Assembly: GCA_031296935.1 (NCBI GenBank)
Contig: JAVDPD010000011.1
Location: forward strand, 30,648 to 94,647
Reading direction: 5' to 3'
Length of the DNA stretch: 64,000 bases
DNA from: Cerasicoccus maritimus
GTDB lineage: Bacteria; Verrucomicrobiota; Verrucomicrobiia; Opitutales; Cerasicoccaceae
This document shows positions 1 to 64,000 of the stretch, one piece after another. Each line of letters opens with the position of its first letter. Within the stretch, counting starts at the first letter, position 1. Position numbers and translations under genes: made by a program. A model generated the notes under the pieces. The model was not told the DNA's origin and made no database searches. It was given only the letters and a program-made list of their open reading frames with translations.

Positions 1-2
1 CC

Positions 3-833
3 ATCAGCCATGCTGTGCTACCAGGACTCGCCATAGCATTCCTCGTCACCGGGACACGGGCCAGCTTTACAATGTTCATCGGGGCAGCCGTAGTGGGTGT
101 GCTCACCGCCGTGTTTACCCAGTGGATAACGAATCTGGGAAAAGTCGACCGCGGCGCATCGATGGGTATTGTTTTCACGACGCTCTTTGCGCTGGGCTTG
201 CTGCTAATCGTGCAAGCTGCTGACTACGTGGACCTCGATCCTGGTTGCGTCCTCTACGGCAATATCGAATGGACTACGTTCGATGTATCCTTTGAATTCA
301 ACTGGGGCAGCACCCTGGTTTTCGTGCCGCGCGCGGCAATTATTTTGGGCAGCGTCGCTTTGCTAAATCTGTGCATTACCGTGTTCTTCTTCAAGGAGCT
401 AAAAATCAGCGCCTTCGATCCAGAACTCGCGACTACGCAAGGTATCAATGCCCAACTAATGCACTACCTATTAATGACCCAAGTCGCGATTACAACGGTA
501 GCTGCGTTTGAGGTCGTGGGCAGCATCATCGTGATCGCGATGCTCGTCACCCCTGCGGCAACCGCTCACTTATTAACAGATCGTCTGCACTGGATGCTGG
601 TAATCAGCGCAATCATCGGTGCCAGCGCAGCAGGCATCGGTCACGTGCTAGCCATTGTCGTCCCTCCGCTCATCGGTTTTGAAAGCACCACGACATCCGG
701 GATGATGGCAGTAACAACCGGTCTGCTCTTCATCGTGGCCTGGCTTTTTGCGCCGAACTACGGGTGGCTATCGCGCATTTTATCGCGCAAGGACGTCGAA
801 AACCCGTTCAGTGGACCATTGCCAACGGATTAA
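3..833 (+). CDS. Metal ABC transporter permease (ABC-3 family), 5'-truncated by the window edge
   Basis: Integral membrane permease of the ABC-3 family, which imports Mn, Zn or Fe together with an ATPase and a binding protein. The reading frame is open from base 3, and its first residues (ISHAVLPGLAIAF) match the conserved interior of the family. The real start therefore lies upstream, and GTG at 15 is not a genuine start. Several hydrophobic segments are visible, along with the family's EVVGSIIVIAMLVTPAATA stretch in the third quarter. The longer loop after residue 70 is more like the Mn/Fe (MntB/TroC) branch than compact ZnuB, but the substrate cannot be read from the sequence. The C-terminus is intact. 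It is convergent with the TPR gene, with an IS30 remnant in between. The family call is firm; the substrate is unknown. Confidence 0.88.
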   Translation: MSHAVLPGLAIAFLVTGTRASFTMFIGAAVVGVLTAVFTQWITNLGKVDRGASMGIVFTTLFALGLLLIVQAADYVDLDPGCVLYGNIEWTTFDVSFEFNWGSTLVFVPRAAIILGSVALLNLCITVFFFKELKISAFDPELATTQGINAQLMHYLLMTQVAITTVAAFEVVGSIIVIAMLVTPAATAHLLTDRLHWMLVISAIIGASAAGIGHVLAIVVPPLIGFESTTTSGMMAVTTGLLFIVAWLFAPNYGWLSRILSRKDVENPFSGPLPTD

Positions 834-849
834 TGTAAGCGAAGGTTCT

Positions 850-948
850 GAAGCATACAGCTAGCAAGAGATCGCCTTTGCCCTTGGCGTGAGCCAGTCT
901 GCGATCAGCAAAGAACTGCGACGCAACGCCGGACTGCGTGGCTACCAG
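850..948 (+). pseudogene. IS30-family transposase N-terminal remnant
   Basis: Translating from 868 gives EIAFALGVSQSAISKELRRN followed by AGLRGYQ. This is the helix-turn-helix plus RRN..GY motif found at the start of IS30-family transposases. A TAG at 862-864 breaks the frame just upstream (YS-stop-QEIAF), and homology ends at about 948, so only about 30 codons survive. The fragment overlaps the last codons of the TPR gene on the other strand, whose stop is at 942-944. No terminal inverted repeats were found. It is a decayed insertion scar, not an active element. Confidence 0.7.
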
Positions 949-2840
949 TCCTTCACCACCCGCTTCATCGCCTTGGTATCGAAGTTGCCAAACTCTTCGC
1001 TGCCCTGCTGATCCTCAGCAAACTGGACCATTTCTTTGTATTCCATAGCGACTTCCTGTGCGTTCTCTGCATTCAGTTGCTGGGGCGCATTAGGATCGCC
1101 GGGCTGCTGCACTTGCTGCTGTTGTTGCTGAGTTGCTAATTGCTGGGCGCGCGCGTTGCGCTGCGAGAGCAAATCCTGACGCGCAGCCGCCATCTTTTGC
1201 ACCAACGCCGCTTGCTGCTGCTCGTCCTCACTGAGAGCCAGGGCTGAGTCAAAATTCTTGATCGCCATCTCCTGGCGCGCGATGGCTTGGTCGTCCTTAC
1301 CAGCATCTTGGAGCCGCTCAGCGATAGCTAACTGCAAATCCGCAGCCTGCTCCAATACATCGGCAATGTGAGCGTTGGTCTGCTCCAACTTTTGCTGAGC
1401 AGACTCATTACTGGGGTCAAGTTGTGTGGACTTCTCTAAATCTGTTTTCGCTTTCAACAAACGATCCGCCGCGTGCTGAGCGCTCGATGCCTGGTAGTTC
1501 TCATATTTCTCAATTTCGTTCTCCAGACCTTTCAGCTTATTTTCCGGCGCGGTTTCAAGCTGCTCACGCATTTGCTCCAAACGCGGCTGACGATCCTCGA
1601 TATTCTGCAGCGCCTGCTGTGCAACCTGTAAATTTGCGTCAGCCTTAGCCTCATGTTTCTCGGACATTTTTTGCTCCAGCTTCCACTTCTCGGCAAAGGC
1701 TTCCTGATTGTCGGGATTGAGGCTAAGCGCCTGCTCATAGTCTTCTAACGCCCGCTCAGCCTGGAGATCCGCGTGATATTGTTGACGGCTCATTTCCCGC
1801 GCCAAATCTTTGTTTTCCTTGCCCAACTCACTACGCTTTGTTTCGTCCTCTTCGTTTTTCAACTGCGCTTGAATGACTTGCCGACGCTCCTGCATCTGTG
1901 CAATGGAGTCATCCAAAGCTTCACTGTTTTCTCGCCATTTGTCGGCGATATCCTTCATCAAATCAGAAGCCTTCTTCCGCGCCTCTTCCAGTGCGTTAGC
2001 GGCCTCTTGATCATCCGGGCTGATAGAAGCCGCATCCTCAAAGTTGGCCACCGCTTCGCTGATTTCATTTTGTGCCCGGTTCAGCTCACGTCCCTCTTCG
2101 CTCGTCAAGCGATCCTCGGCAGTAGGCTCTTTAACTTTTTTAAGTGTCTTCTCAGCGGACGACAAATTTTTCTCACCGGAATTCATCAGGTAATCTGTCA
2201 TCTTCTGGCGTGTGTCGTTGACGAGTTTTTGAATTGCCTCGTCATCCGGCCTGATCGACAAGGCTTCCTCGTAGTCCGTCAACGCCGATCGATACAACAC
2301 CAGGTCTCGCTCACCTTTGACCCATTTGCTTTCGGATTTCTCGATCTTTGAATTGCCCTGCTGCACGAGGTGCGCGACGAGTTTCTTCGAAACGAAATCA
2401 AAATTCTGAACCGCTACATCGTAGTCATCGTCCCGCTCAACCGCAGCTTGGAGCGAGTGCTGCGCGCGTCGTAGTTGAATCGTCGCATCCTCTTGGCGCC
2501 CCTCCTCTTGTATTACTTCACTGATGCGGTAACTCGCGTTGCCGATCTGTGCCATCGCCTTCGTCACCAGATCTTGATCGGAAGCCATGCGCACCTTTTC
2601 CCAAAGCACCACTGCCTCTTCAAAATCACCGGCCGCATAATGGGTCAGCGCCAGATTGTAGAGTAGGTAGGGATCACCCGGCGTCTCTTCCAATCGCTTC
2701 TCAATGAGCGGTTGAGCTTCCGAAAATTTGCCTGCTTCAATCAGTTGCTCAACGGGATCTATTTTCGCCAAGGACCACATCGGCGACACAAAGACCAACG
2801 AGGCAAGGAGGACGCTTTTGCAGGTAGAATTATTCATCAA
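942..2840 (-). CDS. Secreted TPR/coiled-coil protein, last gene of the Bat operon
   Basis: A 632-aa exported protein. Residues 1-25 form a signal peptide ending near SPMWSLAK. Tetratricopeptide-like units are visible near residues 30-100 (YLLYNLALTHYAAGDFEEAV), 180-205, 265-290, 365-390, 465-490 and 525-545. They are separated by long charged, probably coiled-coil segments. A glutamine-rich tract (QQLATQQQQQQVQQ) precedes the C-terminus. In position it corresponds to the TPR proteins (BatC-like) that follow the two vWA proteins in Bat operons. TPR arrays usually act as protein-binding scaffolds, so a periplasmic role with BatA/BatB is inferred. Its start overlaps the end of the vWA gene by 11 nt. 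Its stop lies inside the IS30 remnant, so the native C-terminus may have been altered. Confidence 0.8.
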   Translation of the reverse strand: MMNNSTCKSVLLASLVFVSPMWSLAKIDPVEQLIEAGKFSEAQPLIEKRLEETPGDPYLLYNLALTHYAAGDFEEAVVLWEKVRMASDQDLVTKAMAQIGNASYRISEVIQEEGRQEDATIQLRRAQHSLQAAVERDDDYDVAVQNFDFVSKKLVAHLVQQGNSKIEKSESKWVKGERDLVLYRSALTDYEEALSIRPDDEAIQKLVNDTRQKMTDYLMNSGEKNLSSAEKTLKKVKEPTAEDRLTSEEGRELNRAQNEISEAVANFEDAASISPDDQEAANALEEARKKASDLMKDIADKWRENSEALDDSIAQMQERRQVIQAQLKNEEDETKRSELGKENKDLAREMSRQQYHADLQAERALEDYEQALSLNPDNQEAFAEKWKLEQKMSEKHEAKADANLQVAQQALQNIEDRQPRLEQMREQLETAPENKLKGLENEIEKYENYQASSAQHAADRLLKAKTDLEKSTQLDPSNESAQQKLEQTNAHIADVLEQAADLQLAIAERLQDAGKDDQAIARQEMAIKNFDSALALSEDEQQQAALVQKMAAARQDLLSQRNARAQQLATQQQQQQVQQPGDPNAPQQLNAENAQEVAMEYKEMVQFAEDQQGSEEFGNFDTKAMKRVVKDW

Positions 2841-3864
2841 TCAAAATTGCGCGCGGCGTGTGCCGCAGGTTCTTCTCGGGGATAACGGTCTGTAAAAGCA
2901 ATATGACGATACCAATAAACAACGGAATGGGGAAAAATTCAACATAGCCTTTCATGGTCGTGGCATCGGCTTCATCACCGAGCGGCTTCAGCGATTCGTA
3001 GTAGAGATTTGTCAATGCATCACCGTCTTCGTCCAGCTCGATGAACTTCCCCCGACCGGCCTCAGCCACCCGCCGCAAGAGCGAGCGATCCATGCGCGAA
3101 ACCACCTCAGAACCATAGGCGTCTCGCTGATAATAAATCCGGTCGCCACGACGATAAAGCTCGATCTTGGCACCTTCCAATGTGCCCACGGCAACCGTGT
3201 GCACCGTGATGTCATCCTCGCTTGCCATCCGCCGCGCAAAGCCAACGGCATCGCCCTCCAACTCTTCGCCGTCGGAGATCACAATGACTGCCTTTTGCTT
3301 TAAATCCATCGGAGCCATCGCTTCGGATACGCGCTCCAAACCGCTTTGCAAACTCGTGCCACCCGGGTAGGTATTCGAAGCGCTCACATGATCGAGCACG
3401 AGGTTGTAGGCGGCAAAGTCAAACGTGAGTGGCGCGCGCAAGTAGCCTTTACCCGCAAAGACCACCAAGCCGACGCGGTCTCCCTTCGACACATCGAGCA
3501 GCTTTTTGATTGCACGCTTGGCGGCCTCCAGGCGATTGCTTTCCATGTCGGTCGCTAGCATGCTCTTCGAACCATCAAGCACGATAAAGTAGTCCATGCC
3601 AATGCGCTTAATTTCCTGATCTTCGGGCTCCAGGACTGGACGCGCCATCGCAATGACGATGAACAATAAACCGGTCAGAAAAAACAACGCCTTCAACCGG
3701 CTGCGCGCATAGACTGAACTGAGATTCTCCACTCGTTCAATGGCCGGGCCCAGGAACAAGCGCAGTCGTTTTTTAGCGCGCCAGTTCGACCACATAAAAA
3801 CCGCAACAAGGCCAAGGATCCCAATCAAGCCGCCCCCCAAAATCTCAGGGTAAACGAACCTCAT
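2830..3864 (-). CDS. vWA-domain membrane protein, BatB-like
   Basis: A 344-aa protein with two N-terminal membrane segments (about 8-25 and 58-73), a von Willebrand factor A domain exposed outside the cytoplasm, and a C-terminal membrane segment. The MIDAS metal-binding motif DGSKS is at residues 97-101. Aerotolerance (Bat) proteins of this kind are thought to work with MoxR ATPases in envelope stress tolerance. A longer frame reaches 3930, but I chose ATG at 3864. It has a strong AAGGAGG ribosome-binding site just upstream and overlaps the previous gene's TGA as ATGA. Translational coupling with the BatA-like gene is therefore likely. Confidence 0.88.
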   Translation of the reverse strand: MRFVYPEILGGGLIGILGLVAVFMWSNWRAKKRLRLFLGPAIERVENLSSVYARSRLKALFFLTGLLFIVIAMARPVLEPEDQEIKRIGMDYFIVLDGSKSMLATDMESNRLEAAKRAIKKLLDVSKGDRVGLVVFAGKGYLRAPLTFDFAAYNLVLDHVSASNTYPGGTSLQSGLERVSEAMAPMDLKQKAVIVISDGEELEGDAVGFARRMASEDDITVHTVAVGTLEGAKIELYRRGDRIYYQRDAYGSEVVSRMDRSLLRRVAEAGRGKFIELDEDGDALTNLYYESLKPLGDEADATTMKGYVEFFPIPLFIGIVILLLQTVIPEKNLRHTPRAILIDE

Positions 3865-4937
3865 GGCAGCCTCCTTTTCAAAGTCTGCCAAAGCAGAAAA
3901 TTCAAGGTAAGACTGCCCAACCCAACCCACGCAAACCAGTGGAATACTTCATCGAAATTCTGAAAACGCTTTTGCTCAATGACCGTTTTCTCCATCTGAT
4001 CAATCTGCTGGTAAATCGACATCAGCGTCGCGGTGTTTGTCGCTTGGAAAAACTCGCCACCGGTTTCTTTGGCAATGGCATACATCACGTCACGTTCTAA
4101 ATCGCGTGGACGTACCGTGCCCGGATTAATGCGAATGGTATGCACGCGAATGTCATGCTTTTTGGCAATCATGGCCGCCTCCATCGGCGACATACCCGTG
4201 TTGCTGATACCATCAGAAACAAGAATCAATACCTTCTGCCGTTTGTCCGGACCACGCGAACCTTCGACATCGATATGCTCTTGTATATTCAGTAAATCAT
4301 ACCAGTTTGCCTTTGCTTCCGGCGCACCATTGGCCTTGTCAGCAGCACGCTTTTGCTCATCGGCCAAGAGGTATTTTACGGACATATGGATACCTTCGCC
4401 AACCGCCGTTCCACCCTCGGTCTTAATCGACCGCAGAGCATTTTCGATCCAGTCATAATCGAGCGTCAGGGGACTCGTGAGATACGGATACTTGGCAAAC
4501 CCAACGATACCAAAACGGTCATGCTTACGTCCTTTCAGAAACTCACCGATTACTGTGCTCAGCGCCGTCAAGCGAGAGACTTCTTGTCCGTCAACAATGT
4601 AGTCCTCCGCATCCATTGAGGCGGAAAAATCCAGCACCAGCATCACGTCGATGCCCTTCTCCGAATCTGGAATCTCTCCTTGTGGAATACGTGGACGCGC
4701 CAAGGCTGCAACCAACATCGCTAACCCAATAACTCGCAACAAACGTAAGAAAAAACCGCGACTCACACGGTTCTCTTTCGCAAGGCCGGTGAGTATCTTC
4801 GTCGACGAAAAGGTGATCGATCCAGCTGGCCCATGCTTAGACGCAAAATAGATGGCGACTGGAATCAAGAACCACAACAACAAGACCCACGGATAGGCAA
4901 AGGATAGCTCGGAAAAGCGTAACCAGAAGTCGCTCAC
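3861..4937 (-). CDS. vWA-domain membrane protein, BatA-like
   Basis: A 358-aa protein with the BatA layout: hydrophobic segments at about 15-32 and 66-80, the RPRIP motif after the second, a vWA domain with MIDAS sequence DFSAS at 103-107, and a C-terminal membrane segment at about 338-353. GGTAVGEG and VSDGISNTG are the other conserved vWA loops. It is probably anchored in the inner membrane with the vWA domain in the periplasm. It overlaps its neighbours by 4 nt on both sides, so it is translated as part of the moxR-DUF58-DUF4381-vWA-vWA-TPR operon. The family call is secure; the partner bound by the metal site is unknown. Confidence 0.9.
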   Translation of the reverse strand: MSDFWLRFSELSFAYPWVLLLWFLIPVAIYFASKHGPAGSITFSSTKILTGLAKENRVSRGFFLRLLRVIGLAMLVAALARPRIPQGEIPDSEKGIDVMLVLDFSASMDAEDYIVDGQEVSRLTALSTVIGEFLKGRKHDRFGIVGFAKYPYLTSPLTLDYDWIENALRSIKTEGGTAVGEGIHMSVKYLLADEQKRAADKANGAPEAKANWYDLLNIQEHIDVEGSRGPDKRQKVLILVSDGISNTGMSPMEAAMIAKKHDIRVHTIRINPGTVRPRDLERDVMYAIAKETGGEFFQATNTATLMSIYQQIDQMEKTVIEQKRFQNFDEVFHWFAWVGLGSLTLNFLLWQTLKRRLP

Positions 4938-5491
4938 TTCGCAGCCCCCTTCTTTGGCTTCACTTCAACTGCCTTGATGAAATTTTCCACCCAATCGAGG
5001 AACGCCGTTCCAGTGGAGATCGGCACCGTGCGGTGCGCAAACTTGGCGGCATCGGAAGTTTCTAAAAACTCCTGCGTTTTATCGCGGGTAAGTTGTTCAA
5101 AATCTTCATTTCCAGCAACTGCCCGTAGGAATTCACCGGTAGTCTGAGAAGTCACGCGGACCTTGTAATGCCCCTCTAAATAGCGACGAAAAATCTTCGA
5201 CAATCGATCGATAAACTCACGCATTGCCATACCCTCCATGCTGGCGCGAAGCTCAGCCAATTCTTCCCGCGCATTCTTCGCCGGGTCGGGCGGAGCTGGC
5301 ACCGTCATCTTGGCATACTTGGCTTGAATTTTTCCGCGCATCAGCCAGAGCACAACGACCAAAACGAACGCTACAATCAGCGGCCCGACATACCACCAGA
5401 TGCTGACTTCCACTGGTGGCGTGGCCGGCGTGAAGTCATCAATAAGGCCGACTGCTTCGACCACTTGAGCGTCTGTGGATTCGTCCGCCAT
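4934..5491 (-). CDS. DUF4381-type membrane protein
   Basis: A 185-aa protein with a short N-terminal region, one membrane segment at about 33-50 (YVGPLIVAFVLVVVLWL), then a charged helical domain with the RREF/RRYLEGHYKVRVTSQTTGEF type motif. These features fit DUF4381, which is found only between DUF58 and vWA genes in Bat operons. ATG at 5491 overlaps the upstream TGA as TGATG and starts MADESTD. The longer frame to 5593 runs through the DUF58 gene in another frame and is rejected. It is presumed to bridge the vWA proteins and the cytoplasmic MoxR/DUF58 pair, but the function is unproven. Confidence 0.82.
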   Translation of the reverse strand: MADESTDAQVVEAVGLIDDFTPATPPVEVSIWWYVGPLIVAFVLVVVLWLMRGKIQAKYAKMTVPAPPDPAKNAREELAELRASMEGMAMREFIDRLSKIFRRYLEGHYKVRVTSQTTGEFLRAVAGNEDFEQLTRDKTQEFLETSDAAKFAHRTVPISTGTAFLDWVENFIKAVEVKPKKGAAK

Positions 5492-6372
5492 CAGGCCAGT
5501 CTTCGCGCCGAGCGCTCGGTTAAAAATTGGCAGAGATCCACGAAATAAGGGCGGTCGGTATAAATGTCCAAAGCCGGCACCCCGCCGCTGCACAGCTTGT
5601 GGTGGAGGCTGCGGTAGCGCGCCATTGCTCGCTCCGTGTATGCCGCGCGCACTTTCTTCTTGTTGGTATTGATCTCCACAAAATCACCGGTTTCAGGGTC
5701 CTGCAAAGTGACCCAGCCCACACGCGGCAACTCAAAATCACGCTGGTCGACCAAGTTCAGCGCCATCATCTCATGACGCTGGTTAGCGGACTTCATGGCG
5801 CGCTCGAAACCTTCATCCATGAAATCCGAAATCACAACAACCACCGCTGGGCGCGCCGAAACGCGCTCCAAGAATTTGATCGCTTCGGAGATATTCGTGC
5901 CGGTATTACGCGGCTCGTGAAACAACGCGCCCTTGATCATGTGGAGCACGTGATCCTCGCCTTTGGCAGGGGGTATCCACGCCTCTACTTCGCTCGTAAA
6001 CAGCGCCATGCCCACACGGTCGTTCGAACGAATTGCACTGAACCCAAAGACGCCACAGAGCTCCGCTGCCAGTTCGTTTTTCGACTGCTCAGCGGACGTG
6101 AAAACGCCGGACGAGCTCAAGTCGCACAAGATGATAAACGTCAGCTCGCGCTCCTCGATGAAACGCTTCACGTAGGGTTCGCGCATGCGCGCGGTCACGT
6201 TCCAGTCGATGCGGCGCACGTCGTCACCCGGCTGGTAGGGCCGCACGTCTTCGAAGTCGATCCCGCGCCCGGTGAAGATCGAATGCGCCTGGCCCTGCAA
6301 TAGTTGCTCGGACAGCAGACGTGTCTTCACTTCGACGGCGCGAACTCGCTTCAACCATTGCTTGGCGCTCAT
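5491..6372 (-). CDS. DUF58-domain protein of the Bat operon
   Basis: A 293-aa soluble protein with the DUF58 signature RPYQPGDDVRRIDWN (about residues 44-58), followed by a vWA-like fold (IILCDLSSSG, VVVISDF). This family always accompanies MoxR AAA+ ATPases, but its biochemical role is not established. It lies 21 nt downstream of moxR and overlaps the DUF4381 gene by one base (TGATG). It is much shorter than the second DUF58 protein at 13.9-15.3 kb, which has extra N-terminal membrane segments, so the two are paralogues from different subfamilies. Confidence 0.88.
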   Translation of the reverse strand: MSAKQWLKRVRAVEVKTRLLSEQLLQGQAHSIFTGRGIDFEDVRPYQPGDDVRRIDWNVTARMREPYVKRFIEERELTFIILCDLSSSGVFTSAEQSKNELAAELCGVFGFSAIRSNDRVGMALFTSEVEAWIPPAKGEDHVLHMIKGALFHEPRNTGTNISEAIKFLERVSARPAVVVVISDFMDEGFERAMKSANQRHEMMALNLVDQRDFELPRVGWVTLQDPETGDFVEINTNKKKVRAAYTERAMARYRSLHHKLCSGGVPALDIYTDRPYFVDLCQFLTERSARRLA

Positions 6373-6393
6373 AATACAGCGATCTGCGTTGGC

Positions 6394-7392
6394 TTAGGGA
6401 ACAGTTACGGTCTCCAGCACACGTGTTAAAATATCCTCGCGGGTTATCTCATCGGCCGCTGCTTCGTAGGTGGTGTTGATACGGTGGCGCATCACGTCGA
6501 GCGCCATTTCTTTAACATCGTCCGGAGTCACGTAGCCACGACCGGAAAGGAAGGCCTTGGCGCGCGCGGCGAGCGTCAGGTTAATCGTCGCACGCGGTGA
6601 GGCACCGTATTTAATGTAAGGCACGAGGCTTTCATCGACACGGGCCGGATCACGCGTGGTCATGACCAAGCTCACGATGTAGCGTCGCACGGATTCATCT
6701 ACGTAAATCTTATCTACGATATCCTGCATCGCCAAAATATTTTCGGGCGACAGCACCGGCTCGATTGGAATCTTGGGGCGAGTCTGAGCCATGATGTCGA
6801 GAATCTGCAGTTCCTCTTCCTCCTCCGGATAATCAACAACCACCTTCAACATGAAGCGGTCCATCTGCGCCTCCGGCAGCGGATAAGTCCCCTCCTGATC
6901 GACCGGATTCTGCGTCGCTAAAACGAGGAAAGGCTCGGGCAGTGGATAGATCGTGTCGCCAATCGTCACCTGGTGTTCCTGCATCGCTTCGAGCAACGCA
7001 GACTGCACTTTGGCGGGTGCGCGGTTAATTTCGTCAGCAAGGATCAAGTTGCCAAACAGTGGGCCCTTGTGGGTCGTGTAAACATTATCCTTCGGGTTGT
7101 AAATCAGAGTGCCGATCAAGTCTGCCGGCAAGAGATCGGGTGTAAACTGGATGCGCGAGAAGTCGGAGTTCACCGCGAGCGCCAACGCGTTAATCGTCGA
7201 TGTCTTGGCCAGCCCCGGTAGGCCTTCAAGCAACACGTGGCCGTTCGCGAGCAGCCCGACCAGCAGACGGTCGATCAGGTATTGTTGGCCAACAATGCGC
7301 TTGGCGAGTTGCTCGTAGAGGGCGGGTAGCCACTGGTTGGCATTTTGCACCTCTTCGGTGATTTGCGAGATATAGTCTTCGGTCTCAGTCAC
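6394..7392 (-). CDS. MoxR-family AAA+ ATPase (first copy)
   Basis: A 332-aa AAA+ ATPase. Walker A is GLPGLAKTS at 57-65, the Walker B region is [10 protein letters not shown] near 117, and sensor 1 is in [19 protein letters not shown]. All are typical of MoxR proteins, chaperone-like ATPases thought to insert metals or remodel vWA proteins. It is the first gene of the Bat operon. The roughly 200 bp between it and the divergent CNNM gene must hold the promoters for both. It is a paralogue of the MoxR at 15.3-16.3 kb, and each copy is paired with its own DUF58 gene. Confidence 0.93.
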   Translation of the reverse strand: MTETEDYISQITEEVQNANQWLPALYEQLAKRIVGQQYLIDRLLVGLLANGHVLLEGLPGLAKTSTINALALAVNSDFSRIQFTPDLLPADLIGTLIYNPKDNVYTTHKGPLFGNLILADEINRAPAKVQSALLEAMQEHQVTIGDTIYPLPEPFLVLATQNPVDQEGTYPLPEAQMDRFMLKVVVDYPEEEEELQILDIMAQTRPKIPIEPVLSPENILAMQDIVDKIYVDESVRRYIVSLVMTTRDPARVDESLVPYIKYGASPRATINLTLAARAKAFLSGRGYVTPDDVKEMALDVMRHRINTTYEAAADEITREDILTRVLETVTVP

Positions 7393-7590
7393 TGTGGTGA
7401 TTGGGTTGGGGGATCGATCGGTGACGGCAAAAGTAGTGCGTTACCAAACAAATTAGAAGCGTTTTCTTCGAATATAAGTTTCTGCCAAAAATATCATTGA
7501 AAAAGCTGCAAAAGCTTCAGGCGCGACACGTCGATCAAGAGCCGGTTTTTGTTGTGAGTTGCACAAGGGTATGCTCCACTGTCGCAAAAC

Positions 7591-8649
7591 ATGGCCCTCC
7601 TCATCATCTATGTGCTTATCGCGCTGGGATTTTCATTCCTATGCTCGCTCCTGGAATCCACTTTACTCACGGTGACACCGTCCAAGATCGAGTCCGCCAA
7701 AGCAGCCGGTCTGCCCTGGGGACCGCGCATGGAAAAACTCAAGGACGACATAGACCGCCCGCTCTCGGCCATCCTCACCCTCAACACCATTGCCCACACA
7801 ATGGGCGCAGCCGGCGCAGGCGCCCAGTATGCCCGCATCTACGGAAACGCAGGCGAAGCCATTTTTGCCGGCGCACTGACCTTGGCGATCCTCATCGTCA
7901 CCGAGATCATTCCGAAGACCCTGGGCGCTCGCTACGCTTTATTCTTTGCGCCCAGCGTTTCCTGGCTGCTGCCGTGGCTAATCCGCCTGCTCGGGCCACT
8001 CGTTTGGCTGTGCAAACAGATCACGCGCGTCATCACCCGCGGTGACGCCGAACACCCGCACACCAACCGCGAAGAGCTCCTCGCCATGGCCAACCTTGGG
8101 GAGGAAGAAGGCATCATCGCGCCGCAAGAGCGCACCGTATTTCAAAACCTGCTCCAGCTAAATGCGGTGCACGTAGAGAACATCATGACGCCACGCCCGG
8201 TTGTTTTCATGCTCCCGCAGAACACCACTGGCAGCGAATTCGTCGCCATCATTAAAGACAAGCCCTTCAGTCGTATCCCCATTTTCGGTCGCAACCGAGA
8301 TGATGTAAATGGCTTCGTGGTCCGTGCCGAGGTGCTCTACCGCTGCGCCACCGAGGGAGAGGATTTCCACATTGAGGCGCTCAGTCGACCCATCCTTGTC
8401 ACCCCCGAAAAGGAATCTGTCGCAGTGCTCTTTCGCCGACTTTCTGAGGAAAAAACCCACATCATGCTCGCGACTGATGAGTTTGGCTCCGCTACGGGCG
8501 TGGTGACTTTTGAAGACGTCATCGAAACCGTGCTGGGCATTGAAATAGTCGACGAGAACGATCGCCACCAAGACCTGCAAGCCGTTGCTCGCAGCCTATG
8601 GCGCACCCGTGCCGAGCGCATGGGCATCGCACTCGACGAGGCAGAGTAG
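7591..8649 (+). CDS. CNNM/DUF21-CBS domain membrane protein (CorB/HlyC-like)
   Basis: A 352-aa protein with an N-terminal DUF21 (CNNM) membrane domain of about 140 residues that includes the conserved TEIIPKTLGARYA motif. Two CBS modules follow (about 185-305; MTPRPVVFML, SRIPIFGRNRDDVNGFV, GVVTFEDVIETVLG). It lacks the C-terminal CorC/HlyC transporter-associated domain seen in longer members, ending about 30 residues after the second CBS motif. Relatives export or sense Mg2+ and bind adenine nucleotides through the CBS pair. It is divergent from moxR and appears monocistronic. Confidence 0.88.
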   Translation: MALLIIYVLIALGFSFLCSLLESTLLTVTPSKIESAKAAGLPWGPRMEKLKDDIDRPLSAILTLNTIAHTMGAAGAGAQYARIYGNAGEAIFAGALTLAILIVTEIIPKTLGARYALFFAPSVSWLLPWLIRLLGPLVWLCKQITRVITRGDAEHPHTNREELLAMANLGEEEGIIAPQERTVFQNLLQLNAVHVENIMTPRPVVFMLPQNTTGSEFVAIIKDKPFSRIPIFGRNRDDVNGFVVRAEVLYRCATEGEDFHIEALSRPILVTPEKESVAVLFRRLSEEKTHIMLATDEFGSATGVVTFEDVIETVLGIEIVDENDRHQDLQAVARSLWRTRAERMGIALDEAE

Positions 8650-8980
8650 CCCCGACCGGTAAAGAGCAGTCTCAGCTAAATTCGCACTGCGCTCCCAACA
8701 AGCTAGCCTGCTCCCATTCAATCGTCAAAAAATAGCACTTTTCGCCGTTTTTAACGCTGTCGCAGGCCTGTTTTAGGCAAAACAACTGCATCCACCTATC
8801 AGCAAACAACTTACGACACTTCCAGACGCATAACCCCATCGCAAAGTAATACTTTTATGCCATTTTCATGCCCCAAATAGACAAATCTATGGCATGTGGA
8901 GCAAACTTTGGACCATGAAATGGGCTTGGTGGACAGCGATTTTGCTTGCCAAATGGCTGTTTTCTAATTATTTGTAATAC
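8650..8980. other. Intergenic region with a shared element and a tiny ORF
   Basis: This 331-bp gap is AT-richer than its surroundings and holds no gene of normal size. Bases 8848-8912 resemble 63768-63832 near the other end of the window: both begin AATACTTTTATGC, both contain AGCAAACTTT followed by G residues, and the spacing is nearly the same. The 3' part carries the 27-codon ORF listed separately. The shared block could be a promoter or leader, or a remnant of a repeat. Confidence 0.35.
8894..8977 (+). CDS. Possible tryptophan-rich 27-aa membrane mini-protein
   Basis: ATG at 8894 opens a 27-codon frame that begins MWSKLWTMKWAWWTAILL and ends KWLFSNYL. Six tryptophans in 27 residues and a hydrophobic core would suit a single membrane helix. 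It stops three bases before the ATG of the next small membrane protein, as in a two-gene operon. No clear ribosome-binding site was found, and a frame this short can arise by chance. It is reported because the Trp content and the spacing are unusual. It could be a real mini-protein, a leader peptide or noise. Confidence 0.3.
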   Translation: MWSKLWTMKWAWWTAILLAKWLFSNYL

Positions 8981-9274
8981 ATGATAAATACCCCCAAGTC
9001 TGGCAAAGCGGCCATGCGGCGCACTTGGGATGAGCGCGAATTGCGCGAGTATCGTGCTCAGTTCCTGATCGGCGTTATTGGTCTCGGGCTAATGATCCTC
9101 ATCGTCTTCGGCTTGGCCGTAGGTGTGATTCCGCAGCACGGTTTAGTCACCATGATTGCAGTGGCGTTGCTACTGATAAGCTTCCCGGTGACGACCATCT
9201 GCCTGCTCAATGCCCTCCGCAAAGGCCCCCGTCATCGCCCCTCGGTGATGGAAATGTTCGCCCACCACCACTAA
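8981..9274 (+). CDS. Small two-helix membrane protein of unknown function
   Basis: A 97-aa protein with a basic, charged N-terminus (about 1-28), two hydrophobic helices (about 29-50 and 56-78) and a short polar tail ending MFAHHH. I do not recognise the family. The start follows the Trp-rich mini-ORF by 3 nt and has no strong ribosome-binding site. The stop codon abuts a double-hairpin repeat directly: TAA ends at 9274 and the hairpin begins at 9275. The codon character matches the neighbouring genes, which favours a real gene. Confidence 0.6.
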   Translation: MINTPKSGKAAMRRTWDERELREYRAQFLIGVIGLGLMILIVFGLAVGVIPQHGLVTMIAVALLLISFPVTTICLLNALRKGPRHRPSVMEMFAHHH

Positions 9275-9563
9275 CCAGCCTCCGGCTGGACCGTTAGATT
9301 TGCCCATTGGGCAAATGGGTGGTGTGCTGTACTCGGTGGGTATATGCTGAATTTCCACTCCAGAGCGGCGGCTTGTCTGGCCAGCCATAAGCTTGGCTGA
9401 ATGGTGGGCGTCGCCCGAGCTGACCACCTATATGAAACTGCGGATCGAGACGATTCGCGCCACCTCATGCAGTTAGACAAGCCATTTGCCCAATGGGCAA
9501 ATCCGGATGCAAAGCATCCGCCGGTCCAGCCGGAGGCTGGCTATGGGTGCAGTGGCACGCTGC
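9275..9563. repeat. Pair of inverted double-hairpin repeats
   Basis: Two copies of the window's dispersed repeat face each other. Copy 1: hairpin CCAGCCTCCGGCTGG (9275-9289), 8-nt spacer, then palindrome ATTTGCCCATTGGGCAAAT (9298-9316). Copy 2, inverted: the same palindrome at 9484-9502, an extra small hairpin (9503-9522), CCAGCCGGAGGCTGG at 9526-9540, and a third hairpin GCAGTGGCACGCTGC at 9549-9563. Copy 1 begins right after a stop codon. Copy 2 reaches into the 3' end of recN. The roughly 165 bp between them has no gene. Confidence 0.85.
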
Positions 9564-11211
9564 TGGACATGAGTTGGCGGGCGTGTTCGCGGGCGGAGGA
9601 GGAGTCGCGGTCGCCGAGCATGCGGGCCAGCTCGCTTTCGCGGAGGTCCTTATCGTCGTCGATGCGGCGGATGGAGACCGTGGTCGAATCGTCGTCCTGC
9701 CCCTTCTCCACCAGAAAATGCTGACGCGCGAGCGCGGCCACCTGCGGCAGGTGAGTCACGCAAAATACCTGGTGATCGCCGGCCAGCGCCGCGAGTTCGC
9801 GGCCGACCGCAGCGCCGATTTCCCCGCCGACATTCGCGTCGACTTCATCAAACACGAGCAGCGCGGTCGAGTCTGCCTTGGCCAGCACCGCCTTCAGGGC
9901 GAGCATCACGCGGGCGGTTTCCCCGCTGGAGGCAATCTTGTTGAGCGGCATCAACGGCTGCCCGGCATTGGGCGAAAACACAAACTGGCAATTGCTGTGC
10001 CCGTGGCGCGACAGCTTGTCCTCGGTGGCGACTTCGATCGCGAAATCCGCCTTTTTAAAGCCGAGCTTCGTCAGCAGCTCCTTGGCCTGCGCAGCGAGAT
10101 CCTTCGCCCCCTTCAGGCGGTTGCGACGCAGCTCATCGGCCTGCTTGCGGAGCGCTTTTTCCAGCTCGCCCGCGCGGTGCTCCAGCTTGATCAGCTGGCC
10201 TTCCACGTTGGTTTGCGAGCCGATTTTCCGCTTCAAATCCTCGCGCTTGGCGCGCACAGCCTCGGTGGTGGGACCGTATTTCCGGCGAATTTGCAGCCAA
10301 GTCTGCATGCGCTGGTGAATGGCCTCCGCCTCGCTCGGGTCAAAATCGCCACCGCTGGCCAACGCGTCATATTCGTCCGCAAGGTCTTCGGCTTCAATGA
10401 TTAGCGCATCCATGCGCCCAGCCAAAGCGTCGGCTGACGAGTCGATTTCCGCCAAATCTCGGGCGGCGCGGAGCACGTGAGAGGCCGCGCGGGCTGCCTC
10501 GCGGGCACCCTCCCCAGCCTGCTCGGACAAAGCGCTCAGCTCGCGGGCGTTGTCCAGGCGGTTAAAGTCACGCTCCAACTGCTCGATGGACTCGTCCGAC
10601 GGGTCCACTTGGTCGATGGCGTTGATCTGGCCCTGCAAAAACTCCGCCTCCTCGGGCGAGAGCTGCTCGGCGCTGCGGAGGTTGTCCATCTCGCGCCACA
10701 GGCCACGCCAGGCGTCGTAGTCGGCCTGGTATTTTTCGAGTGATTTGCCGTTGCGGGCGAAAATATCGAGCAGCGACAGCTGGTTTTTCTCGTGAAAAAG
10801 CTTCTGCGGCTCGCCCGGGCCATGGAAATCGATCCAGATTTCGCCCAGTTGCTGGAGCGCGGTCACCGTCGCCAGCGCGCCATTGATCATCACCTTGCCG
10901 CCGCGTTTGCGGTGCAGGCTCCGCCGCAGAATCAGCGCGCCCTCCTCGCAAGCGGGCAGCTCCAGCTCTTCGAGCAGCGCCACGATATCGCGGTCTTCAC
11001 CCACGTGGAGCGAGGCCTCGACGAGGACTTCGTCCGCACCCACGCGGATAATGGTCTTGTCCGCCCGGTTGCCCGCCAGCAGCGACAGCGCGCCCAGCAG
11101 GACGCTTTTGCCGGCGCCGGTCTCACCCGTCACCGCGGTAAAGCCAGGCTCGAAGTCGAGAGAGACTTCGTCCAGCAGGGCCAAATTACAAATGCGCAGA
11201 AATTGTAGCAC
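9541..11211 (-). CDS. recN: DNA repair ATPase RecN
   Basis: A 556-aa SMC-like ATPase acting in double-strand break repair, close to the usual RecN length. Walker A GETGAGKS is at residues 29-36. A central coiled-coil region is followed by the signature SSGETARVMLALK and Walker B LLVFDEVDANVGGE in the C-terminal third. The final residues (SSVPLHP) and the stop codon are encoded by the dispersed repeat that overlaps its 3' end, so the extreme C-terminus has been rewritten compared with the family. It is flanked by repeats on both sides and has no obvious operon partner. Confidence 0.95.
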   Translation of the reverse strand: MLQFLRICNLALLDEVSLDFEPGFTAVTGETGAGKSVLLGALSLLAGNRADKTIIRVGADEVLVEASLHVGEDRDIVALLEELELPACEEGALILRRSLHRKRGGKVMINGALATVTALQQLGEIWIDFHGPGEPQKLFHEKNQLSLLDIFARNGKSLEKYQADYDAWRGLWREMDNLRSAEQLSPEEAEFLQGQINAIDQVDPSDESIEQLERDFNRLDNARELSALSEQAGEGAREAARAASHVLRAARDLAEIDSSADALAGRMDALIIEAEDLADEYDALASGGDFDPSEAEAIHQRMQTWLQIRRKYGPTTEAVRAKREDLKRKIGSQTNVEGQLIKLEHRAGELEKALRKQADELRRNRLKGAKDLAAQAKELLTKLGFKKADFAIEVATEDKLSRHGHSNCQFVFSPNAGQPLMPLNKIASSGETARVMLALKAVLAKADSTALLVFDEVDANVGGEIGAAVGRELAALAGDHQVFCVTHLPQVAALARQHFLVEKGQDDDSTTVSIRRIDDDKDLRESELARMLGDRDSSSAREHARQLMSSSVPLHP

Positions 11212-11276
11212 GAGTCAGAAGGAAAAACGAAAATCGCCTCAGTGGAAAGATCAACGTTACCCCACCCCACAAAATT

Positions 11277-11685
11277 GCAACGTGCCGTTGCATCCATAGA
11301 TTTTTGCAGAGCAAAAATGGCCGGCGTGCCGATCGAGGTAGGGCGCAGTCTCCATGCGACCAGCTCATGGCAGGCTAGACAAGCCGAGGCGGCGGAGTGG
11401 GAGGTAGCGGCCAGCGTCCCCGCTGGCCAAGCATGTTCAACGAAAAGGAATTGGTCCGCGCGAAGCCATATCCGCGAAAGACGACCTAACGATAATCATT
11501 TATTTGCGGCCTACATCATGGCCAGCGGGGACGCTGGCCGCTACCTCGGAGTGGTCGATTAGAACTCAGAGGCAGCGCAGCGGCTTGTCAGGCCTGCCAT
11601 GAGCTAGTCGCATGAAGACTGCGCCCTCACCTTACATTCGCCCATTTGCCCACTGGGCAAATCCATGACTGCAGCGGCACGTTGC
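11277..11685. repeat. Large nested inverted repeat (MITE-like), about 410 bp
   Basis: The block is symmetrical from the outside in. A double hairpin lies at 11277-11318 (GCAACGTGCCGTTGC, spacer, ATTTTTGCAGAGCAAAAAT), with its inverted counterpart at 11644-11685. Inside is a 46-bp inverted repeat (11341-11386 against 11581-11626) with four mismatches. Inside that is an exact 28-bp inverted repeat (11401-11428 against 11520-11547). The core has no convincing ORF. It fills the recN to tRNA-Val gap. No transposase is encoded, so it would be non-autonomous if mobile. Confidence 0.85.
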
Positions 11686-11762
11686 CCGGATGCTTCAAAA
11701 AAATTAAAATAATTCTTGCGCCGAGTGCCTGATCTGTCTTTTTTCCTCCTTTTCCCATTTAT

Positions 11763-11839
11763 GGGGGTATAGCTCAGTTGGCTAGAGCGCATCGTTGACA
11801 TCGATGAGGTCACTGGTTCGAGCCCAGTTACTCCCACCA
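11763..11839 (+). tRNA. tRNA-Val (anticodon GAC)
   Basis: The 77-nt sequence folds as a cloverleaf. The acceptor stem GGGGGTA pairs with TACTCCC, with one G-T pair. The D-arm is GCTCAGTTGGCTAGAGC. The anticodon stem CATCG/CGATG encloses TTGACAT, giving anticodon GAC. The T-arm contains GGTTCGAGCC, and CCA is encoded. It lies 21 nt upstream of rpmH on the same strand, so the two may share a transcript. Confidence 0.95.
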
Positions 11840-11860
11840 TTTTCAAACTTAGATTTCATC

Positions 11861-12022
11861 ATGGATCCAACTTACCGTCCACACAAAGTTAAGCGCCTTC
11901 GCAAGTGCGGCTACCGCGCGCGCACGAAGACAAAAGGCGGTCGTAAAGTCATTGCTGCACGCCGCGCCAAGGGCCGCAAGCGCCTTGCCCTGATCAAGCA
12001 CACGCGCCGCCTCTGCCGCTAA
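11861..12022 (+). CDS. rpmH: Large-subunit ribosomal protein bL34
   Basis: A 53-aa very basic protein with the bL34 core [20 protein letters not shown] followed by GRKRL. It is a structural component of the 50S subunit near the exit tunnel. ATG at 11861 gives [15 protein letters not shown], matching the family start. A longer frame from 11795 runs through the tRNA and is rejected. The C-terminal tail ([11 protein letters not shown]) is a little longer than in most bacteria. rnpA and yidC, its usual neighbours, are absent here. A terminator follows 27 nt after the stop. Confidence 0.95.
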
Positions 12023-12048
12023 AGCGCAGGCTACAAGTCATTTTCTAA

Positions 12049-12077
12049 AAGACGACTCCTCGGGGTCGTCTTTTTTT
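12049..12077 (+). terminator. Rho-independent terminator of rpmH
   Basis: AAGACGAC and GTCGTCTT pair around a CCTCGGG-type loop and run directly into seven T residues. It lies just after rpmH and before the convergent RDD gene. Confidence 0.85.
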
Positions 12078-12117
12078 GTGGGAAAATGGAGAGTTGCCTC
12101 AAACAAACGCGCCTTTC

Positions 12118-12915
12118 CTACGCTGCCGCCTCGGCTGCCGTCGCCTTCTTCTCCGCCTGCAAGTAGATACTTTCCACGCAGTTGCGGATCAGCTGCTCGT
12201 CGGAGATGCCGAAAATCGCGTCCTCGGGTAGCTTGACGCGGGCCTTGAACTCCTCCGCCAGTTCGGCAAACAACTTGACGCGCGAAGCGGGCTCCAATTT
12301 TTCGCGGCGGAGGAGCGCCTGAAAAGCCAGCATCGCCAACTCCGGCGCAATGCGCTGACGCAAGGTCGCCTCAACGTGCGGATGCACGCGCAGGGAGTTG
12401 AATTTGTTTTCGGGCAGGTTGGACAAGTCAGGCTGCCGCGGGAGTTTTTGCCGGACCACCACCGTGCCAGCAGCGAGGTCGCCCAGGCGCTGGTAGCGGC
12501 GATTGAAAATACTCACGCAGCCGCCCAGAAAATACAGGCCGGGCAGCATGTCGGCGAAGCGGAGGAGATTGCGCAGGACAATTTGGTCGGTGTGGAGCTT
12601 GAGCCCGTGCGCGTCGACCACGCGGATGCGGAACACGCGCTTGCCGACCGTTTGCCCGCGCCAAGCCCATTCCAAGACCCAAAAGTAGCAGATCGAGATT
12701 AGAAAATAGCCGATGAACGCGACCGCACCGGCCAGCTCGATGCTGAGAATGCTCAGGAACGCCAGTGCGATTGAAAACCCGACAATGATCGCAATGATCA
12801 CCATCAAGTCGACCGAAAGCGCCAGCAAACGCACGGCCGGGCTGGCCAGCGTCATCGAAAAACGCACGCCTTCGGGTGTCTCGATCACGAGGGTGTTTTG
12901 ACGCTGCTCGCTCAT
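12118..12915 (-). CDS. RDD-family membrane protein
   Basis: A 265-aa protein. After a short polar start (MSEQRQNTLVIETPEGV) come an RDD domain with paired hydrophobic helices (about 28-95), the RDD-type motif WAWRGQTVGKRVFRIRVVD, and a third helix with RRYQRLGDLAAGTVVV. A long cytoplasmic helical tail is rich in charged residues. RDD proteins are membrane proteins of largely unknown function and often sit beside SpoIIM-like and DUF58 genes, as here. ATG at 12915 overlaps the upstream TGA as ATGA. The longer frame to 13257 is a shadow of the SpoIIM-like gene. It is the last gene of the second MoxR operon. Confidence 0.87.
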   Translation of the reverse strand: MSEQRQNTLVIETPEGVRFSMTLASPAVRLLALSVDLMVIIAIIVGFSIALAFLSILSIELAGAVAFIGYFLISICYFWVLEWAWRGQTVGKRVFRIRVVDAHGLKLHTDQIVLRNLLRFADMLPGLYFLGGCVSIFNRRYQRLGDLAAGTVVVRQKLPRQPDLSNLPENKFNSLRVHPHVEATLRQRIAPELAMLAFQALLRREKLEPASRVKLFAELAEEFKARVKLPEDAIFGISDEQLIRNCVESIYLQAEKKATAAEAAA

Positions 12916-13934
12916 GCTGGCAGCCCTTCGTTTTCGCGGTCCACTTGGCGGCGGCGTCCGGCGAACATCAGGAACGCGATCAGCCCAACGAGCTCCAGTG
13001 AGCCAAAGATAATTTTCACCGAATACGGCAACACTGGCTCGTGATATTGCGAGAAAAACGCCTCCACCAGACCAGCCCAAACAAGCATCACCGCGATGCC
13101 GCCCATCAGCGTGAGCAAGTCGCCGCGCACCTCGCGCATCCGCGTCACGAGGCCCTTGTCGCCATCGCGGAACAGCAGCGCCTTGCCGAGCACGAGCCCC
13201 GCCTGCCCGGCGAGGATGATGGCCGGAATTTCGATGCTCCCATGCGGCAGCAGCCACCCGATGAGGAACTTTGTCTCACCGGCCAGCATGTAGTCCATGC
13301 CGACCGCGCCAAGGATAACGCCGTTGTAAAACAGGTTGATGATCGTGCCGATGCCGAACGTGATGCCCCACGCCAAGGTATACATCGAGACCTTGATGTT
13401 ATGCGTCATGAGCATCGCGGAAAACGTCGTCTTGCCGTCGGACATGTTGGCGCCGCGGTTGGCCTCCTCTTCCGCCACGCGCTCGCTGGGCGAGCCCATG
13501 AGGTGGTCGAACCCGATGATCGTCGGCTTGGCCTCCACGTCGAGCATCAGCGCCATCGCGCCAAACAACGAGCCCAAGAGAAACGCCGCCAGCGCCAGCT
13601 TGAGCGCACCAAAATGGCGGCGGACCGTCTGCGGAAAAGTCAGCATGAGCCAGTTGGCCATCGTCCGGAGGACGGGCAGGCGCTGCGTCTCCTGCACCTC
13701 GCTGTAGCCACGGGCCAGCAGCGACTCCAGGTAGGCGCGCGTGGCGGGGTCGGCAGCGGCGGTATTGATCTGGTTGAGATCGGCCGCCACGCGCTCCAGC
13801 AGGTAGTGAAAGCGCTGGGCCTCGTCGAGCCCCAGTCGGAGCTTGGGGTTGTTTTCCAACCGCGTCAGCGTGCGCTCGCACTCGTCCCACTCGGCTCGGC
13901 GGGCGCTGATGAATCGCTTGAGGTCGATGATCAT
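12912..13934 (-). CDS. SpoIIM-like (stage II sporulation protein M family) membrane protein
   Basis: A 340-aa protein with a soluble helical N-terminus of about 105 residues (MIIDLKRFISARRAEWDECE) followed by several membrane helices. The family motif GWLLPHGSIEIPAIILAGQA is clear. In non-sporulating bacteria this family pairs with RDD and MoxR-DUF58 genes and is assumed to act in membrane or envelope assembly. It begins 9 nt after the DUF58 gene ends and overlaps the RDD gene by 4 nt, which indicates one operon. Confidence 0.9.
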   Translation of the reverse strand: MIIDLKRFISARRAEWDECERTLTRLENNPKLRLGLDEAQRFHYLLERVAADLNQINTAAADPATRAYLESLLARGYSEVQETQRLPVLRTMANWLMLTFPQTVRRHFGALKLALAAFLLGSLFGAMALMLDVEAKPTIIGFDHLMGSPSERVAEEEANRGANMSDGKTTFSAMLMTHNIKVSMYTLAWGITFGIGTIINLFYNGVILGAVGMDYMLAGETKFLIGWLLPHGSIEIPAIILAGQAGLVLGKALLFRDGDKGLVTRMREVRGDLLTLMGGIAVMLVWAGLVEAFFSQYHEPVLPYSVKIIFGSLELVGLIAFLMFAGRRRQVDRENEGLPA

Positions 13935-13943
13935 GGCGGCGGT

Positions 13944-15290
13944 TTAAAGGATTTGGCGCTGCTTGACGCGCAGGTATTGGTTGACGATTTCCACGGCGAG
14001 GTTGCCCTGCTGATGCAGCGCCAAGTCGACGCCAGATTGCTTCAAGCCGCGGCTGAGCTCGGTGAGGTCGTGCCAGCGCAGGTGGCCACTGAGCGCGCCG
14101 TAGATGTCGTCCACGCTGCGCGGCTCGGGGCTGGCGCGGAACAACGGGCCGATCTCCTCGCCGACAATCATGTTGGCCAGGACGACGTGCTTGCGCGTTA
14201 TCATCCGCACGCGGCTGGCGAAGGCCTCGGCGGCGGACGGATCACTCAGGTCGGTGAGGAAAATGAGCAACGCGCGGCGGCGCAAACGCAGGCGCAGGAA
14301 GGTGAACAGCTCGTCGAAGTCCGGCGTGGTGCGGTCGGTTTGCAGGTCAAAGAGCGCGTCTTGCACGCATTGCTGATGCGCGCGGCCGGTGCTGGCGCGT
14401 AGGTAATTCGTGACTTGGTGCGAGAACGTGACGAGGCCAAAGAGGTCGCCCTGACGCGCGGCCACCATATTCAGAATGCTCGTAACGGTCAGGAATCGCT
14501 CCAGCGTGCTTTCGTCCGGCCCACCGTTTTGGCCCTCAGCCACGATGCGCCCCGACAAGCGCGAGTGGTCGACGATGAGGTAAATCTCCCGCGTGCGCTC
14601 GATCTGGTAAGTCTTGGTGACGGGCTCGTTGCGCTTGGCGGTGGCCTTCCAGTGGATGTCGAACATGCTATCGCCGGGCAGGTATTCGCGGAGCTGCTCG
14701 TAGTCGCGCCCCTGCCCCACGATGCGCTGCACGTGCGTGCCGACGGAACCGCGGTTCATGAACAGGTTCGCCAGCTGTCGGCGGTCGCGGCGCAAATTCG
14801 GGTAAACACGGATCTCGGACTCCACCGGGAACTCCCGTCGAAATGTCCACAGGCCGAGCGCGGAGGTCGTTTCCGCATAGACCGCGCCCACGTGATAAAC
14901 GCCACGCTGGCGCGGCGTCAGCGGCCAATTCGTGGACCAGAATTCGCCCTCGTCATCGAGCGTGACAGGGAGTTTCGCGTGCTCGGATTCGAGACTCGGA
15001 TCAAGCCCCAGCGCGAGGTTAAAATGTTTCAAGCCCGGCCCTAATCGGCGGATAAACAGCTCGACCTTGTTGGGGTTCCCCAGCGACATGCGGGTGACCG
15101 CGGCAGCCTCCACCTTGATCGCTGACAAGCGCTTGCGCGCACCAAGCCAATCAACCACCGCCACGACAAACACCGCCACATACAGCACGGCGCACACCGC
15201 GAGCAACGCAGCGTTCAGCGGTGCTAGCAAGGCCGCCGGGCACAGCAAGCCGGCGAACAAAACAAGGCGATTGGCGGGAGCAAAGGTCAT
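13944..15290 (-). CDS. DUF58-domain membrane protein (second copy)
   Basis: A 448-aa protein with two N-terminal hydrophobic segments (about 8-55), a beta-rich middle part, and a DUF58 domain with the motif YLPGDSMFDIHWKATAKRNE near residues 200-220. The vWA-like part includes YLIVDHSRLS and LLIFLTDLSDPSAAEAF. It is longer than the DUF58 protein of the Bat operon because of the membrane and middle regions. It lies 7 nt after moxR. The role is presumed to be assembly or chaperoning with MoxR at the membrane; no direct function is known. Confidence 0.9.
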   Translation of the reverse strand: MTFAPANRLVLFAGLLCPAALLAPLNAALLAVCAVLYVAVFVVAVVDWLGARKRLSAIKVEAAAVTRMSLGNPNKVELFIRRLGPGLKHFNLALGLDPSLESEHAKLPVTLDDEGEFWSTNWPLTPRQRGVYHVGAVYAETTSALGLWTFRREFPVESEIRVYPNLRRDRRQLANLFMNRGSVGTHVQRIVGQGRDYEQLREYLPGDSMFDIHWKATAKRNEPVTKTYQIERTREIYLIVDHSRLSGRIVAEGQNGGPDESTLERFLTVTSILNMVAARQGDLFGLVTFSHQVTNYLRASTGRAHQQCVQDALFDLQTDRTTPDFDELFTFLRLRLRRRALLIFLTDLSDPSAAEAFASRVRMITRKHVVLANMIVGEEIGPLFRASPEPRSVDDIYGALSGHLRWHDLTELSRGLKQSGVDLALHQQGNLAVEIVNQYLRVKQRQIL

Positions 15291-15297
15291 GGAAAAG

Positions 15298-16260
15298 TTA
15301 ACGCGGCACCGCGACGGCTTCGAGCAGTTGGCGGATGACTTCGGCCACGGTCAGGCCCTCGATTTCATATTCCGGGCGCAGCGCGATGCGGTGGCCAAGC
15401 ACGGGCAAGGCCACGGCCTTGACGTCGTCCGGCGTCGCGAAATCGCGGTCTTGCAAAACGGCCATCGCGCGGGCGGCCAGGAGCAGCGCCTGCGTGGCGC
15501 GCGGGCCGGCACCGACGAGGATGCTTTCGTGCGCGCGCGTCTTGCGGACGATCTGCACGATGTAGTTCAGCAGCTCTTCCTTAACCGTGACGGCGAGTAA
15601 ATTGCTGCGCGCAGCTTCAAGCTGTTCGCTGGTCAGCACGGGCTCGATGGCGCCGCTGGCCAAGGCGTGCTCCGGCGTGTCGATGGACAACAAACGGCGG
15701 GCCAGCTCAAGCTCGTCGGACTCGTCCGGGTAGCCCATGTCGATCTTCAGCATGAAGCGGTCTTTCTGCGCTTCAGGCAGCGGATAGGTGCCCTCGTATT
15801 CGATCGGATTCTGCGTGGCGAAGACGGTGAAGTTCTGGCTGAGCTGGTGGTTCGTGCGGTCGATCGACACCGTGCGCTCCTGCATGGCCTGAAGCAGCGC
15901 GGCCTGGGTCTTGGCGGGCGCTCGGTTGATTTCGTCGGCCAGCAGGAAGTCGGTAAACACCGGCCCCTTCACCAGCACGAACTCCTGCGTCTTCATGTTG
16001 AAAACGTGGGTGCCGGTGATGTCGGCGGGCATCAGGTCGGGCGTGAACTGGATGCGCCCGGACTCGCAGCCCATGACCGTCGCCAGCGTGCGCACGAGCA
16101 GTGTTTTGGCGACGCCGGGCACGCCTTCGATCAGCGCGTGGCTGCCGGTGAGGATCGTGATGAGCGTCAGGTCGATCACCTCTTCCTGACCGATGATCAC
16201 CTTGCCAATTTCCTGGCGGGCGGCGGCAATGACTTCTTTTAAGGTTTGGGTCTCGTTCAT
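15298..16260 (-). CDS. MoxR-family AAA+ ATPase (second copy)
   Basis: A 320-aa AAA+ ATPase. Walker A is GVPGVAKT at 46-53, Walker B is in [20 protein letters not shown], and the sensor region is [19 protein letters not shown]. It belongs to the MoxR group and is clearly distinct from the copy at 6.4-7.4 kb. Its start overlaps the DUF4350 gene by 4 nt (16257-16260). In this operon type MoxR, DUF58, DUF4350, DUF4129, SpoIIM-like and RDD proteins are thought to form one membrane-associated system. Confidence 0.94.
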
Positions 16261-17516
16261 CTCAAGTTGATGCGGTGTTTGGTTAAAATGTGAACTATGT
16301 TGCGGTAAGCCTGCACGGGGCGGCGCTTACGCGGCGGCGTAATTTTTAAAGCGGAAAGCTCGGCGCGAATTTCTTCCATCGCCGGATTCCAGCCCGACAT
16401 GCGCTTGAGCTGCGGGCCGAGGTTGGAGAAACGCTCAACGCACAGGGGCAGCAAATCCACGGGTGCGATAGAGCGCTTGAGCAAATTACGAAGCCCGGTG
16501 TGCGTGGAGCCGGACAAGCGGACCACGCCCGCGCTGAGGTTCGTATCCGCCGCGCGAACGGGCGTTAGCGAATACAAATTGCGCCACACAAAGAGCCCTG
16601 CCAGCAAGGCCATACCGAGCGCCAGGCCGCCGAGGCGATAGCGCCGCATGAGGATGGCCACGCCGGTCGGCTCGCGCAGGCCGAAGTGCCATTCGTCAAA
16701 AATCGCGTGCGCGGCGTCGCCGTGCAACCAACTGAGCAAGCCCGCCTCGCGGTCGAGCATCATGGCTTCATTGGAAAATAAATAAGTGTTCGCCAGGAGG
16801 ATCACCTCGCCCTTGCCGTAGCTCCGCCAAAGCGCGACGGGGCCGTTCTTGGTTTCGTAAAGCACCTCCCATTCTTCATCGAATTCGACGAAGTAGTCCT
16901 GCCCCTTCCATTCGATTTTCTCCGGTGCAGAGACATCCGCAACGCGGCTCGCGCCGGGGGTGTCAAAGTCGCCAATCTTCGTGCTCAGCTCCCACCTGCT
17001 GACCACCACTTCTTCTTCCTCCTCGACGTCTTCCTCTGCCTCCGCATCATCCGCCGGTTCGGCCTTTTCATCTTGTTCGGCTACCGGCGTTTCGTCCGAT
17101 TCTTGATCCGAGTCATCAAAGCCCTCCTGCTCTTCCAGAAACTTGCTGAATGACGAGTAATTATCGGCATAGCTCATGACGACGCGGCCGCCTTGCCCCA
17201 TGAAATCCAAGAGGCGATTGGGCCCATTGCGGCGCTCGAACAACGACTCCGGGTGCGCCCGAAAAACATACAGCGTGCCGTCGGAGGGGAAGTCGACTTT
17301 GGCCCAGTGCCGGTAGTTGCGCTCCACTTCAATGGCCGACAAGGCGTCGAGTGACTCGGCCAGAGCGCGTGCCCCCAGCGGGTCAACGCGCAGGCTCGAA
17401 TGCGCCGGATAAATATCCCCGCGCTCCAGGCGCACATGCACCAGCTTGACCAGCGCGAAGATCAGCCCTGCCACGCAGACCAGCAATAAAATCGGGATGC
17501 CGTAACGCTGCTTCAC
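16257..17516 (-). CDS. DUF4350-domain membrane protein
   Basis: A 419-aa protein. An N-terminal membrane anchor (about 6-24, ILLLVCVAGLIFALVKL) is followed by the SSLRVDPLGARALAESLDAL motif typical of DUF4350, an unusually acidic insertion at about 130-175 (runs of E and D), then GKGEVILLANTYLFSNEAM. A second membrane helix near 292-310 precedes a cytoplasmic tail. The fold is probably of the GATase-like kind seen in gliding/ABC-associated proteins. It overlaps both neighbours by 4 nt, so translation is coupled. The family is recognised; the function is unknown. Confidence 0.8.
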   Translation of the reverse strand: MKQRYGIPILLLVCVAGLIFALVKLVHVRLERGDIYPAHSSLRVDPLGARALAESLDALSAIEVERNYRHWAKVDFPSDGTLYVFRAHPESLFERRNGPNRLLDFMGQGGRVVMSYADNYSSFSKFLEEQEGFDDSDQESDETPVAEQDEKAEPADDAEAEEDVEEEEEVVVSRWELSTKIGDFDTPGASRVADVSAPEKIEWKGQDYFVEFDEEWEVLYETKNGPVALWRSYGKGEVILLANTYLFSNEAMMLDREAGLLSWLHGDAAHAIFDEWHFGLREPTGVAILMRRYRLGGLALGMALLAGLFVWRNLYSLTPVRAADTNLSAGVVRLSGSTHTGLRNLLKRSIAPVDLLPLCVERFSNLGPQLKRMSGWNPAMEEIRAELSALKITPPRKRRPVQAYRNIVHILTKHRINLR

Positions 17517-19186
17517 CAGGCCAACCCCGCGTTGCGCAGGAAGCCCTGCATGTGTTCAATCTCAGGTTCGCCCACGGCGCGCTCGCCATACCACACACCG
17601 TCAAACAGATTGGCGCTCGCCACGTAAGCCTCCAGCACCGCGCCCGCGGAATCGCCCCGGCGCATCAGCTCGCGGCGATAATCGTAGTTGGACTTGTGGC
17701 GGGCCAGCTTGATCATCCCCTCCTCCGAGAGGTAGGACAGCTCGGCCAAAAACAGCGCACGCAGCGCAAGCCGGTAGTCGCCTTTGGCAATGAGTTCTTC
17801 GGCAATTTCCAACCAGCGGTTGCGGGGCAGCTCGTCCGCTGTGATGTCCTCGCGATTGAGGTCCGGCATCTGCTCGATGGCGGATACATTCAGCGCCGCC
17901 GCGGGCGCCGGTTGACGCGACAGCCACAGCTTGACCGCCACCCAAATGAGCGCAATGACCGCGATGGCGATCAGCAAATATGTCAGCACATCGAGAATGC
18001 TCAGCCCGCTGAAATCGAAGTCCCACGGCTCGCTGGGCTCCGGCTCCTTGTCGTCGAAGAGGCCCTCCAGCCACTTCGAAAAGTCGTCCGACATCTGCTT
18101 CAATCTTTCCAAAAAATCTTTGAGCCAACTCGACGGCTCGACTTCGCCGGTGACTTCTTCTTTCGGGAAACGCCAGATGTAATCCGGCTGGCTCATGGTG
18201 TCCTCAATGGCTTCCTCGACGGAGGTCTCGCTCGGCCCCTGCTCATTGGGCGCGGCCATCAGCGGCTGAGCCAGCACCAAGCCCAGCGCGAGCATCACAA
18301 CTGCGGCAGATGCAATCCGCCCGAGTTTACGGGTGCCTTTTTTGAGCATCCGCAGGTTGAACAACAAATCGTCGCCGCTCTGTAGCGACTGCGTATAAAA
18401 ACAACGGAGCAGGTAAGCGCCCTGAGCCAACGGCGCATAAACCAAATACATCAAGCCCAGCGCAATGGACACCGTGGTCGAGTTCGACGTAATGAATTCG
18501 CTGCCGCGAATCGCCGCGCCATCCACCCCAAAGAAGGTCTTGAGCAGCAGCGGAATCGTCATGATCACCGTGAGCCAGGTCAGGTAAAACAGCATGCCCA
18601 GGAAGATGAGCAGACCAATGAGTGACCAGCTTTGGTTGGTCCACACCCCTGCCAGCTTGAAAGCGCGGGGCGTGATCGGCTCGTCCGCCTGCTCATCACA
18701 AATGGCCGACAGTAACAGCTGGTTTTGAAAGAAGCCGTAAAGGCGCGCAAAGGGAAAGGTGAGTAACGCCGCGATAGGGAGGACCAGCAGGCCAGTGGTC
18801 TGCCATTGCACTTGCTTGAGCAACATCCGTAGGCCCGTTTGCAGTGAAACCGGCGGCAGCTCTTGCCCCCGCAACGTCGCCCACATGCCGCGGGCAAACC
18901 ACGCCTGCCAAAAGCGCATCCACACAAAGAGCCCAGCCAACGTCAGCGAATCACCCAGGAGCTCGCCCGCTGCCAGGCCACTGAAAGACATCTCATTCCA
19001 GAAATACAAAAACGCTACCAGGAACGGCGCTGCGCCCAGCAGATACATGGTCCAGCACGCCATCGGTAATTGCCGCAACAGATGGATCGACTCTTCGATC
19101 ATGTCCAGGCCGGAAGGTTCGTCTCCAATGCGACGCTTTTTGCGGCGAATCCGTGGCGGACGTTTCTGTTTCTTCTTCCGAGCCAT
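17513..19186 (-). CDS. Multi-spanning membrane protein with C-terminal DUF4129-like domain
   Basis: A 557-aa protein. A strongly basic N-terminus (about 1-22) is followed by several membrane helices over the first 300 residues. Next come an acidic linker near 310-385, one more helix (about 395-417), and a C-terminal domain of about 110 residues (WLEIAEELIAKGDYRLALRA, ELMRRGDSAGA, FDGVWYGERAVGEPEI). This end resembles DUF4129, which accompanies DUF4350 and MoxR in many genomes. The N-terminal helical part may derive from a glycerophosphoryl-diesterase-type membrane domain, but I cannot confirm that. It overlaps the DUF4350 gene by 4 nt. Confidence 0.72.
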   Translation of the reverse strand: MARKKKQKRPPRIRRKKRRIGDEPSGLDMIEESIHLLRQLPMACWTMYLLGAAPFLVAFLYFWNEMSFSGLAAGELLGDSLTLAGLFVWMRFWQAWFARGMWATLRGQELPPVSLQTGLRMLLKQVQWQTTGLLVLPIAALLTFPFARLYGFFQNQLLLSAICDEQADEPITPRAFKLAGVWTNQSWSLIGLLIFLGMLFYLTWLTVIMTIPLLLKTFFGVDGAAIRGSEFITSNSTTVSIALGLMYLVYAPLAQGAYLLRCFYTQSLQSGDDLLFNLRMLKKGTRKLGRIASAAVVMLALGLVLAQPLMAAPNEQGPSETSVEEAIEDTMSQPDYIWRFPKEEVTGEVEPSSWLKDFLERLKQMSDDFSKWLEGLFDDKEPEPSEPWDFDFSGLSILDVLTYLLIAIAVIALIWVAVKLWLSRQPAPAAALNVSAIEQMPDLNREDITADELPRNRWLEIAEELIAKGDYRLALRALFLAELSYLSEEGMIKLARHKSNYDYRRELMRRGDSAGAVLEAYVASANLFDGVWYGERAVGEPEIEHMQGFLRNAGLAW

Positions 19187-19188
19187 AG

Positions 19189-19500
19189 CTAGCGATTCAA
19201 GAAGCTCCCGTCGTGGAATTCACTGGGGATGGACAGCAGCGTGCGGCCAATCATGTAGAATACCCACCAAGCCAGCAGAAACCCGCCTGCCGCGCCGACC
19301 AGCCCGAGCAAGCGCCCCCAGATGGGCGAGCGCTCCTTAACCTCCGGCTTGAGCAACTCGGAGAGGCAGGACTGGCAGATCACGCGGCCCTCGTGCTCGG
19401 TCACGCATTCCCGGCAGAAAAATTTCTCACACTCCGGGCAACGCGCAACCGCCTCACGTTGTCCGTGAATGCGGCAGCGTTGCTTGACGAGGACAGACAC
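19189..19500 (-). CDS. Small zinc-binding (B-box-like) membrane protein
   Basis: A 103-aa protein. Residues about 9-46 hold a Cys/His cluster (CRIHGQREAVARCPECEKFF, then CRECV, H, CQSCL) in the spacing of a B-box or zinc-ribbon module. One membrane helix lies at about 63-88. The start shown is GTG. It ends 2 nt before the DUF4129-like gene and follows the GYF_2 gene by 21 nt. It probably binds zinc on the cytoplasmic face. The operon membership is clear; the function is not known. Confidence 0.68.
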   Translation of the reverse strand: MSVLVKQRCRIHGQREAVARCPECEKFFCRECVTEHEGRVICQSCLSELLKPEVKERSPIWGRLLGLVGAAGGFLLAWWVFYMIGRTLLSIPSEFHDGSFLNR

Positions 19501-19521
19501 TGGGCGCGCGGATTCGAGCGA

Positions 19522-20541
19522 TTAAAGGTCGTCGTAAAAACGGGCAAAGGACACCATGGCGTATGGCATCAGCCAAAACAGCCCGATACCCAGCGTGAGC
19601 ATCGCCAACAGGGCCCAACCGATGAAGGAGATGTAGAGCATGAACAGCTTTCCGGTGTGTCCCTGCATCATGTGCCAGCTTGTCTTGAGCGTCTCAATGA
19701 CCCCTAGGTCCGGATTGTCGATAAGCAGAAAATACGATAGGCCAAATTTAAGTTGCACAAAAAACGCCACTGCCAGCAAAGCAACCACGAACACAAAAGC
19801 GAGAATGCCGAAAACGACGTCTGAACCACCACCGCCTTTTTCCATCGCCGGTATCATCAATGCTGCCAGAATGCCGATGATGACAATCGGCACGAGCATG
19901 ATCAACATGGGGAGAATGTAGACGCCGAATGCGCGCTTGAAGTCCTGGAATCCACTAAACATGTAATCGTTGCTGGAAGCTTCCCCGCGCGCGATCATGA
20001 GCATGTTGTTCTGGTAGCCCAAGGTGAAGGGGCCGCTGACTGCGTATTGAACCAGGAAACCCACAAAGGGGATCATGCCTGCGGCCATGTTGATGCCAAA
20101 CTGGATCATCCAAATCAAAAATGAAAACAAGGCCGCCGGTCCCCACTGAACCGACAGGCAATCACGCGCCTGCGCCTTGAGTTCGGAAATCGGGGTCAAG
20201 CCGCCGGTGCCTTCGGGTTTCCCCGCGGGTGCGCTGGCGCCCTCGATCAGGCGTTGCGAATAGCCGCCGCTGCACTGCGGGCAGACTACTTTATTGTCGC
20301 CGAGCGGAATGAGGTTATTCGAATGCGTCATGGCACCACAGTTGGGACAAGCCACCATGCCCTCGACGCCCGCGGGCGCTGTTGCCTGGCCAAAAACCGA
20401 CTGGTAGCTCTGCCACTCGGCCATACCCTCACGCCAAATGAGGGTTTGCGCATGAATGACGCCCTGGCTGACCAGGGCCTGTAGCTCCGCGTCTTCGACC
20501 GGCCCCAGCTGCTGATTGTTATTCGAATAGTACCACTGCAT
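19522..20541 (-). CDS. GYF_2-domain membrane protein with zinc ribbon
   Basis: A 339-aa protein. Residues 1-50 form a GYF_2 (DUF4339) domain (WYYSNNNQQLGPVEDAEL ... LIWREGMAEWQ), which usually binds proline-rich peptides or serves as an adaptor. A CPNC...CPQC zinc ribbon follows at about 65-90, then four or more membrane helices with a DUF975-like pattern. The combination suggests a membrane protein that recruits a partner on the cytoplasmic side. It is the second GYF_2 protein in this gene run, 1.4 kb from the first. Confidence 0.78.
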   Translation of the reverse strand: MQWYYSNNNQQLGPVEDAELQALVSQGVIHAQTLIWREGMAEWQSYQSVFGQATAPAGVEGMVACPNCGAMTHSNNLIPLGDNKVVCPQCSGGYSQRLIEGASAPAGKPEGTGGLTPISELKAQARDCLSVQWGPAALFSFLIWMIQFGINMAAGMIPFVGFLVQYAVSGPFTLGYQNNMLMIARGEASSNDYMFSGFQDFKRAFGVYILPMLIMLVPIVIIGILAALMIPAMEKGGGGSDVVFGILAFVFVVALLAVAFFVQLKFGLSYFLLIDNPDLGVIETLKTSWHMMQGHTGKLFMLYISFIGWALLAMLTLGIGLFWLMPYAMVSFARFYDDL

Positions 20542-20565
20542 AATGTAGAAGAGATGGAATTGGGA

Positions 20566-21066
20566 TTAGGTGACCGCAGATTGTGTAGCGTTTTGTGCCG
20601 CTTGCAATGCTTCACTCGTCAACGTTCCCTGCACGGCCTCCACGCGCTCAGTGAGCTGACGCTCAAATTTACGGGCCTTGCGTATGTTGCCAATGGCTGG
20701 CAGGCGCACCAACTGCACGCGGGTCTTCACACCCACGGCGCAACTGCGTCCCAGATAGAGCATGATTGCAAAAATAACCGCGCACGGCACAAAGACAAAC
20801 AGCCCGCCCCAGTTCGGCGCATCCCGTCCTGAAGCAATGCCCATGACGCTGAACAACATAATCAGCACCAGAAGCAACTGGACGATGACCGACATCGCCG
20901 TGGGGTGCCAAAGCAAGCCCTGAATGTCTTTATAATAGAGGCGCCGATAGCGCTCGGTGGTCGAGCCGTCGATCACCAGCAAATGGTCATCACCAAAGTA
21001 GAGCTTCTGTCGCTCAAAGGAACCGCCACCCCGCGCCGCCAATTTGTATTGATCTGCGTCGCTCAT
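20566..21066 (-). CDS. Two-helix membrane protein of unknown function
   Basis: A 166-aa protein: a polar N-terminus of about 55 residues (FERQKLYFGDDHLLVIDGST), two membrane helices (about 58-78 and 86-107), and a C-terminal basic amphipathic region (RKARKFERQLTERVEAVQGT). The N-terminus looks like a small beta-domain of the bPH type, but I am not sure of this. Its start overlaps the TAA of the preceding GYF_2 gene (TAATG arrangement), so the two are translationally coupled and may work together. Confidence 0.62.
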   Translation of the reverse strand: MSDADQYKLAARGGGSFERQKLYFGDDHLLVIDGSTTERYRRLYYKDIQGLLWHPTAMSVIVQLLLVLIMLFSVMGIASGRDAPNWGGLFVFVPCAVIFAIMLYLGRSCAVGVKTRVQLVRLPAIGNIRKARKFERQLTERVEAVQGTLTSEALQAAQNATQSAVT

Positions 21067-21908
21067 TATAAATCCAAGCCTCCCGTAAAGACCCAGGCCA
21101 GCAGCAGGATTTCAATGAGCCCGATGACCATCGCCACGACGTAGCGGCTACGCGTTTTGCGGACAATGCTGGTGGGGCCCTGCTTCCATTTCCAAAGACA
21201 GATGCCAATCGCAATCGGCGCAAAGAACGGCACCAAAAGCAGCGCCAGCGCAATGTCGTCCCACAGTTTGCGGGTATCGTCCAGCTTGGAGACCTTGCCC
21301 TTGGCCTTAATGTCGCTCAAGGCCTGAAGACTGATGACCTCGCCATTGAATTCCGTGGAGCACAAATCACAGATAAAGCGGCCACTGTGGCTGCACATAT
21401 TCGTCGCCGCAAACTGCGGGTGGTAAAAGCAGCTCGACTCATCGGCCTCCAGCAGTTCCTTGCCCTGCGCCAGCCCTGCGCGCTTCAAAAAAGCCGGATA
21501 CAAATGCACGTGGTGCGCCACCTTCGATTCGCGCTTCCCGTAGTTGTCCACCACCGGCTCGCTCGGCAGCGGCAGGATATGACTGGGGCGATTGAGCGCA
21601 TATAAAGTCAACTCCTGAACAGCATAATTTGGGCGGGCAGCAACCGGCGTTGACATGGCGCCTTTCTGAGCAATGGGCGACATGGGAGGCGGCGTTAACG
21701 GCGGGGGCGTTGCCGGTTTGGACCACGGCCCTTTGGGCGCGCCCGGGGCGGTGCTCAGTGCTTGCCAGCCAGGCATAGACGAGCGCCACACCAGGGTGTC
21801 GCTGGTGATCGTGCCTGCTTCCGCCAACGCTGCCAACTCAGCTTCCGAGACTGGACCGAGCCGTTCATCGTCGATTGCGTAATGCCACTTGATTGTATCG
21901 CTACTCAA
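21066..21908 (-). CDS. GYF_2-domain membrane protein
   Basis: A 280-aa protein. Residues about 5-52 form a GYF_2 domain (WHYAIDDERLGPVSEAEL ... LVWRSSMPGWQ), followed by a proline-rich linker (about 58-80). A cysteine/histidine motif (CFYHPQFAATNMCSHSGRFI, then CDLC) resembles the B-box-like fingers of the 19.2-kb gene. Two C-terminal membrane helices follow. The start appears to be TTG at 21908, with no nearby ATG in frame. The proline-rich linker could be a ligand for the GYF_2 domain of its neighbour; that is inference. Confidence 0.72.
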   Translation of the reverse strand: MSSDTIKWHYAIDDERLGPVSEAELAALAEAGTITSDTLVWRSSMPGWQALSTAPGAPKGPWSKPATPPPLTPPPMSPIAQKGAMSTPVAARPNYAVQELTLYALNRPSHILPLPSEPVVDNYGKRESKVAHHVHLYPAFLKRAGLAQGKELLEADESSCFYHPQFAATNMCSHSGRFICDLCSTEFNGEVISLQALSDIKAKGKVSKLDDTRKLWDDIALALLLVPFFAPIAIGICLWKWKQGPTSIVRKTRSRYVVAMVIGLIEILLLAWVFTGGLDL

Positions 21909-21973
21909 GACATTGCCACGCTAGATGATGCACCGAGCCTAAGACGAGTCCTTTTTTCAATCCGTGATATATT

Positions 21974-22570
21974 TTACGAGCGCGCCCCCGTCATCGCATG
22001 GCAAAGGGCCGCAGCCGCCGCATCAGCTTCGTCGGAGGGCAGATCGGCCATCAGCTTGAGGTGCTGGCGGACCATCGCCGCGACCTGCTCCTTGCTCGCT
22101 CGGCCATAGCCCACAACGGCCTGCTTAATGCGCAAAGGGGCGTATTCATGGATCGGCAAGCCCCGCATGGCCGCCGTCGCAATCACCGCCCCACGCGCCA
22201 TGCCCATGATCTGCGCCGTCTGGAAATTCTGCACGTAAATCGTCTGCTCCAGCGAAACGCACGTGATCGTTTCCTTCTCCAAAATAGCCGATACCGCGCG
22301 CGCAATCTCGCCCAAACAATCACTCTGAGTCGCCTTCGCCTTGAGCTTGAGCGTGTGGCTGCCAACAAGCTGTGTCGGCTCCCCAGGGACAAACTTCACC
22401 ACCGCCAAACCCGTGCCGCGCAAACTCGGATCGACGCCCAGCACCGTGCCATCAAAAGGCTCACGCTTGGCCGCAAACTGCGCCTCGATCGCCTCGACCG
22501 TCACGGCCTCGGACACGCCCTGCCCCGCCAACTTGGCGCTCCAGAGTGCTCGCGAGGACTTCCTTCCCAT
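21974..22570 (-). CDS. ruvC: Crossover junction endodeoxyribonuclease RuvC
   Basis: A 198-aa Holliday junction resolvase. The catalytic acidic residues appear in family context: GVDPSLRGTG (first Asp), SLEQTIYVQN (Glu) and DLPSDEADAAAAALCHA (C-terminal acidic pair). ATG at 22570 (MGRKSSRALWSAKL) is preferred to the frame extending to 22609. The N-terminus carries about 30 residues more than E. coli RuvC before the first Asp. ruvA and ruvB are not adjacent. It is followed after 65 nt by the GYF_2 gene run on the same strand. Confidence 0.93.
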   Translation of the reverse strand: MGRKSSRALWSAKLAGQGVSEAVTVEAIEAQFAAKREPFDGTVLGVDPSLRGTGLAVVKFVPGEPTQLVGSHTLKLKAKATQSDCLGEIARAVSAILEKETITCVSLEQTIYVQNFQTAQIMGMARGAVIATAAMRGLPIHEYAPLRIKQAVVGYGRASKEQVAAMVRQHLKLMADLPSDEADAAAAALCHAMTGARS

Positions 22571-22665
22571 ATGCCCCCACACCACAACGCAACTTCCCCG
22601 CCGTGGCAACGCTGGTTTTAATCAGTAGGCGCAAAGCGCCGCGAACAAAGTTTTTTGGGAAGAGC

Positions 22666-22701
22666 GCGAGAAACCCTTTTGTGGACAAAAGGGTTTCTCG
22701 C
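22666..22701. terminator. Strong 17-bp hairpin downstream of the GH4 gene
   Basis: GCGAGAAACCCTTTTGT and its exact complement flank a two-base centre (GG). It lies 21 nt after the stop of the minus-strand GH4 gene and upstream of ruvC. There is no immediate T-run in the minus direction (a CTCTTCCC stretch follows), so it may be a factor-assisted terminator or another palindromic repeat. Confidence 0.6.
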
Positions 22702-22721
22702 ATCAAATAAACTCCACCACC

Positions 22722-24896
22722 TTAAACACTCGCCAACGCGGGCGACAGGTCGATGAGGTGGGCCTTGGTCATGTCTTCCTTGGTGTTGGCGCCGTGGCTC
22801 AGCGAGGAACGACCGCCAGAGTGGGCGTCGCCCAGCGCGCCGAGGTTGACCGAGCAGTCGAAGAAGAACGTGTCTTGCGTGGCGTTGACCAGCGCAGCGG
22901 ACACCGTGATCTTTGCTTCGTAGAAAAGCTCCTTCTTCGTAAACTCGACTTGCGCTCCGGCCACCGGATTGCGATCACCGTCCACCAAGCTAACCTCGCC
23001 ATTGAGGTCCGGTAACAGCATGAAGTGCTTGACCGGCTCAGCCGTCGGATCGGCAAAGAAGAACTCCGCTCCCGAACCGAGGAAGAACTTGCGATTCGTC
23101 GGTTGGATATCCGAATCTTCGACCCGGATATGGATGACCATGTTGTCGCCATCGCGCTGCAAGGAACCCGCTGCACAGGGGAAACCGGAGAGATCAATTT
23201 TGAACTCGGCCGCACCTGCATCGTTTGCGGCAATGACCGGATAAGGCCGCAGCATCGTGTCGACGCACAGCACGTTTTCATCGCTGGCAGTCAGCTTGAC
23301 GAGGAGCATGTCCTCGACCTCGGCATTTACTTTGCCTGGCAAAGTCACGACTACCGTCTGGCCCGCTGGCGCGTTGACCGTGGCGCTGGTTGACTCGAAG
23401 GCGACTGCGTCGTTCTCCAATTCAATGGCCACATCGAAAGTGGCATCCTGCTGGCTTGGGTTGTCGACTTCGACTTCGAGCTCGAAGCCGCTGCCCACCT
23501 GATCAAAGCGCAGGCCACGGGCCTTTGCGCGGGCAATGAGTTGGTCGCCCACTCCGGCGTAGCTGCGGCCAGTGTTCGCGATGACCGGCTCGAACTCGCC
23601 AAGGAAACCGTCGCTCTGGTGCGCTTCGATAAGCTCGTCGCACATTGCCCAGATCTTGTCGAGCGGCAGCGTGGCGCTGGTGTGCGGATCAAGCATCACT
23701 GCGTGGTAAATGTGCTCGCGCTTGCCAGTGAGCGCAGCCTGCACAGTGAGTTGCTGCACGTTGACATTCGTCATGCACATGCTGGCCAGTTGCGGCGGCA
23801 GGTTGCCAATCATCGTGGGCTGCAGGCCAATCGCGTCCACCTGGCAGGGAACCTCGACGCAGCAATCGTCGGGCAGGTTCTTGATGATGCCGCGGTTCGG
23901 CACGTTGCCATAAACGGTGCGCAGCGTGTTGGTTTCGCGCGAGTGAATGATGTAGCTGCCATACTCGTGCGACGGCTCGCCGACAACCATCTTGTGATCG
24001 CCCTCGCCGATCAGCTTGGCCTCGGTGTCTTTCCACGACGCCATGATGCCCTCGCAGCGGCGCGGGTATTCGTCGAGCGGCACCTTGAACTTATCGATCA
24101 TCTCCTGGCCGTGGTGGATGAAATAAGGCACGTATTCACTCTGGTGCTCGGAACTCTCGGTGACAAAGTACCCGGTGCGGCGCATCATCTCGTAGCGCAC
24201 GAGCTCGAAGTCGCGGTTTTTGTCTTCCAATACTTTGTAAAGCAAAGGATACGCGTCGCGGCCCTTGTATTGGAACTTCAGGAAAAAGGCCATGTGGTTG
24301 ATGCCGGCCACTTGGTAGCTGACGTCTTCCATTGGCAGGTGCGTGTGGTTGGCCAACATGCGCGCGGTGCCAAAAACCGAGTGGCAAAGGCCCACGTGCG
24401 GAATGCCCACCTCAGCATCGACCGCCATGCAGTTCATGGCCATCGGGTTGGTGTAATTCAGGAGCAGGCAATCCGGATGTGCGTGATCAGCTATGTCCTT
24501 CGCAATCTGATTGATCACCGGGATCGTGCGCAGTGCGCGGAAGACGCCACCAACGCCGAGCGTGTCCGCAATGGTCTGCTCCAAGCCATACTTTTTCGGG
24601 ATGTCGAAGTCGCGCATCGTCGAGGGCTTATAGCCACCAACCTGAATCGTGCAGATGACGTATTTCGCATCTTTGACTGCTTCTTTCTGGTCCATCGTCG
24701 AGGTCACGGTGGCCTTGACGCCAAGGGTCTCGGCCACGCGCTTCATCATCACGTCCGCCACCTTGAGGCGAGCTGGATCGATGTCCATCAGGCAAATATG
24801 CGCGTCGGACAGTTCCGGGAATTGCAGGATGTCGCCAATCAGGGTCTTCGCGAAGACCACCGAGCCGGCGCCGATGAGGGTGATTTTACAAGCCAT
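22722..24896 (-). CDS. GH4 family glycosidase (alpha-galactosidase-like) with C-terminal extension
   Basis: A 724-aa protein. Residues 1 to about 450 are a glycoside hydrolase family 4 enzyme: Rossmann start KITLIGAGSVVFAKTLI for NAD+, LLNYTNPMAMNCM, the metal-binding cysteine context GLCHSVFGT, and GINHMAFFL with the paired histidine. GH4 enzymes use NAD+ and Mn2+ for redox-assisted hydrolysis, and the CHSV motif is typical of alpha-galactosidases and alpha-glucosidases. Typical members end near 430-480 aa. Here about 260 extra residues follow with an alternating beta pattern, perhaps two beta-sandwich domains. No signal peptide is seen. ATG at 24896 gives the standard start. A divergent AraC regulator lies 85 bp away, so substrate-responsive control is likely. 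Confidence 0.85.
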   Translation of the reverse strand: MACKITLIGAGSVVFAKTLIGDILQFPELSDAHICLMDIDPARLKVADVMMKRVAETLGVKATVTSTMDQKEAVKDAKYVICTIQVGGYKPSTMRDFDIPKKYGLEQTIADTLGVGGVFRALRTIPVINQIAKDIADHAHPDCLLLNYTNPMAMNCMAVDAEVGIPHVGLCHSVFGTARMLANHTHLPMEDVSYQVAGINHMAFFLKFQYKGRDAYPLLYKVLEDKNRDFELVRYEMMRRTGYFVTESSEHQSEYVPYFIHHGQEMIDKFKVPLDEYPRRCEGIMASWKDTEAKLIGEGDHKMVVGEPSHEYGSYIIHSRETNTLRTVYGNVPNRGIIKNLPDDCCVEVPCQVDAIGLQPTMIGNLPPQLASMCMTNVNVQQLTVQAALTGKREHIYHAVMLDPHTSATLPLDKIWAMCDELIEAHQSDGFLGEFEPVIANTGRSYAGVGDQLIARAKARGLRFDQVGSGFELEVEVDNPSQQDATFDVAIELENDAVAFESTSATVNAPAGQTVVVTLPGKVNAEVEDMLLVKLTASDENVLCVDTMLRPYPVIAANDAGAAEFKIDLSGFPCAAGSLQRDGDNMVIHIRVEDSDIQPTNRKFFLGSGAEFFFADPTAEPVKHFMLLPDLNGEVSLVDGDRNPVAGAQVEFTKKELFYEAKITVSAALVNATQDTFFFDCSVNLGALGDAHSGGRSSLSHGANTKEDMTKAHLIDLSPALASV

Positions 24897-24981
24897 GATG
24901 GAAACCAGCTCAATGCATTTAGGTAAATTTAACAAGCAGTCGAAATTGACAATTTTCCGGCATTTTGTGACCATTCGCCAA

Positions 24982-25800
24982 ATGCCAGAACTCTACCATG
25001 TCAACTGGGTCGATCAAGAAGTCCGCCACTCCCGGCGCTACATGTGGGACAACCGTAACCGCGGCGGACCTCCAATGTTCTGTATCCAACGCACGTTGCG
25101 AGGCTGCGGATTCATCGAGCGCGATGGGGTAAGAGCTCTCGTCCCAGCCAACTATGCCATGCTGTTCTGGCATGGCGAAAACTCCAACTATGGCTATGCG
25201 GAAGAAAGTCAGGGGCCCTATGAACTCGATTGGCTCGCGATCAACGGCCCACAGTGCATGGAGTTTTTCCAAGAAATCCTCCAGATCAGTGGCGGCGTAA
25301 TTCACCTACCGCGTCAGGCTGAGCCCACCCGTCTGCTGGACGAAATTCGGCGGCGCTTTACCGAAAAACAATTTCAGGACCCCTACCACGAATCGCTGCT
25401 CATCTATGAACTGCTCACGTCACTGCTCCGCGAAGCGGCCCGCACACCAGTGGAGCGCGATCCCATCGCCTACGCCGCAGAATACATTGAACGACGCTTC
25501 CACCAGCCAATCACTATGGAGGAAGTTGCCCAAGCCTCCGGCGTTAGCCGCGAACACCTGACGCGCCAACTGACTAAACACTGGGGCGAGTCTCCCGGCA
25601 AACACCTGCAAGCGCTGCGCCTCAACGCAGGTCGCGACATCGTATGCCACACCACCGCGCCCATCGAAGCCATTAGCCGACACTGCGGCTACCTCGATCC
25701 CGATGGCTTTGCCCGCGCCTTTGCCCGCCGTTTTAAATTGTCGCCCGGAAAATACCGGCAGCGCTACCTGGAACACGAAGCCAAGAAGGCGCGGCGTTAG
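24982..25800 (+). CDS. AraC-family transcriptional regulator
   Basis: A 272-aa protein with an N-terminal cupin-like sensing domain (about 1-130) and two C-terminal helix-turn-helix motifs (about 170-265: ITMEEVAQASGVSREHLTRQ and PIEAISRHCGYLDPDGFARA, then SPGKYRQRY). These regulators bind sugars and activate adjacent catabolic genes. ATG at 24982 begins MPELYHVNWVD. The frame continues upstream to 24649, but that part is the shadow of the GH4 gene. It probably controls the divergent GH4 gene through the 85-bp shared intergenic region, where a TTGACA hexamer is visible. Confidence 0.9.
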   Translation: MPELYHVNWVDQEVRHSRRYMWDNRNRGGPPMFCIQRTLRGCGFIERDGVRALVPANYAMLFWHGENSNYGYAEESQGPYELDWLAINGPQCMEFFQEILQISGGVIHLPRQAEPTRLLDEIRRRFTEKQFQDPYHESLLIYELLTSLLREAARTPVERDPIAYAAEYIERRFHQPITMEEVAQASGVSREHLTRQLTKHWGESPGKHLQALRLNAGRDIVCHTTAPIEAISRHCGYLDPDGFARAFARRFKLSPGKYRQRYLEHEAKKARR

Positions 25801-25801
25801 G

Positions 25802-26473
25802 CTACTGATCGGTGCGCGCAGCCAGCAGCTCGGACACCGTCACGAACTGAAGCCCCTTGCTGCGGAGCGTCTCGATGATGCGGGGCAGCGCCTCGCGCGT
25901 GTGGACCGACCACGAATGCATCAGGATCACATCGCCCGCTTGGCCCTTGGCGGCACGCTCGTAAATCTTCTCGGTGGTCACGTCTTTCTGCCAGTCACGA
26001 ACACTGATCGAGGAACCAATCGCATAGGGCATCCCGTATTGCTCAACGACTGTGAGCACTTCATTGTTCTGATCCAAATACGGAGCGCGAAAGATAATGG
26101 GCGTCACTCCGGTTGCTTCCGCAATTACCTTTTGCGTCTCGGCAATTTGGCCATCCACCTCTTCCGCCGGAAGCTTGGTCAGGTGCGGATGCGTCATGGT
26201 ATGATTGCCGATCTCGTGCCCCTGCTCGTGAACTTTTGCGGCCAACTCCGGCTCCTTCACCACATTTTTGCCGATCAGGAAGAACGTCGCCTTCGCCTCG
26301 TTGTCCGCAAGGATCTTCATCATCGCCGCCATGTTTTCACCATTGGGCCCGTCATCAAAGGTCAACGCCACGTAGGGCTGATCGGTTTTCACCTTGGTGA
26401 TTTTTTCCGACTGAGCGTTTGCAAAGGTGGACATGGCAAGCGCCACGCCGAGGACAACGAGGAGGGATTTCAT
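25802..26473 (-). CDS. Secreted polysaccharide deacetylase (NodB domain)
   Basis: A 223-aa protein with signal peptide MKSLLVVLGVALAMSTFANA, then a NodB/CE4 domain. Motif 1 is TFDDGPNGENM, motif 2 is the metal-binding HEIGNHTMTHPHL, motif 3 is IIFRAPY, and a late motif is VILMHSWS. CE4 enzymes remove N- or O-acetyl groups from chitin, peptidoglycan or other polysaccharides in the periplasm using a divalent metal. ATG at 26473 is chosen for the signal peptide. It is convergent with the AraC gene, with a 1-nt gap between stop codons. Confidence 0.92.
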   Translation of the reverse strand: MKSLLVVLGVALAMSTFANAQSEKITKVKTDQPYVALTFDDGPNGENMAAMMKILADNEAKATFFLIGKNVVKEPELAAKVHEQGHEIGNHTMTHPHLTKLPAEEVDGQIAETQKVIAEATGVTPIIFRAPYLDQNNEVLTVVEQYGMPYAIGSSISVRDWQKDVTTEKIYERAAKGQAGDVILMHSWSVHTREALPRIIETLRSKGLQFVTVSELLAARTDQ

Positions 26474-26612
26474 GCGGATACCGAAAGCGAATGCCCATCC
26501 GCAGACAAGCCAACATTTCGCGTTGTGGACAGTCATTACAAACAGACGATTCGGTTATAATAGCGAGTGCGCGGCTGGAGGCGTATCATCAAGTTAAACC
26601 AAACCTGATACA

Positions 26613-27047
26613 ATGAACCTTGAACCCGCATTCTATTGGCTGATCGCCGGCATCGTGCTGATGATCATCGAACTACTCCTCACGGGTGTATTTTTCATCT
26701 ACCTCGCGATCGGCTGCATCGGAGGTATGGTCGCCGACTGGCTCGGCTTCGGACTCACCGGGCAGATCTTCGGCTTCACCATCGCCATCCTGATCGGCCT
26801 GCTCTTTTTCCGCCGTTTCTTTAACCGCACGTTCTTCCTGACTGGCGGTGAAAAGACCAACACCGACGCCCTCATTGGCCGCAAAGCCATCGTCACCGAA
26901 ACCGTTTCCGACCAGGGTGGCCGCGTGCTGCTCGGCGGAGAACACTGGCGCGCCGTCAGCGACATGATGCACGCCGAAGGCAGCGCAGTGATGGTCACTG
27001 CCGTCAGCGGCGCCACCGTGCGCGTTGCTCAATTACCCGAAAACTAA
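26613..27047 (+). CDS. NfeD-like membrane protein
   Basis: A 144-aa protein with membrane helices in the first 75 residues and a C-terminal OB-fold domain (about 82-140; LIGRKAIVTETV, GEHWRAVSD, GSAVMVTAVSGATVRV). NfeD proteins pair with SPFH/stomatin proteins, and here the SPFH gene starts 21 nt downstream. The pair is thought to organise membrane microdomains or quality control. This is the short NfeD form, without the serine-protease ClpP-like domain. Confidence 0.9.
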   Translation: MNLEPAFYWLIAGIVLMIIELLLTGVFFIYLAIGCIGGMVADWLGFGLTGQIFGFTIAILIGLLFFRRFFNRTFFLTGGEKTNTDALIGRKAIVTETVSDQGGRVLLGGEHWRAVSDMMHAEGSAVMVTAVSGATVRVAQLPEN

Positions 27048-27067
27048 CTTTAGACAGGAATACGAAA

Positions 27068-28069
27068 ATGGAATACATCATCATCTCATCACTGGTCGCC
27101 TTGTTCATCATCGCGATGGCAATCAAGGGCGTCACGCTCGTGCGCCAATCCGAAACTCTGGTGGTCGAACGCCTGGGCCGTTATCACCGCACCCTGCCCT
27201 CCGGCATCAACGTGATCTGGCCGATTGTCGAAACCGTCCGCGTCATCAACTGGCGCTACACGACCGAGGTCGCCGGCAAGCCGAAGGTGAAATTTCAAAC
27301 CGTCAAGCGCATCGACCTGCGTGAAACCGTTTACGACTTCCCGCGCCAAAACGTGATCACCCGCGACAACGTGGCAATCGAAATCAACGCCCTGCTCTAC
27401 TTCCAAATCACGGACCCGGTGAAAGCTGTTTATGAAATTGCCAACCTGCCGAACGCCATCGAAAAGCTCGCCCAAACGACTTTACGTAACGTGATTGGCG
27501 AGCTGGATCTGGACGAGACGCTCTCCTCCCGCGACCACATCAACCAGAAGCTCCGCGTCATCCTCGACGAGGCCACCGACAAGTGGGGCGTCAAAGTCAA
27601 CCGCGTCGAGTTGCAGGATATCAACCCGCCGCAAGACATCCGCGACGCCATGGAAAAGCAGATGCGCGCCGAGCGTCAACGCCGCGCCGCCATCCTCGAG
27701 GCCGAAGGCCAAAAGAAGGCAGCGATCCTCGAAGCTGAAGGCGTGCGCGAGTCGGCCATCCTCCGCGCCGAGGGCGACCGCCAGGCCGAAATCCTGCGCG
27801 CCGAAGCCGAGTCCAACGCACGCCAGCTCGTGGCCCAGGGCGAGTCCAACGCGATCCGCAGCATCCACGAAGCCATTGGCACCTCGGGTGAAAACGCCGA
27901 CTCCACGCGCTACCTGATCGCCGTGCGCTACCTGGATTCGCTGAAGACCATGACTGCAGGCGACGCCACGAAGACGGTTTACATGCCCTACGAAGCCACC
28001 GGCATCCTCAGCTCGCTCGGCGGCATCAAGGAGCTCATGGCCAGCCAACAGCCACCAAGCGTCAATTAA
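27068..28069 (+). CDS. SPFH/stomatin-family membrane protein (QmcA-like)
   Basis: A 333-aa protein with one N-terminal membrane helix (about 4-20), an SPFH/band-7 domain (about 20-200; VVERLGRYHRTLPSGINVIW, VITRDNVAIEINALLYFQIT), then a helical region of degenerate repeats built on AAILEAEG/ILRAEG (about 205-255). It forms oligomeric rafts in the inner membrane. It is preceded by its partner NfeD in the same operon. A double-hairpin repeat begins 17 bp after its stop. Confidence 0.93.
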   Translation: MEYIIISSLVALFIIAMAIKGVTLVRQSETLVVERLGRYHRTLPSGINVIWPIVETVRVINWRYTTEVAGKPKVKFQTVKRIDLRETVYDFPRQNVITRDNVAIEINALLYFQITDPVKAVYEIANLPNAIEKLAQTTLRNVIGELDLDETLSSRDHINQKLRVILDEATDKWGVKVNRVELQDINPPQDIRDAMEKQMRAERQRRAAILEAEGQKKAAILEAEGVRESAILRAEGDRQAEILRAEAESNARQLVAQGESNAIRSIHEAIGTSGENADSTRYLIAVRYLDSLKTMTAGDATKTVYMPYEATGILSSLGGIKELMASQQPPSVN

Positions 28070-28086
28070 CCTTCACAGAGTTGACG

Positions 28087-28342
28087 CCAGCGTCCCGCTG
28101 GATCGATTGATTTGCACTTCGTGCAAATGCTGAGCGACATAGAAACGGCGAAGATGGAGGCGCGCCAACTGGAGGGCGATGCTCCGTCATCGCCGCATGC
28201 CAGAGTGGCGTAATTAGTAGCACAGGTGTCCCGCCTGTGCCCTAACCAACGGTTTCGACGCGTGTATTTATGAGAGATAGAAGCACAGGCTAGACACCTG
28301 TGCTACCGCAACGCTGGCGGCGATGACGGAGCATCGCCCTCC
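28087..28342. repeat. Compound palindromic repeat block between SPFH and L,D-transpeptidase genes
   Basis: It begins with a double hairpin: CCAGCGTCCCGCTGG at 28087-28101, spacer ATCGATTG, then ATTTGCACTTCGTGCAAAT at 28110-28128. An exact 26-bp inverted repeat follows (28171-28196 against 28317-28342; GGAGGGCGATGCTCCGTCAT...). It encloses two further hairpins built on GCACAGG/CCTGTGC (28220-28240 and 28282-28304). The right arm ends 6 bp before the stop of the convergent L,D-transpeptidase gene. No ORF is present. Confidence 0.85.
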
Positions 28343-28348
28343 ATTTCC

Positions 28349-28891
28349 CTACAGCTCAATCAACACCAGCGCGCCGCTGGGCGTGGCGTCGAATAACTCC
28401 ACGACATCCTCGTTGCTCAGCAACACGCAGCCGTGGCTGTTGGGCGTGCCGATGCGGTCTTCCTGATTCGTCCCGTGGAGGTAGACATAACGATCATGCG
28501 TGTCGACGCCCGGGCCTGCGTTGACGCCCTTTTCCAAACCACGCAGCCAGAGAATGCGCGTCGTAATCAGGTTTTCCTCATTGCGCGCGGCTTCGAGCTC
28601 GTAGCAATTTTCGCCCGTCGGCACGCGGCCTTTGAGCACCGCGCCGGCAGGCAAGCCGTCGCCGATTTTCTCATCGATTACGTGAAGGCCGGTTGGCGTG
28701 CCGAGGGAGTTTTCCACGCAGCTCGGCGGCTTACGGGAGGTCGATACGGCGTAGATTTTGCGCAGTTTCCCCTCTTCCCACGCCCAAAGTTTTTGCTCGC
28801 CAATCGAGACGTAGAGCGCATGGTTGGTCGGTTTCACTTGGCGCTCGTCGCACACTGCGAGCACGCGCTGAAAATAAGAGGAAGAATCCAT
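28349..28891 (-). CDS. L,D-transpeptidase (YkuD domain)
   Basis: A 180-aa protein with a YkuD catalytic domain. His139 lies in VYLHGTNQ, and SHGC at 152-155 supplies catalytic Cys155. These enzymes make 3-3 peptidoglycan cross-links or attach lipoproteins in the periplasm. No signal peptide or membrane anchor is visible at the N-terminus (MDSSSYFQRVLAVCDERQVK), which is odd for a periplasmic enzyme. Another export route or a wrong start is possible. Its ATG overlaps the divergent asd ATG (shared CATG), so each gene's promoter would lie in the other's coding region. Confidence 0.87.
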   Translation of the reverse strand: MDSSSYFQRVLAVCDERQVKPTNHALYVSIGEQKLWAWEEGKLRKIYAVSTSRKPPSCVENSLGTPTGLHVIDEKIGDGLPAGAVLKGRVPTGENCYELEAARNEENLITTRILWLRGLEKGVNAGPGVDTHDRYVYLHGTNQEDRIGTPNSHGCVLLSNEDVVELFDATPSGALVLIEL

Positions 28892-29918
28892 GAGTTATCG
28901 TGTAGGCATAGTCGGCGCAACTGGCGCCGTGGGTCAAGAATTGATCGACCTGCTCCATCGTCGTCATTTCCCGATGTCGGAGCTCGTCCTGTTGGCGTCC
29001 GCCCGTTCCGCCGGCAAAACCATCACCTGGCAGGACAAATCCTGGACCGTGCAGGAAGCGACCCCCGAATCTTTCGAAACTCTGGACATCGCCATCTTCA
29101 GCGCCAGCGGAACCCTCTCCAAGGAGCTTTGCCCGGAGGCCGCCAAGCGCGGCTGCATCGCGATCGACAACTCTTCGGCCTTCCGCATGGACCCGAAGGT
29201 GCCGCTCGTCGTGCCGGAAATCAATCCCGAGGCCGCCCGCGAACACAACGGCATCATTGCCAACCCCAATTGCTCGACCGCCGTCGCGCTGATGGGACTC
29301 TACCCGCTGCACCGCGAGTTCGGCCTCAAGCGTTTCTTCGCCGCGACTTACCAAGCCGTTTCCGGTGCCGGCGCGGCCGCCATGACCGAGCTCGAAGACC
29401 AGCTCCACGCCTGGACCAAGGGCGAGGAACTGACCGTCAGCGAATTTCCGCACCAGATCGCCTTTAACCTCATCCCGCATGTGGACGTCTTCTACGACGA
29501 CGGCTACACCAAGGAAGAGCACAAGATGCTCAACGAGTCCCGCAAGATTCTGGGCATGCCCGAGCTGAAGGCTTCGACGACCTGCGTCCGCGTGCCGGTG
29601 CTCCGCGCCCATTCCATCGCGATCAACGCCGAGTTCGAAAAGCCCGTCGACGTGAAGCGCGCGCAGGAAGTTGTCGGCGTCTTCGAAGGCGCTGAGCTCG
29701 TCGACAACCCGGCCGAAAAGCAATACCCGATGCCCATCGATTTCTCCTGCAAGGAAAAGTGTGGCGTGGGCCGCATTCGCCGCGATGCCGCCTTCGACAA
29801 CGGCCTCGCCCTGTGGGTCTCCGGCGACCAGCTCTGGAAGGGCGCCGCACTCAACGCCGTGCAAATCGCAGAACTCGTGGCCAAGGAGAATCTAGTAACC
29901 CCGAAGGCGAGCGCCTAG
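28890..29918 (+). CDS. asd: Aspartate-semialdehyde dehydrogenase
   Basis: A 342-aa NADP-dependent enzyme that reduces aspartyl phosphate to aspartate semialdehyde for lysine/diaminopimelate, threonine and methionine synthesis. The nucleotide-binding start VGIVGATGAVGQELI and the active-site IIANPNCST (Cys128) are clear. A ribosome-binding site AGAGGAAG lies just upstream of ATG 28890. It stands alone, not next to lysC or dapA. Pairing with a divergent peptidoglycan cross-linking enzyme is fitting, since both serve the diaminopimelate-containing wall, but that may be chance. Confidence 0.95.
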   Translation: MSYRVGIVGATGAVGQELIDLLHRRHFPMSELVLLASARSAGKTITWQDKSWTVQEATPESFETLDIAIFSASGTLSKELCPEAAKRGCIAIDNSSAFRMDPKVPLVVPEINPEAAREHNGIIANPNCSTAVALMGLYPLHREFGLKRFFAATYQAVSGAGAAAMTELEDQLHAWTKGEELTVSEFPHQIAFNLIPHVDVFYDDGYTKEEHKMLNESRKILGMPELKASTTCVRVPVLRAHSIAINAEFEKPVDVKRAQEVVGVFEGAELVDNPAEKQYPMPIDFSCKEKCGVGRIRRDAAFDNGLALWVSGDQLWKGAALNAVQIAELVAKENLVTPKASA

Positions 29919-29924
29919 GCAGCG

Positions 29925-30020
29925 GCAGTGTCCCGCTGCACCGATTGATTTTCGCACTGCGAAAATGCGGTGAGGCAAAGCGTAGAAGTGGAAGGCGATG
30001 ATCCTTCATCGCCGCCCTGC
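29925..30020. repeat. Double-hairpin repeat after asd
   Basis: Six bases after the asd stop is GCAGTGTCCCGCTGC (29925-29939; one G-T pair), spacer ACCGATTG, then ATTTTCGCACTGCGAAAAT (29948-29966). Further on, GGAAGGCGATGATCCTTCAT (from 29990) is a relative of the inverted repeat at 28171, so this is a partial second copy of the 28.1-kb block. It may also act as the asd terminator. Confidence 0.8.
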
Positions 30021-30082
30021 AAAATCAAATTTCATAAGGCAGCGCTGAATCGGCGTTGCCTTATTTGTTTATGCTTATTTCA

Positions 30083-31108
30083 ATGAACGGCATGAACCGC
30101 CGCGCTTGCCTACTACTGCTTCTCTCCTGCGCCCCGCTGTGGGCGAAGTTTCCGACCGACTTTGAGTCGCCGCTGACCACCATTGCCTTCGGCTCATGTA
30201 ACCAGCACAACCTGCCCCAACCCCTCTGGGCCGTAATCGACGCCCAGCAGCCCGACCTGTGGATTTGGGCTGGCGACAACATTTACGGCGACACCGAGGA
30301 CATGACGATCCTCAAGGAGAAATACGACGCGCAGTTCAACCAACCGGACTACGCGACCTTCCGCAAAACGACGCCCGTCCTCGGCACTTGGGACGACCAC
30401 GACTACGGCGCCAACGATGCGGGCCATTGGTATCCGATGAAGGCAGAATCCAGTGTGCTCGCGCTGGACTTTTACGAGACGCCCACTGACGATCCACGCC
30501 GTCAACACGAGGGCATCTACGGCAGCTATGTTTTCGGCCCCGAAGGCAAGCGCGTGCGTGTCATACTGATCGACGACCGCTACTTCGCCGGCCAGCCCAA
30601 GACGCCTGGCTCCGACCTCCTCGGCGATGCGCAGTGGGCTTGGCTCCAGCAAGAGCTGCTCGCGAGCAAAGCGCAGATCAACCTTATCGTGACCGGCATC
30701 CAATTTCTGTCCGAACAACACCTCCATGAAAAGTGGGCGAACTACCCGCCCTCCCGCGCCGGCCTGCTGAACTTCATTCGCGAAAACCAGATACCCGGCG
30801 TCGTCTTCCTGAGCGGCGATCGCCACCTGCACGAGATCTCGATCAAAAGCGACGCGGAGACGATTTACCCGCTGATCGACGTCACCTCCAGCGGCCTCAC
30901 GCACTACTGGAAAAACTTCCCCGGCGAGGACAACCACTACCGCTCCGGCCCCATCTACAGCGGCCTCGCCTTCGGCCTGATCGAGCTCGATTGGGACGCC
31001 CAGCCCGCCACCCTCACCGCGAAGATTGTGAACCAAAGCGGCATCACCGAAAACGTGCTCTCACTGCCGATTGGGGCGCTGCGGGACACGAGTCCAAGCA
31101 GAAAATAA
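30083..31108 (+). CDS. Secreted PhoD-like alkaline phosphatase
   Basis: A 341-aa protein of the PhoD-type metallophosphatase family. Motifs are IAFGSCNQ, WIWAGDNIYGD, TWDDHDYGANDAG, VILIDDRYF and VVFLSGDRHLHEI. A short N-terminal hydrophobic stretch (CLLLLLSCAPLWA) acts as signal peptide. ATG at 30083 or 30092 fits this; starts at 30056 (TTG) and 30071 would place extra residues before it. Relatives hydrolyse phosphodiesters and monoesters outside the cytoplasm with Fe/Ca cofactors. It is a stand-alone gene, followed at once by the AT-rich island. Confidence 0.88.
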   Translation: MNGMNRRACLLLLLSCAPLWAKFPTDFESPLTTIAFGSCNQHNLPQPLWAVIDAQQPDLWIWAGDNIYGDTEDMTILKEKYDAQFNQPDYATFRKTTPVLGTWDDHDYGANDAGHWYPMKAESSVLALDFYETPTDDPRRQHEGIYGSYVFGPEGKRVRVILIDDRYFAGQPKTPGSDLLGDAQWAWLQQELLASKAQINLIVTGIQFLSEQHLHEKWANYPPSRAGLLNFIRENQIPGVVFLSGDRHLHEISIKSDAETIYPLIDVTSSGLTHYWKNFPGEDNHYRSGPIYSGLAFGLIELDWDAQPATLTAKIVNQSGITENVLSLPIGALRDTSPSRK

Positions 31109-31176
31109 ATATAAAGTAGATCATGTATATTGAATGTCTAAGCAGTCTGCATGCTCTCAAAAAATAACATTTAACA

Positions 31177-31911
31177 TTACCTTCTGAAGTATCGAATATT
31201 GGATAATTGCTCAGTGGGCATAGGTCCAATCTTAGGAATATTCTCACCAACAATTCCTTCCAAATGCTTGGTCCATCCAATCTGCATGAGATCAAATATC
31301 TCGCGATCAATACCTTCGTAACCTTTCCTATAACAAGGAAGCCATACGAGGACCTTACGGTCTAGCCCATGCATAAATGCAGCTAGATTTACAGTAAAAA
31401 TCAAAACATTATCAATAGAGCTGAATCCATTATCTAATATTTTATCTACTGCATGAGCCAAAGCATCGATCTCAAGCGCGTAGTTCCCTTCATTAACCAG
31501 CAATAAAAGTCCCTTAGCAGAGGGGTAACTTAAATGCTTCTTTGTCTGCCTTATCTGTTTATTAGCCTTATCAATTCTCCTGTGAATTGGCTTCTGAAAT
31601 ACTTTGTAAATTTCATCCTGACATTGTCGTGGAAGATCTTTTGTTGAAAGTTTGAATGTTCCATAGCCAGGGTCTGGAATTAGGCCATCTTTAATCCACA
31701 GCTCCAACAATCGATTTAGTTTCGTTTGAACGCGAGGATCATCAGACTTGTCCTGAGTCAAAGTCTTTAGTTCAGCAACAATATTATATTTCTCGAAATA
31801 ATAATCAGCATTTGAAAAGCAAGGCGACTTACCTACATGCTCGCCTAGTACCGTGCCGCCAAACTCTTTAACAAAGCAATTAAATTGCTGTTCTACCAAT
31901 ACACCTGACAT
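31177..31911 (-). CDS. Putative PD-(D/E)XK nuclease-like protein in an AT-rich island
   Basis: A 244-aa protein I do not recognise as a named family. Residues 36-49 read DYYFEKYNIVAELK: an Asp, then E-L-K after a hydrophobic strand, which is the shape of a PD-(D/E)XK nuclease core (Asp36, Glu47, Lys49). The middle is basic and helical (about 110-145; HRRIDKANKQIRQTKKHLSY), and LLLLVNEGNYALEIDALAHA could be a later core strand. Base composition is much more AT-rich than the flanking genes. It follows a small membrane protein gene by 32 nt on the same strand. Nuclease activity is inferred from the motif only; a defence role is a hypothesis. Confidence 0.55.
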   Translation of the reverse strand: MSGVLVEQQFNCFVKEFGGTVLGEHVGKSPCFSNADYYFEKYNIVAELKTLTQDKSDDPRVQTKLNRLLELWIKDGLIPDPGYGTFKLSTKDLPRQCQDEIYKVFQKPIHRRIDKANKQIRQTKKHLSYPSAKGLLLLVNEGNYALEIDALAHAVDKILDNGFSSIDNVLIFTVNLAAFMHGLDRKVLVWLPCYRKGYEGIDREIFDLMQIGWTKHLEGIVGENIPKIGPMPTEQLSNIRYFRR

Positions 31912-31943
31912 ACGAATTTAGATTAGACATCAACACTATAGGA

Positions 31944-32411
31944 TCAGGTTAAAAACAAACCAGTAGCACCCACGATAAATCCAAGAATAAATGCAGTAAG
32001 GCCAGTATAACCTAATATTCGATCAACCTTCCCACTTGGCACCCTACTTGAGTCTCTTTTGATCAAGTCAGCATAATCCAACTCTTTCATGTAATGAGCC
32101 TCTACATCTTTCTGCCAATGACTAAATAATCGATTCATACTTTCATATGCGTAAGCCACCATGCATCCACTCGACACTAGACCAACAAAGAAAAAGATAA
32201 GCGCTAACTTCGGAGGTAGAGTGCCCCTGATATCAGCTGACGCTCCAAGAAAGCTTAAAGTTGCGACAGCACCACCTGAATTCATCAAAATTAGATATTT
32301 GATTGCTTCTTTCCCCCACTCTTTATCGAGTTCATAAAGCTGCGACCATCTATTATTAATGTGATCCTGTCTCTGCTTCCATGCAATATATTCAGCGTCT
32401 TTTCTTTCCAT
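31944..32411 (-). CDS. Small membrane protein of the AT-rich two-gene unit
   Basis: A 155-aa protein with a charged N-terminus (1-35; WKQRQDHINNRWSQLYELDK), membrane helices at about 37-57 (YLILMNSGGAVATLSFLGA), 67-88 and 134-154, and a cytoplasmic loop between the last two. The MNSGGAVATLSFLG pattern recurs in small helical membrane proteins often found in variable genome regions. It is the first gene of a two-gene operon with the nuclease-like gene, and both are AT-rich. It could be the membrane partner or sensor of an abortive-infection type pair, but there is no direct evidence. Confidence 0.6.
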   Translation of the reverse strand: MERKDAEYIAWKQRQDHINNRWSQLYELDKEWGKEAIKYLILMNSGGAVATLSFLGASADIRGTLPPKLALIFFFVGLVSSGCMVAYAYESMNRLFSHWQKDVEAHYMKELDYADLIKRDSSRVPSGKVDRILGYTGLTAFILGFIVGATGLFLT

Positions 32412-32736
32412 TAGAAAAAGATATAAACCAAACCATCATATTTAAAAGTTAATTCTCAATTATTAACTGATTTACGGTTACTCCATCAAGCCCCAGGTTC
32501 TATTCTCGCATACGACAGATAAGGCACTATCGTAATACATTCACTGAATTCAACCCGAACCTAGCCGCTTGTTGCCGTGAATCCAGGCGTGTGTTGCCTC
32601 AATGCACGGGCGGTTGTTACTCCCTACGCCCGTGGGCGTAGCGGGCTTACGTCCGGGGACGGAGGGAGGTTACGTCCCGGGAGGTAGATGGGCTACGTCC
32701 ATGGACGTAAGCAGCAACACAGCCTAAGGAGTTGAT
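32412..32736. other. Gene-free region with a run of short palindromes
   Basis: No ORF is supported. The island's AT-rich composition ends near 32560. From 32624 to 32711 there are four related 15-20-bp palindromes at roughly 20-25-nt intervals: CTACGCCCGTGGGCGTAG (perfect), CTTACGTCCGGGGACGGAGG (imperfect), TTACGTCCCGGGAGGTAG (imperfect) and CTACGTCCATGGACGTAAG (nearly perfect). They share a TACGTCC half-site. They could be operators, a degenerate repeat array or the boundary of the island. Confidence 0.5.
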
Positions 32737-33495
32737 CTAAGCCACGGCTTGGTTTGGCGCAGTACTCGACTGAGTTTCGACCGACAACACTTGCTGGCCT
32801 ACGCCAACCACCAAGGTGGTGCAGTCGCGCATGCGGGAGCGGACTTCGAGCTGGTAGTCGCCGGGCGGCAAGTCGTAGGGGGCTTGGGCGATGAGCCATT
32901 GTGGCGTGTTCATCACCAAGTCCTGCAAAGGGATGCCCTCGTGGGGAAACTTGTCCAGCGGGACCAGAAAGACGCCTTCGTCGGGCGCGGCCTCGTTGAA
33001 CTTGAGACGCGCGCCATAGACCTTGAGCGGCATACCCGGCTTGAGCGTGGTGACGTGTTCGTGGCGCGCATTGAAGATCGCCGTGACGTTCGGGCGCAAA
33101 CGGGTGTCCGGCGCATGGACGCGCTCCCAGCTCAGCTGGCAGTTGATGTCCCGCTTCAGCTTCGGCGGTACGCGCACGCCAACTTTCACCTGATGGCGCT
33201 TGGCGTCGCGGAGTTCGTTAATGTCGTCAAAGGTTCCCTGCACCGAGGGAATGAACTGCGCCAGCCCTTGCAGGTTGACGCGGCGGCCCTCGCGCAGGCT
33301 GTCGCAGACCTCGTCACCCAGCGCCGCGAGCACGGCGGCGACTTCGTGTTCGCGCAGGCCAGAGCGCATGGCAAGGCGTTGATGCAAGGCCTTGCCCTGC
33401 AAGGTATCTTCGCCTTTGACACGAGCGATGTATTGGCTGGATGAGCCGGGTTGAGAGTCGATGTTTTGGAAGGATTCGAGATAGTATTTCAGCAT
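32737..33495 (-). CDS. HU-like DNA-binding domain protein with DUF4469-type C-terminus
   Basis: A 252-aa protein. Residues about 20-120 resemble the HU/IHF fold (IARVKGEDTLQGKALHQRLA ... LREGRRVNLQGLAQFIPSVQ). This variant is usually annotated as an HU-family DNA-binding domain of Bacteroidota and Verrucomicrobiota. The C-terminal half (about 140-240; GMPLKVYGARLKFN, GDYQLEVRSRM) is a beta-rich domain like DUF4469. ATG at 33495 is chosen; the frame to 33561 adds a hydrophobic stretch unlike the family. It sits between the AT-rich island and the prs repeat array. The role is unknown. Confidence 0.75.
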   Translation of the reverse strand: MLKYYLESFQNIDSQPGSSSQYIARVKGEDTLQGKALHQRLAMRSGLREHEVAAVLAALGDEVCDSLREGRRVNLQGLAQFIPSVQGTFDDINELRDAKRHQVKVGVRVPPKLKRDINCQLSWERVHAPDTRLRPNVTAIFNARHEHVTTLKPGMPLKVYGARLKFNEAAPDEGVFLVPLDKFPHEGIPLQDLVMNTPQWLIAQAPYDLPPGDYQLEVRSRMRDCTTLVVGVGQQVLSVETQSSTAPNQAVA

Positions 33496-33799
33496 GATGG
33501 CAGTGGATTTAAGGATTAAACGTTCAGTGAACATTATTATCCAAAACAAATGGAACCACAAGCCAAAACAGGGAGCATTTTTTCACCAAAGCAAACACGC
33601 AGATTTGTCTTACTGAAAAGGTAGGGACGGTTGCCCTCAACCGTCCGCCACGCAAGCATGACCGCGAGAAATGAAACCGGACGGTTGAGGGCAACCGTCC
33701 CTACCCCATGCACAAAACCACAGAGGGCACGGAGTTGAGAGATGTTGATCTCCGCTTCTCCGTGCCCTCTGTGGTTAAAAAATGCGTCTGATCGAAGCC

Positions 33800-34007
33800 T
33801 TAGAAGCCCTTGATTTCGAAGAGGCTGGTGACGGATTCGTTGCTGTGGATGTGCATGATCGCCTTGCCGAGGAGCTCGGCGACGGACAGCACCGTGATCG
33901 GCAAGTCGCGCGACTCAATCGGCGTGGAATTCGTGGTGATCAACTCGTCCAGAATGCCCGCCTTGTCCTTGAGGCGCCTGTAACCGATCTCGTTAAGCAC
34001 GCCATGA
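33800..34007 (-). pseudogene. prs 3'-end fragment, copy 1
   Basis: It encodes the last 69 residues or so of ribose-phosphate pyrophosphokinase (GVLNEIGYRRLKDKAGILDE ... EIKGF, with K to R relative to the intact gene). Homology starts abruptly after CATGA at 34003-34007. Upstream, the frame runs into the inverted-repeat element and has no prs N-terminus. It cannot make an enzyme, as it lacks the PRPP loop. Confidence 0.9.
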
Positions 34008-34223
34008 ACTACAGAGAGCGAGGAGATTTGTCCCACTGAAAAGGTAGGGACGGTTGCCCTCAACCGTCCGCCACGCAAGCATGGCCGCGAGAAATGAAAC
34101 CGGACGGTTGAGGGCAACCGTCCCTACCCCATGCGCAAATCCACAGAGGGCACGGAGTTGAGAGATGTTGATCTCCGCTTCTCCGTGCCCTCTGTGGTTA
34201 AAAAGATGCGTCAGATCGAAGCC

Positions 34224-34431
34224 TTAGAAGCCCTTGATTTCGAAGAGGCTGGTGACGGATTCGTTGCTGTGGATGTGCATGATCGCCTTGCCGAGGAGCT
34301 CGGCGACCAACAATACCGTGATCGGCAAGTCGCGCGACTCAATCGGCGTGGAATTCGTGGTGATCAACTCGTCCAGAATGCCAGCTTTGTCCTTGAGGCG
34401 CCTGTAACCGATCTCGTTGAGCACGCCATGA
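34224..34431 (-). pseudogene. prs 3'-end fragment, copy 2
   Basis: The same 3' segment of prs as copy 1, with its own changes (VLLVAELLG in place of VLSVAELLG). It lies in the second unit of the tandem array. The breakpoint is identical to copy 1, showing that one deletion junction was formed first and then duplicated. Confidence 0.9.
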
Positions 34432-34646
34432 ACTACAGAGAGCGCGGAGATTTGTCTCACTGAAAAGGTAGGGACGGTTGCCCTCAACCGTCCGCCACGC
34501 AAGCATGACCGCGAGAAATGAAACCGGACGGTTGAGGGCAACCGTCCCTACCCCATGCACAAAACCACAGAGGGCACGGAGTTGAGAGATGTTGATCTCC
34601 GCTTCTCCGTGCCCTCTGTGGTTAAAAAATGCGTCTGATCGAAGCC

Positions 34647-35603
34647 TTAGAAGCCCTTGATTTCGAAGAGGCTGGTGACGGATTCATTGCTGTGGATGTG
34701 CATGATCGCCTTGCCCAGGAGCTCGGCGACAGACAATACCGTGATCGGCAAGTCGCGCGACTCAATCGGCGTGGAATTCGTGGTGATCAACTCGTCCAGA
34801 ATACCCGCCTTGTCCTTGAGGCGCTTGTAGCCGATCTCGTTGAGCACGCCATGACTGACTGCTGCACGGACGCTATTTGCGCCGTGGTCTTTGATCAGCT
34901 CAGCGGCGGCGATCAGGGTGCCGGCGGTTTCGGTCATGTCGTCGACGAGGAGCACGTCCTTGCCTTCCACATCGCCCACGAGACTGGTGGCTTCCACCGA
35001 AGTCGCGCTGGTGCGCTTCTTGGCGACAAAACCGAGCGGGGCCTTAAGCATTTCGGCGTAAGCAGCGGCCATTTTCATGCCGCCAACGTCGGGCGAGTAA
35101 ACCACGAGATCGCTCTCGAGCTTGAGCTGCTGCAGGTAATCAGAGAAAACCGGCGCGGCGTAAAGGTGGTCGACGGGCAAGTCGAAGAAGCCCTGAATTT
35201 GCTGGGCGTGCAAGTCCATCGTGAGCACGCGGTGCGCGCCGGCGGCGGCGATCATGTTGGCCACGAGCTTGGCGGTAATCGGCACGCGAGGCTGGTCCTT
35301 GCGGTCCTGACGCGCATAGCCGAAGAACGGCAGCACGACGGTGATGCGGCTGGCCGAAGCGCGGCGGGCGGCGTCGACCATGATCAAGAGCTCCATCAGA
35401 TGATGGTTCGCGGGGCAACAGGTAGGCTGCACGAGGAAGACATCGCGTCCGCGAATGTTTTCATCGATGCGCACGAACGATTCACCGTCGGGGAAGGCGG
35501 TGACATCTGCCTTACCGAGGCGGCAACCCAGGTGCTGGCATATTTCTTCAGCCAGCTTGGGATTAGCGTTCCCGGTAAAGATTTTGAGTTCTTGTTCTTT
35601 CAT
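34647..35603 (-). CDS. prs: Ribose-phosphate pyrophosphokinase
   Basis: A 318-aa enzyme making PRPP from ribose 5-phosphate and ATP for nucleotide, His and Trp synthesis. The family start KIFTGNANPKLAEEICQHLG, the ATP-binding region FGYARQDRKDQPR, HAQQIQGFFD and the PRPP loop LLVDDMTETAGTL are all present. ATG at 35603 (MKEQELKIF) is chosen; the frame to 35657 adds 18 unrelated residues. Its 3' end has been copied twice into the tandem array downstream. The hairpin at about 34565-34625 is probably its terminator. Confidence 0.95.
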   Translation of the reverse strand: MKEQELKIFTGNANPKLAEEICQHLGCRLGKADVTAFPDGESFVRIDENIRGRDVFLVQPTCCPANHHLMELLIMVDAARRASASRITVVLPFFGYARQDRKDQPRVPITAKLVANMIAAAGAHRVLTMDLHAQQIQGFFDLPVDHLYAAPVFSDYLQQLKLESDLVVYSPDVGGMKMAAAYAEMLKAPLGFVAKKRTSATSVEATSLVGDVEGKDVLLVDDMTETAGTLIAAAELIKDHGANSVRAAVSHGVLNEIGYKRLKDKAGILDELITTNSTPIESRDLPITVLSVAELLGKAIMHIHSNESVTSLFEIKGF

Positions 35604-35751
35604 GCCGGAGGTTTCTGGATAGAGGGAATCAGTCAAAGGAGGTGGGAAATTCAACAATTAGGTGACGGATGGCGAGTCTTTCCGAAAAAAACCTCCTGCG
35701 GGTATTTCTCGAAATGATAACTGTCACTGTCGCAAGGATGCTCTGACAAGC

Positions 35752-36792
35752 TTAGTTCGAAGAAACCAGAGAATCCTCCAGCTGTTTGACCCGCTTAAAG
35801 AGGTCCGGCAGGCGCTTGGAGAGCACGTGAATTTTGTTAGCCAAAGAAGATTCAAGCGCCGGCGTGCCGCGGTAGTATTTGCCGGGTTCGGTATCGAAAT
35901 GGAGTCCACCCTGCGCGCCGATCACAGTGCCGGCGGCGAGCTTCAAGTGCCCCGCGATGCCCGCCTGCCCGGCCAACACCACATGGTGGTCGAGAATCGT
36001 GCTGCCGGATACGCCGACCTGCGACACGAGCAAGCAATGAGGGCCAATTTGGCAGTTGTGGCCGATCTGAACGAGGTTGTCTATCTTGGCGCCTTCGCAG
36101 ATCCGCGTGCAGTCAAAACGCGCGCGGTCGACCGTGGAATTCGAGCCGATCTCAACATCGTTCTCAATGACGACATTGCCGATCTGCGGCACCTTTTCGT
36201 GCACGCCGGTCTGGCTTTCGTAGCCAAACCCATCGGCGCCAATCACCACACCCGAATGCAGGAGCACGCGGTCGCCCAGGACGCTGCCGGCGTAAATGGA
36301 AACATGCGGGTGCAGCCAACTTTTCTCGCCGACCACCACATCGCGACCGATATAAGCTTGCGCTTGTAGCCATGCGCCAGCGCCGATCTTGGCTCCCGCC
36401 TCGACCACGCATGTCGGGCCAATGTAGGCTGTCGGATCAATCTCAGCCGACGCGTCAACCACCGCACTCGGGTGGATGCCCGGTGCCGGGCGCGGCCACA
36501 TCTCAGCCTCGATGGCGGCGCAAATACGCGCCAGAGCCCAGGAGGGATTGTTCACGCGCACAAAGCACTGACCGTCCTGCGGGGCGCCCTCGAAATCGGT
36601 GGGGATCAAGATGACGCTGGCCTGGGAGACCTTGACGTCCGGGGTGTATTTTTTGTTACCCAAAAAGGAGAGATCGCCAGCGGCGGCTTCCTTCAGGGCG
36701 GCGATGCTGGATATGACGCCTGCGAAGTTGCCTTCGACGGCCTCAGCCTCGCTCAATTTCTGAATTTGCTCTACGGAAAAAGCGATTTTCAT
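35752..36792 (-). CDS. lpxD: UDP-3-O-acylglucosamine N-acyltransferase LpxD
   Basis: A 346-aa enzyme adding the N-linked 3-hydroxyacyl chain in lipid A synthesis. The N-terminal uridine-binding domain (about 1-95; LSFLGNKKY) is followed by many left-handed beta-helix hexapeptide repeats (about 100-300), with catalytic His in VQIGHNCQIG and the GADGFGYE motif. A C-terminal helix (LFKRVKQLEDSL) completes the trimer. ATG at 36792 begins MKIAFSVEQ. It is downstream of ompH but separated from it by a terminator, so it probably has its own promoter. Confidence 0.95.
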   Translation of the reverse strand: MKIAFSVEQIQKLSEAEAVEGNFAGVISSIAALKEAAAGDLSFLGNKKYTPDVKVSQASVILIPTDFEGAPQDGQCFVRVNNPSWALARICAAIEAEMWPRPAPGIHPSAVVDASAEIDPTAYIGPTCVVEAGAKIGAGAWLQAQAYIGRDVVVGEKSWLHPHVSIYAGSVLGDRVLLHSGVVIGADGFGYESQTGVHEKVPQIGNVVIENDVEIGSNSTVDRARFDCTRICEGAKIDNLVQIGHNCQIGPHCLLVSQVGVSGSTILDHHVVLAGQAGIAGHLKLAAGTVIGAQGGLHFDTEPGKYYRGTPALESSLANKIHVLSKRLPDLFKRVKQLEDSLVSSN

Positions 36793-36863
36793 CGTGGGGC
36801 CAGATTCAAGAAGCCAGCCGCGCATGGCGAACATTTATTCGTGTTGACCGTCAAAATGAGGGC

Positions 36864-36897
36864 AAAAAAAGCCCCGGTGACGTGGGTCTACCGGGGC
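36864..36897 (-). terminator. Rho-independent terminator downstream of ompH
   Basis: On the minus strand GCCCCGGT and ACCGGGGC pair and are followed by seven T residues (A-run at 36864-36870 on the plus strand). It lies 26 nt after the ompH stop and before lpxD. Confidence 0.88.
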
Positions 36898-36922
36898 TGC
36901 TAAAATGAACGATGAAAAGCGC

Positions 36923-37471
36923 TTAGGGCTTGTCGGCGTTGAGCTTGGTCAGCACCTCGTCGGTGATGTCCATGGACTCATTGGAGTAAACCACGGCCAA
37001 GCCTTGAGTGTTGAGCACGAGGTCCGCGCCCTTGCCCTCGGCCACTTCCGTCACTACAGCCTGGATGTCGGAGAGGTGGAGCTCGGTGATGGCCTGACGG
37101 CGCTGCTGAAGCTGGCGGTCCGTAGTCTGACGGAACTGGTTTACATCGCGCTCCTTCTGCTGAATCGTCTGGATCATGGTCTGCGCTTCCTTGGCGATTT
37201 CCTTCTTACGCTCTTCGGAGATTGCAGGGCTGGAGGACTCGGCCTGTAGCTCCTGCAGTTCCTCGGTCAGCTTCATCCCGTCCGCGATCATGGTTTGGAT
37301 CTCCTGCTGGGCGTTTTCAATGGAGCTTTGGAACTTGGCTTCGGCTTCCTTGGCCTTCCAGTAACCGTCGTAAAGCTTGGCGACGTTGACCGTAAGGATG
37401 ACCGGAGAATTCTGCGCAAAGGCAACGCTCATGGCGCACATTGCGAGGAGGGTGATCAGGATTTTTCTCAT
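36923..37471 (-). CDS. OmpH/Skp-family periplasmic chaperone
   Basis: A 182-aa protein with signal peptide MRKILITLLAMCAMSVAFA and a long charged coiled-coil (about 40-130; AKEAEAKFQSSIENAQQEIQ), the structure of the Skp jellyfish chaperone that guides outer-membrane proteins to BamA. The start VILTVNVAKLYDGYWKA matches the family. It is downstream of bamA on the same strand (91-nt gap), the common gene order, so co-transcription is likely. A terminator follows. Confidence 0.88.
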   Translation of the reverse strand: MRKILITLLAMCAMSVAFAQNSPVILTVNVAKLYDGYWKAKEAEAKFQSSIENAQQEIQTMIADGMKLTEELQELQAESSSPAISEERKKEIAKEAQTMIQTIQQKERDVNQFRQTTDRQLQQRRQAITELHLSDIQAVVTEVAEGKGADLVLNTQGLAVVYSNESMDITDEVLTKLNADKP

Positions 37472-37562
37472 AGTTAGGATGTGTATATACTAGGGCGTAT
37501 TGCTAAATTGATTTAATCAATGACGTTCGAGGTATCAGAACTGCCTATTGCAGACAAGAGGA

Positions 37563-40040
37563 TTAGAAAACCGTTCCGAAGGAAAAGTTAAAGACCGGAC
37601 CAGTTTGATCATTAAACTTGTCGGTGTGAATCGGCCATGCGAGGTCCAGATTGAGCGGCGAGCCGAGGAGCATGATGATCAGACCAAAGCCTACGTCGTC
37701 ATTCCAACCACCGGATGTTGCGGTGTAAGTATCGCGATTACCGGTAGAGCTGTTGTAAACTTGCCCGCTGTTGGTAATGGGTTGATTCGGTGCCCAATCG
37801 CCAGCATCGGCGTTCACAAAACCACCGTCATAGAAGACCTTGAAGCCAAGCTGCTCGATAAAGCGGAAGATGTATTCCACCTGGACCATCGCCATAGTGT
37901 CCCCACCCAATGGCTCACCGGAATACGGGTCCTTCGGGCCAACTTCGCGGTAGTCGAAGCCGCGCAACGTGTAAGGTCCACCGAGGAAGTATTTGTCGAA
38001 GAAGGGCACACCGTCGTCGAAAGTCTCCGTTTGCTGTGCACGCTGGTTATAGAAGGTGCCGGTCTCGCGCTTGGTGGGGATGACCGTGCCGGTGCGTCCA
38101 TGCAAGCGGATCGTTTGGTCGAACAGGTCAAAGGTCGGGAAGTATTTCGTGGCGCGCACTTCCTGACGCACATAATTCGTGTCCCCACCGAAGCCGGTGC
38201 CCGCGAGTTCGGAAATGTACTGCAAGCGGCTGCCGCTCGTAGTCCAAAGCAAGTTGTTACGGGTATCACGCAAGAGCCCGAAGCCAACTTTGGACGTGAG
38301 GGTATTGCCCTCTTCCTGCTGAATCACCGGCGAGGCGAAAGGATTCACGTCTTTGATGTCGATGTTTTCAATCGTGTAGGACAGGCGGCCTTCCACGAGC
38401 TCGAAGAGGCGCTTGCGCAGGTAGAGCTCGATGCCCATGCGCAATTCGTTGTAATTGCTGGAGAGGTAGTCTGACTCGGTGCGGTAGAGGTTGAAACCGG
38501 CAGCCAACTCACGCTGGTAAACCCACGGCTCTTCAAAGGAGAGCAGGACTTCGTTGGACTCCAGACCGATGGACAGACGCAAGCGGAACTTCTGACCGCC
38601 ACCCTGGAACATCGAGCGGTAGTTCAGAATATCGAAGTTGCTCTGGGTCAATTCCGCGAAGGCAACTACCGACTCGACCGAGCTAAAGCCCGCGCCGAAG
38701 GTCAAGTTACCCGTGCTGCCTTCCTTGACGGTTACGCGCAGGTTGCGGCGATTCGGCAGGTTCGTGGCCTCGGGGGCCAAGTTCACGGACTCGAAGAAGC
38801 GGGTGTTTTCGAGGCGGGCCTGGCTGGCCTTCATGCGAACCAGGTCAAACACGTCGCCAGGCGCAAGGGCCAATTCGCGGATGATCACGTTGTTGCGGGT
38901 CTTGGTGTTGCCCTGAAGGGTGATCGTTTCCACGTAGAATTGTTCTCCTTCAGTGACCACGAAGGTCATATCAATCGTGCCTTCTTCCACATTGGGCAGG
39001 CGCTCAATTCGGACAAAGGTGTCGAGGTAACCAATCTGACCATAAAAATCTTTCAGCAGTTCAACGTCCTGGTCGACTTGCTTCGGCGAGAAATAATTGC
39101 CGGGCTGCGTCGCCAGAATGCTTTCGAGGCGCTCAGTGGTGAAAAGCTCGTTCCCCTTGAAAGCGATGTCGCCCACGTAGTAGCGGCGGCCCTCGTGAAT
39201 GGTGATGACGATGTTCATTTCACCTTCCGATGGGTATTCCAGCACCACTTCGGATTCCGGAATTTCGACGTCCAGATAGCCTTCGTTCTTATAAAAGTCG
39301 CGGAGCTTTTCCAAGTCGTTCTGGAACGTTTCTTCCTGCAAACGACCACCACCGATCAGCCAGGACCAAAGCCAGAAGTATTCCTCGGTCTCCATCAGGT
39401 CGCGCAAATCGCCGGAGCTGTAGTGCTCGTTGCCGACGAACTCGATGTTGTCGATGTCGAGCTTATCGCCCTCGTCGACCACGAAAATCACTTCGGCCGT
39501 GCCTAGTTGCTCATTGCGGTCGATGCGGTAGCTGACCTTGGCGTTGGTGTAGCCGTCTTCCTGCAAGATGTCGAAGATCTTGGTGGAATCGCGCTTGACC
39601 TGTACTTCGTCCAGCGGAAGGCCCTCAGCGGTTTTGACATCGTCCTCGAAGTCACCGGGGTCAGTGCCCTTGAGGCCCTCGTAAACGACCTTAGTCACGC
39701 GATATTTCGGCACCACGACGAAGATTACCTCGTAGTTGCCGCTGGGGAGCGTCGTGCGGCGCGCCTCAATGAATTCGAAAAGTCCGCTCTGGTAGAGCGA
39801 TCGAACGGATTTATCGATCTGCGCTTCAGCGTAGGGCGTACCCACCCGCTGCTGAATGTGAGCAAAAACATTCTGTTCGCTTACGTTTTTGAAGCCCTCG
39901 AACTGGATATCGATTTTTTCGACAATCGGCCCGGAGCCTGTTGTTTCCTGCGCCCAGCCAGACTGGGGCGCGAGAAGCAAAGTGAGAAACAGGAATGCCT
40001 TGACCGTCCAGTCAAGCAGGTTGTGGCGTGTAGTTTTCAA
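37563..40040 (-). CDS. bamA: Outer membrane assembly factor BamA
   Basis: An 825-aa outer-membrane protein. A signal peptide (about 1-30, ending APQSGWAQ) precedes five POTRA domains (about 35-435) and a 16-strand barrel with the conserved loop FLGGPYTLRGFDYREVG and a terminal phenylalanine (FNFSFGTVF). It folds and inserts other barrel proteins with Skp/OmpH, whose gene follows. Its start lies 29 nt inside the 3' end of dnaB in a different frame, an uncommon junction that could couple translation. Confidence 0.95.
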   Translation of the reverse strand: MKTTRHNLLDWTVKAFLFLTLLLAPQSGWAQETTGSGPIVEKIDIQFEGFKNVSEQNVFAHIQQRVGTPYAEAQIDKSVRSLYQSGLFEFIEARRTTLPSGNYEVIFVVVPKYRVTKVVYEGLKGTDPGDFEDDVKTAEGLPLDEVQVKRDSTKIFDILQEDGYTNAKVSYRIDRNEQLGTAEVIFVVDEGDKLDIDNIEFVGNEHYSSGDLRDLMETEEYFWLWSWLIGGGRLQEETFQNDLEKLRDFYKNEGYLDVEIPESEVVLEYPSEGEMNIVITIHEGRRYYVGDIAFKGNELFTTERLESILATQPGNYFSPKQVDQDVELLKDFYGQIGYLDTFVRIERLPNVEEGTIDMTFVVTEGEQFYVETITLQGNTKTRNNVIIRELALAPGDVFDLVRMKASQARLENTRFFESVNLAPEATNLPNRRNLRVTVKEGSTGNLTFGAGFSSVESVVAFAELTQSNFDILNYRSMFQGGGQKFRLRLSIGLESNEVLLSFEEPWVYQRELAAGFNLYRTESDYLSSNYNELRMGIELYLRKRLFELVEGRLSYTIENIDIKDVNPFASPVIQQEEGNTLTSKVGFGLLRDTRNNLLWTTSGSRLQYISELAGTGFGGDTNYVRQEVRATKYFPTFDLFDQTIRLHGRTGTVIPTKRETGTFYNQRAQQTETFDDGVPFFDKYFLGGPYTLRGFDYREVGPKDPYSGEPLGGDTMAMVQVEYIFRFIEQLGFKVFYDGGFVNADAGDWAPNQPITNSGQVYNSSTGNRDTYTATSGGWNDDVGFGLIIMLLGSPLNLDLAWPIHTDKFNDQTGPVFNFSFGTVF

Positions 40041-41424
40041 AGCGCGTCAGGTTCTTTGTGAACATTAAAGGCACGGTTCCTACCGGCCCATTGCGTTGCT
40101 TGGCAATGATTAAATCGCGTGCAACCGCGTCACTGGCAAGGTCTTCCTGTTCATCAAACTCTCTTGGCTTGGATATTAGCAAAATTACGTCTGCGTCCTG
40201 CTCGATCGATCCGGACTCACGAAGGTCGCTCATTCGGGGCTGGCGCTTCTCTTTTTCACTCTCACGATTGAGCTGCGCGAGCACGATGACCGGGACGCCG
40301 AGTTCCTTCGCCATGCCCTTCATGCCGCGGGAAATTTCCGCAATCTGCTGCTCGCGCGGGATGTTGTTGTCGCCGGCCACAAGCTGCAGGTAGTCGACCA
40401 TCACCAGACCGAGCTTGACCTGATTCGAAAGTCGGCGGGCCTTGGCGCGGATTTCCAAAATCGTCAGACCCGAGCTGTCGTCGATGAACAAAGGCGCCTG
40501 CTTGAGCTCCTGCGCGACCTTCACGAGGTCCTGCTGCTTCTCCTTGGGCAAAAAGCCCTCGCGCAGCTTCGACATGTTGACGCGGGCGCGGCTGCAAAGC
40601 ATACGGACAGCCAGCTGCTCGGAGGGCATTTCCAGCGAGAAGACCAGTGTCGGCGCCGCCTCACCTACGCGGGGGAACAACGCGCCCTCGACCATGTTCA
40701 GCGCAATCGATGTTTTACCCATCGAAGGACGGGCGGCGACAACGATCATTTCCGCAGGATGCCAGCCCGTGGTCATCTTGTCCAGGTCGATGAAGCCCGT
40801 GGTCGTGCCGGTGATTTCACCGCGGTTTTCATACATCTGGTAGATCATCCGCATCGCGTCGTCGACGGTCTTCTCGACCGGCTGAGCGGCGTCCGAAATG
40901 CGGTCTTCACTGATCTTGTAAATGCTCTGCTCGACGTCCTCAATGAAGGCCGTGACGTCGTCCGGGTTCTCAAACACACCCTCGATGGTGCGGTTGGAGA
41001 AGCGGATCAGCTCGCGCAGCAGGTGGTATTCCTTGATGCGGTCGATGTAGTGCGGCAGGTGCGCCGTGGTGCTGATCTGGTCGGTGACCTCAAACAGGTA
41101 GGCGTCGCCGCCGATTTCCTCAAAACGCTTGGTGCGGGTGAGCTCGTCGCGCAGGATGACTTCGTCAATCGGGGTCGAGTTGTTGTAGAGCTCGGTCATC
41201 ACCTCGAACATCAGCTGATGCTTCGGGCTGTAGAAACACTCCGGACGGAGCTTTTCCTGAATGCACTGAGCCATGGTGTCGGCACCGCCTTCCAGCAGCA
41301 CACAGCCCAAGAGCGCCTGCTCGAGGCGCAAGTCGTGCGGGATAATCCGATCGCCGGAATAATGGTCAAAATCTAGCTTATCGCGCTTCTCGAACGGTCG
41401 CGACTTCCTCTTGGTATCAGCCAT
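40012..41424 (-). CDS. dnaB: Replicative DNA helicase DnaB
   Basis: A 470-aa hexameric helicase that unwinds DNA at the replication fork. The N-terminal DnaB domain (about 28-130; DLRLEQALLGCVLLEGG) is followed by a RecA-like domain with Walker A ARPSMGKTS, TTGFIDLDKMTTGWHPAEMI, Walker B VMVDYLQLVAG and the arginine finger region ESGSIEQDADVI. No intein is visible. The 3' end overlaps the start of bamA by 29 nt. Confidence 0.96.
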   Translation of the reverse strand: MADTKRKSRPFEKRDKLDFDHYSGDRIIPHDLRLEQALLGCVLLEGGADTMAQCIQEKLRPECFYSPKHQLMFEVMTELYNNSTPIDEVILRDELTRTKRFEEIGGDAYLFEVTDQISTTAHLPHYIDRIKEYHLLRELIRFSNRTIEGVFENPDDVTAFIEDVEQSIYKISEDRISDAAQPVEKTVDDAMRMIYQMYENRGEITGTTTGFIDLDKMTTGWHPAEMIVVAARPSMGKTSIALNMVEGALFPRVGEAAPTLVFSLEMPSEQLAVRMLCSRARVNMSKLREGFLPKEKQQDLVKVAQELKQAPLFIDDSSGLTILEIRAKARRLSNQVKLGLVMVDYLQLVAGDNNIPREQQIAEISRGMKGMAKELGVPVIVLAQLNRESEKEKRQPRMSDLRESGSIEQDADVILLISKPREFDEQEDLASDAVARDLIIAKQRNGPVGTVPLMFTKNLTRFENYTPQPA

Positions 41425-42069
41425 CGGATCAACATTGTGAAAGCCCCCCTGCCCTTCAAGAAAAACGTCAACCAGCGCCCAAGAAGTTTTTCACATCCGA
41501 CTGTGAATAACCTCAGGAGCCCAAGCGCTGAAACCCTCCTACACTTTTGCCCAAAAAGTTGCGGCGACCGGCCCCTACCTTAGTTAGTCGCCCTGTTCTC
41601 GATCGCGCTGCTGAACGCCAATATTAAGTTCGAAAGGAACATCCCCGACCTCTCCCCGGTCCGCGCCGAGAAAATGGACGCCCTACCGAAGTCCCCGACA
41701 CTTCGCCGACGCTTCGACCCAACCCTACTAAGGGTTTGGTCACAACCCTTAGCTTGTTCGTGTCGAAACCCTGGGGAGGGTTGGGTCCCGAACCCCCAGT
41801 GGCTTGCCTCAACAGCAATCTAAGGCGGCCACACCTTCCGCCCATGTAAAATTCATTGAATGCAATTACTTTACCCTTGTCATCTTTGCCGATAACGACA
41901 GTAAAGTACTTTACCACGTTGGAAGGAGCGACCAGCCACCCTCCCGTGCCATAACCCGTATCCCGCCAAGCATCGCTATCCACGACACCGCTTTCATTCA
42001 ATCTGCCTCACCCTCAGATTACTCTCCTTGTTCAATGAACGTTCGCGTCACTTAAAAAATACTGTTGAA
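41425..42069. other. Decayed region upstream of dnaB with a possible gene remnant
   Basis: 645 bp with no intact gene. On the minus strand 41624-42001 is open (125 codons from TTG). Its first half reads like a protein (GGWLVAPSNVVKYFTVVIGK followed by DDKGKVIAFNEFY), but the second half turns into low-quality G/R/P-rich sequence, as after a frameshift. Around 41,720-41,790 there are several AACCC...GGGTT inverted pairs. I take it for a degraded gene fused to repeat sequence. Identity unknown. Confidence 0.35.
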
Positions 42070-42516
42070 ATGAAGAAAGAAGGAAAATATTTTGACAAAG
42101 AACTAGGTCCGTTGATTTACAATCCCGACTTAAATTGGTATGATGTTTTGCTGGATACAAAATACGGGAAGGTCGAAGTGAGCCTGAGTTGTGATGAGTT
42201 CGAGAGGATGGAAGACTTCATCTCTGAATTAAGGAAATTCTGTAATCGGATTGAGAGTGTTATGGCTGAGGCCCACTTGCTTATTGCGGAAAAAATGGTT
42301 CCTTTGAAAAATGAAAGCTGGCTGGACGAAAATGAAGATCCAATAACTAGAGAGATGCTGATGGACGCAATCGTTCCACAGGGAGCAACAATCAATCTCT
42401 CAAAGGGAGGTTTAGCGGAAATGTTTTTTGATGATGGGGGCTTTTTTGAAGAACATTCAATAGTAGTATGGCATAGCGAAGATGGTTCAGTCTCTGATCC
42501 CCATCTCGCTGGGTAG
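42070..42516 (+). CDS. DUF2262-type protein (possible immunity protein)
   Basis: A 148-aa acidic protein matching the DUF2262 pattern: an N-terminal LGPLIYNPDLNWYDVLLD, a central helical part with AEAHLLIAEK, SWLDENEDPITREML, and the C-terminal FDDGGFFEEHSIVVWHSEDG ending HLAG. DUF2262 proteins often lie among immunity genes of contact-dependent or secreted toxins. ATG at 42070 is preferred over 42028. It is AT-richer than dnaB and ispH. No matching toxin is nearby. An orphan immunity role is inference. Confidence 0.7.
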   Translation: MKKEGKYFDKELGPLIYNPDLNWYDVLLDTKYGKVEVSLSCDEFERMEDFISELRKFCNRIESVMAEAHLLIAEKMVPLKNESWLDENEDPITREMLMDAIVPQGATINLSKGGLAEMFFDDGGFFEEHSIVVWHSEDGSVSDPHLAG

Positions 42517-42539
42517 CTTTTTTTGTCTATGTCCTACAA

Positions 42540-43061
42540 ATGAATTTCAAAAAATACTGTTATGGTAAAAAGGTTATGAAAGGTTTCGACAAATCCGAAT
42601 CACCGATTACCGAAACTCAGATCGAGGGAGCTGAGAACCTTATCGGTGTATCTTTCCCTGAAGAATATAAAAAAGTAATAAGGGAGTTCAACGGAGCATA
42701 TGGCGATGTTGATTTCCCCATACCTGGCTCAGAATATGGCGGTTCCATGGGTATCTGGTTGTCCTTAAGCCCATGGGACAGAGAAACTATTTGGTCATCT
42801 TTGAGCGCATGGAATGAACACGAATTAAGTGAAAAGATAATTCCGTTTGGTGAAGATGGCGGTGGGAATTGGATATGCTTCGACTACCGAGAGAACAAAG
42901 AAGAACCAAGCATAGTATACTGGTTCCATGAGATCGGAGGAGATGATGGGTGTATTTTTGTCTGCGATAGATTCACAACATTTCTAAACTCACTTACCAC
43001 TCCAGATGATAAACCACAAGAAGCCACTTCAGGAAATGGCGAGCAAGCTCCCCATTCCTGA
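42540..43061 (+). CDS. SMI1/KNR4 (SUKH) family protein, likely immunity protein
   Basis: A 173-aa protein with the SUKH features: ITETQIEGAENLIGVSFPEE, YKKVIREFNGAYGDVDFPIP, then GEDGGGNWICFDYRE and VYWFHEIGG near the end. Bacterial SUKH proteins neutralise nuclease toxins of polymorphic toxin systems. It starts 23 nt after the DUF2262 gene on the same strand and shares its AT-rich composition, so they probably form one acquired unit. The last 20 residues (TPDDKPQEATSGNGEQAPHS) are disordered. Confidence 0.82.
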   Translation: MNFKKYCYGKKVMKGFDKSESPITETQIEGAENLIGVSFPEEYKKVIREFNGAYGDVDFPIPGSEYGGSMGIWLSLSPWDRETIWSSLSAWNEHELSEKIIPFGEDGGGNWICFDYRENKEEPSIVYWFHEIGGDDGCIFVCDRFTTFLNSLTTPDDKPQEATSGNGEQAPHS

Positions 43062-43119
43062 GTTCAGCGTTAGGAAAATGAAAGTTTGAAAATCGGCACT
43101 GAATAACTATGCTAAGGAT

Positions 43120-43296
43120 ATGAGTTTGGTTGAAATCAAAGAGGAAATCAAAGCCTTACAAGCAGCGGACTTGGATGAAGTTGCGGCATTGATCCTACAA
43201 CTGCGCCGCGCCCGTGACCCCGAAAGGAAGGATCAACTGGCGGAACTAATTGATGGCGAAGATTTTGTCCGTTGGACACCGGATGCCGACCAATAG
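43120..43296 (+). CDS. Short antitoxin of a type II toxin-antitoxin pair
   Basis: A 58-aa acidic protein (MSLVEIKEEIKALQAADLDE ... LIDGEDFVRWTPDADQ). The EIKEEIKALQAADLDEVAAL helix followed by a charged, probably unstructured tail fits the antitoxin of RelE/ParE modules, the tail being the part that wraps the toxin. Its TAG is immediately followed by the toxin's ATG (no gap), the usual coupled order. The assignment rests on size, charge and position, as antitoxins of this size are poorly conserved. Confidence 0.7.
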   Translation: MSLVEIKEEIKALQAADLDEVAALILQLRRARDPERKDQLAELIDGEDFVRWTPDADQ

Positions 43297-43554
43297 ATGT
43301 CGGAGCCATACGCCATTTTCTTGAAGCGGCCTGTCCACGATTTATTGAAGACTCTTCGTGGGTATCGCAAACGGGCAATCGAAAAGTATATCGATTACCT
43401 TTCAGATAACCCCTTCGATGAAGGGGATTTTCCGGAGACTGATCGGGAGGGACGAATAGTCTACTGCAAGATCGTTCGAGATTACGCGATCACTTACTAC
43501 CCTGATCACCCGGTTAAAGAAGTAAAAGTCCTAGAAATCGTCCAAACTCCGTAA
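43297..43554 (+). CDS. RelE/ParE-type toxin
   Basis: An 85-aa basic protein of the RelE/ParE fold: YAIFLKRPVHDLLKTLRGYR, a helix with KRAIEKYIDYLSDNP, then beta-strands GRIVYCKIVRDYAITYYPDH and VKVLEIVQTP. Such toxins cut mRNA on the ribosome or block gyrase; which one cannot be told here. ATG directly follows the antitoxin stop. It ends 33 nt before the convergent ispH stop. Confidence 0.82.
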   Translation: MSEPYAIFLKRPVHDLLKTLRGYRKRAIEKYIDYLSDNPFDEGDFPETDREGRIVYCKIVRDYAITYYPDHPVKEVKVLEIVQTP

Positions 43555-43586
43555 AGCGAGTTTGCCAATTTGGACAGCGCCCCCCT

Positions 43587-44447
43587 CTACTCCGCTTCCA
43601 GCTTTTCGCGGACGGCGTCGATCAGGTAGCCGGGGGTTGAGGCGCCGGCGGTGAGGCCGATTTTGGCGTATTGCTTCAGACAGCTCACGTCCAACTCTTC
43701 CGGCGACTCGACATGGAATGCTGGCAGGCCGTTTTTCTCGACCAACGAGGCGAGCTTGATCGTGTTTGCCGAGTGGCGGCCGCCGACGACCACGATGGCC
43801 TCGACGCCTTGGTTGATCAGCGTGTAAATATCGTCCTGACGCTCGCGGGTGGCGCCGCAGATCGTGTTGATGATCACCGCCTTCGGGAAACGCTGGACCA
43901 GCAGGCTGGCCAGCTTCTGAAACTCATCCACAAACATCGTCGACTGCGAGACCATGCACACTTCTTCGCCCAGGTCGGGCAGCGCGGCGATGTCTTCCGG
44001 GTTGCTCACCACGTGGCCGCCGCTCGTGGCGTAGCCGAGGATGCCGATCACTTCCGGGTGCTTGGGGTCGCCAAAAATGACCACCTGGTAGCCCTTGCGC
44101 GCGTGGAGCTTCACCTTGCCTGCGATGATGCCCACGTCCGGGCAGGTCGCGTCCTTAAAAGTCATGCCGAGGTTTTTCAGGTAGGTCCGGCGCTCGGGGG
44201 AGACCCCATGTGCGCGCACGACCATCACGTCGCCGGTCTGATTTTCCAGCTCCAGCGGCGACTGGCTCTGGTAGTCCCCCACCTCGCGGATGCCTTCGCC
44301 CTCAAGTTGTTCCATCATTTGACGATTATGGATTAGTGGGCCATCGGTGTAGACGCGACGATCCTCGCCCGTGTTTTTACGGGCAATATCGATGGCGCGT
44401 TCAACTCCCCAGCAGAAGCCGGCACTAGGTGCAGTAATTACTTTCAC
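43587..44447 (-). CDS. ispH: 4-hydroxy-3-methylbut-2-enyl diphosphate reductase IspH
   Basis: A 286-aa iron-sulfur enzyme for the last step of the MEP isoprenoid pathway (HMBPP to IPP and DMAPP). The three cluster cysteines are in GFCWGVERA (Cys12), DATCPDVG and NTICGATRERQ. IHNRQMMEQL, VRAHGV, VVGGRHSANT and AGASTPGYLID are further family motifs. It is a single gene between the toxin-antitoxin pair and the EEP protein. Confidence 0.95.
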   Translation of the reverse strand: MKVITAPSAGFCWGVERAIDIARKNTGEDRRVYTDGPLIHNRQMMEQLEGEGIREVGDYQSQSPLELENQTGDVMVVRAHGVSPERRTYLKNLGMTFKDATCPDVGIIAGKVKLHARKGYQVVIFGDPKHPEVIGILGYATSGGHVVSNPEDIAALPDLGEEVCMVSQSTMFVDEFQKLASLLVQRFPKAVIINTICGATRERQDDIYTLINQGVEAIVVVGGRHSANTIKLASLVEKNGLPAFHVESPEELDVSCLKQYAKIGLTAGASTPGYLIDAVREKLEAE

Positions 44448-44549
44448 AACGCATAAGATGCGCTAAATCGCGCGCAGGTCAAACACCGTAACCCAAATTT
44501 AAAACTGCATCGCTTGAATTCAGGAATGAACCTAGCTAAGGAAACCATC

Positions 44550-46064
44550 ATGTTACGCTGCTTTTACGCGCTTGTTTGCTTGCTAATCACGCTCGCTCCC
44601 CTCCAAGGACGCCAATTGACGCTCGTTGTTTACAACGTCGAGAACCTCTTCGACGCCGACGGCGTGGCGCTCTACGGCGATTATCAGCCCGACAACGACA
44701 ACAACCCCGCCCCCTACAGCCCGCGCAAGACACTGACCAAGATCCAGAACATCACCAAGGTCTTGCAACGTTTCAACAACGGTGAGGGCCCGGAAATCAT
44801 TCTCTTCCAAGAGTTTGAGCTCGACCGCACCCCGGAGAGCACCGTGCCAAACTACGCCACCTTTCTGGAGTATTATAAAGACACCACGGTCGACCTGATG
44901 CTGACCGAGCAGTTCGACGACACCGTCAAAGGCCTCCCCGTCGATGCGCTCATCTTGAAGTATTTCGAGGACCACGGCCTAAAGGGCTACCACGTCGCCC
45001 TGCCTGCCCCGTTGACACCGTTTGAGGACTCCCCCGCGCACACCAACGTCGTCTTCACGAAATTTCCGATCACCTACGAAAAAGATCATCCCACGCCCAG
45101 CGCGCGCGTGATTCAGGAAGTCGGCATCGACGTCGATGGCAGCGAGCTGATCGTGTTTAACAACCACTGGAAAAGCGGTGCCTCCAGCCCCCGAACCGAG
45201 CCCAAGCGTGTGCAAAACGCCCGTGACCTCCGCGCCGCCGTCGAGGCAGTCCTGGCGAGAAACCCGCAGGCGGACGTCCTCATCGGCGGTGATCTGAATA
45301 CCTACTACAACGCCCCTGAACACTTTCCCAAGGAGCACCCGGATCGCTGGAGCCATGTCCAGGAATTTTCCATTGCTGAGCTTGGCTCCCAGGGCAATGA
45401 AAAGGCCACGCGCGACGGCAAAGCCGCACTCTACAACCTCTGGTTTGAGCTCCCCGAGGACCAGCGCGGCAGCGAACTTTACCGCGGCTACTGGGGCACG
45501 CTGATGGAAATCCTCATCACGCCCGGCCTCTATAACGGCCAGGGGCTGCACTACGTGGACAACTCATTCCGCGTCATCGCTGTGCCCGGGCTCAACTCGC
45601 ACGGCCCCTGGCATGAGCCGCAATCCTGGCACTTCATGGGCGAGACCGGCGGCGGTTTTTCCGACCACTACCCCATCGCGATCACGCTTTCCACGGACCC
45701 GGAGCCACTTTTTGATAAGCCCTCCAACCTGAGGGCCAACGCCCCTAACTCCGTGCCGACGGTCGATTACACCACCCTGGATTTCGACAACGTCATGGAG
45801 TTCAGCGGCTTAGTGAATCAAAAGGCGGAAACCCTTTCCAAGAACATGGGCGAGGTCTACGCAGTCACCGGCGTTTACACCAACAACCGCCCGAGCACGA
45901 TCAACGTCAACGGCCACGAGTACGAACTCTACTCGCCGGTGATCGAAGTCAAAGCCCGCCTCGGCGAGCAACAAGTCGACAGCGAATTCCGCTTCATCGG
46001 CCAGCTTGGCGAATACCAGGGCAAGCCGCAGTTTGTGATCCACGACATCAGCTGGATTCAGTAA
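44550..46064 (+). CDS. Secreted endonuclease/exonuclease/phosphatase (EEP) family protein
   Basis: A 504-aa protein with signal peptide MLRCFYALVCLLITLAPLQG. An EEP catalytic domain follows (about 22-400): LTLVVYNVENLFDADG, ILFQEFELD, NNHWKSGA, VLIGGDLNTYYN, and the terminal GGFSDHYPIAITL. A C-terminal domain of about 115 residues (VTGVYTNNRPSTINVNGHEY) may be OB-like. Substrates could be DNA, RNA or phospholipid headgroups. ATG at 44550 has AAGGAAA just upstream; the TTG and ATG starts at 44514 and 44526 are less likely. No obvious operon. Confidence 0.87.
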   Translation: MLRCFYALVCLLITLAPLQGRQLTLVVYNVENLFDADGVALYGDYQPDNDNNPAPYSPRKTLTKIQNITKVLQRFNNGEGPEIILFQEFELDRTPESTVPNYATFLEYYKDTTVDLMLTEQFDDTVKGLPVDALILKYFEDHGLKGYHVALPAPLTPFEDSPAHTNVVFTKFPITYEKDHPTPSARVIQEVGIDVDGSELIVFNNHWKSGASSPRTEPKRVQNARDLRAAVEAVLARNPQADVLIGGDLNTYYNAPEHFPKEHPDRWSHVQEFSIAELGSQGNEKATRDGKAALYNLWFELPEDQRGSELYRGYWGTLMEILITPGLYNGQGLHYVDNSFRVIAVPGLNSHGPWHEPQSWHFMGETGGGFSDHYPIAITLSTDPEPLFDKPSNLRANAPNSVPTVDYTTLDFDNVMEFSGLVNQKAETLSKNMGEVYAVTGVYTNNRPSTINVNGHEYELYSPVIEVKARLGEQQVDSEFRFIGQLGEYQGKPQFVIHDISWIQ

Positions 46065-46283
46065 GGATGCAGCTTAGTTGCAAAGGTAGCGCGGATCAAC
46101 CCAGTTCGCAGTCACATCTATTAATGTAGGCCCAGCAGGATGGAACTACCCATTAGGGATAACGGGCGTTTGCTACGGGATGCATCCACCGCGAGCCAAC
46201 ATCACCCAGCCCGCCGCGCCGCGTTATAAACACCCCCTTTCATTGCAATAGCACGCGTGCCTCGAAAGTGAGAAAATAGCGGC

Positions 46284-46826
46284 ATGAAAGACCGCTATCC
46301 TGAAAACTTCACCATTGAAATCGACCGCCTCAAGCTGCGCCGGTATTACCAGTTGGCTTCACTCTGGGGCTTTGGCTGGTTCTTTGGCATAATAGGCATT
46401 GTGCCAGGCTTCATCCTAGGCTCAGCGTGGCTTGACAGCGTTCACCAAGCCACGCTTCTACAGTGCTGCCTCTACCTCGGCGCTGGCGGCGTCGTTGGTT
46501 TCATCGGCGGTGTACTCACTGGCGGAATCCTCCACCTGCTATTCTCCCACTGGCGCGCCAAGCGCCGGGCCAACGCCGCCAGTATCGAAGTCCAGGGTCC
46601 GTTCCTCAAAGTCGTCCAAAGCATACCCGAGCACGAAGACCGCAAGATTCACTTTCGCTCGATCACGGACTTCTCCGTCGCCCAAGACCACCTAATGCGC
46701 TGGGCCGGCATTCATCGCCTATTCATGTCCACCACCGGCAACCGCCCGGTCATCGTCGATGGCGTCAAGGACGCCGAAAAAGTCCGCGACATCCTCGCCG
46801 AAGTCGACGCGATTCGGGAGGTGTAG
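46284..46826 (+). CDS. Membrane protein of unknown function with PH-like tail
   Basis: A 180-aa protein with two long hydrophobic stretches (about 25-50 and 65-95), then a cytoplasmic domain of about 85 residues (AASIEVQGPFLKVVQSIPEH ... FRSITDFSVAQDHLMRWAGI) with the strand pattern of a bacterial PH domain. I do not recognise a named family. It is preceded by a 219-bp gap without a gene and followed by another small membrane protein on the same strand. Confidence 0.65.
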   Translation: MKDRYPENFTIEIDRLKLRRYYQLASLWGFGWFFGIIGIVPGFILGSAWLDSVHQATLLQCCLYLGAGGVVGFIGGVLTGGILHLLFSHWRAKRRANAASIEVQGPFLKVVQSIPEHEDRKIHFRSITDFSVAQDHLMRWAGIHRLFMSTTGNRPVIVDGVKDAEKVRDILAEVDAIREV

Positions 46827-46882
46827 ATCAGCCATTAAAATAATGACAGCATCTCCGTATACATTAATAGTCGCTACAGTTT

Positions 46883-47335
46883 ATGCAACAGACGCCTCCA
46901 GCCCTGCCTGCCTCGCAAGATGAATCCCATCTCAATTCGCTGGCCATCGCACACTACGCCATTGGCGGCATCGGTGTGCTGTTTGCCTGCATGCCGCTGA
47001 TTCACATGGTTGTCGGCCTGAGCTTCATTATCGGAGGCAACCCGATGGCCGAAGAGCTGCAAAAGCACCCGGAGGGCTTTCCGTTTCCACCAGAACTGTT
47101 TGGCTGGTTCTTCTTCATCGCTGGACTGGTCTTCTTCCTGTTGGGCCAGGCCTTGGCGATTTCGCTCATCCTCTCCGGCCGCCAGCTCAAGCGACGGCGG
47201 GGATACAATTTCTCCTTCGTCGTCGCCTGCATCAACTGCGTGGCCTTTCCCATCGGCACCGCCTTGGGCGCAATAACGCTCATCGTGCTTATGCGCCCGT
47301 CGGTCAAGGCCATCTACGACGAAGCCAAGAGATAG
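46883..47335 (+). CDS. Four-helix membrane protein of unknown function
   Basis: A 150-aa protein with a polar N-terminus (MQQTPPALPASQDESHLNSL) and four hydrophobic helices (about 20-50, 72-95, 108-125 and 125-140), ending VLMRPSVKAIYDEAKR. The pattern SLAIAHYAIGGIGVLFACMP recurs in small uncharacterised membrane proteins of Verrucomicrobiota and Planctomycetota. It lies 56 nt after the previous membrane protein gene and may be co-transcribed. Confidence 0.65.
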   Translation: MQQTPPALPASQDESHLNSLAIAHYAIGGIGVLFACMPLIHMVVGLSFIIGGNPMAEELQKHPEGFPFPPELFGWFFFIAGLVFFLLGQALAISLILSGRQLKRRRGYNFSFVVACINCVAFPIGTALGAITLIVLMRPSVKAIYDEAKR

Positions 47336-47483
47336 GCCACGAGGGCACCCTTTTCCCAGAAGAATCATTGGCCAAAAAACTTTGGCAAAAAATGTCCGCA
47401 TGTTCACTTTTTAGTTGGCAAATTCCGTTCCGCTAGATAGTGTTATTATGAACATTTAGTTAAGCCTAAATCCATGACTCTGA

Positions 47484-47591
47484 GGTAGGGCGCAGTCTCC
47501 AGACAAGCCGCCCAACGGAGTGGTATTTGCCCATGGCAAATCTATCGGTCCAGCAGGATGCTGGCGGCTTGTCTAGAGACTGCGCCCTACC
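47484..47591. mobile_element. 108-bp MITE-like element enclosing a double hairpin
   Basis: 29-bp terminal inverted repeats (GGTAGGGCGCAGTCTC... at 47484-47512 and its complement at 47563-47591) with one mismatch. Between them lies an inverted copy of the double hairpin: ATTTGCCCATGGCAAAT (47525-47541), spacer, CCAGCAGGATGCTGG (47550-47564). The outer arms share sequence with the 46-bp arms at 11341-11386. It encodes nothing. No target-site duplication was recognised with confidence. Confidence 0.82.
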
Positions 47592-47599
47592 ACCACTCC

Positions 47600-47960
47600 C
47601 AACACAACACCGCCATGAAACACACTCCCACCATTCTGCCGAGCCCGCCTTAGCGTGCGGCTAGTCCAGTCGATGCCGCGCGACTGCATTCGTTTTCCCG
47701 CGCCCTTGAGCCATTAACGGGGCTTATTCAACGCCTGCTCTGGTGACAGCAGACAGCCCGTTGACGCCCCCAGGTTTTAATCCGGCCGATGACAGCCATC
47801 GTCCAGCAAGGTCCGCGCGAAATTATGCCAGCCTGCCCGTTGCCCGCATCGACGTTGGTGCGCCCGACACAACGGGGCGCCTGCCTCCCGCTCAACGCCA
47901 CTCCGGCCCACGGGATGCCTTGCTGCGCCCGCACATTTGCCCGAAGCCTGATTTTACCCC
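47600..47960. other. GC-rich structured segment upstream of glyA, possible unrecognised RNA or repeat
   Basis: It has no coding frame I can defend, but at least five perfect short stems in a row: CAGTCG/CGACTG (47667-47686), AACGGG/CCCGTT (47716-47762) enclosing CTGCT/AGCAG (47735-47752), CGATG/CATCG (47787-47801) and GCGCCC/GGGCGC (47860-47880). A C-rich tract ends it near 47965. It does not match the conserved cores of RNase P RNA, tmRNA, SRP RNA or the riboswitches I know. It could be a glyA leader, an independent RNA in either direction, or a decayed element. Confidence 0.35.
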
Positions 47961-48077
47961 CCCCTCCCCTGAATTCTCAAAACTCACCACCCACTCCTCA
48001 CCACTCAGCACACCGAAACTTCCCCTTCTTTTTCTTTGCGATCCGCGCAAAATCCCTCAACGTATTCACCTTTTATC

Positions 48078-49349
48078 ATGATGACCGAAGCAACCTCCGC
48101 AATCGACGCCACCCCGCTCGCTCAACTCGATCCCGACATCTTCGCCGCAATGGAGAAGGAGAAGGCTCGCCAGCAAAGCCACATCGAGCTGATCGCCTCG
48201 GAAAACTTCACCCTGCCCGCCGTCATTGAGGCCGCCGGCAGCGTGCTGACCAACAAGTATGCCGAGGGCTACCCGGGCAAGCGCTACTACGGCGGTTGCG
48301 AGTTCGTCGACGTCGTTGAGCAGATCGCGATCGACCGCGCCAAGGCCCTCTTCGGTGCCGACCACGCCAACGTGCAGCCGCACTCCGGCAGCCAGGCCAA
48401 TTTCGCTGTTTACGCGGCTACGCTTCAGCCCGGCGACAAGATTTTGACCATGAACCTCTCCGACGGCGGTCACCTGACCCACGGCAACCCGGCCAACTTC
48501 TCCGGCAAGCTGTACGACGTCGTCCACTACTTCGTGAGCCCGGAAGATGGCCGCATCGACTACGATGGCCTCGCCGCACAAGCCGAAAAGGAAAAGCCCA
48601 AGATGATCACCGTGGGCGCCTCCGCCTACCCGCGTGTCATCGACTTTGCCCGCATGGGTGAGATCGCCAAGAGCGTTGGCGCACTACTGCTGGCCGACAT
48701 CGCGCACATCGCTGGCCTGGTCGCCGCCGGTGAGCACCCCTCCCCCGTCGGCATCGCAGACTTTGTCACCACCACCACGCACAAGACCCTCCGCGGCCCC
48801 CGCGGCGGCCTGATCATGTGCAACGCCGAATTTGCCAAGAAGATCGACAGCGCCGTATTCCCCGGTGGCCAGGGTGGCCCGCTGATGCACATCATCGCCG
48901 CCAAGGCCGTTTGCTTCCAGGAAGCCGCCAAGCCGGCCTTCAAGGAATACGCCAAGCAGGTCAAGCTCAACGCCGACGCCATGGCCAAGGCTTTAATTGA
49001 CAAGGGCTATAAACTTACGAGCGATGGAACCGATAATCACCTTATGCTCGTTGACCTTCGCCCCAGCCACCCAGACCTGACCGGCAAGGTTGCCCAGATC
49101 GCCCTCGACAAAGCCAACATCACCACCAACCGCAACACCGTGCCCGGCGAAACGCGTAGCCCGTTCCAAACCAGTGGTTTACGTCTCGGCGCTCCCGCTG
49201 TTACCTCCCGTGGCATGAAGGAAGCCGAGATGGTGAAGATCGTCGAAGCCATCGATTTGGTGCTCAGCGATCCCGATAGTGAAGAAAAGATTGCCCAAGC
49301 TAAAGCAATCGCCCTAGAATTATCGAACCAATTTCCGCTTCCTTACTAA
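48078..49349 (+). CDS. glyA: Serine hydroxymethyltransferase
   Basis: A 423-aa PLP enzyme converting serine and tetrahydrofolate to glycine and methylene-THF. [44 protein letters not shown] and the lysine motif [14 protein letters not shown] are intact. Start at 48078 (MMTEATS) or 48081; the frame to 48036 is longer without family support. The long upstream region contains the structured segment noted separately, so leader-based control is possible. Confidence 0.96.
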
Positions 49350-49508
49350 GCACAACCATCACCAAGCCCCTGAAAATATCGCGATTAACAGCGAAAATTT
49401 GCTTTTCAGCCGACTTGAAGTGATATTCATAATTAACCTGAAGATTATAAATCATCAATCGATGGTCTAACCCGCTATCGACTAATCCCACAACCCGATT
49501 ACCGGAAA

Positions 49509-50210
49509 ATGACACTATCTCGTAAAGCAATCAGCCGCCAAGGCTTCACCCTCGTCGAACTTCTGACGGTTATCGCGATCATCGGCATTCTCGCCGCGAT
49601 CCTGATTCCCGCCGTTGGTAAGGTGCAGGAATCCGCAAAAAAGTCTGCCGCATCCAGTGATGGTCGCCAAATAGGTCTCGCCTACAGCACATTCTCCAAT
49701 GGCGGCGGCAAGACCCGCGTGATCGGTAACAGCGCAAGCTCCACCTATTCGGCAACCACCCCAGCAGAATTCGCGGCAATTCTTGCCGACAAGGCAGACC
49801 TGAATGATGCTGCCATCTGGTACATCACCAGCGATGACAACCTCGCAGGCCTGAGCATTCCGAAGACAGTCATCACCACCGCCGAAGGTTCCAGCGAGCC
49901 GACCAACAACCTCACGTCCTTCGAGGGCCCGATCAGTTGGGCAATTACCTGTAACCTCTCCAGCAATGCGCCGACCAGCACCACCCCATTGCTCTACACA
50001 CGCGGTATCGAAGACTCCGCCAGCACTTGGGACACTACCTCACCTTGGAAGGGTGACGGCGGCCACATCATCTTCCTCGACGGTCACGTGACCTTCTACG
50101 AAGACCTCGAAGAAGAACCACTTGCCAAGTATGATGGCTCTGGTGAAGCATACACCATCCCAGAAGCGCAGAACAGCAATGCCAAGACATATCAGGACAG
50201 CGTTAAGTAA
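49509..50210 (+). CDS. Type II/IV pseudopilin-like protein
   Basis: A 233-aa protein with a prepilin peptidase site (SRQG/FTLVELLTVIA) and one hydrophobic helix, followed by a secreted domain rich in Ser, Thr and Asp with GGHIIFLDGHVTFYED near the end. That last motif is the H-x-G-DG-H/V pattern of the large Verrucomicrobiota and Planctomycetota prepilin families. These proteins are usually present in many copies per genome and their role is unclear. A single gene, followed by a clear terminator. Confidence 0.88.
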   Translation: MTLSRKAISRQGFTLVELLTVIAIIGILAAILIPAVGKVQESAKKSAASSDGRQIGLAYSTFSNGGGKTRVIGNSASSTYSATTPAEFAAILADKADLNDAAIWYITSDDNLAGLSIPKTVITTAEGSSEPTNNLTSFEGPISWAITCNLSSNAPTSTTPLLYTRGIEDSASTWDTTSPWKGDGGHIIFLDGHVTFYEDLEEEPLAKYDGSGEAYTIPEAQNSNAKTYQDSVK

Positions 50211-50243
50211 GCGCTGATTAACACATAAACCTATTTTTCAAAA

Positions 50244-50268
50244 GGCCGGGTTTCGACCCGGTCTTTTT
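50244..50268 (+). terminator. Rho-independent terminator after the pilin gene
   Basis: GGCCGGG and CCCGGTC pair around TTTCGA and are followed by five T residues, 33 nt after the stop. Confidence 0.9.
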
Positions 50269-50403
50269 GTTTGCTAATGAGGCATACGCGTTTGAAAGAT
50301 AGCGAAAGATTACTTTCATTTTCTCCCAAATCCAGCTTTAGTTCTCGCGTTCCACAATTAGGTGAGTATCTTGCTAGGCTACTTTGATAGAGTACATAAA
50401 TCC

Positions 50404-52077
50404 ATGACACCCACGTATATTATTGGTCATAAGAACCCGGATGCAGACGCCATTTGCTCGGCCATCGCTTACGCCGCCTACAAGCAAGCCATTGGCGAAA
50501 AGGGCTACACCGCCGCACGCTGCGGCAACTCCAATGCCCGTATTGACGCCATCCTGAAGCGCTTTGACCAGCCCCTCCCCCTTTTCCTTGGCGACGTCAC
50601 TCCCCGCGTACACGACATCATGCGCCGCGACATCTACCGCATTGGCGACAAAGCCACTTGCGCCGAAGCCCTCGAGATCATCGACGAGCACGACATCCGC
50701 TCCCTGCCTGTGGTCAACCCCGACGGCGTGCTCGCTGGCCAGGTCTCTATTTTCTCCCTCGGCGAATTCTTCATTCCAAAGCCCAAAGAACCGCGCAAAA
50801 TGCGCCACGTCTTCACTTCGATCGGGCACATCATTCGCTCGCTCAAGGCCGAGGTGCTCAACGTAATCGATCCCGAGATGACGCAGGACCTCTACGTCCG
50901 CATTGGCGCGATGGACATCCGCTCCTTTGGCGCGTTCACCGAGAGTGAAGGCGTTACCTTCAAGGAAAGCGTTGTCGTCGTCGGCGACCGCTACGACATC
51001 CAACAGAAGGCCATCCAAGGTGGTGCCCGCCTGGTAGTCATCACGGGTGGCCTTGAAGTAGACAAGGAAGTAATCGAGTTTGCCAAAGACCGCGGCGTCT
51101 CACTGATCGTCAGCGAGGCTGACTCCGCCACGACTTCGTGGATTATTCGCACCGCGACTTTACTTGAGCCGATGATCGACCGCGAGGTCCCCACCTTTGG
51201 GCCCGATGAGAAGATCAGCTCTGTAAAGCGCAAGATTGCCAATTTGAGCGCACCGATTTTCTGCGTAGTTGACGAAAATAAAAAGCTCATCGGCCTGTTC
51301 TCTAAAACCGACCTGCTCAAGCCCGTCCCCACCCGACTCGTGCTTGTGGATCACAACGAGCTGGGCCAGGCGGTTAATGGCGCTGGCGAAGTGAACATTG
51401 TCGAAATCATCGACCACCACCGCTTGGCCAACCCAGCCACCGCCCAGCCTATCTTCTTCCGCAACGAAATCATCGGCTCCACCAGTAGCATCATCGCAAG
51501 CCTTTTCCAGGCAGCGAAAATCACGCCATCCGCAGAAATAGCTGGCATCATGATGGCAGGCTTGATTTCGGACACACTCAACCTGCAAAGCCCAACTTCG
51601 ACCGCCAAAGATGCCGAACTCCTACCTTGGCTGGTGGAGCTGTCCGGCGTCTCCGTCGAAGAAATGTGCGATCTAGTCTTCAACTCTGGCTCCATCATTC
51701 TCACCTCGACTCCGGACCGCGTCATCGAGACAGACTGCAAGCAGTATGACCAGGGCGGCATCAGGTATTCCGTCTCGCAGATCGAAGAACTCGGCTACGA
51801 AAACTTCTGGAAGCACCAGGATGCCATCCAAAAGGCACTCGACAACTACCTAACCAACAATGGCTTGAACTTCTCCTGCTTGCTCGTAACCGATATCAAT
51901 CAGCAGAATTCACTCCTACTGACCTCAGGCGAAAGCGATATCATCGCCAACATTTCCTTCACACATGTCGATAATCACCGGAATATTTTCGACATGCCCA
52001 GCATTGTCTCCCGTAAAAAGCAATTGATTCCCTATTTGAGCAATTTGCTGGATAGCATGGGAGTGGAGGCAGTTTAG
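50404..52077 (+). CDS. Manganese-dependent inorganic pyrophosphatase with CBS and DRTGG insert (family II)
   Basis: A 557-aa protein. The DHH phosphoesterase start GHKNPDADAICSAIAYA and the later VLVDHNEL, DHHRL and GLISDTL motifs bind Mn and hydrolyse pyrophosphate. Between them lies the regulatory insert: CBS (about 65-130; DEHDIRSLPVV), DRTGG (about 185-285) and a second CBS part (PIFCVVDENKKLIGL). A DHHA2 domain ends the protein. CBS-PPases are controlled by adenine nucleotides and diadenosine polyphosphates. ATG at 50404 gives MTPTYIIGHKN; the start at 50362 is unlikely. Single gene. Confidence 0.93.
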   Translation: MTPTYIIGHKNPDADAICSAIAYAAYKQAIGEKGYTAARCGNSNARIDAILKRFDQPLPLFLGDVTPRVHDIMRRDIYRIGDKATCAEALEIIDEHDIRSLPVVNPDGVLAGQVSIFSLGEFFIPKPKEPRKMRHVFTSIGHIIRSLKAEVLNVIDPEMTQDLYVRIGAMDIRSFGAFTESEGVTFKESVVVVGDRYDIQQKAIQGGARLVVITGGLEVDKEVIEFAKDRGVSLIVSEADSATTSWIIRTATLLEPMIDREVPTFGPDEKISSVKRKIANLSAPIFCVVDENKKLIGLFSKTDLLKPVPTRLVLVDHNELGQAVNGAGEVNIVEIIDHHRLANPATAQPIFFRNEIIGSTSSIIASLFQAAKITPSAEIAGIMMAGLISDTLNLQSPTSTAKDAELLPWLVELSGVSVEEMCDLVFNSGSIILTSTPDRVIETDCKQYDQGGIRYSVSQIEELGYENFWKHQDAIQKALDNYLTNNGLNFSCLLVTDINQQNSLLLTSGESDIIANISFTHVDNHRNIFDMPSIVSRKKQLIPYLSNLLDSMGVEAV

Positions 52078-52112
52078 GTTGCACTGCCCACAATTAATCG
52101 CATTGTGCCCCT

Positions 52113-52331
52113 ATGAACCTCTCTGAAAATGAGGAAGACTCCCTGCGATCCATGGTCCATGATATGAATGGCCAGATATTTCTTATTCGGGGACATTGTG
52201 AGATCATTAAGCGCAGCCAAGACGAAAACCAACTCGCTAAGAGTATAGACCAAATTCAGGCTGGCTCAGACGAATTGGAGCGACTCGTCCGTGAGCTGCG
52301 CCGACATTTTGGTTTTCCCAAAGTTCAGTAG
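52113..52331 (+). CDS. Small stand-alone dimerisation/phosphoacceptor-like protein
   Basis: A 72-aa protein predicted to be all helical. MVHDMNGQIFLIRGHCEIIK followed by QIQAGSDELERLVRELRRHF resembles the HisKA helical hairpin of sensor kinases, including a histidine in an H-box-like HDMNGQ context. No ATPase domain is attached. It could be a phosphotransfer or kinase-binding partner, or a kinase remnant. It starts 35 nt after the pyrophosphatase gene. Confidence 0.6.
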   Translation: MNLSENEEDSLRSMVHDMNGQIFLIRGHCEIIKRSQDENQLAKSIDQIQAGSDELERLVRELRRHFGFPKVQ

Positions 52332-52382
52332 CACAATTTTGCTTAATGCTGGGGTTTTTCGACCGATTATTACCCTTGATAC

Positions 52383-52586
52383 ATGAAAGCACTGAGTGAA
52401 AAACTAACAAAAGACCAGAGCCAACCTGCTCCCCCTGTGAATCCTTATGCACATTCGGCGACACCGCGACATGCAGTCAGAAGTGCCGCACAAAACCTCT
52501 TAAGCACAGCCTTGGCGGATATCTGGCGTTCTAGACTAGCGAGCGCCGAAAAACGCACTTCCTACCCGCAGCAAGGTGCTTCCTGA
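52383..52586 (+). CDS. Possible small protein convergent with yggS (doubtful)
   Basis: A 67-aa frame starting MKALSEKLTKDQSQPAPPVN with an Ala-rich middle (NLLSTALADIWRSRLASAEK). It overlaps the 3' end of yggS on the other strand by 51 nt. It is unrecognised. It has an ATG and unbiased composition but no other support. Confidence 0.3.
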   Translation: MKALSEKLTKDQSQPAPPVNPYAHSATPRHAVRSAAQNLLSTALADIWRSRLASAEKRTSYPQQGAS

Positions 52587-53225
52587 GGCAACAGCAGCTT
52601 CCAGATCACCACTCATCCCCATCGAAAGTTCTGGCAAAGCAACGCCAAACTTACTGGCGAGCTGATCACGCAGCTCACGCAAGCGCATAAAGCAACGCAC
52701 CGCCACGTCGGCATCGTCAGACAAGGGAGCAATCGTCATCAACCCGTCAACCTGCAGATACTCTAACTCTAGTGCGTGCTCCAACACCCCGGGAGTCGCT
52801 TCTACCGCCAAACCATACTTTGCCGGATCATTCCCCGCGTTGACTTGAAGTAAAATGGGCAGACGGCGGCCACAGCACTCCGCCGCCGCATTCAGCCTCT
52901 GCAACAGCTTGACACTATCCACGGACTGAACGCGGTCAAACTTCTCTGCGGCTACCTTGGCTTTATTTGACTGCAAATGGCCAATCAGTTCCCAGCGAAT
53001 CGGCGCCTTGCCATCGGCAATCTTATCCAGAGCTTCCTGCACACGATTCTCACCCACTGCGACGTAACCTGCCTGTGCGGCATACACAGCGGCATCCACC
53101 GGATGCGTCTTCGTCACGGGCATGATCTGGACATCACTGGACTTTCGTCCTGCTGCCTCGCAAGCAGCCCAAAAACGCTCCTGCACCCGTTGATTATTTT
53201 CTAAAAACTGTTCGTAGGTAATCAC
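52536..53225 (-). CDS. YggS/PLPBP-family pyridoxal phosphate homeostasis protein
   Basis: A 229-aa single-domain PLP-binding protein with the TIM-barrel fold. The Schiff-base lysine is in IMPVTKTHP. VGENRVQEALDK, ELIGHLQSNK, ILLQVNAG, LMTIAPLS and LSMGMSGDLEAAV complete the family pattern. It carries PLP and influences amino acid and B6 balance, with no catalysis shown. It is divergent from the LysR gene by about 70 bp. Confidence 0.93.
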   Translation of the reverse strand: MITYEQFLENNQRVQERFWAACEAAGRKSSDVQIMPVTKTHPVDAAVYAAQAGYVAVGENRVQEALDKIADGKAPIRWELIGHLQSNKAKVAAEKFDRVQSVDSVKLLQRLNAAAECCGRRLPILLQVNAGNDPAKYGLAVEATPGVLEHALELEYLQVDGLMTIAPLSDDADVAVRCFMRLRELRDQLASKFGVALPELSMGMSGDLEAAVASGSTLLRVGSAFFGAR

Positions 53226-53297
53226 TTAAAAATCCCGATAAGTTTTGCTATTTTTTATATTGCAAACCGATTAGCTCTCGTGATATTAGACTTAATT

Positions 53298-54200
53298 ATG
53301 CATATAGAAAATCTGAAAATCTTTTCTGATCTCGTTGAAAGCCAGAGTTTTTCAAAGGCGGCAAAATTGAATGGCATTACCCAATCAGCTGTCAGCCAGC
53401 AATTACGCGCCATGGAAAAGCACTTTAATGCGCTAATCGTGGACCGCAGTCAAAAGCAATTCCACCTCACCCGCGAAGGTGCCAAGCTTTACGAATCCTC
53501 CAAGGAGCTCCTTCATCTCTATGAAAAGCTGATGAGCGAGCTACAGGAAATGAAGAAGGTCATCAGTGGCACTATTCATATTTCCACGATCTACTCCATT
53601 GGTCTCCACGAACTGCCCCCTTACGTGAAGGAGTTCCTACAAGAGTTCCCGGACGTCAACGTCCGCGTGGAATACCGCCGCGCCAACCTCGTTTACGAAG
53701 ACATCCTCCATAACGCGGTGGACTTCGGTTTGGTCGCCTACCCGCAAAAGCTGCGCCAGCTTGAGACCATTCCATTCCAGGAAGACCAACTCGTCGCCAT
53801 TTGCTCACCAAGCAGCCCCTTGGCTAATATGAAGAGCGTCGAGCTCAAGGAACTAGAAAATTACAAGTTCATCGGCTTCGATCCGGACATTCCCACCCGC
53901 AAGGCCACCGACCAACTCTTCCGCGACAGCAAGCTCGACATCGACCCAGTTATGGAGTTCGACAACATCGAAACCGTCAAGCGCGCGGTCGAAATCGACG
54001 CCGGCGTCTCGTTGGTTCCGTCCACCACGGTTCTGCAAGAAGTGAAGCAAGGCCTACTCGCCGCAGTGCCACTGCGCGGCAAAAAGGTTACCCGTCCCCT
54101 TGCTATTGTGCACCGCAAAGGCCGCGTCTTGACTCCCGCCATGAAGAAGTTTGTGAAGCTACTGACCACCAAGAATCTGCTTCACAAGGACGCCGAATAA
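53298..54200 (+). CDS. LysR-family transcriptional regulator
   Basis: A 300-aa protein with an N-terminal winged helix (about 1-62; MHIENLKIFSDLVESQSFSK, TQSAVSQQLRAMEKHFNALI) and a periplasmic-binding-like effector domain (about 88-290; VRVEYRRANLVYEDILHNAV, GVSLVPSTTVL). ATG at 53298 is the family-like start; an in-frame GTG at 53280 is also possible. It is close to the CysB/CysL-like group, but the ligand is unknown. Divergent orientation from yggS suggests autoregulation at the shared region. Confidence 0.9.
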   Translation: MHIENLKIFSDLVESQSFSKAAKLNGITQSAVSQQLRAMEKHFNALIVDRSQKQFHLTREGAKLYESSKELLHLYEKLMSELQEMKKVISGTIHISTIYSIGLHELPPYVKEFLQEFPDVNVRVEYRRANLVYEDILHNAVDFGLVAYPQKLRQLETIPFQEDQLVAICSPSSPLANMKSVELKELENYKFIGFDPDIPTRKATDQLFRDSKLDIDPVMEFDNIETVKRAVEIDAGVSLVPSTTVLQEVKQGLLAAVPLRGKKVTRPLAIVHRKGRVLTPAMKKFVKLLTTKNLLHKDAE

Positions 54201-54221
54201 CGTCCTTCCACCAACAAGGGC

Positions 54222-54680
54222 TTAAACGTCGATTACATCGTCGTCACGTTTGTCAGTATCCCGCGGCTTCTGCTGACCGCCAGAGCCGCGGTTTACTTGT
54301 ACTCGGAAACGTTTCGGGCCACCAAGTAAGGCATTGGCGAAGAAATTGGTGATGCTAACCACCACCGCGCCCCACACGGCTGACCAAAAGCCAGCCACTT
54401 CAAAACCTGGCACCACACTACTGGCCAGCCAGAATAAGAGACCGTTGATCAACACGATGCCCACACCCAAAGTCATCACGACGAAGGGCAGCGCAAACAG
54501 TAGCAATAGCGGCCGCAAAAAGACATTCAGCAAGCTGATAAGTAGCACGCCCAGCACGAGAGCCGCATTACTGTGAAAACTAATGCCGTCGTTCGTCCAA
54601 GCCGCCACGAGGACACCCAGTGCAATGATTGCCCAAGAACGAAACCAGGTGCCCCAGTTTTGAGCTTTTGGTTCTGCCAT
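54222..54680 (-). CDS. Four-TM phage-holin-superfamily membrane protein (PF04020 type)
   Basis: A 152-aa protein with four hydrophobic segments in the first 120 residues (about 15-28, 34-55, 58-80, 90-115), including LLLISLLNVFLRPLLLLFAL and the GFEVAGFWSAVWGAVVVSI motif typical of this family. A charged tail follows (about 128-152). The name holin is historical; most are chromosomal proteins of unknown function. It is convergent with the LysR gene (21-nt gap). Confidence 0.82.
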   Translation of the reverse strand: MAEPKAQNWGTWFRSWAIIALGVLVAAWTNDGISFHSNAALVLGVLLISLLNVFLRPLLLLFALPFVVMTLGVGIVLINGLLFWLASSVVPGFEVAGFWSAVWGAVVVSITNFFANALLGGPKRFRVQVNRGSGGQQKPRDTDKRDDDVIDV

Positions 54681-54700
54681 CTTATTCGAATTGCTGCACG

Positions 54701-55240
54701 TTATTCCTTCTCGGCGGCTCCTTCTTCTGCTGGCGGAGCAACGCTGGTCGGCTCGGTCGTGGTCTTTTCCAACATGTCACCACCCAATTGGTTAAGCGTG
54801 TGCATTCCGATAAATTCTTTCTCCTCGTAGCTTTCTTCGTAATAGTCATCCGGGTTCACTGTCTTCTTAAGGAAGATGCGCACTTGATAGCGATAAGGTG
54901 GCGGTATCACCCGCTTGGAGGTCATCATCATGCCAGCAGGCTCAAGCATAATCGTCAGCTTAGCTTGGGATTTTTTGATAAAATTAGAATAATGCACAAT
55001 CATCTTATCGATCGGCGGTGCGACTAACAGATCGTTTTCATCTAAAAAATAAGCCTGAAAATTGTTGTTAACAATGCGCAGATTGAGCTTCGCAGCGCCC
55101 CATTCTTTCGCGTCGATATCAACATAGAGCCCGAGTTCAGGCTCTAATTTTTCCCCTTCGACGACCTGCCCCTCAAGGGCGGCAGCGGCCAAAATGAACA
55201 ACAGGGAGAATCCGAATCGAATGTTGGCGGTTAATTTCAT
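54701..55240 (-). CDS. Exported protein of unknown function
   Basis: A 179-aa protein with signal peptide MKLTANIRFGFSLLFILAAA, then a beta-rich domain of about 110 residues (YVDIDAKEWGAAKLNLRIVN, KSQAKLTIMLEPAGMMMTSK) and an acidic C-terminus (EKTTTEPTSVAPPAEEGAAE). No family was recognised. ATG at 55240 is chosen because it gives a standard signal peptide; the frame continues to 55276. Start of a possible two-gene unit with the holin-like gene 20 nt downstream. Confidence 0.65.
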   Translation of the reverse strand: MKLTANIRFGFSLLFILAAAALEGQVVEGEKLEPELGLYVDIDAKEWGAAKLNLRIVNNNFQAYFLDENDLLVAPPIDKMIVHYSNFIKKSQAKLTIMLEPAGMMMTSKRVIPPPYRYQVRIFLKKTVNPDDYYEESYEEKEFIGMHTLNQLGGDMLEKTTTEPTSVAPPAEEGAAEKE

Positions 55241-55320
55241 AAGCAAATATCTAGCAACACTCAGGCTAATCCTCAAGCGACAAGTTCCCCCCTCCGGTCT
55301 ATAGCCCAGATGCGCACCAC

Positions 55321-56694
55321 CTACCCCTGATCGCCTTCGGCACGTTGTATCTCAGCCTTCATCGCGCGCCACTTACTCAAGCGCTCACCAATGGCCACCT
55401 CGGCGCCGGCTTGCTTCGGCTCGTAAAAAGTCTGCGGGTCGATCATGTAGTCCTGCCCTGACACCGCCTCCGGGTACTCATGGCTGTAGCGGTAGCCTGC
55501 CCCCTGTCCTAGTTTTTTATTGAGCTTGGTATGAGCGTCACGCAGCCACATCGGCACTGCCTGCAAGGGACCCTGGTGGATCGCCTGCTTTGCCGCGCTG
55601 ATCGCCATTGTGGTCGAATTACTCTTAGGCGCACAGGCCATAAACACCGTCACATGCGCCAAGTTCAGCTCACACTCAGGCATGCCAATAAATTCACATG
55701 CCTGAAACGCCGCGACCGCCAGCGGAAGCGCCCGGGAATCCGCCATGCCAACATCCTCACTGGCCAAAATCACTAAACGACGCGCAATGAACCGCGGGTC
55801 TTCGCCTCCGGCCAGCATCTTGGCCAACCAGTAAAGCGCCGCATCTGGATCGCCCCCACGCATGCTTTTGATGTAGGCCGAAATCGTATCGTAGTGCTCG
55901 TCCTCGTTGTTGTCGTAACGAATTTGCCGCTCACGGGCGAAGACGGATAAATCGTCCGTCGTCAGCTCACTGCCCATAGGGTGGCTAAGCACCAGGGTCT
56001 CCAGGGCGTTCAATGCGCGGCGCGTATCGCCGTCGCACAAATGCGCCAAGCCGAGGAGGATCTCGTCCTGCGCTGTACAATGCGACTTGCCCAAACCGCG
56101 TTCCGCGTCTTCCAGCGCCCGACGCAGCACCTGCACCACGGAGCCTTCAGGCAACGGCTCGAGCCGGAACAAATGACTCCGCGAAAGCAGCGGCGGGATC
56201 ACGTAAAAGCCGGGATTATGCGTCGTGGCGCCAATCAAACGCACGTGCCCCGCCTCCACATCAGGCAAGAGCAAATCCTGCTGCGCCTTATTGAAGCGGT
56301 GGATTTCGTCGATAAACAAGATAGTCCGCCTATCTGGCTGATAACGCGCCACGCGGAGCACATCACGGAGCTCGGCCACATTGGATAACACGGCGTTCAG
56401 CCGCACACAGTGGCTACCCGTCTCTTCGGCAATGACTTCCGCCATCGTCGTCTTACCACAGCCCGGGGGGCCGTAAAACAGCAGGCTGCCAAACGAATCC
56501 GCCTTGATCAAGCGCGGCAGCAGGCAACCTTCGCCTAATAAATGTTCCTGCCCAATAACCTCACCCAAGTTGCGCGGGCGCATGCGCACGGCCAACGGCT
56601 GATGCGCCTTCGCAGAGGCTGGCTCGATAGGCTCATCTCCAGACTTCTGCGAGGACGAGCTCTGAAAGAGCGAGGTTTGTTCGGAACGTGGCAT
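55321..56694 (-). CDS. rarA: Replication-associated recombination protein A (RarA/MgsA)
   Basis: A 457-aa AAA+ ATPase acting at stalled replication forks. RMRPRNLGEVIGQEHLLGEG, Walker A YGPPGCGKTT, Walker B ILFIDEIHRFNKAQQD, sensor LIGATTHNPGFYVIPPLLSR and the C-terminal DPDAALYWLAKMLAGGEDP are all standard. Single gene on the minus strand between an exported protein and the two-component pair. Confidence 0.95.
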   Translation of the reverse strand: MPRSEQTSLFQSSSSQKSGDEPIEPASAKAHQPLAVRMRPRNLGEVIGQEHLLGEGCLLPRLIKADSFGSLLFYGPPGCGKTTMAEVIAEETGSHCVRLNAVLSNVAELRDVLRVARYQPDRRTILFIDEIHRFNKAQQDLLLPDVEAGHVRLIGATTHNPGFYVIPPLLSRSHLFRLEPLPEGSVVQVLRRALEDAERGLGKSHCTAQDEILLGLAHLCDGDTRRALNALETLVLSHPMGSELTTDDLSVFARERQIRYDNNEDEHYDTISAYIKSMRGGDPDAALYWLAKMLAGGEDPRFIARRLVILASEDVGMADSRALPLAVAAFQACEFIGMPECELNLAHVTVFMACAPKSNSTTMAISAAKQAIHQGPLQAVPMWLRDAHTKLNKKLGQGAGYRYSHEYPEAVSGQDYMIDPQTFYEPKQAGAEVAIGERLSKWRAMKAEIQRAEGDQG

Positions 56695-56745
56695 GAACCG
56701 AAAACATGGGCGCCCACGCCTCGGCTTGCAAACCTTCGCTGCGAG

Positions 56746-58182
56746 TTACCCCACCAAAATGCGACTCGCCGGACGCACCCTTGCTTCGGCCTGCCCACTG
56801 TCGCAAGCCAGCTTGAGGCGAAAAGCCGCCACGCCGCCGTCGTTACGACAAAGCTTCAGCTCAGCATGATGAGCATCAGCAATTTCCCGCGCCAAACTGA
56901 GCCCCAATCCGCTGCCACCGGAGGCGCTCGTACGTGATGCGTCCACTCGGTAAAAACGGTCAAACAAACGCTCAGCCTGCTCAGGAGGGATTGGAGAGGA
57001 AGCATTCGCAACGGTCAGCTCAGCTTCGGCTGCATTCGCCGTCAACGTCACGCGGACCCAACCACCGGGGCGATTGTAGCGCACCGCGTTGACCAATAAA
57101 TTCTGCACTAGCAAGCGCAGCATATCGGCGTCGGCCAATACTTGAACATCCGGAGCCATATGTGCGGTGTAGCTCAGCTCTGGGTTGATCAGGGGAATGT
57201 CTTCCCACAAGTCCGAAACAAGCGCCGATAAATCAATACTCTTTCGATCAATGGGCATCTGCCCGTTGTCACTGCGGGCCAGCATAAGCAGCTTTTGCGA
57301 CATCGCTTTGAGCCGCATAATCTCGCTCAACAAGCTTTCACACAAACGCAGGTCCGCGGGGGAATTCTCCACCGTGCGTAAATGCGCCTCCACCTCACTC
57401 TGCATGACGGTGAGTGGCGTGTTGAGCTCGTGAGCAGCGTCAGCACTAAAACGCGAGGCCTGGTGAAATTGTCGTTCTAAACGATCAAGCATACGGTTGT
57501 GATTGAGGATAAGCACGCGGATCTCAGACGTCGCGCCACGCTCATCAAGCCGCTTGTCGAGGCCGGCGGCATCAATTTCATGCATCCGCTCAGCCAGCAC
57601 GCTAACGGGCCGCAGTGTCCGTCGACCAATTTCCCACCCACCAATGCCCGCTGTAATCAACGCAAATGGCAACAGAACCAGAAACGCGCGGTCAAGCTTC
57701 GCAAGGGCCAGCACCACATTTGCTTGGCTCACCACCCAGGCAAACGTAACGCCATTTTCGCGGGAAACCGCCAAGCGCCATTCATTGGTCCCTTTCGGAT
57801 AGCTGAAATAGTGGAAGCCACCCGCCTGAGCAGGAGGCAAATCTTGCGCTGCTTCCCATAGCCGATCACTATTCAACGCACCAACGTTGCCCCGCTGCAT
57901 AAGCAACAAGCCGCCTTCATCATAGGCTACCAAAGCTGCACCATTTTCCAGTGGCGGCATCGGAGGCATGTGAAAATCCCCGATTCCATAAGGGTCGCTA
58001 CTCAGTGTATCGCGGGTGGGCCAATAGAAATCCAACTGCGAATGCATTTTCTCGTCGAGGCTATCGATCAACAGCCCCTTCATGGTGAAACGAAGCGTCA
58101 ATGCGAGGCCGGAAATAATGCCCAGAATCAGCAGTGCGCTGCACAGCGCCACACGACAGCGAAATGAATTCAGCCAGCACAT
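56746..58182 (-). CDS. Sensor histidine kinase
   Basis: A 478-aa membrane kinase. TM1 is about 9-30, the periplasmic sensor region 30-160 and TM2 about 163-182, followed by HAMP, HisKA (ADAAHELNTPLTVMQSEVEA with the phosphoacceptor His) and HATPase (LLVQNLLVNAVRYNRPGG; GSGLGLSLAREIADAH). The layout is that of QseC/CusS-type kinases, which sense metals or small molecules. It follows its response regulator by 2 nt, so both are made together. The sensed signal is unknown. Confidence 0.92.
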   Translation of the reverse strand: MCWLNSFRCRVALCSALLILGIISGLALTLRFTMKGLLIDSLDEKMHSQLDFYWPTRDTLSSDPYGIGDFHMPPMPPLENGAALVAYDEGGLLLMQRGNVGALNSDRLWEAAQDLPPAQAGGFHYFSYPKGTNEWRLAVSRENGVTFAWVVSQANVVLALAKLDRAFLVLLPFALITAGIGGWEIGRRTLRPVSVLAERMHEIDAAGLDKRLDERGATSEIRVLILNHNRMLDRLERQFHQASRFSADAAHELNTPLTVMQSEVEAHLRTVENSPADLRLCESLLSEIMRLKAMSQKLLMLARSDNGQMPIDRKSIDLSALVSDLWEDIPLINPELSYTAHMAPDVQVLADADMLRLLVQNLLVNAVRYNRPGGWVRVTLTANAAEAELTVANASSPIPPEQAERLFDRFYRVDASRTSASGGSGLGLSLAREIADAHHAELKLCRNDGGVAAFRLKLACDSGQAEARVRPASRILVG

Positions 58183-58184
58183 AG

Positions 58185-58853
58185 CTAGGCGGCCAGACGG
58201 TAGCCAACCCCCCGAACAGTTTCAATACAAGGTGGCGCACCTTCATCCGTCAGCTTCTGACGCAAGCGCTTAATGTAAACATCAACGAGGTTTGTGCCCG
58301 GATCGAAATGATATTGCCACACGTGTTCCAGAATTTGTGGGCGCGTATAGACCCGCCCCGGTGAACGCATAAAATACTCCAGCATATTGAACTCCCGCGA
58401 AGTCAACTCGATGGATTGCTCACCCCAACGAACTTCCCGTGTGGCCAGGTTGAGCGTGAGATCCCCATATTGCCGTAGGTTTAAGTGCTCACCTGAGGTT
58501 CGGCGGCTCACGGCCTGCAAACGTGCGGCTAGCTCTTCCACGTAAAATGGCTTCACCAGATAATCGTCAGCACCGAGCTGAAGGCCCTCAACGCGATCTT
58601 CCACCTGTCCACGCGCGGTCACCAGAACAACCGGCATATTCAACCCTTCACGCCGCATGCTGCGCAGCACATCAAGTCCGTCTTGCTCGGGCAGCATAAT
58701 GTCGAGCACAACGGCGTCATAGCTCTGAGCCCGAGCTTGATTAAGCCCCTCGGTGCCAGAGTGCGCGAGGTCTACTACGTGGCCCTCGGCCTCTAAACCA
58801 CTGCGAATGAAGTCCGCGATCTTTCGTTCGTCCTCAACAGCAAGAATTTTCAT
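58185..58853 (-). CDS. OmpR/PhoB-family response regulator
   Basis: A 222-aa protein. Its receiver domain has phosphoacceptor Asp51 (VVLDIMLPEQDG), T in VLVTARG and the K of YLVKPF. A winged-helix DNA-binding domain follows (about 125-220; REFNMLEYFMRSPGRVYTRP, VDVYIKRLRQKL). ATG at 58853 (MKILAVEDERKI) is the family start; the frame to 59099 includes a poly-Ser stretch encoded by the triplet repeat and is rejected. Regulator and kinase are 2 nt apart. Confidence 0.94.
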   Translation of the reverse strand: MKILAVEDERKIADFIRSGLEAEGHVVDLAHSGTEGLNQARAQSYDAVVLDIMLPEQDGLDVLRSMRREGLNMPVVLVTARGQVEDRVEGLQLGADDYLVKPFYVEELAARLQAVSRRTSGEHLNLRQYGDLTLNLATREVRWGEQSIELTSREFNMLEYFMRSPGRVYTRPQILEHVWQYHFDPGTNLVDVYIKRLRQKLTDEGAPPCIETVRGVGYRLAA

Positions 58854-59256
58854 AATCACCTTATAAACAGCGTTTATAACAGATAGTTGCAGCCCGCTGC
58901 CAAAAAAACATGACGCTGTAGGGGCATCAAACGCAAGAATAGGTCGACATGAAGATAAAGAGCACTTCGGAAATTTGTACACAGATAGTCCCCGCCCACA
59001 GGGCGGGGACTGGCTGCTACTACTACTACTACTACTGCTACTACTGACTGAAGTGTTGGTTTTACCCAACGCTTGTATCGTCAATAATATAAACGACATG
59101 TTCCTTAAAACCTTATGCTTTGAGAAGCCTTTTTTTCAAAAAAATGCGTTTTGTAACTTTTGTGGTCAAAAATTCGTGAACCACGGCTCCGAAGTCATTA
59201 TTTTGCCAACAGGAAACTAAGTAAGTCTACCTATAGCCTTTGGTAATTGCCAATTT
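58854..59256. other. 403-bp intergenic region upstream of the response regulator
   Basis: No supported gene. It contains the hairpin plus trinucleotide repeat listed separately and then an AT-rich stretch to 59256. The promoter of the response regulator gene probably lies at about 58860-58960. A minus-strand transcript starting further upstream would carry the hairpin and repeat in its leader. Confidence 0.6.
58987..59046. repeat. 11-bp GC hairpin followed by eleven CTA/CTG triplets
   Basis: AGTCCCCGCCC and GGGCGGGGACT pair exactly around ACA (58987-59011). They are followed two bases later by CTG, six CTA, CTG, two CTA and CTG (59014-59046). Read on the plus strand in one frame this gives 11 leucines; on the minus strand it is an AGT/AGC-type triplet tract. 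Simple repeats of this length can change length by slippage. The position is the 5' side of the response regulator gene. Confidence 0.85.
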
Positions 59257-59466
59257 TCAGGGATTCAATTGACCATCGCCATCAACGCCGTCGCCACTTA
59301 GAAACTCCATTTCATTAGCCTCTTGTTGATTCTCGTAACTCAATACGGCCTCATCTTTGGCGTAGGCCTCTTTTTCTTTTGCAGTGAGCGGAGTCGATTG
59401 ACAACCGATCAAAAGAGAAGCGCTTATGAACATCGCAATAGTGAATTTAATAAGGGCTATTTTCAT
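59257..59466 (-). CDS. Small lipoprotein
   Basis: A 69-aa protein with a lipoprotein signal: MKIALIKFTIAMFISASLLI followed by GC (lipobox LLIGC). The mature part of about 47 residues is acidic (TAKEKEAYAKDEAVLSYENQ, then GDGVDGDGQLNP). No known family. It lies 14 nt after an even smaller lipoprotein gene on the same strand. Confidence 0.68.
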   Translation of the reverse strand: MKIALIKFTIAMFISASLLIGCQSTPLTAKEKEAYAKDEAVLSYENQQEANEMEFLSGDGVDGDGQLNP

Positions 59467-59480
59467 GTTTAATTAACGCT

Positions 59481-59639
59481 CTAGTTACCGGGCGCCTGTG
59501 GTTGATATTCCTGACGCTTTTGTTCCATCTTGAGCACATTTTCTGTGCGATCAGAATTTTCCGATTCTGATGATGATGCGCAGCCAGATAAGATTAGAGA
59601 CATTAAGACTGCGGCAAAGGAGGAGGTGAGTCTTCGCAT
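59481..59639 (-). CDS. Very small lipoprotein overlapping the ccsA-type gene end
   Basis: A 52-aa protein from ATG 59639: MRRLTSSFAAVLMSLILSGC is a lipoprotein signal with lipobox LILSGC, followed by a polar mature part of about 33 residues (ASSSESENSDRTEN ... YQPQAPGN). It starts 37 nt inside the 3' end of the ResB-CcsA gene in another frame. Followed after 14 nt by the next lipoprotein. Signal and lipobox make it credible despite its size. Confidence 0.62.
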   Translation of the reverse strand: MRRLTSSFAAVLMSLILSGCASSSESENSDRTENVLKMEQKRQEYQPQAPGN

Positions 59640-62600
59640 AACTGTTTACTTCCCCATAGCTTAAGAGGCAGCATCCCCAAGGCAATCATCAAGACCTGGC
59701 TCAGCCAGAATATTGTCAGCCAAGTGAAAGCCGCGCTCAGGAAACCATACGAATGCAGACCGATGCCCAAAAGGTTTGTCCCGAACCAACTCCAAGCCGT
59801 GACAATGTTTCCGCCGACCGCGAGCACCATGAACCCACGTTCGCGCACCAAGCCGCCCCAACGCGCATGGAGCATCAACGCGCCCCACAAGACGATGATC
59901 AGCGCGCCGTTCTCCTTCGGGTCCCAGCCCCAGAAGCGGCCCCAGCTTTGGTCAGCCCATACGCCGCCCAGCATCGTGCCCACAAAGCTGAACAACAGCC
60001 CGAAACAGGTGATGCCGTAGCTCATACCGTAAAGCGTCTTGGCGGTCGATTTATCGAGGCTCGGCGTCAGCAAGCCGCGCTTGATGTAAATGATCCCCAG
60101 CGCACCGGCCAGGAACACCGCGCCATAGCCTGCCGTGATGATCACCACGTGCGTCGCGAGCCAGAAGTTATCATCGAGCACCGCGCGCATCATTTCGAGC
60201 GTGTCGCCAGTCAGGGCTAGGTTGTGCGCAATAATCAGCGTCGCAAAGCCGATCAGCGACGCGACAAAGCTGCCCACGCCATTGCGGTAAATTCGCTCCT
60301 GTATAACACCCAGGATAATCGACACCCAGCCAACAAAAATCGCCGACGAGTAGAGATTCGTCACCGGTGGACGCCCCTGGATATACATACGGGCAAACAG
60401 ACCGAAGGTGTGCACGACCAGCGCCAGGATCAGCAGCCAATAGGCCGACTTTTGCAGCGGCGCCGCCCACTTCAGCCAGCTCACGCAAACCAGAGCGAAG
60501 ATCAGCACGTAAATCACGATCGTATAATAGAAAGGCTGTATCAGGTTAAACCACTCCTCGAACTTCACGCGCCCGGCATTCACATCTTGCGAAAGCTCGT
60601 GCTCAATGCCGGCCACGGCGTTGGCAAAGACAACCGGGTCGCCCGTACGGTAAGCATCACCAGCAGCGCCGTAGCCAGCGACCACGGGATTCAGACTACC
60701 GCTCTGGATCGTCATGAACATGCCTTCGCCGATGTTCAGCCAGTCGTTGTTACCTCGGCTTTCGGGCGGCGGCGTAATGCCCAGATCGGCGGTATTGGCG
60801 AGGCGCATGTAGTAATCCGCCATCATGATGAAGGGCGTCAACGCCTCTTCGCTGAATGGCTTGCCTTGCTCGCGATTTTGCAGAGCTTCACCGCCGGGCC
60901 CGGCAATCTCCGGCCACACCGCGTAGTCCTCACCAGGATTGAGCGCATGGCCAAGCGAGTTGTAAAGCGTGAGGGCATTAGTCAATTTCAGCAGCGCCTT
61001 GTGGAAAGGCGTGCGCTGCGTCTCCTGCTCCGGCACTTGGCGCGCGAGCTCAGCGAGTTGGTTAAACTGAGGCTGTAGCTCATTCCATGAGAAATATTTG
61101 CGGTCGTCCTGCTGCCAGCCAAAGAGCCCCAATACCTCCGCGTTGACGATACGGAAAACGGGGTAATCGTCCGCCTCCTGCGGCTTGTAAGACAAGTTGA
61201 GCAGCCACTCGGCGGCGCTGAGTTTCGTGCCGTCTTCCAAGCGCACATTCTGGCGACCACGAATGATGCGCAGTGAGTTACGCGCCACGGAATCGATCGG
61301 CAAAATGCGCCCACCGCTCTGCACCGGTAGCTCCGCAAAGCCCTGCACATCGAAGTCGGACTTTGGCAGCGAGAACAAGCCCCAAAACGAAATCAGTAAA
61401 CCGATCACCAAGAAAATCCCGGGCACAATCACGCCACCCGCCAACGGCGGCACCATCCCCTTGGGCTGCTTCTTTTTTGCGCTGCTCTTGCGATTGGCAA
61501 ACGACATCAAGCCCAAGCCGAACTGCACGCACATGCCTAGGCCCACCAGCGTGATCGCCAGGTAAGGCAGCCACCAGGTGGCGTTACTGACGACTTGCAG
61601 AATTGAGGTCGTATCCTCGTTGGCAAAGCTCGCCTGGAAGAACGTGTAGCCGCCGTAGCGCAGCGGGTTGTTCATGTAAATCAGCGTCGGGCGATTTTCG
61701 CCGGTCTCCGGGTTGTCGATGATGACGTCGCTGGAGAAGTTGCGCGGGATTTCCGTGCCCGGGTATTTGTCGTGCTTGAAGTCCTTCAACTGTAGCGTAA
61801 ACGGGAAATACGTGCGCTCAAATCGCAGGGCGAGGTCGTAGCGTTTGCCCTCGTATTCAAAGCCCTGGGCGGGGAACTCTGGACCGAGGCCCGCGCTAAG
61901 CAGCCACGTGCCGAGCGTCTCGCCGTTGGGTGCAACCACCTGCACGGCAGCGGCGGCCATGTTGGCCTCGTCCTGCTTGAACGTCGGCGGGTGTTCGATC
62001 ACTACCCCGTCCATCATCGGCGCAAAGCCTTTCAAAGCCAGCCCTTCGGCGTTGAGTAGCGGCAGACCATGCATGTCGAGCATGACGACGTTGGGGTCGC
62101 GCAGGCTGGCGGCAGAGTTGGATACCTGCCGAAACTGCGCTTCGCTCATCTGCGGCGCACCCCGCTTGCCGACGCCGTTGGCAAAGGTTTCATACTCGGT
62201 CAGCAAGTTCGAACGCATCCCCATGCCGCCGTTTTCGACGGCTGCCAGGATGTTGAGCTGGAAGCCGTTCGGCAAGGTGACCGAATCTTCGTCCATCGCC
62301 AGGGTAAACGGCACGGCTGTAACCGTGTCAGTATCGGCGGCGGACTTATCGATCAGCACAATTTCCTGATCGTTGTAATCAACGGAGAAATTGACCGGCG
62401 CCCCACCCTCGTTGAGCGTCATTTGGCTCTCCTGCTGAAGCATCGCCGTGGTGAAGCCGCTGATAATCAGCAGCAGCACGCCCAGGTGCAAAATCGCGAT
62501 GCCGGACTTTTTCCAGCTCGCCTTAAAGTAGCGGAAATGTGCGCAGGTCAAGTTGATCAGCAGCAAGGCACCCAGCGTGAAGCCGCCGGGCAGCGGGAAC

Positions 62601-62821
62601 TTGATGTGCGCCAAGTCGGGGTCGAATTGCTGCGAGGTGAACACCTTGATCAGCGACACCACGGGCGACATCACCACCCAACTTTCAAAATACAACTTCT
62701 GCGTGTGGCTGATGCCCCACTGAACCTGGTCGAGGGTGCCGAAAAACACCAAGACAATCGACAGGGCCAGCAGCCAAACCGTCAACGTGAGTGAGCTAAA
62801 AAAGCGGAAAATTGGATTCAT
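59603..62821 (-). CDS. Fused ResB-CcsA cytochrome c biogenesis protein (system II)
   Basis: A 1072-aa membrane protein that moves haem out and attaches it to apocytochromes c. The ResB part (about 1-470) has helices at about 12-30, 80-100, 108-125 and 425-445, with a large outer domain between. The CcsA part (about 760-1060) has many helices and the haem-binding WWD motif (WADQSWGRFWGWDPKENGAL). The part between (about 500-750) is a soluble domain. Fusion of ResB (CcsB) and CcsA is known in epsilonproteobacteria and Bacteroidota. It overlaps the preceding lipoprotein stop by one base (TGATG). Confidence 0.92.
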   Translation of the reverse strand: MNPIFRFFSSLTLTVWLLALSIVLVFFGTLDQVQWGISHTQKLYFESWVVMSPVVSLIKVFTSQQFDPDLAHIKFPLPGGFTLGALLLINLTCAHFRYFKASWKKSGIAILHLGVLLLIISGFTTAMLQQESQMTLNEGGAPVNFSVDYNDQEIVLIDKSAADTDTVTAVPFTLAMDEDSVTLPNGFQLNILAAVENGGMGMRSNLLTEYETFANGVGKRGAPQMSEAQFRQVSNSAASLRDPNVVMLDMHGLPLLNAEGLALKGFAPMMDGVVIEHPPTFKQDEANMAAAAVQVVAPNGETLGTWLLSAGLGPEFPAQGFEYEGKRYDLALRFERTYFPFTLQLKDFKHDKYPGTEIPRNFSSDVIIDNPETGENRPTLIYMNNPLRYGGYTFFQASFANEDTTSILQVVSNATWWLPYLAITLVGLGMCVQFGLGLMSFANRKSSAKKKQPKGMVPPLAGGVIVPGIFLVIGLLISFWGLFSLPKSDFDVQGFAELPVQSGGRILPIDSVARNSLRIIRGRQNVRLEDGTKLSAAEWLLNLSYKPQEADDYPVFRIVNAEVLGLFGWQQDDRKYFSWNELQPQFNQLAELARQVPEQETQRTPFHKALLKLTNALTLYNSLGHALNPGEDYAVWPEIAGPGGEALQNREQGKPFSEEALTPFIMMADYYMRLANTADLGITPPPESRGNNDWLNIGEGMFMTIQSGSLNPVVAGYGAAGDAYRTGDPVVFANAVAGIEHELSQDVNAGRVKFEEWFNLIQPFYYTIVIYVLIFALVCVSWLKWAAPLQKSAYWLLILALVVHTFGLFARMYIQGRPPVTNLYSSAIFVGWVSIILGVIQERIYRNGVGSFVASLIGFATLIIAHNLALTGDTLEMMRAVLDDNFWLATHVVIITAGYGAVFLAGALGIIYIKRGLLTPSLDKSTAKTLYGMSYGITCFGLLFSFVGTMLGGVWADQSWGRFWGWDPKENGALIIVLWGALMLHARWGGLVRERGFMVLAVGGNIVTAWSWFGTNLLGIGLHSYGFLSAAFTWLTIFWLSQVLMIALGMLPLKLWGSKQLCEDSPPPLPQS

Positions 62822-63513
62822 CAGGGATTGCCGGTGTTGGAGAAGTCGACGGATTCCAGGAAGCTAAGGAAGCCCGGTTCCTGGCTGGCGACCAGAGCGC
62901 TGTCGCCCTGCATTTTAAAGAACCACGTGGCGCCGTCGCGCGGGAGAATCGCGCCCAGAATAGCCTGCCCGTCCGGGCTCTCCAAGTGGACCACGTGCCC
63001 GTGCGCGCCGCCAAAGTCGAGGTGCATCATCATCGATTGCAGGCCCGCAGCGTCGACCGGCGGTTGCCCCAGTTGACGCAGCCAGCGGTTGACGTTTTGC
63101 AGGTCGCCACCCACATCGCCGGGAAACACCGTAACGGACATATCGGCCTTGCCGCCGTCGCCCACGATGTCCCACGAGCCCTTGCGCACGGAGCCGGGAT
63201 CCTTCGCCTGCCAGTCCGCGGGTGCAGTCCAGCTCGGCGTTGCAAAGCCGCTCACCTGCGCCACCATGCCGGGAGTCGCGGTCATCGAACCACCGCCTGC
63301 CATCGGCGCGCCGCCACTCATCATCGGCCCTGCCGGAGCGCCGCTCGCGGGGGGCGTCATCGGCGCATCGCCTGAGCCGGTGCCCGCCATCGTCGGGCGG
63401 GACGCAGTTTCCTCCTTGGGAATCGTGTAAGTGCTAACTTCGGGCTTCGGCTTGCAGCCAGTGAGCAGCAGCCCGGTGCCAAGCACTATGGAGAGTGTGG
63501 TTCTAAGATACAT
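62821..63513 (-). CDS. Lipoprotein upstream of the cytochrome c biogenesis gene
   Basis: A 230-aa protein with lipoprotein signal MYLRTTLSIVLGTGLLLTGC, then a low-complexity Gly/Met/Pro/Ala linker (about 30-75; ASGAPAGPMMSGGAPMAGGG). A folded domain follows (about 85-230; FATPSWTAPADWQAKDPGSV, DMSVTVFPGDVGGDLQNVNR, ATWFFKMQGDSALVASQE). No named family was recognised, but similar proteins occur beside ResB-CcsA genes, so a role in haem or cytochrome assembly is plausible. ATG at 63513 is chosen over 63552. It is coupled to the next gene by TGATG. Confidence 0.78.
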   Translation of the reverse strand: MYLRTTLSIVLGTGLLLTGCKPKPEVSTYTIPKEETASRPTMAGTGSGDAPMTPPASGAPAGPMMSGGAPMAGGGSMTATPGMVAQVSGFATPSWTAPADWQAKDPGSVRKGSWDIVGDGGKADMSVTVFPGDVGGDLQNVNRWLRQLGQPPVDAAGLQSMMMHLDFGGAHGHVVHLESPDGQAILGAILPRDGATWFFKMQGDSALVASQEPGFLSFLESVDFSNTGNP

Positions 63514-64000
63514 CAGAGTCGAGTTTGGCCAAGGTTTGCCGAGCCCGATCAAAGGTCAAGGCGAACCGGACGATTCCGCCGATGCGCAAAATTCATCACT
63601 TGGATTCGGGCCGCTCATTCGGCCTTTAGGTCATGCTGTGGAGGCCAAAAACACCTCATTTTTTTGGACGATTGGTTTCGAAAATAGCCCCTGCTCACAA
63701 AAAAGCCATAAACTCATATCCATCAACATCTTACACATCAAAAATTCAAAATCCAGGCTTCAAACCAATACTTTTATGCACTTTTTTGCCCAATTTTGAC
63801 CCAAATCATGGAATCTAAAGCAAACTTTTGGGTAGCACATCGCGGCAAAAAGCCGCTCCAACCTAATACGAAGCGGCCGTGCAAGCGGCTTTATGCCGCG
63901 ATAATCTTCGCCCAAGCAAGCGCCTGCTAGTGTCCCGCGAGTTAAATTCGCTAAATAATTGGCTTCCTTCCTGCTTATCTTCGCTCATGCCAAAAGGACG
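63514..64000. other. Intergenic region to the window end
   Basis: No complete gene. Bases 63768-63832 match the element at 8848-8912 (AATACTTTTATGC ... AGCAAACTTT). An 18-bp inverted repeat (ATCGCGGCAAAAAGCCGC at 63839-63856 and its complement with one mismatch at 63885-63902) follows. The sequence may belong to the promoter or leader of a gene beyond the window edge. Confidence 0.5.

Follow-up and report, generated by a model that had tools for sequence, protein, structure and literature searches.

A double-hairpin repeat family of Cerasicoccus with conserved pairing, spacer covariation and register to stop codons

Architecture, copy number and spread of the repeat

The 64,000-nucleotide stretch of Cerasicoccus maritimus contig 11 analysed here (the window) carries six complete copies and one expanded copy of a short repeat (Table 1). 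The complete unit is 43 nt long and consists of a 15-nt hairpin (hp1; 6 bp and a 3-nt loop), an 8-nt spacer, a 19-nt palindrome (hp2; 8 bp and a 3-nt loop) and one further base, which is G in five of the six complete units and A in the unit at 47524-47564. A preliminary description of this DNA had reported a double-hairpin layout at seven places, and direct reading confirms it as six complete copies and one expanded one. The inverted copy that it had placed at 9484-9563 does have a longer spacer, within which a third hairpin (GCGGATGCTTTGCATCCG) sits, but it is not a single copy: it consists of a three-hairpin copy and a separate hp1 piece. In the window nothing except a tRNA scores above an Rfam gathering threshold, and a known Rfam RNA family is rejected for the repeat, no score of which passes that threshold; two sub-threshold matches lie near 9275. 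Elsewhere in the window, the segments at 33756-34006 and 34179-34430 are similar to one another, each with a predicted 66-codon ORF and the same match in one relative (G002), and form a tandem duplication.

Table 1. Copies of the double-hairpin repeat in the window; genes were predicted by a simple, crude hexamer method.
Feature	Positions	Strand	Context
Complete double-hairpin unit	9275-9317	+	Abuts TAA stop (9272-9274) of predicted ORF 9014-9274
Expanded three-hairpin copy	9483-9540	-	Order hp1 - ACCG - GCGGATGCTTTGCATCCG - hp2; immediately behind stop of predicted gene 9541-11184 (-); 31.1 bits
Leftover hp1 and spacer piece	9541-9563	-	Terminal TAG serves as stop for predicted gene 9541-11184 (-); 18.6 bits
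Complete unit	11277-11319	+	No convincing gene end there
Complete unit	11643-11685	-	One mismatched stem pair (A-C); 77 nt before tRNA 11763-11836
Complete unit	28087-28129	+	17 nt past stop of predicted gene 27068-28069
Complete unit	29925-29967	+	Behind TAG stop of gene 28890-29918; 6-nt partial hp1-arm repeat in between (29919-29924)
Complete unit, 17-nt hp2 (7 bp)	47524-47564	-	Flanked by two inverted GTAG-type REPs

A covariance model (R1) was built from the six complete window copies, the same copies that it scores at 56.5-64.5 bits. In the window genome (4.81 Mb, 66 contigs) it finds at least 143 matches at E<=0.001 (best 150 of 1219 candidates scored) and at least 160 at E<=1 (best 150 of 1240 candidates scored), and each of the three other same-genus genomes searched holds the repeat, with 69, 61 and 14 matches. 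The covariance-model search proposed in the preliminary description has thus recovered further copies both in the genome and in same-genus relatives. No R1 match came from the other 32 genomes, for each of which at most the best 150 candidates were scored. Another model, R2, was run under stricter filters on 52 genomes of the order, a set that shares many genomes with the first and was drawn without the three same-genus relatives; it matched the window genome and 0 of the 51 others (best 123 candidates each). The family is far more abundant than chance would allow and is genus-specific as far as it has been searched for. An exact pattern scan of named species genomes returned 19 stretches, six of them in Cerasicoccus frondis NBRC 105381 and the other 13 single matches in other organisms. 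Stretches of 250 nt from four loci of one relative, G001, recur unchanged in C. frondis loci, and to judge from these G001 is very probably C. frondis. Among the matches listed in the PMC literature, no title or abstract deals with the double-hairpin repeat.

Two sets of copies were used for further analysis. The first comprises 89 copies, the R1 matches at E<=0.01 in 1.248 Mb of the window genome (the window, long parts of contigs 2, 3, 4 and 9, and shorter parts selected because matches lay in them); 87 of these lie outside predicted genes. The second has 99 rows, 67 from the window genome and 32 from relatives, the latter being the full-length 43-nt, non-duplicate copies among 65 matches. 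Because these copies are diverse, with 91 distinct 43-mers among the 99 rows, there is no sign of recent movement.

Pairing in the stems and covariation with the spacer

The stems of the repeat change while their pairing is kept, as the preliminary description had claimed from the window copies. Across the six complete window copies 98.8% of 83 stem cells pair, a level reached by none of 500 shuffles, the sole unpaired cell being the A-C pair of the 11643 copy, and six of the 14 stem pairs have changed on both sides, a number that 8 of 500 shuffles attain. The larger set extends this: of 1265 pair cells in 88 distinct copies (15 pairs, namely the 14 stem pairs and a contact between bases 8 and 19) 97.6% are paired, whereas shuffles give 78.6% and slid controls 45.1% at the most. 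Changes on both sides account for 218 of the cells across these copies (0/500 shuffles), and 11 of the 15 pairs show them in the alignment of the 89 matches.

The covariation is not limited to the stems, which was the scope first given to it, since two unpaired bases of the spacer join in. Behind hp1 comes a four-base tail, A-Y-C-S, with bases 17 and 19 as the covarying ones, and then an NTAG-like tag ahead of hp2. Contact 4-17 (GC 61, AT 27) and contact 8-19, which links a base of the hp1 loop to one of the spacer (CG 64, GC 24), are each a Watson-Crick match in 88 of the 91 distinct full-length copies and rank by mutual information among the stem pairs; in the relatives' copies alone, 31 of 32 match at each contact. 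In the 89-copy alignment 97.1% of the 172 cells of these two contacts are paired, where shuffles give 65.3% and slid controls no more than 67.7%, while counts of changed pairs and of pair types do not discriminate when only two contact pairs are considered. Spacer base 17 changes in step with stem pair 4-12, the usual states being G-C.C and A-T.T. Each of the four possible combinations of contacts 4-12-17 and 8-19 is present, three of them with either state of stem pair 1-15, and the pattern is therefore more than the signature of two subfamilies. Because the contact states scatter over a poorly resolved copy tree almost as they do in shuffles, the number of independent co-changes is uncertain; parsimony on this tree gives indicative counts of about 20 changes at position 4 and about 17 at position 8, against about 24 for shuffled labels.

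Covariation between spacer and hp1 suggests a tertiary contact. The 4-12-17 pattern would fit an isosteric Y.R-Y triple, in which a pyrimidine third base lies on an R-Y pair, together with a loop-to-spacer pair. The preliminary description had taken the covariation to suggest that the structure matters. While the covariation itself stands and reaches further than was proposed, kept pairing alone does not prove selection, because exchange of hairpins between copies can replace both arms together.

Register to stop codons and orthologous sites

The family had been described as dispersed and as resembling REP elements in spirit. Its location near gene 3' ends is REP-like, but plain dispersal does not describe a family in which many copies are registered to stop codons. 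In the window genome, with genes from the simple caller used for Table 1, 43 of the 89 copies begin within 15 nt of a same-strand stop, compared with 2.8% of random intergenic positions, and 27 of them begin at the stop itself or share its final base. The stops concerned are TAG (28) and TAA (15) and never TGA, which ends 201 of 1037 genes (Fisher p 1.1e-4), and they are preceded by C, giving CTAA or CTAG, in 31 of 43 cases against 301 of 836 TAR genes. Among the 46 copies that lack a stop at this distance (15 nt), only 2 show CTAR in the nearest 10 nt, which is about the level of random positions (3.4%), and a fixed CTAR target for all copies is not supported. In another eight copies a gene stop lies at offset +23, the place of the spacer TAG, and in four at +16 to +24. 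Under a looser rule that accepts any open frame of 80 codons, 43 copies are at a stop, 16 have a stop in the spacer (some possibly in chance frames, as at 11277), nine lie behind another repeat piece, four are within inverted REP pairs and 17 are placed otherwise, one of the last starting on the final three bases (CCA) of a tRNA-Leu gene. Partial hp1-arm repeats, slippage-like in appearance, start right at the stop codon ahead of several copies, for example at window 29919-29924.

The register extends to the relatives, where 28 of the 32 copies are placed at the stop of an ORF, in 23 cases at -5 to +1 and in five at +23, with the spacer TAG as the stop; two of the 28 stops are TGA. Among relatives' copies with long flanks, 12 of 13 are at a stop, against 102 of 5200 shifted positions. 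The GTAG-type REPs of the window genome have no such register (5/72; 2/28, 0/7, 3/34 and 0/3 in the four families, a fifth, GGAG-type repeat with 1/3 near a stop being left out of the 72). Counting short hairpins by distance from stops gives 44 in the first bin in the window genome and 14-29 in the other bins, and no excess in two other genera of the family, G004 and G005, where the first bin holds 0 and 4 in the small sample of 200 kb each.

A transcription terminator would account for hairpins that lie at gene ends and in many cases between convergent genes (34 of the 89 copies have predicted 3' ends on both sides). We consider this very improbable for the repeat, however, since none of the 89 copies is followed by a T-run and at some ends an intrinsic terminator can be seen by eye further downstream, while in a strict scan terminator-like sites downstream of the repeat are as rare as elsewhere (3/55 within 200 nt vs 43/838 within 243 nt).

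The sites were followed in the three relatives by means of the upstream flanks of 37 copies, those among the 89 that score at least 45 and have a predicted gene end close by. Of 86 loci found in this way, 84 were compared (L238 and L270 left out). The repeat is absent from the orthologous stop in 47 of 62 class-A comparisons. Where it is absent at stop-linked sites, the relative stops at the same codon in 24 of the 47 and within one codon in 35; the hairpin rule used wrongly flagged two relatives and missed two, but all four stop at the same codon and leave the 24/47 unaffected. Because relatives without the repeat stop at the same or a near codon, it has usually been placed at native stops and has not created them. 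For stops supplied by the spacer (17 comparisons), the relatives' stop lies between seven codons before and one codon after, and once 17 codons after.

Some sites are occupied in more than one species. At C14:12392 a fully paired copy lies behind the same stop in all four species, with two stem versions of hp1 and three of hp2 among them, and at C14:11558 a copy is present in three. At the stop orthologous to that of the window 29925 copy, G001 has a copy with a different, paired hp1 and a decayed hp2. In the window genome, the 5' arm of hp1 at contig 4 230786-230828 coincides with the end of the coding sequence in G001 (..GCCAGCATCCTC, then TAG); this arm may be host sequence or an older remnant.

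The stop register found in four species would be consistent with a cis-acting 3'-end RNA element under selection, in which a hairpin behind the stop (hp1, or hp2 where the spacer TAG is the stop) affects termination, the release of ribosomes or the decay of the mRNA. In E. coli, REPs near stop codons reportedly stall ribosomes. The paired copies at C14:12392, kept despite their differing stem versions, point the same way, as does the copy that starts on the 3' CCA of tRNA-Leu. We nevertheless regard a selected RNA element as a tentative and rather unlikely account: absence from the 47 class-A stops implies that the repeat is dispensable for the host gene, and on the sense strand G-U cells are not clearly more frequent than A-C cells (8 vs 5), a strand comparison that is itself uninformative.

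The same loci bear on how arms come to match. The hp2 version ATTTCGCC.. (28 = C), found in 3 of 91 distinct copies, occurs at C14:11558 in the window genome and G002 but, reversed, at C14:12392 in G001, a distribution that points to exchange between neighbouring inverted copies. It would be possible to see in the whole covariation a by-product of such DNA processes, with the arms kept matched both by template switching that corrects them and by exchange of hairpins among copies, and with the fold itself unused; the swapped hp2 would be expected under this account, and so would partial hp1-arm repeats between stop and hp1 that resemble slippage. It explains poorly, however, both that the unpaired spacer bases 17 and 19 covary with hp1 in all four combinations and that copies are registered to stop codons, and we think it improbable as a full account.

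Relation to known hairpin elements and proposed origin

Group-3 REPs of Stenotrophomonas maltophilia consist of GTAG followed by an 8-bp perfect palindrome with a 3-nt loop (PMC8266576), and REPs generally lie near 3' ends, where the GTAG end often provides a TAG stop; the verrucomicrobium O. terrae is reported to be rich in them (PMC3733652). The repeat shares with GTAG REPs and their RAYTs (REPtrons, especially group-3) a short perfect hairpin with a 3-nt loop and NTAG ahead of the palindrome (here ATAG and hp2), as well as high copy number, extragenic position near gene 3' ends and a TAG that at times serves as stop. In contrast to GTAG REPs, it has two hairpins per unit with covariation between spacer and hairpin, and it is registered to native stops, which the four GTAG families of the same genome are not. 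An unpaired GTAG is not the rule before its palindrome, bases 20-23 being ATAG in 43, ATTG in 12, AGAG in 8, TTAG in 6 and GTAG in 4 of 99 copies, nor is there a fixed tag ahead of hp1 in copies away from stops, and a cognate RAYT flanked by the double-hairpin repeat was not found among 21 Y1 loci, of which 13 come from repeat-bearing genomes. The preliminary description had called the repeat REP-like in spirit and not in sequence; size, copy number and location are REP-like, and the tag is not GTAG. We read the repeat as working like REPs and the IS608 left end, but because the tag and a cognate RAYT, two defining features, fail, we do not file it as a REP member.

Other REP-related repeats offer partial parallels. 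CGTC-tagged REPs are described as high-copy palindromes without a dedicated transposase (PMC3733652); although CGTC occurs inside hp1 of many copies, the copies inspected by eye carry no unpaired terminal CGTC, and identity with these REPs is rejected, as unpaired CGTC is found at neither end. Like REPINs and BIMEs, the repeat forms inverted neighbours (of 12 pairs of copies less than 500 nt apart, nine are +/-) and clusters with other REPs; unlike them, at least in the 9275/9483 pair, each copy belongs to a convergent gene end of its own. On their 3' side, 25 of 99 double-hairpin copies have a GTAG or GTGG REP motif no more than 60 nt away, compared with 33 of 1037 gene ends in a control stretch of like size. 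At window 11320-11642, between two inverted double-hairpin copies, a GTAG-type REP pair encloses a second pair with the hairpin GGCCAGCGTCCCCGCTGGCC. Further high-copy repeats in contigs 2, 3, 4 and 9 and the window are GTAGGGCGCAGTCTCC.., GTAGGGCGACGCTTACAAGC.., GTAGGGACGGTTGCCC.. and AAAGATTAAAGGAAAAAG.

The left ends of IS200/IS605 elements are another close parallel. In IS608 the 3' flank at this end forms triplets and there is a second hairpin, and insertion is precisely 3' to a tetranucleotide (PMC5934647). The repeat resembles the left ends of IS608 and ISDra2 in having a hairpin, a short 3' flank that covaries with other bases and may contact them, and a second hairpin downstream. It differs from IS200/IS605 elements in having neither transposase nor right end, with no TnpA between ends, and from IS608 in that the flank covaries with its own hairpin and not with a guide. 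Its fixed left flank (CTAA/CTAG, 31/43) is also confined to stop-linked copies, the others having it in 2/46; a fixed target tetranucleotide is not supported, because CTAR is kept at stops only.

The window genome has two partial matches to the Y1 transposase profile PF01797, on contigs 4 and 5, and there are three in G001, eight in G002 and none in G003, which does hold copies of the repeat. None of the 21 Y1 loci in five genomes, of which 13 belong to repeat-holding genomes (two in G000, the window genome, three in G001 and eight in G002), carries the repeat either in the locus or within about 1.5 kb, in agreement with the earlier statement that the window has no REP-associated tyrosine transposase. 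Single loci, found with PF01797, are labelled RAYT or IS200-type from their flanking repeats and sequence motifs. Inverted GTAG repeats with a different sequence border L002 and L110; L001 1091-1719 and L002 1501-1801 are remnants of two Y1 transposase genes, both apparently frame-broken. The Y1 genes of L094 and L095, which by their motifs we take to be IS200-like, lie by hairpins of 6 bp with a 3-nt loop and 8 bp with a 3-nt loop (or 7 bp with a 4-nt loop) near ATAG or CTAG, a layout like that of the repeat in another sequence. This double hairpin was rejected as the source of the repeat, its pattern having six matches in four genomes, all near these loci. At L095 1240-2280 the Y1 gene of G001 stands among several local multi-hairpin repeat copies.

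The reading that we favour, with about even confidence, takes the repeat for a non-autonomous hairpin element of REP type, specific to the genus and similar to a solo IS200/IS605 left end, that was spread in trans by a Y1 transposase and is kept at gene 3' ends. The element would fold as single-stranded nucleic acid with its tail docked on hp1, as in an IS200/IS605 left end, and would have been mobilised by a Y1 (HUH) tyrosine transposase since lost or unrecognised. Copies that landed at native stops, or that provided their own TAG stop, would have survived because the protein was left nearly intact, and would persist as 3'-end structures in which local exchange swaps whole hairpins and helps the arms to stay matched. 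Family size, genus restriction, pairing, spacer contacts, stop register, the use of native stops and the layout of known systems all count for this origin. Against it count the absence of the repeat from Y1 loci, and of PF01797 from G003, a tag other than GTAG, the limitation of CTAR to stops, the diversity of the copies and the scatter of the contact states over the copy tree. A bolder proposal, which strikes us as a long shot, is a new kind of dispersed element, independent of Y1, whose insertion or retention is directed to native stop codons, often with zero-nucleotide precision, and whose compact 43-nt tertiary fold of triple and loop-spacer pair acts at the terminating ribosome or the transcript 3' end.

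The family combines a tertiary covariation signal with a precise stop register, the latter missing in the other REPs of the same genome, and its many copies can be compared across four alignable species, where orthologous sites are full, changed or empty. It is thereby a clean natural test of whether REP-like repeats are directed to the ends of genes or are only tolerated in such places, and bears on how such repeats choose their sites and which fold is selected.
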